This document shows positions 1-9,997 of a DNA stretch of 9,997 nt, one piece after another; the first letter of the stretch is position 1, and the number at the start of each line of letters is the position of its first letter. A model generated the notes under the pieces. That model saw nothing but the letters and a program-made list of their open reading frames with translations, had not been told where the DNA came from and made no database searches. Origin of the DNA: Acidobacteriota bacterium (lineage in GTDB: Bacteria > Acidobacteriota > Terriglobia > Terriglobales > Acidobacteriaceae); assembly GCA_021793595.1 (NCBI GenBank), contig JAJYSL010000157.1:1-9997 (forward strand), read 5' to 3'. The position numbers were made by a program, and so were the translations under genes.

Positions 1-276
1 GGTTTTGCGCCTCTCATCATTGGAAGGAACCAGTTCGCTCTCGAACCCGAGTTCGATGGCCAGATCACGCGCCCAGGGCTTTTCGGTCACCCAACTGTCG
101 GGACCGCATTCCACGACGAACCCGTCCTGCCGAACCGTTTCAACAATACCGCCCAGTCGAGACGAAGCTTCAAACAACACGAATTCAATCGCTGCACCCT
201 CGCGCTGCTGCCGAGCCAGCTCGTAGGCAGCCGAAACTCCCGCGATTCCCCCGCCAACAATGGCGATTCGCTTCAT
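1..276 (-). CDS. hemY: Protoporphyrinogen/coproporphyrinogen oxidase, N-terminal part (cut by window edge)
   Basis: This is the first 92 residues of a FAD-dependent porphyrinogen oxidase of the HemY/PPOX family; the rest lies beyond the left edge. The protein begins MKRIAIVGGGIAGVSAAYEL, a textbook Rossmann dinucleotide-binding motif (GGGIAG, residues 8-13). An acidic residue follows at the end of the second strand (FEASSRLGG, residues 35-43), which is the pattern for FAD ribose binding and the GG motif of this family. VECGPDSWVTEKP (residues 55-67) matches the family's conserved GPDS segment. The enzyme removes six electrons from protoporphyrinogen IX, or from coproporphyrinogen III in the coproporphyrin-dependent pathway; sequence alone does not decide which. 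The ATG (274-276) overlaps the hemH stop in an ATGA, so translation is probably coupled to hemH. I see no strong independent ribosome site. Confidence 0.9.
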   Translation of the reverse strand, partial: MKRIAIVGGGIAGVSAAYELARQQREGAAIEFVLFEASSRLGGIVETVRQDGFVVECGPDSWVTEKPWARDLAIELGFESELVPSNDERRKT

Positions 277-1427
277 TCTTGATTACACGCCACAACGACA
301 GATGAACTTTTCAACTGCGCCACCCCCAGGTGCAGGAGGCCTTGGGATGCCAGATCCGCCAGCGCGGCAATCAATAAAGGAGATGCGTTCAGCGACTCAG
401 GCCGAAAAAGCTTCAATCCCAATTTTCGAGCGGCCGTCTGAAACGCGATGTCAATGTCATACAGAATTTCGATGTGATCGCAGAGAAAGCCAATGGGCTG
501 CAACACCACACCGCGATGGCCCTCGCGACGGAGCCCGTCGAGCGTTTCCTCAACCGTGGGACCAATCCACGGTCCGCCTGACATGCCTTGGCTCTGAAAC
601 GCGAAATACCAGTCACGCGATGTAAGGCCATCGGGTAGGAGCCGTTCGGCAACCAGGGCCGCGGTATGTTTCGTCTCGATCGCATATGGATCGGGCCCGC
701 TGGATGCGCCGGGGGAAAGCGCATAGGAACGCTCCTCCACAGTGGGGCGCACAGGTCCGGGCGACGATGACGCAGGAAGATCTTCACTGACTTTTTTCTG
801 GGCCTCTGAATGCGAGGAACCAGGTTGACCGGACGCACCTGCAACCTGAATGGTGCGGCAAGGGACGCTGTGCGCGGTGAACAACACCGGTACTTTTTCA
901 CCCACGGCAGCACAGGCTTCTCGCCAGATCGGTCGCAAGCGACCCGCAAACGCATCCGCCAGGCGAGGATGGTCTGCCCATGCATCAATGAAGTGAAATC
1001 GAAAAGCATTTCCCGCTTCTGCGTACGCCGCCCGCCGGTACAACCCCACGCTGGTGCGGGAGTTTTGCGGAGCCAGGCAAATTGCCACGGCGTCGGTCAC
1101 GCCATCCGCACGCATCTGCCGCACCGCGTCTCCTATATAAGGTCTCCAATTTCTCATGCCAACATAGACCGGCATTCCGATTTTCTGTTGTAACAGCTCC
1201 GCCTGTTTTAGGGTCCATTTCGTAAGCGGACTCTTGCCGATTTGTGCGTAACGGCTTTGGATTTCTTCCACTACATGCTGCGGCATGGCGCGCCCGCTCA
1301 CGACATTCTTCAAATATTCAGGCACTTCGTCGACCGAATCGGGAGTACCGTGGGCAAGCAGGAGCACCGCGACCTTGCGCTCCGCGGACAACGGAGATGA
1401 TGCGCTCCCTTGGCTTGACGCCGTCAT
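273..1427 (-). CDS. hemH: Ferrochelatase (protoporphyrin or coproporphyrin type) with an internal insertion
   Basis: This 384-residue protein inserts Fe(II) into a porphyrin near the end of heme synthesis. Family signatures are clear: LLLAHGTPDSVDEVPEYL (residues 22-39), the substrate-side segment VGMRNWRPYIGDAV (89-102), the catalytic histidine in FTAHSVP (His186), and the second catalytic segment GFLCDHIEILYDID (313-326, Glu320). It ends with the RPESLNASP motif (342-350). The catalytic His-to-Glu distance is 134 residues. From known ferrochelatases (His183/Glu264 in Bacillus, His263/Glu343 in human) about 80 is expected, so about 53 extra residues sit at roughly 192-245. That stretch is rich in Ser, Pro, Gly and Ala and looks disordered. 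The total length exceeds the usual 310-350 for bacterial enzymes, consistent with the insertion. The start ATG overlaps the hemE stop (ATGA, 1424-1427). There is no obvious Cys cluster for a 2Fe-2S centre. Confidence 0.93.
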   Translation of the reverse strand: MTASSQGSASSPLSAERKVAVLLLAHGTPDSVDEVPEYLKNVVSGRAMPQHVVEEIQSRYAQIGKSPLTKWTLKQAELLQQKIGMPVYVGMRNWRPYIGDAVRQMRADGVTDAVAICLAPQNSRTSVGLYRRAAYAEAGNAFRFHFIDAWADHPRLADAFAGRLRPIWREACAAVGEKVPVLFTAHSVPCRTIQVAGASGQPGSSHSEAQKKVSEDLPASSSPGPVRPTVEERSYALSPGASSGPDPYAIETKHTAALVAERLLPDGLTSRDWYFAFQSQGMSGGPWIGPTVEETLDGLRREGHRGVVLQPIGFLCDHIEILYDIDIAFQTAARKLGLKLFRPESLNASPLLIAALADLASQGLLHLGVAQLKSSSVVVACNQE

Positions 1428-2569
1428 GCTGGTCTCAATGCATTGGCCTTCCGCTGGCCCACGCCTTCATCTTTCATCTGTGCGCAAATCTCGTGCACCC
1501 ACCGAACCACGCGCTGCACATTTTCCACCGGCGTCGTCGGCACAATTCCATGGCCAACGTTAAAAATATGCCCTGGGTTGCCGCCAGCCTGCCGCAGCAC
1601 CTCTTCTACACGAGCACGCAGAATTGCTTCGGGAGCGAACAACGCGATGGGATCGAGGTTCCCCTGCACCGCGCAATTCTGCCCGACAGCTTGTCTTCCA
1701 ACGTCCAGAGGAATTCGCCAGTCCAGCCCAATGACATCCGCGCCGGTTTCTCGCATGCTGGGCAGCAAGGTCGCCGTGTCGACGCCAAAATAAATCACGG
1801 GCACTCCCAGCGCCTGCACCTGCCGCACCATCGACCGCGTGATCGGCAATACATATTCTCGATAATCGGCGACCGATAGCGCTCCCACCCAGCTGTCGAA
1901 AATCTGGATAACATCCGCACCTGCCTTCACCTGCTGTGCCGAGTACTCGACCAGCACAGTCGTCAGCTTCTGCATCAGTGCTTGCCAGGCAGTCGGATCC
2001 GCATACATTAAGCGCTTGGTTTCAATGTAATTTCGGGAACCACCGCCTTCAATCATGTAACTGGCCAGCGTGAAGGGCGCGCCGCAGAATCCAATCATGG
2101 CCATGCAGTCGCCGAAGTGCGCTGCCACCTGGCGAATCGCCTCTGCGACATACCCCAGGTCGGCGGTTCGATCGGTTCGTAACGCGTCGATCTCGGCTGC
2201 ACTACGAAGCGGGCGGTGCACTTTCGGTCCCTCGCCGGCCTGAAATTCGAAATCGAGTCCCATCGGCTCAAGGGGCAACAAAAGGTCGGCAAAAATGATC
2301 GCGGCGTCGACGCCCAGTTTTTCTGCCGCTGTAATCGTCACCTCGGCGGCCAACTCCGGCCGTTTACAAATCTCGATCAAGGTATGCGCACGGCGAACGG
2401 CCTGGTACTCCGGCATGTAGCGACCGGCCTGCCGCAAAAACCATACCGGCGTTCGATCGACCGGTTGCCGCAAACAAGCACGCAGAAGACGGCTGCCCCC
2501 CGACGCTGAACCGTCTGCTGGCAGACCTTCTTTCGGCAAAGATTCCATCTGGCTATCGTGCGATTTCAT
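1424..2569 (-). CDS. hemE: Uroporphyrinogen decarboxylase
   Basis: This 381-residue cytosolic enzyme removes four carboxyl groups from the acetate side chains of uroporphyrinogen III to give coproporphyrinogen III. Diagnostic motifs are PVWFLRQAGRYMPEYQ (residues 41-56, with the two substrate-binding arginines 46 and 50), IIFADLLLPLEPMG (91-104, containing the catalytic Asp95), and GFCGAPFTLASYMIEGGGS (160-178). Further along are GVDTATLL (262-269), VQGNLDP (301-307) and FNVGHGIVPTTPVENV (336-351, His340). The length is slightly above the usual 340-360 because of about 25 unconserved N-terminal residues. An internal Met8 could be an alternative start, so the exact N-terminus is uncertain, and only a weak purine stretch precedes either Met. 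This is the first gene of the heme operon and faces away from the regulator at 2893. It is followed by hemH with an ATGA overlap. Confidence 0.95.
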   Translation of the reverse strand: MKSHDSQMESLPKEGLPADGSASGGSRLLRACLRQPVDRTPVWFLRQAGRYMPEYQAVRRAHTLIEICKRPELAAEVTITAAEKLGVDAAIIFADLLLPLEPMGLDFEFQAGEGPKVHRPLRSAAEIDALRTDRTADLGYVAEAIRQVAAHFGDCMAMIGFCGAPFTLASYMIEGGGSRNYIETKRLMYADPTAWQALMQKLTTVLVEYSAQQVKAGADVIQIFDSWVGALSVADYREYVLPITRSMVRQVQALGVPVIYFGVDTATLLPSMRETGADVIGLDWRIPLDVGRQAVGQNCAVQGNLDPIALFAPEAILRARVEEVLRQAGGNPGHIFNVGHGIVPTTPVENVQRVVRWVHEICAQMKDEGVGQRKANALRPA

Positions 2570-2694
2570 GTCTTTCTATTATCCTCTGTCCTTTGAAACA
2601 CGTTCTCCTGCACGTCGAGCTCTTTGTCTTCCCCACGGGATTTGCGGCCCTCCCTACCCGTCCTCAGCGCGAGGTTGATTATGCGAGAATAAAG

Positions 2695-2718
2695 CGAAAA
2701 GTGTTTTCGTATTGAAAA
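2695..2718. promoter_or_regulatory. Alternating GAAAA/TTTTC inverted half-sites, candidate operator
   Basis: CGAAAA (2695-2700) and TTTTCG (2704-2709) form a perfect inverted repeat separated by GTG. TTTTC (2704-2708) also faces GAAAA (2714-2718) across five bases. The cluster lies about 125 bases upstream of the hemE start and about 175 bases upstream of the regulator gene, so it could serve either. No protein is proven to bind it. AT-rich chance palindromes are possible, hence the modest confidence. Confidence 0.35.
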
Positions 2719-2873
2719 ACGCACCTCGCGTCTCCATCTGCCATTACGGATATCGAGATGACGCGCATTCAAGGTGTGCATGGGCCGCGCGTGCTGGACT
2801 GCGTGATTGTGATTTGAGATCTCGTACGAAACCGATCGCGGTTAGCACTTTCGTCGAGAACATATTTATACAC

Positions 2874-2887
2874 TGGAAAAGTTTTCA
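2874..2887. promoter_or_regulatory. Imperfect palindrome just before the regulator gene, candidate autoregulatory operator
   Basis: TGGAAAAGTTTTCA is an imperfect 14-base palindrome; five of seven base pairs are symmetric. It resembles the TGGAAA-n-TTTCCA style of operators known for some IclR-family proteins. It ends six bases before the GTG start of the adjacent IclR-type regulator, a typical place for autorepression. It shares the GAAAA/TTTTC core with the repeats at 2695-2718. Its role is inferred from position and shape only. Confidence 0.35.
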
Positions 2888-2890
2888 TAC

Positions 2891-2896
2891 AGGTGA
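2891..2896 (+). promoter_or_regulatory. Possible ribosome binding site favouring a TTG start at 2902
   Basis: AGGTGA lies five bases upstream of an in-frame TTG codon (2902-2904). It overlaps the GTG codon (2893-2895) otherwise taken as the start of the regulator. If it is the real Shine-Dalgarno site, the protein starts three codons later, as MAKASPKR. The DNA-binding domain is unaffected either way. Confidence 0.35.
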
Positions 2897-4011
2897 CTCG
2901 GTTGGCTAAGGCATCTCCCAAGCGGCTCTATCTCATCCCGGTTCTTTCCAAAGCGCTCGACGTGCTGGAGCTTCTCCAACGCGAGGGCAAGCCCATGTCC
3001 CTGGAAACCATGCATCAGCGGACGAAAGTCTCAAAAACTACGGTGTATCGCATTCTGAAAACCTTGACGCACCGGGGTTACATCGCGCAGTCGCAGGACG
3101 GGCTCTATCGGCCGATCAGCAGCCCCACCAAGAAGGTATTCGGCTTTGGATGCCAATCCGCAGAGATGTCTTTTTCGCAGGCAGTCACCAAGAGCTTGCA
3201 GTCCGCAGCGGCCGATACCGGCATCGATCTTCTGATTCTCGACAACAAGTACGACCCCACAATTGCTGTACGTAATGCAGATGAATTCGTCCGTCAAGGA
3301 GTCGATCTCGTCATTGAATTTCAAGTCGATCAAGACGTCGCCGCCATCATTGGAGACAAGATTGCCGGTGCCGGCATTCCGTTGATTGCTGTCGATATTC
3401 CGCATCCCCATGCGGTGTTTTTTGGAGTCGATAATTTTCGGGTCGGATTCGAGGCGGGGCAATTGCTCGCCCGTCACGCACAGCAGTACTGGACCAGCAA
3501 GCCGAACTGGGTTCTTGGCCTCGATCTTGCCGAAGCGGGCCCGCTCGTGCAGAGCCGCATCACGGGGGCGTTCGAAGGTGTGCGCTCCAATCTGGCAGAA
3601 ATTCCCATCGAAGCCTTTGTTCGCATGGATGGCCGCGGGTTGCAGGACATCAGCTACCATCTTGTTTTGGATTTTCTGCATCGCCACCCCAAGGATCGGG
3701 GCATCCTAATTGCGGCTGCGACCGACGCCAGTGCCCTGGGAGCTGTTCAGGCCGCTCATGCCCTGAAGCGAGAGCGCCATGTCGCCGTAGTCGGGCAGGA
3801 CTGTATTGAAGAGGCGCTGGAAGAGATTGCTTCCCCACAAAGCCCGCTGATTGGCTCCGTCTCGCACGAGGCGGATACCTACGGCGCACGTTTGATCCAG
3901 TTGGGACTTTCCATGTTGGCCGGGCGAAACGTTCCACCCTACAACTACGTGGAACATAAGGTAGTCGAAAGACCGCACTCCCCGCTGGAAAGTGCAAAAC
4001 CGAGGAAATAA
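2893..4011 (+). CDS. IclR-type winged helix fused to a sugar-binding periplasmic-binding-protein-like domain; probable rhamnose operon regulator
   Basis: This 372-residue protein looks like a one-component transcription regulator. Residues about 16-73 form an IclR-type winged helix-turn-helix: PVLSKALDVLELL, then LETMHQRTKVSKTTVYRILKTL as the helix-turn-helix (37-58), then HRGYIAQSQDGLYR as the wing. Residues about 82-360 do not match the usual IclR effector domain. They read like the RbsB/LacI-sensor fold: GFGCQSAEMSFSQAV (84-98), VRQGVDLVIEF (133-143), GVDNFRVGFEAGQLLA (178-193), AATDASALGAVQAA (275-288) and AVVGQDC (298-304). There is no signal peptide, so it is cytoplasmic. The start is GTG at 2893, or TTG at 2902, which has a better-placed AGGTGA. 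It lies directly upstream of the rhamnose operon on the same strand and divergent from hemE, so L-rhamnose or a related sugar is the inferred ligand. Whether it activates or represses cannot be read from the sequence. The domain calls are firm; the target is inference. Confidence 0.85.
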   Translation: MTRLAKASPKRLYLIPVLSKALDVLELLQREGKPMSLETMHQRTKVSKTTVYRILKTLTHRGYIAQSQDGLYRPISSPTKKVFGFGCQSAEMSFSQAVTKSLQSAAADTGIDLLILDNKYDPTIAVRNADEFVRQGVDLVIEFQVDQDVAAIIGDKIAGAGIPLIAVDIPHPHAVFFGVDNFRVGFEAGQLLARHAQQYWTSKPNWVLGLDLAEAGPLVQSRITGAFEGVRSNLAEIPIEAFVRMDGRGLQDISYHLVLDFLHRHPKDRGILIAAATDASALGAVQAAHALKRERHVAVVGQDCIEEALEEIASPQSPLIGSVSHEADTYGARLIQLGLSMLAGRNVPPYNYVEHKVVERPHSPLESAKPRK

Positions 4012-4018
4012 ATCCGAT

Positions 4019-4036
4019 TGTTTCACATCTGAAACA
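4019..4036. promoter_or_regulatory. Perfect inverted repeat, candidate operator for the rhamnose operon
   Basis: TGTTTCA (4019-4025) and TGAAACA (4030-4036) are exact inverted copies separated by CATC. An 18-base site with 7-base perfect arms just downstream of a regulator gene and upstream of the operon it likely controls is a classic operator arrangement. The TGAAACA half-site resembles those of the IclR-family regulator KdgR, but with the arms in the opposite order. Binding by the IclR/PBP fusion is inferred from position. Confidence 0.6.
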
Positions 4037-4231
4037 GTTGCCCTATTGTATGATCGTGAGAGTTGGGGCCAGCGGCGTGCAATCCGAAACAGATATTCTG
4101 TAACGTTGGGCGTCTGCAGTCCGTTGCCGGTTCCCGGGTTCAGGCGTGCTATGCGTCCCTGAAGAGCCGGCGAACCCGTTTCCATTCTTGTATGGGCAAG
4201 GAGTGGGATCTTCCTCGTCCGCAACCGCTGG

Positions 4232-4237
4232 AAGGGG
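4232..4237 (+). promoter_or_regulatory. Ribosome binding site deciding the rhaEW start
   Basis: AAGGGG lies four bases upstream of the ATG at 4242. This supports 4242 as the start rather than the in-frame ATG at 4146, which would add 32 residues with no family resemblance. Confidence 0.6.
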
Positions 4238-4241
4238 CATA

Positions 4242-6449
4242 ATGCCGAATCGCTACCTGGAAAATCGCTGGGACAAGAAACTTGCCGCAACGTTAACCGA
4301 ACCTGAACTTCTGCGCTACCGCTCCAACCTGCTCGGCTCAGATCTGCGCATCACCAATTACGGCGGCGGAAATACCAGCGCCAAAGTCACTCAGCCAGAC
4401 CCGCTCAATGAAAAGCCCACTGAAGTCCTGTGGGTCAAAGGCAGTGGCGGCGACCTCGGCACCATCTCGATCAACGGTTTCGCAACTCTATATCTCGAAA
4501 AATTCTGTGATTTGGCCGGAATCTATCGCGGTGTCGAGCACGAAGACGACATCGTCAAGTTCTATCCGCTCTGCGCGTTTGGCCAGAATACTGTCGCCGC
4601 GTCGATTGATACTCCTCTTCACGCCTTCCTGCCCGCACGGCACATTGACCATTTGCATCCCGACTGGGGAATCGCCCTTGCTGCCGCCGCTAACGGGGAA
4701 GAGCGAATGCAGGAATTCAACCGGCGTTTCGACCACCAACTGGTTTGGCTACCCTGGCAACGGCCGGGTTTTGAACTCGGCTTGATGCTCAAGCGTGCCG
4801 TCGAGGCCAATCCAAATTGCGACGGGATTGTCCTCGGTGGCCACGGATTGTTTTCCTGGGGAGAAACTTCGGAAACCTGCTACCTGAATACCATCGCGCT
4901 GATCGATGAGCTGGGTCAGTTTGTGCAGGAACATATCGAGGCGGCCGGAAATACGCTGTTTGGCGGCGAACTTTTTTCGTCGCACCCGGAACATGAGGCC
5001 ATTGCTGTCGATCTGCTGCCTTTCCTGCGTGGGCGCCTGTCCAGTCCTCAGCGAGTGATCGGCAATTACTGCGCCCTTCCGGAAGTCTTGCGATTTGTAA
5101 ATTCAAAAGAAGCCGAGACGCTCGCTGCACTTGGAACCAGTTGTCCTGACCATTTCATTCGCACCAAGGTCCGCCCACTTTTTGTTCCCTGGAACTCGTC
5201 CCAGGAAGCATCGCAGCTACGCAATGCTTTCGACGCCGCCCTGGAAAGGTACCGTCGGGATTACGCCCAGTACTATCAAGCGCACGCCCTGCCTGACTCA
5301 CCGACGATGCGCCCCGCCAATCCAGCGATCGTATTGATCCCAGGCATCGGCATGTTCAGTTTCGCCAAAAGCCGGGCCGAAGCGCGTCTTGCCTCCGAGT
5401 TCTATGTAAACGCCATTCACGTGATGGAAGGCGCTTCCGCGCTGGCCGACGCCAACACAACGAAGAAATATCCCGCGGAATTTCCGCAGGCGGGCCCCGC
5501 AGCTCCGTCCTCCGCGTTTGAGAGTTACTCCAACTACGTGGCGCTGCCGATTGGAGAGGCATTCCGCATCGAGTACTGGGCCCTTGAGGAGGCCAAGCTT
5601 CGCCGCCAGCCGCCGGAGAAACCTCTCAGCCGCCGCGTCGCCATGATCGTGGGTGGAGGCAGCGGTATCGGCCGCGAGGCCGCGCTTCTCGCCGGAGCCA
5701 GCGGCGCCACCGTCGCCGTCGCGGATCGCAACATTCCTGCTGCCGAAGCGGTTGTCACAGATCTTCGAAATCTCTATGGCCGCGACGCCGCACACGCAGT
5801 CGAAATTGACATCACGCAGGAAGCTTCCATTCGGACTGCGCTGCGTTGCGTCATTGAACATTGCGGAGGTCTCGATCTCCTGATCAACACAGCCGCTCTT
5901 TTCCCCGCGTCTGCGGACAATACAACTTCGCAAACGCAATGGGGAAAGACGCTTGAAATCAACGTAACGGCCAACTACTTTCTCGCCGAGCAGGCGGCGG
6001 CCATCTTCCGTGAGCAGGGCCTGGATGCCAGTGTTGTGCTTACGAGTTCTGCAAACGCGGTTGTGGCAAAACGCGGCAGCGAAGCCTATGACGTGAGCAA
6101 AGCCGCCGTGAGTCACCTGGTTCGAGAGCTGGCCGTTTCGCTTTCACCGCTGGTTCGCGTCAACGGGATCAGCCCCGCAACCGTTATCCGCGGGTCCACG
6201 ATGTTTCCGCGCGAGCGGGTGATGGCCTCACTAAAGAAATACAGCATCAGTTTTAACGCCTCAGCGAGCGACGACGAGCTGCGCAATCTGCTGGCGGAAT
6301 TTTACGCGCAGCGTACTCTTACACATCAGCCGATCGATCCAGTTGACTGCGCGCGAGCCGCTCTCTTTCTTGCCGGCCCAGAAGCACGTTGCACCACTGG
6401 ACACATTGTTCCTGTGGATGGCGGTCTGACCGAGGCTTTTCTACGTTGA
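4242..6449 (+). CDS. rhaEW: Bifunctional rhamnulose-1-phosphate aldolase / L-lactaldehyde dehydrogenase
   Basis: This 735-residue fusion performs the last two steps of L-rhamnose breakdown. Residues about 20-400 are a class II (zinc) aldolase domain that splits L-rhamnulose-1-phosphate into dihydroxyacetone phosphate and L-lactaldehyde. ITNYGGGNTSAKV (37-49) is the phosphate-binding segment. The HLHPD motif (His137, His139) and GGHGLFSWG (His201) supply the likely metal ligands. Residues about 463-735 form a short-chain dehydrogenase: cofactor loop GGGSGIG (471-477), acidic VADRN (Asp495) favouring NAD, LTSSAN with catalytic Ser (600-605), and YDVSK with Tyr616 and Lys620. It ends with PVDGGLTEAF. 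This half is the expected lactaldehyde dehydrogenase. Length and domain order match the RhaEW fusion known from comparative studies of rhamnose pathways. The ATG at 4242 is preceded by AAGGGG. The stop overlaps the presumed TTG start of rhaB. Confidence 0.93.
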   Translation: MPNRYLENRWDKKLAATLTEPELLRYRSNLLGSDLRITNYGGGNTSAKVTQPDPLNEKPTEVLWVKGSGGDLGTISINGFATLYLEKFCDLAGIYRGVEHEDDIVKFYPLCAFGQNTVAASIDTPLHAFLPARHIDHLHPDWGIALAAAANGEERMQEFNRRFDHQLVWLPWQRPGFELGLMLKRAVEANPNCDGIVLGGHGLFSWGETSETCYLNTIALIDELGQFVQEHIEAAGNTLFGGELFSSHPEHEAIAVDLLPFLRGRLSSPQRVIGNYCALPEVLRFVNSKEAETLAALGTSCPDHFIRTKVRPLFVPWNSSQEASQLRNAFDAALERYRRDYAQYYQAHALPDSPTMRPANPAIVLIPGIGMFSFAKSRAEARLASEFYVNAIHVMEGASALADANTTKKYPAEFPQAGPAAPSSAFESYSNYVALPIGEAFRIEYWALEEAKLRRQPPEKPLSRRVAMIVGGGSGIGREAALLAGASGATVAVADRNIPAAEAVVTDLRNLYGRDAAHAVEIDITQEASIRTALRCVIEHCGGLDLLINTAALFPASADNTTSQTQWGKTLEINVTANYFLAEQAAAIFREQGLDASVVLTSSANAVVAKRGSEAYDVSKAAVSHLVRELAVSLSPLVRVNGISPATVIRGSTMFPRERVMASLKKYSISFNASASDDELRNLLAEFYAQRTLTHQPIDPVDCARAALFLAGPEARCTTGHIVPVDGGLTEAFLR

Positions 6450-7981
6450 AGGTTCCAGCGGATCGGCGCGCGATTGTTGCCGTTGATTTAGGCGCGCAAA
6501 GTTGTCGTGTGTCGTTACTCAGGTGGCTTCCGAAAGGTCCGAGCATTCAACTGGTTCATCGGGTGGCCAACGCACCGGTGGCAAGTGGTGGCGATCTCCG
6601 CTGGAACCTTTCATTGCTCTGCACTGCCGCGGATGAAGGCTTGCGTCGTTGCGCAGCGATTGCGACAGAAGGCATCGCAGCCATCGGCGTCACCGGGTGG
6701 GCAGTAGATTATGTTCGCCTGAACGGAAGCTTTGCCGCGGCCTCCGCGGACTCTGCGCGTCTGACACCGATCGCCGATCCATTTTGCTATCGCGACACCC
6801 GCACCGGACCTGCGATGGAGGCGCTCCACGCAAAGATTCCAGCCGACCAACTCTACGCGCTGACCGGAATCCAGGTCCTTCCTATAGACACTCTGTATCA
6901 GCTGTATGCGGATGGAACCGCCGGTATCCCAGCCAATCTTCCGTGGCTTAATTTGCCTGAATACCTGCTCTATCGCTGGGGAGCGAAGCCGGTTGCGGAA
7001 TATACCAACGCCACCCACACCGCGTTGGTCGTGCTGGGCAAACAACAGTGGTCGCAGGAAATATTTGATGCGGCTGAGTTGGAAATCTCCGCAGCCCCGA
7101 AGATCGTCCCTCCGGGTTCAATTGTTGGCCGACTGCAAGGACCGCTGGCCGAGTTGCCTGCTCTGCAAAATACGACACTGATCGCACCTGCCTGCCATGA
7201 CACGGCGTCCGCCATCGCCGGTATTCACGCGCCAGGGAATGATTGGGCCTACATCAGCTCCGGGACTTGGTCATTGGTGGGCACCGTGTTGGATCGGCCT
7301 TGCGCCGGGCCAGAGTCCGCGCGATTGAATTTCACAAATGAAGGCGGCGTTGGCGGAACAATCTGTTTTCTGCGCAACGTCAATGGACTGTGGCTGCAAG
7401 ATCAATGCATGGAAGCGTGGAGGGCGAACGGCGAACATCGCGCCATCGAAGAATTAATCGAGGCAGCCGCGACGCTCCCTTCTCCACACTCTTTGATTGA
7501 CGTGGATGACCCGCAATTGATCGCTCCGGGCCAAATGCCTAAGCGCATCGCCCTGCAACTGGAAAGCGGCGGCATTTCTGCGAAGCCATTTCTTTCCTCG
7601 CCTCCGGCCATGATCAATCTGATTCTTCACAGCCTCGCCGCACGTTATGCCGACGTGCTGCGTCAGATCGAGACATTGACGGCGAAGAAGTTTCGACGGC
7701 TCTATATTGTAGGCGGCGGCAGCCGAAATCTTTTGTTGAACCGCCTCACGCAACGAGCGACTCAACTGGAGCTGGTATGTGGAGCGCAAGAGAGCTCCAC
7801 CGTTGGCAACCTATCCATCCAACTGGCCGTATTGCAAAAGCTGCAAGTCGGCCTGGGAGGCGAGTATCGTGAGAACGTGAAACAACAAGGGGTGGACCGC
7901 GAGGCAGTCTCCTCTTGGGCAGGCACGCTAGCCGATGCGCAAGCGCAAGCGACTTCAACAATCGAATCGTACCCAGCATAA
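6446..7981 (+). CDS. rhaB: L-rhamnulokinase (FGGY carbohydrate kinase)
   Basis: This kinase phosphorylates L-rhamnulose with ATP to give L-rhamnulose-1-phosphate. From the TTG at 6446 it is 511 residues, near the roughly 490 of the E. coli enzyme. FGGY motifs in order are AVDLGAQSCRVSL (12-24, first phosphate motif), GVTGWAVDYV (81-90), DPFCYRDTRT (111-120), ACHDTASAIAG with presumed catalytic base Asp252 (249-259), YISSGTWSLVG (269-279), NFTNEGGVGGT (295-305), LYIVGGGSRN (419-428) and the adenosine-side ESSTVGN (449-455). The MDGGL-like loops and WLQDQCMEAW are typical of rhamnulokinases. The chosen TTG overlaps the rhaEW stop as TTGA, giving coupled translation, with GAGG at 6432-6435 ten bases upstream. 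An in-frame ATG at 6389 would add 19 unrelated residues inside rhaEW and is less likely. Confidence 0.92.
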   Translation: MKVPADRRAIVAVDLGAQSCRVSLLRWLPKGPSIQLVHRVANAPVASGGDLRWNLSLLCTAADEGLRRCAAIATEGIAAIGVTGWAVDYVRLNGSFAAASADSARLTPIADPFCYRDTRTGPAMEALHAKIPADQLYALTGIQVLPIDTLYQLYADGTAGIPANLPWLNLPEYLLYRWGAKPVAEYTNATHTALVVLGKQQWSQEIFDAAELEISAAPKIVPPGSIVGRLQGPLAELPALQNTTLIAPACHDTASAIAGIHAPGNDWAYISSGTWSLVGTVLDRPCAGPESARLNFTNEGGVGGTICFLRNVNGLWLQDQCMEAWRANGEHRAIEELIEAAATLPSPHSLIDVDDPQLIAPGQMPKRIALQLESGGISAKPFLSSPPAMINLILHSLAARYADVLRQIETLTAKKFRRLYIVGGGSRNLLLNRLTQRATQLELVCGAQESSTVGNLSIQLAVLQKLQVGLGGEYRENVKQQGVDREAVSSWAGTLADAQAQATSTIESYPA

Positions 7982-8001
7982 GCGGCGCAGTCGCGCCCGA
8001 C

Positions 8002-8008
8002 AAGGAAA
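8002..8008 (+). promoter_or_regulatory. Ribosome binding site of rhaI
   Basis: AAGGAAA lies six bases upstream of the ATG at 8015, inside the 33-base gap after rhaB. It confirms the start of the isomerase gene. Confidence 0.6.
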
Positions 8009-8014
8009 CCTTCT

Positions 8015-9232
8015 ATGACTACACTCGGACCATCGGATGCAAATTCAGCAAACATCATTGACCGTCTCTCGAAGCATCTCGATCAATTTGCGATCGAAGT
8101 TCCCTCGTGGGGATTCGCCAATACGGGCACTCGGTTCGGAAAGTTTGTCCAGCCCTCGGCGGCCAGCACACTAGAGGAAAAATTTGCGGATGCCGCCCAG
8201 GTGCATCAACTATCAGGCGCCAGCCCCAGCATGGCGACACACGTGTTGTGGGATTTCCCGAACGGTCTACGAGACGTAGCGACAGTCCGCGACCTGTGCC
8301 GGCATTACGGTATTCGCGCCGGAGCCATCAATCCAAATCTTTTCGAGAGCCAGAATTTCAAATTTGGCTCGTTCGGCAATCCTAATCCGGCGATCCGTCA
8401 GCAGGCTCTCGATCACGTGCTGGAGTCCGTCGCCATAGCCCGCGAACTGGACAACGCCGATATTTCTCTCTGGTTCGCCGACGGATCTAATTATCCCGGC
8501 ACGCAAAACATACGCCACCGCATCGACTGGTTTCAGGAAGGATTATCCAAGACTCACGCTGCCCTCGCGCCCGGCCAGCGTATGCTGGTCGAGTACAAAC
8601 CATTCGAGCCAGCCTTCTATCACACCGATATCGCGGACTGGGGAATGGCGTTGCTTTTCGCGCGCGCAGCCGGACCGCAAGCCTTCGTCCTGGTCGATAC
8701 CGGGCATCACTATCAAACGCAGAACATCGAGCAAATCCTGGCATGGCTGCAGCATGAACAAATGCTCGGCGGTTTTCACTTCAACGATCGCCGTTACGCG
8801 GACGACGATCTCACCCTGGGTTCTATCGATCCTTATCAGGCCTTCCGACTGTTCGACGAGATTTTGGCGTACCACTCGGAGCACCCGGAAGCGCCCACGC
8901 CCGCCTATGTGATCGACCAGAGTCATAATCTGAAAAATAAAGTGGAAGCCATGCTGCAAACCGTGCTGACTGCCCAGGAACTGTATGCCAAAGCATGCCT
9001 GGTCGATCACACGCGGCTCGCAGAACTGCAACGCGAGTGCCGCCTGGTGGAAGCCGAGGAATGCTTGCGATCCGCCTTCTGGACCGATGTGCGGCCGGTC
9101 CTACGGCAGTGGAGACGTGGGCGCGGGCTTCCTGAAGATCCGCTGCAGGCGCTTCGCGACAGTGGCTATATCGAACGCGCAGCAGCCGAGCGTGGAAGCA
9201 AGAACAAGAGCGCGGTGTCGAGCTATGCCTGA
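8015..9232 (+). CDS. rhaI: L-rhamnose isomerase, Pseudomonas stutzeri type (RhaI)
   Basis: This 405-residue cytosolic TIM-barrel enzyme isomerises L-rhamnose to L-rhamnulose, the entry step of the pathway. It belongs to the broad-specificity RhaI type rather than E. coli RhaA. All metal ligands I recall from the P. stutzeri structure appear at a constant offset of 26 residues: Glu193 in LVEYKPFEP, Asp228 and His231 in VDTGHH, His255 in GGFHFND, Asp263 and Asp265 in YADDD, and Asp301 in VIDQSHN (Ser303 also conserved). A gapless match over this core is strong evidence for two intact metal sites. P. stutzeri-type enzymes also act on other aldoses such as D-allose in vitro, but the operon context points to rhamnose. 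The gene follows rhaB by 33 bases and precedes the lactonase-family gene by 39, so one transcript is likely. Confidence 0.93.
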   Translation: MTTLGPSDANSANIIDRLSKHLDQFAIEVPSWGFANTGTRFGKFVQPSAASTLEEKFADAAQVHQLSGASPSMATHVLWDFPNGLRDVATVRDLCRHYGIRAGAINPNLFESQNFKFGSFGNPNPAIRQQALDHVLESVAIARELDNADISLWFADGSNYPGTQNIRHRIDWFQEGLSKTHAALAPGQRMLVEYKPFEPAFYHTDIADWGMALLFARAAGPQAFVLVDTGHHYQTQNIEQILAWLQHEQMLGGFHFNDRRYADDDLTLGSIDPYQAFRLFDEILAYHSEHPEAPTPAYVIDQSHNLKNKVEAMLQTVLTAQELYAKACLVDHTRLAELQRECRLVEAEECLRSAFWTDVRPVLRQWRRGRGLPEDPLQALRDSGYIERAAAERGSKNKSAVSSYA

Positions 9233-9271
9233 GTCTGCCACGCTGCATCCACCCGAGTTACACTTGGAACC

Positions 9272-9997
9272 ATGAAAAAAATCACCCGGCGGAATTTTGT
9301 CTTGGGCATTGCGAGTCTTCCAATGGTCAGCCAATTATCGTTGGCGGCCAGCAGGCGAAGCAAGCGAATCTACATTGGCACTTACACCAAAAAATCCAGC
9401 CAGGGTATTTACGTGTACCGCTGGAAACCCGCGTCGGGCGAGATGGAAGAGATTGGCGTTGCCGCAAAAACTCCCAATCCGAGCTTTTTGACACTGTCTC
9501 CAGACCATAATGCCCTATATTGTGTGAATGAACAGAATCACACCACTGGGAACGTCTCCGCTTTTGCGATCGACCGCGCCACGGGCAAGCTGACCCCTGA
9601 AAATGTTGTGCCATCCGGCGGCTCGGCGCCTTGCAACCTGACAACGGATCACACCGGCCACGCACTGTTCGTGGCCAACTACGGCAGCGGCAGCGTATCC
9701 AGCTACAAAATTCTCTCCGGCGGAAGCCTCAGCCAGCCAGTCTCCAACATTTTCTTCAAAGGCCACAGCATCGATCCCGAACGGCAGAAGGAGGCGCACA
9801 CACATTGCACGACTGTGTCTCCAAACAACAAATATCTATTGGTGAACGATCTTGGCCTGGATCGTATCATGGTGTTTCACTTTGATCCGAAGAGCGCGAA
9901 ACTCACCCCGAACGATCCACCGTTCTACAGCGCTACGCCCGGCTCCGGACCGCGCAACCTGGCATTTCATCCCAACAGAAAATGGGCTTATTCCATC
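9272..9997 (+). CDS. Tat-exported lactonase-family beta-propeller protein, N-terminal part (cut by window edge)
   Basis: This reading frame is open from ATG 9272 to the right edge (242 codons, no stop), so the gene is incomplete. The N-terminus MKKITRRNFVLGIASLPMV is a twin-arginine (Tat) signal: TRRNF, a hydrophobic stretch, then a likely cleavage near SLA/AS at residues 23-27. After export the mature part reads as the seven-bladed propeller of the 6-phosphogluconolactonase-like lactonase family (Lactonase_7). Visible matches are RIYIGTYTK (32-40), GIYVYRW, NPSFLTLSPD, LFVANYGSGSVSSY, and HTHCTTVSPNNKYLLVNDLGLDR with the family's HxH and DLGxDR. Typical full length is about 350-390 residues. 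True activity is uncertain, since many exported members have no proven substrate. It sits 39 bases after rhaI, suggesting co-transcription. The ribosome site is weak (GGAA close to the ATG). Confidence 0.85.
   Translation, partial: MKKITRRNFVLGIASLPMVSQLSLAASRRSKRIYIGTYTKKSSQGIYVYRWKPASGEMEEIGVAAKTPNPSFLTLSPDHNALYCVNEQNHTTGNVSAFAIDRATGKLTPENVVPSGGSAPCNLTTDHTGHALFVANYGSGSVSSYKILSGGSLSQPVSNIFFKGHSIDPERQKEAHTHCTTVSPNNKYLLVNDLGLDRIMVFHFDPKSAKLTPNDPPFYSATPGSGPRNLAFHPNRKWAYSI

Follow-up and report, generated by a model that had tools for sequence, protein, structure and literature searches.

In passages of PMC4218819, AraR of B. subtilis is described as a chimera that joins a GntR winged helix to a domain of the GalR/LacI type; it acts as a dimeric repressor of sugar-use genes and is DNA-bound when the sugar is absent. 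For rhamnose, the main text of a 2013 survey of regulons (PMC3870299) reports AraC, DeoR and LacI regulators with local regulons, and the words IclR and Acidobacteri are absent from that main text. In passages of a survey of regulator architectures (PMC5882156), 80 companion domains are given for IclR, and a periplasmic-binding-protein (PBP) domain is not named there. Among the matches listed in the open-licence literature, no title or abstract opening described a chimera of IclR and PBP parts or a rhamnose regulator of the IclR type.

The DNA analysed here was a stretch of 9,997 nucleotides from an Acidobacteriota bacterium of the Acidobacteriaceae (assembly GCA_021793595.1, contig JAJYSL010000157.1), called the window below. 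It encodes an IclR-PBP chimeric transcription factor that resembles AraR in that a non-LacI winged helix is joined to a sugar-binding PBP-fold domain; since AraR is a precedent, the general plan is already known. The two differ in their parts: AraR has a GntR head and a LacI-type sensor and responds to arabinose, whereas the head of the chimera is of the IclR type and its sensor is ABC-transporter-like. It shares the DNA-binding head with the IclR family (PcaU, KdgR, BhcR), but a PBP domain stands in place of the IclR effector domain. With the sugar-binding proteins of ABC transporters (RbsB, YtfQ and those of rhizobia and Acidisoma) it shares the fold and signature of the sensor domain; these proteins have a leader-like N-terminus (by eye) where the chimera has a DNA-binding head. 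Like the AraC, DeoR and LacI regulators of rhamnose use, it is predicted to control rha genes, and we regard this regulon prediction as well supported. The features of the window are as follows.

2695–2718, + strand: second predicted operator, 19.9 bits, collinear with the lutA promoter of relatives (L001 4786–4951); its place upstream of lutA is conserved in L001–L005 and L022
2719–2814, + strand: remnant of the lutC 3' end (tblastn to residues 188–219 of L019 LutC, 59%; collinear with the end of L001 lutC from 2734)
2893–4011, + strand: gene of the IclR-PBP chimeric transcription factor, from GTG as listed; TTG 2902 is the likelier start
2944–3090, + strand: HTH_IclR winged helix, residues 18–66 (Pfam PF09339, E 2.6e-14)
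3130–3972, + strand: sugar-type PBP sensor, residues ~80–360 (PF13407 and solved ABC-transporter binding proteins)
4019–4055, + strand: predicted operator upstream of rhaD, TTTC-N6-GAAACAGTTGCCCTATTG, with a 24-base core at 4029–4052 (footprinting and matrix; the best site of the window, 26.6 bits)
4242–6449, + strand: rhaD-type bifunctional rhamnulose-1-phosphate aldolase/short-chain dehydrogenase, a probable target (NF006189, E 2.1e-289, above cut-off; frame and start checked)
6452–7981, + strand: rhaB, rhamnulokinase (TIGR02627, E 4.3e-93, below the curated cut-off; start set by inspection, ORF listed from TTG 6389)
8015–9232, + strand: rhaI, L-rhamnose isomerase (TIGR02635, E 3.2e-137, below the curated cut-off)
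9272–9997, + strand: lactonase with a seven-bladed propeller, running past the window end, probably the last gene of the cluster (PF10282, E 3.2e-65)

Architecture, distribution and sensor of the regulator

The open reading frame at 2893–4011 that the initial annotation had pointed out was present; it has a GTG start and 372 amino acids. Its start was revised: GTG 2893 falls inside a Shine-Dalgarno-like AGGTGA(C) that is common to close relatives, and for this reason TTG 2902, giving 369 amino acids, is the likelier start. The N-terminus is taken up by the winged helix from about residue 16. PF09339 matched residues 18–66 with 53.1 bits (cut-off 22) and PF13407 (Peripla_BP_4) matched residues 87–345 with 83.5 bits (E 2.3e-23; cut-off 35.1), so that the claimed joining of an IclR winged helix to an RbsB-like domain was borne out. 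A short linker connects the two. The alignment with solved ABC-transporter binding proteins covered residues ~76–360. Among the best 25 of 29 Pfam families, the remaining winged-helix models reached at most 28.7 bits, and the IclR effector domain (PF01614), the LacI head (PF00356) and the GntR head (PF00392) were not found. Peripla_BP_1 (PF00532) also passed its cut-off (38 versus 22.2 bits), and the LacI-type effector domain PF13377 stayed under its own (23 versus 26.5 bits). In a diverse alignment of 75 relatives, both PF09339 and PF13407 were present in every member, and PF01614, PF00356 and PF00392 were absent from the 23 families matched. The N-terminus is thus IclR-type in the chimera and these relatives by Pfam, rather than LacI or of another family, and the C-terminus is not the ordinary IclR effector domain. 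NCBIfam models of PcaR/PcaU, BhcR and KdgR aligned only within the first ~110 residues and binding-protein models mainly with the remaining part, all of them below cut-off.

Near-full-length matches (E ≤1e-50, covering most of both domains) numbered at least 52 in 29 of 297 Acidobacteriota genomes, a lower bound as at most six candidates were scored per genome. Three protein searches gave 3136, 4981 and 202 relatives, each among ~8000 scored candidates. Among the matches listed (120 per search), both domains occurred in 120/120, 120/120 and 119/120 relatives, and the organisms named were Acidobacteriota. Of 72,556 plasmid records, 21 matched and none covered 80% of the query; the 21 listed matches began at residue 74 or later. 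The proposed class of such regulators therefore exists within Acidobacteriota, according to both the genome scan and the protein searches. In a tree of 70 regulators, the window protein was grouped with those of L001–L006 with good support. The tree was built without L016 (regulator frame broken, 71 amino acids), though this locus is counted among the 42 loci discussed below; the regulator set excluded L021–L023 (partial regulator) and L025 and L103 (no qualifying match).

The class had been described as domain-swapped, and here the claim stood in part: the class is real, but instead of a swap from LacI the sensor looks recruited from the substrate-binding protein of an ABC transporter. A profile of the family sensor gave 144–211 bits for four plasmid-encoded binding proteins of Acidisoma, Bradyrhizobium and Rhizobium, and 54 bits for the best non-member among 50 PBP and LacI loci of five Acidobacteriota genomes; the sets are unequal, as the ABC proteins came from matches in the 72,556 plasmid records and the LacI set from five genomes. 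Among solved structures (best 60 of 93), ABC binding proteins led at 2e-23, with PurR at 8e-8. The motifs DN, IEFQ.D and DIP.P.A.FFGV.N are common to the chimera sensor and the Acidisoma and Rhizobium proteins. On the Acidisoma plasmid that ranked top among the plasmid matches, genes for an L-rhamnonate dehydratase, an ABC transporter, a sugar-binding protein and a separate annotated IclR protein are clustered (L169, 2637–10573). Both halves of the chimera thus lie side by side in a rhamnose setting, which makes gene fusion an attractive origin. The Rhizobium binding protein adjoins a transporter and an arabinose isomerase.

Alignment to sugar-binding proteins placed R222, T277, D303 and H325 on what we take to be the arginine, asparagine, aspartate and glutamine of the RbsB pocket. 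The residues T277, D303, C304, S324, H325 and E326 were kept in 93–100% of the 29 members of the rha clade and differed in two other clades, which is consistent with clade-specific ligands. From the pocket residues and the neighbourhood, our best guess for the ligand is L-rhamnose or L-rhamnulose.

Gene neighbourhoods of the regulator and its relatives

The best NCBIfam models for the rhaB and rhaI products of the window were rhamnose-specific. A lactonase gene also follows rhaI in L002–L005 and L021; that of the window has a twin-arginine-like N-terminus, RRNFVLG (by eye). Genes for ABC permeases or ATPases were not found among the seven window genes scanned with Pfam. Upstream of the regulator, hemE and hemH lie on the opposite strand; a role in the system was considered for them and set aside, and they were taken as local synteny.

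The initial annotation had linked the regulator to rhamnose and called for a survey of sugar operons beside such proteins. Within flanks of up to 8 kb, rha genes were found in 39 of the 42 loci with a regulator at least 55% identical, a count that includes same-assembly pairs (L004 and L009; L056 and L076; L057 and L078). Gene order varied between rhaI-regulator-rhaD-rhaB in the Granulicella-type loci and regulator-rhaD-rhaB-rhaI in the window type, so the linkage has been kept through rearrangement. Many loci additionally contain lutABC, for L-lactate oxidation, and rhaT. The exceptions L011, L056 and L057 have a rha-clade regulator without rha genes in their flanks. Their best operator matches scored 10.8, 12.6 and 14.2 bits, with shuffle maxima of 10.6, 12.6 and 10.0, and the L057 regulator adjoins a glycosidase-like gene (GH43/GH32/GH130 matches). 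This conserved neighbourhood, together with a motif common to promoters of the rhamnose pathway, including ones that are not linked to the regulator, supports the suggested link to rhamnose.

In the window, lutABC appears to have been lost by deletion. Positions 2560–2727 are collinear with L001 4786–4951 and positions 2734–2930 with L001 7842–8038; the ~2.9 kb that separate these blocks in L001 (lutA, lutB and most of lutC) are absent. The scar spans 2695–2817, where the lutC 3' end and the lutA operator are retained. The regulator gene now lies ~180 bases downstream of this former lutA operator (2695–2718) and may be under its control. In L002 and L003 the start of lutA (a 5' remnant) was kept instead, another form of lut loss.

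Distant paralogues (32–40% identity) adjoin other sugar genes. Nineteen picked neighbours were compared, several of which had no match at the thresholds used; those identified included the mannonate dehydratase UxuA, a rhamnose mutarotase, arabinose-isomerase-like proteins, a transaldolase, another rhamnose isomerase and an alpha-L-rhamnosidase. Near one paralogue (L062, 15147–17707), the best matches of a RuBisCO-like protein and a kinase were the apiose-breakdown proteins OiaX and OiaK, with scores below cut-off; this suggests an apiose-type pathway and sensor. Another paralogue (L069, 9404–12287) adjoins UxuA, a short-chain dehydrogenase and a gluconolactonase-like ORF (by eye, with no NCBIfam match), and is possibly a uronate sensor.

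Predicted operators

A core element, GAAAYA-N7-TATTG, precedes rhaD. Footprinting of the regions upstream of rhaD in the window, L001–L006, L021 and L023 gave a GAAACAGTTGCCCTATTGTAT-like block with TTTC-like bases six positions upstream in eight of nine rows. The ninth row was L005, where the extracted stretch started past the block, which was found there afterwards. The common form is GAAAYA-N7-TATTGAA, with a weak dyad (AATA-N7-TATT). The dyad TGTTTCA-N4-TGAAACA was rejected as the operator: its seven-base arms are perfect in the window only and not in relatives, and the operator was therefore defined by footprinting and matrices.

A matrix was trained on 33 rhaD sites, and a region was called positive above the 99th percentile of mononucleotide shuffles. 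Upstream regions of lutA, which were outside the training set, were positive in 24 of 26 cases, with few positives among same-orientation controls (rhaB 0/22, lutB 1/24, lutC 1/27, hemE 1/7). Scored on the same strand only, rhaT was positive in 4/22 and rhaI in 1/15 cases; the regulator's own upstream region was positive in 5/44, one being an artefact. A second matrix combined the rhaD and lutA sites and was scored on both strands. With it, rhaT was positive in 21 of 22 regions, 16 of these being lutA sites of the shared divergent region, and rhaI in 10 of 18; in six of the eight misses rhaI lies inside the operon, which is not so in L007 and L094. Its controls gave rhaB 1/22 (the window itself) and lutB 1/25 (an artefact in L013). 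The regulator's own upstream region rose above the shuffles in only 6/44 cases, including an artefact in L014. The L013 lutB and L014 regulator positives were discounted as the gene begins at a contig end.

The window sites scored 26.6 bits (4029), 19.9 bits (2695) and 18.5 bits (6233). The last lies inside the rhaD coding sequence and is probably due to chance, and for that reason single scores near 19 are weak. In the window and its close relatives the motif abuts a -10-like TATGAT, TATAAT or TATTAT; at several loci no clear -10 followed the motif by inspection. Two rha clusters that adjoin a distant paralogue (L095, L098) had no operator above the shuffles, as would be expected if paralogues have sites of their own. 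Near a further paralogue (L058, ~3493–3517), a 23.5-bit operator-like match precedes, by ~230 bases, a long ORF with the look of a TonB receptor by eye.

Twenty-four genomes, chosen for having the regulator, were searched for the pattern with at most one mismatch, giving 20 + 36 = 56 sites (reversed-pattern control: 10). Of these, 46 lay at rha, lut or rhaT loci, two at probable acetylesterase genes, one ~90 bases ahead of a long ORF resembling a TonB-dependent receptor by eye, and seven elsewhere; the seven look like chance matches. Each acetylesterase site (G052 and G220) directly precedes a GDSL hydrolase gene, with a Pfam GDSL match in both. The encoded proteins (L125 5120–5968 and L126 6064–6897) are probable rhamnogalacturonan acetylesterases, located away from the rha cluster; that of G220 (L126) matched the rhamnogalacturonan acetylesterase PDB 1DEO at E 3e-29. 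As the two sites are alike in their surroundings, they may represent one event. Exact sites also occurred in rhaT|lutABC units on another contig than the regulator (G205) or 1.3 Mb away from it (G064). A second rha cluster of G300, which has no regulator, contained one-mismatch sites. Simple linkage to the regulator does not account for these three cases, which makes them informative. The second cluster of G300 (C5; L124, 1633–10938) comprises rha, lut and rhaT genes, with the operator at rhaI and at rhaT|lutA.

Across Acidobacteriota, the exact pattern was found in 13/22 genomes that have the clade and in 7/275 that lack it (control: 8 sites); for the rhaD-type core the figures were 10/22 and 1/275 (control: 3). 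The Fisher p values of 2e-12 and 5e-12, respectively, are overstated, since the patterns were derived from such loci and relatedness was uncorrected; the 275 comparison genomes were taken irrespective of their rha gene content. Outside the clade, the exact pattern is at background. Seven of the 22 regulator genomes (G001, G276, G142, G284, G244, G182 and G174) had neither exact pattern.

Proposed mechanism, alternatives and meaning

The architecture of the chimera, its conservation, its linkage to rha genes and a motif common to pathway promoters in regulator genomes can be read directly from the DNA. The most likely role of the chimera is to switch the genes of rhamnose degradation when it senses rhamnose or a compound formed early from it. 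We hypothesize, with a probability of roughly 0.8, that it is a cytosolic one-component, rhamnose-responsive regulator of L-rhamnose use, with its IclR head on the predicted operators and its PBP domain on L-rhamnose or an early intermediate, the ligand relieving repression. We infer that the chimera binds the motif, that it dimerises, which ligand it senses and that it acts as a repressor rather than an activator. In this mechanism, a dimer would hold the operator through its IclR heads, whose winged helix would bind the semi-palindromic GAAAYA-N7-TATTG in the promoter of rhaD-rhaB-rhaI; in relatives, the lutABC, rhaT and rhaI promoters would be bound as well. The element abuts the -10-like TATGAT in the window, so the bound chimera would block RNA polymerase. 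Binding of L-rhamnose or an early intermediate, for instance L-rhamnulose, to the C-terminal PBP domain would close its lobes, change how far apart the winged helices of the dimer stand, and lift repression.

The same protein and regulon could instead work through ligand-dependent activation, a possibility that we consider less likely. Activators are frequent in the IclR family, and the loci that lack a clear -10 after the motif would suit one; where the motif does abut a -10-like sequence, however, it would cover the -35 region, and occlusion fits at least as well. It is unlikely that the motif belongs to another, unlinked regulator or is a general promoter element, with the chimera controlling something else or only itself. 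Motif and regulator share one gene cluster in most loci, operator binding is a prediction, and the two could have been inherited together with the cluster without direct binding. Against this reading stand the background frequency of the exact pattern in genomes without the clade, the unlinked rhamnose-related promoters that bear the motif in clade genomes, the rha clusters next to a distant paralogue that lack it and the near absence of positives upstream of rhaB, lutB and lutC.

Two further readings concern the protein itself. That it is a LacI-type regulator with an exchanged head, its sensor being an ordinary LacI effector domain, would agree with the PF00532 match and with source names that label some paralogues as LacI family. 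We consider this quite improbable, as the sensor profile favours ABC-type proteins over the best non-member from five Acidobacteriota genomes, PF13377 remained below cut-off and, among the best 60 of 93 solved structures, ABC binding proteins were far ahead of PurR. JGI source names, such as 'ribose transport system substrate-binding protein', would make it a transport protein of the periplasm whose N-terminal extension is spurious, yet the IclR helix is kept in all 75 members. Moreover, no ABC permease or ATPase gene adjoined it by eye in loci with ORFs listed, whereas the Rhizobium and Acidisoma binding proteins do adjoin transporter genes; we give this reading almost no weight.

With somewhat lower confidence, we consider it probable that an IclR head captured a sugar-binding protein of an ABC transporter and that the resulting paralogues radiated in Acidobacteriota to separate pathways (rhamnose, uronate, fucose/arabinose-like and apiose-like), partly in the role that LacI regulators have elsewhere. 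The regulon described here would then be the first IclR-type rhamnose regulon, and would extend past its own cluster to pectin de-acetylation and lactate oxidation. Few bacteria are commoner in soil than Acidobacteriota and, to our knowledge, little is known about how they sense plant and microbial sugars. A large regulator family gains a defined architecture, its rhamnose branch gains a predicted operator and regulon, and names such as the transport-system label cited above are corrected. The family also shows a binding protein of the transporter type put to use for sensing inside the cell, and may provide a sensor part for sugars that are detected by few known regulators.
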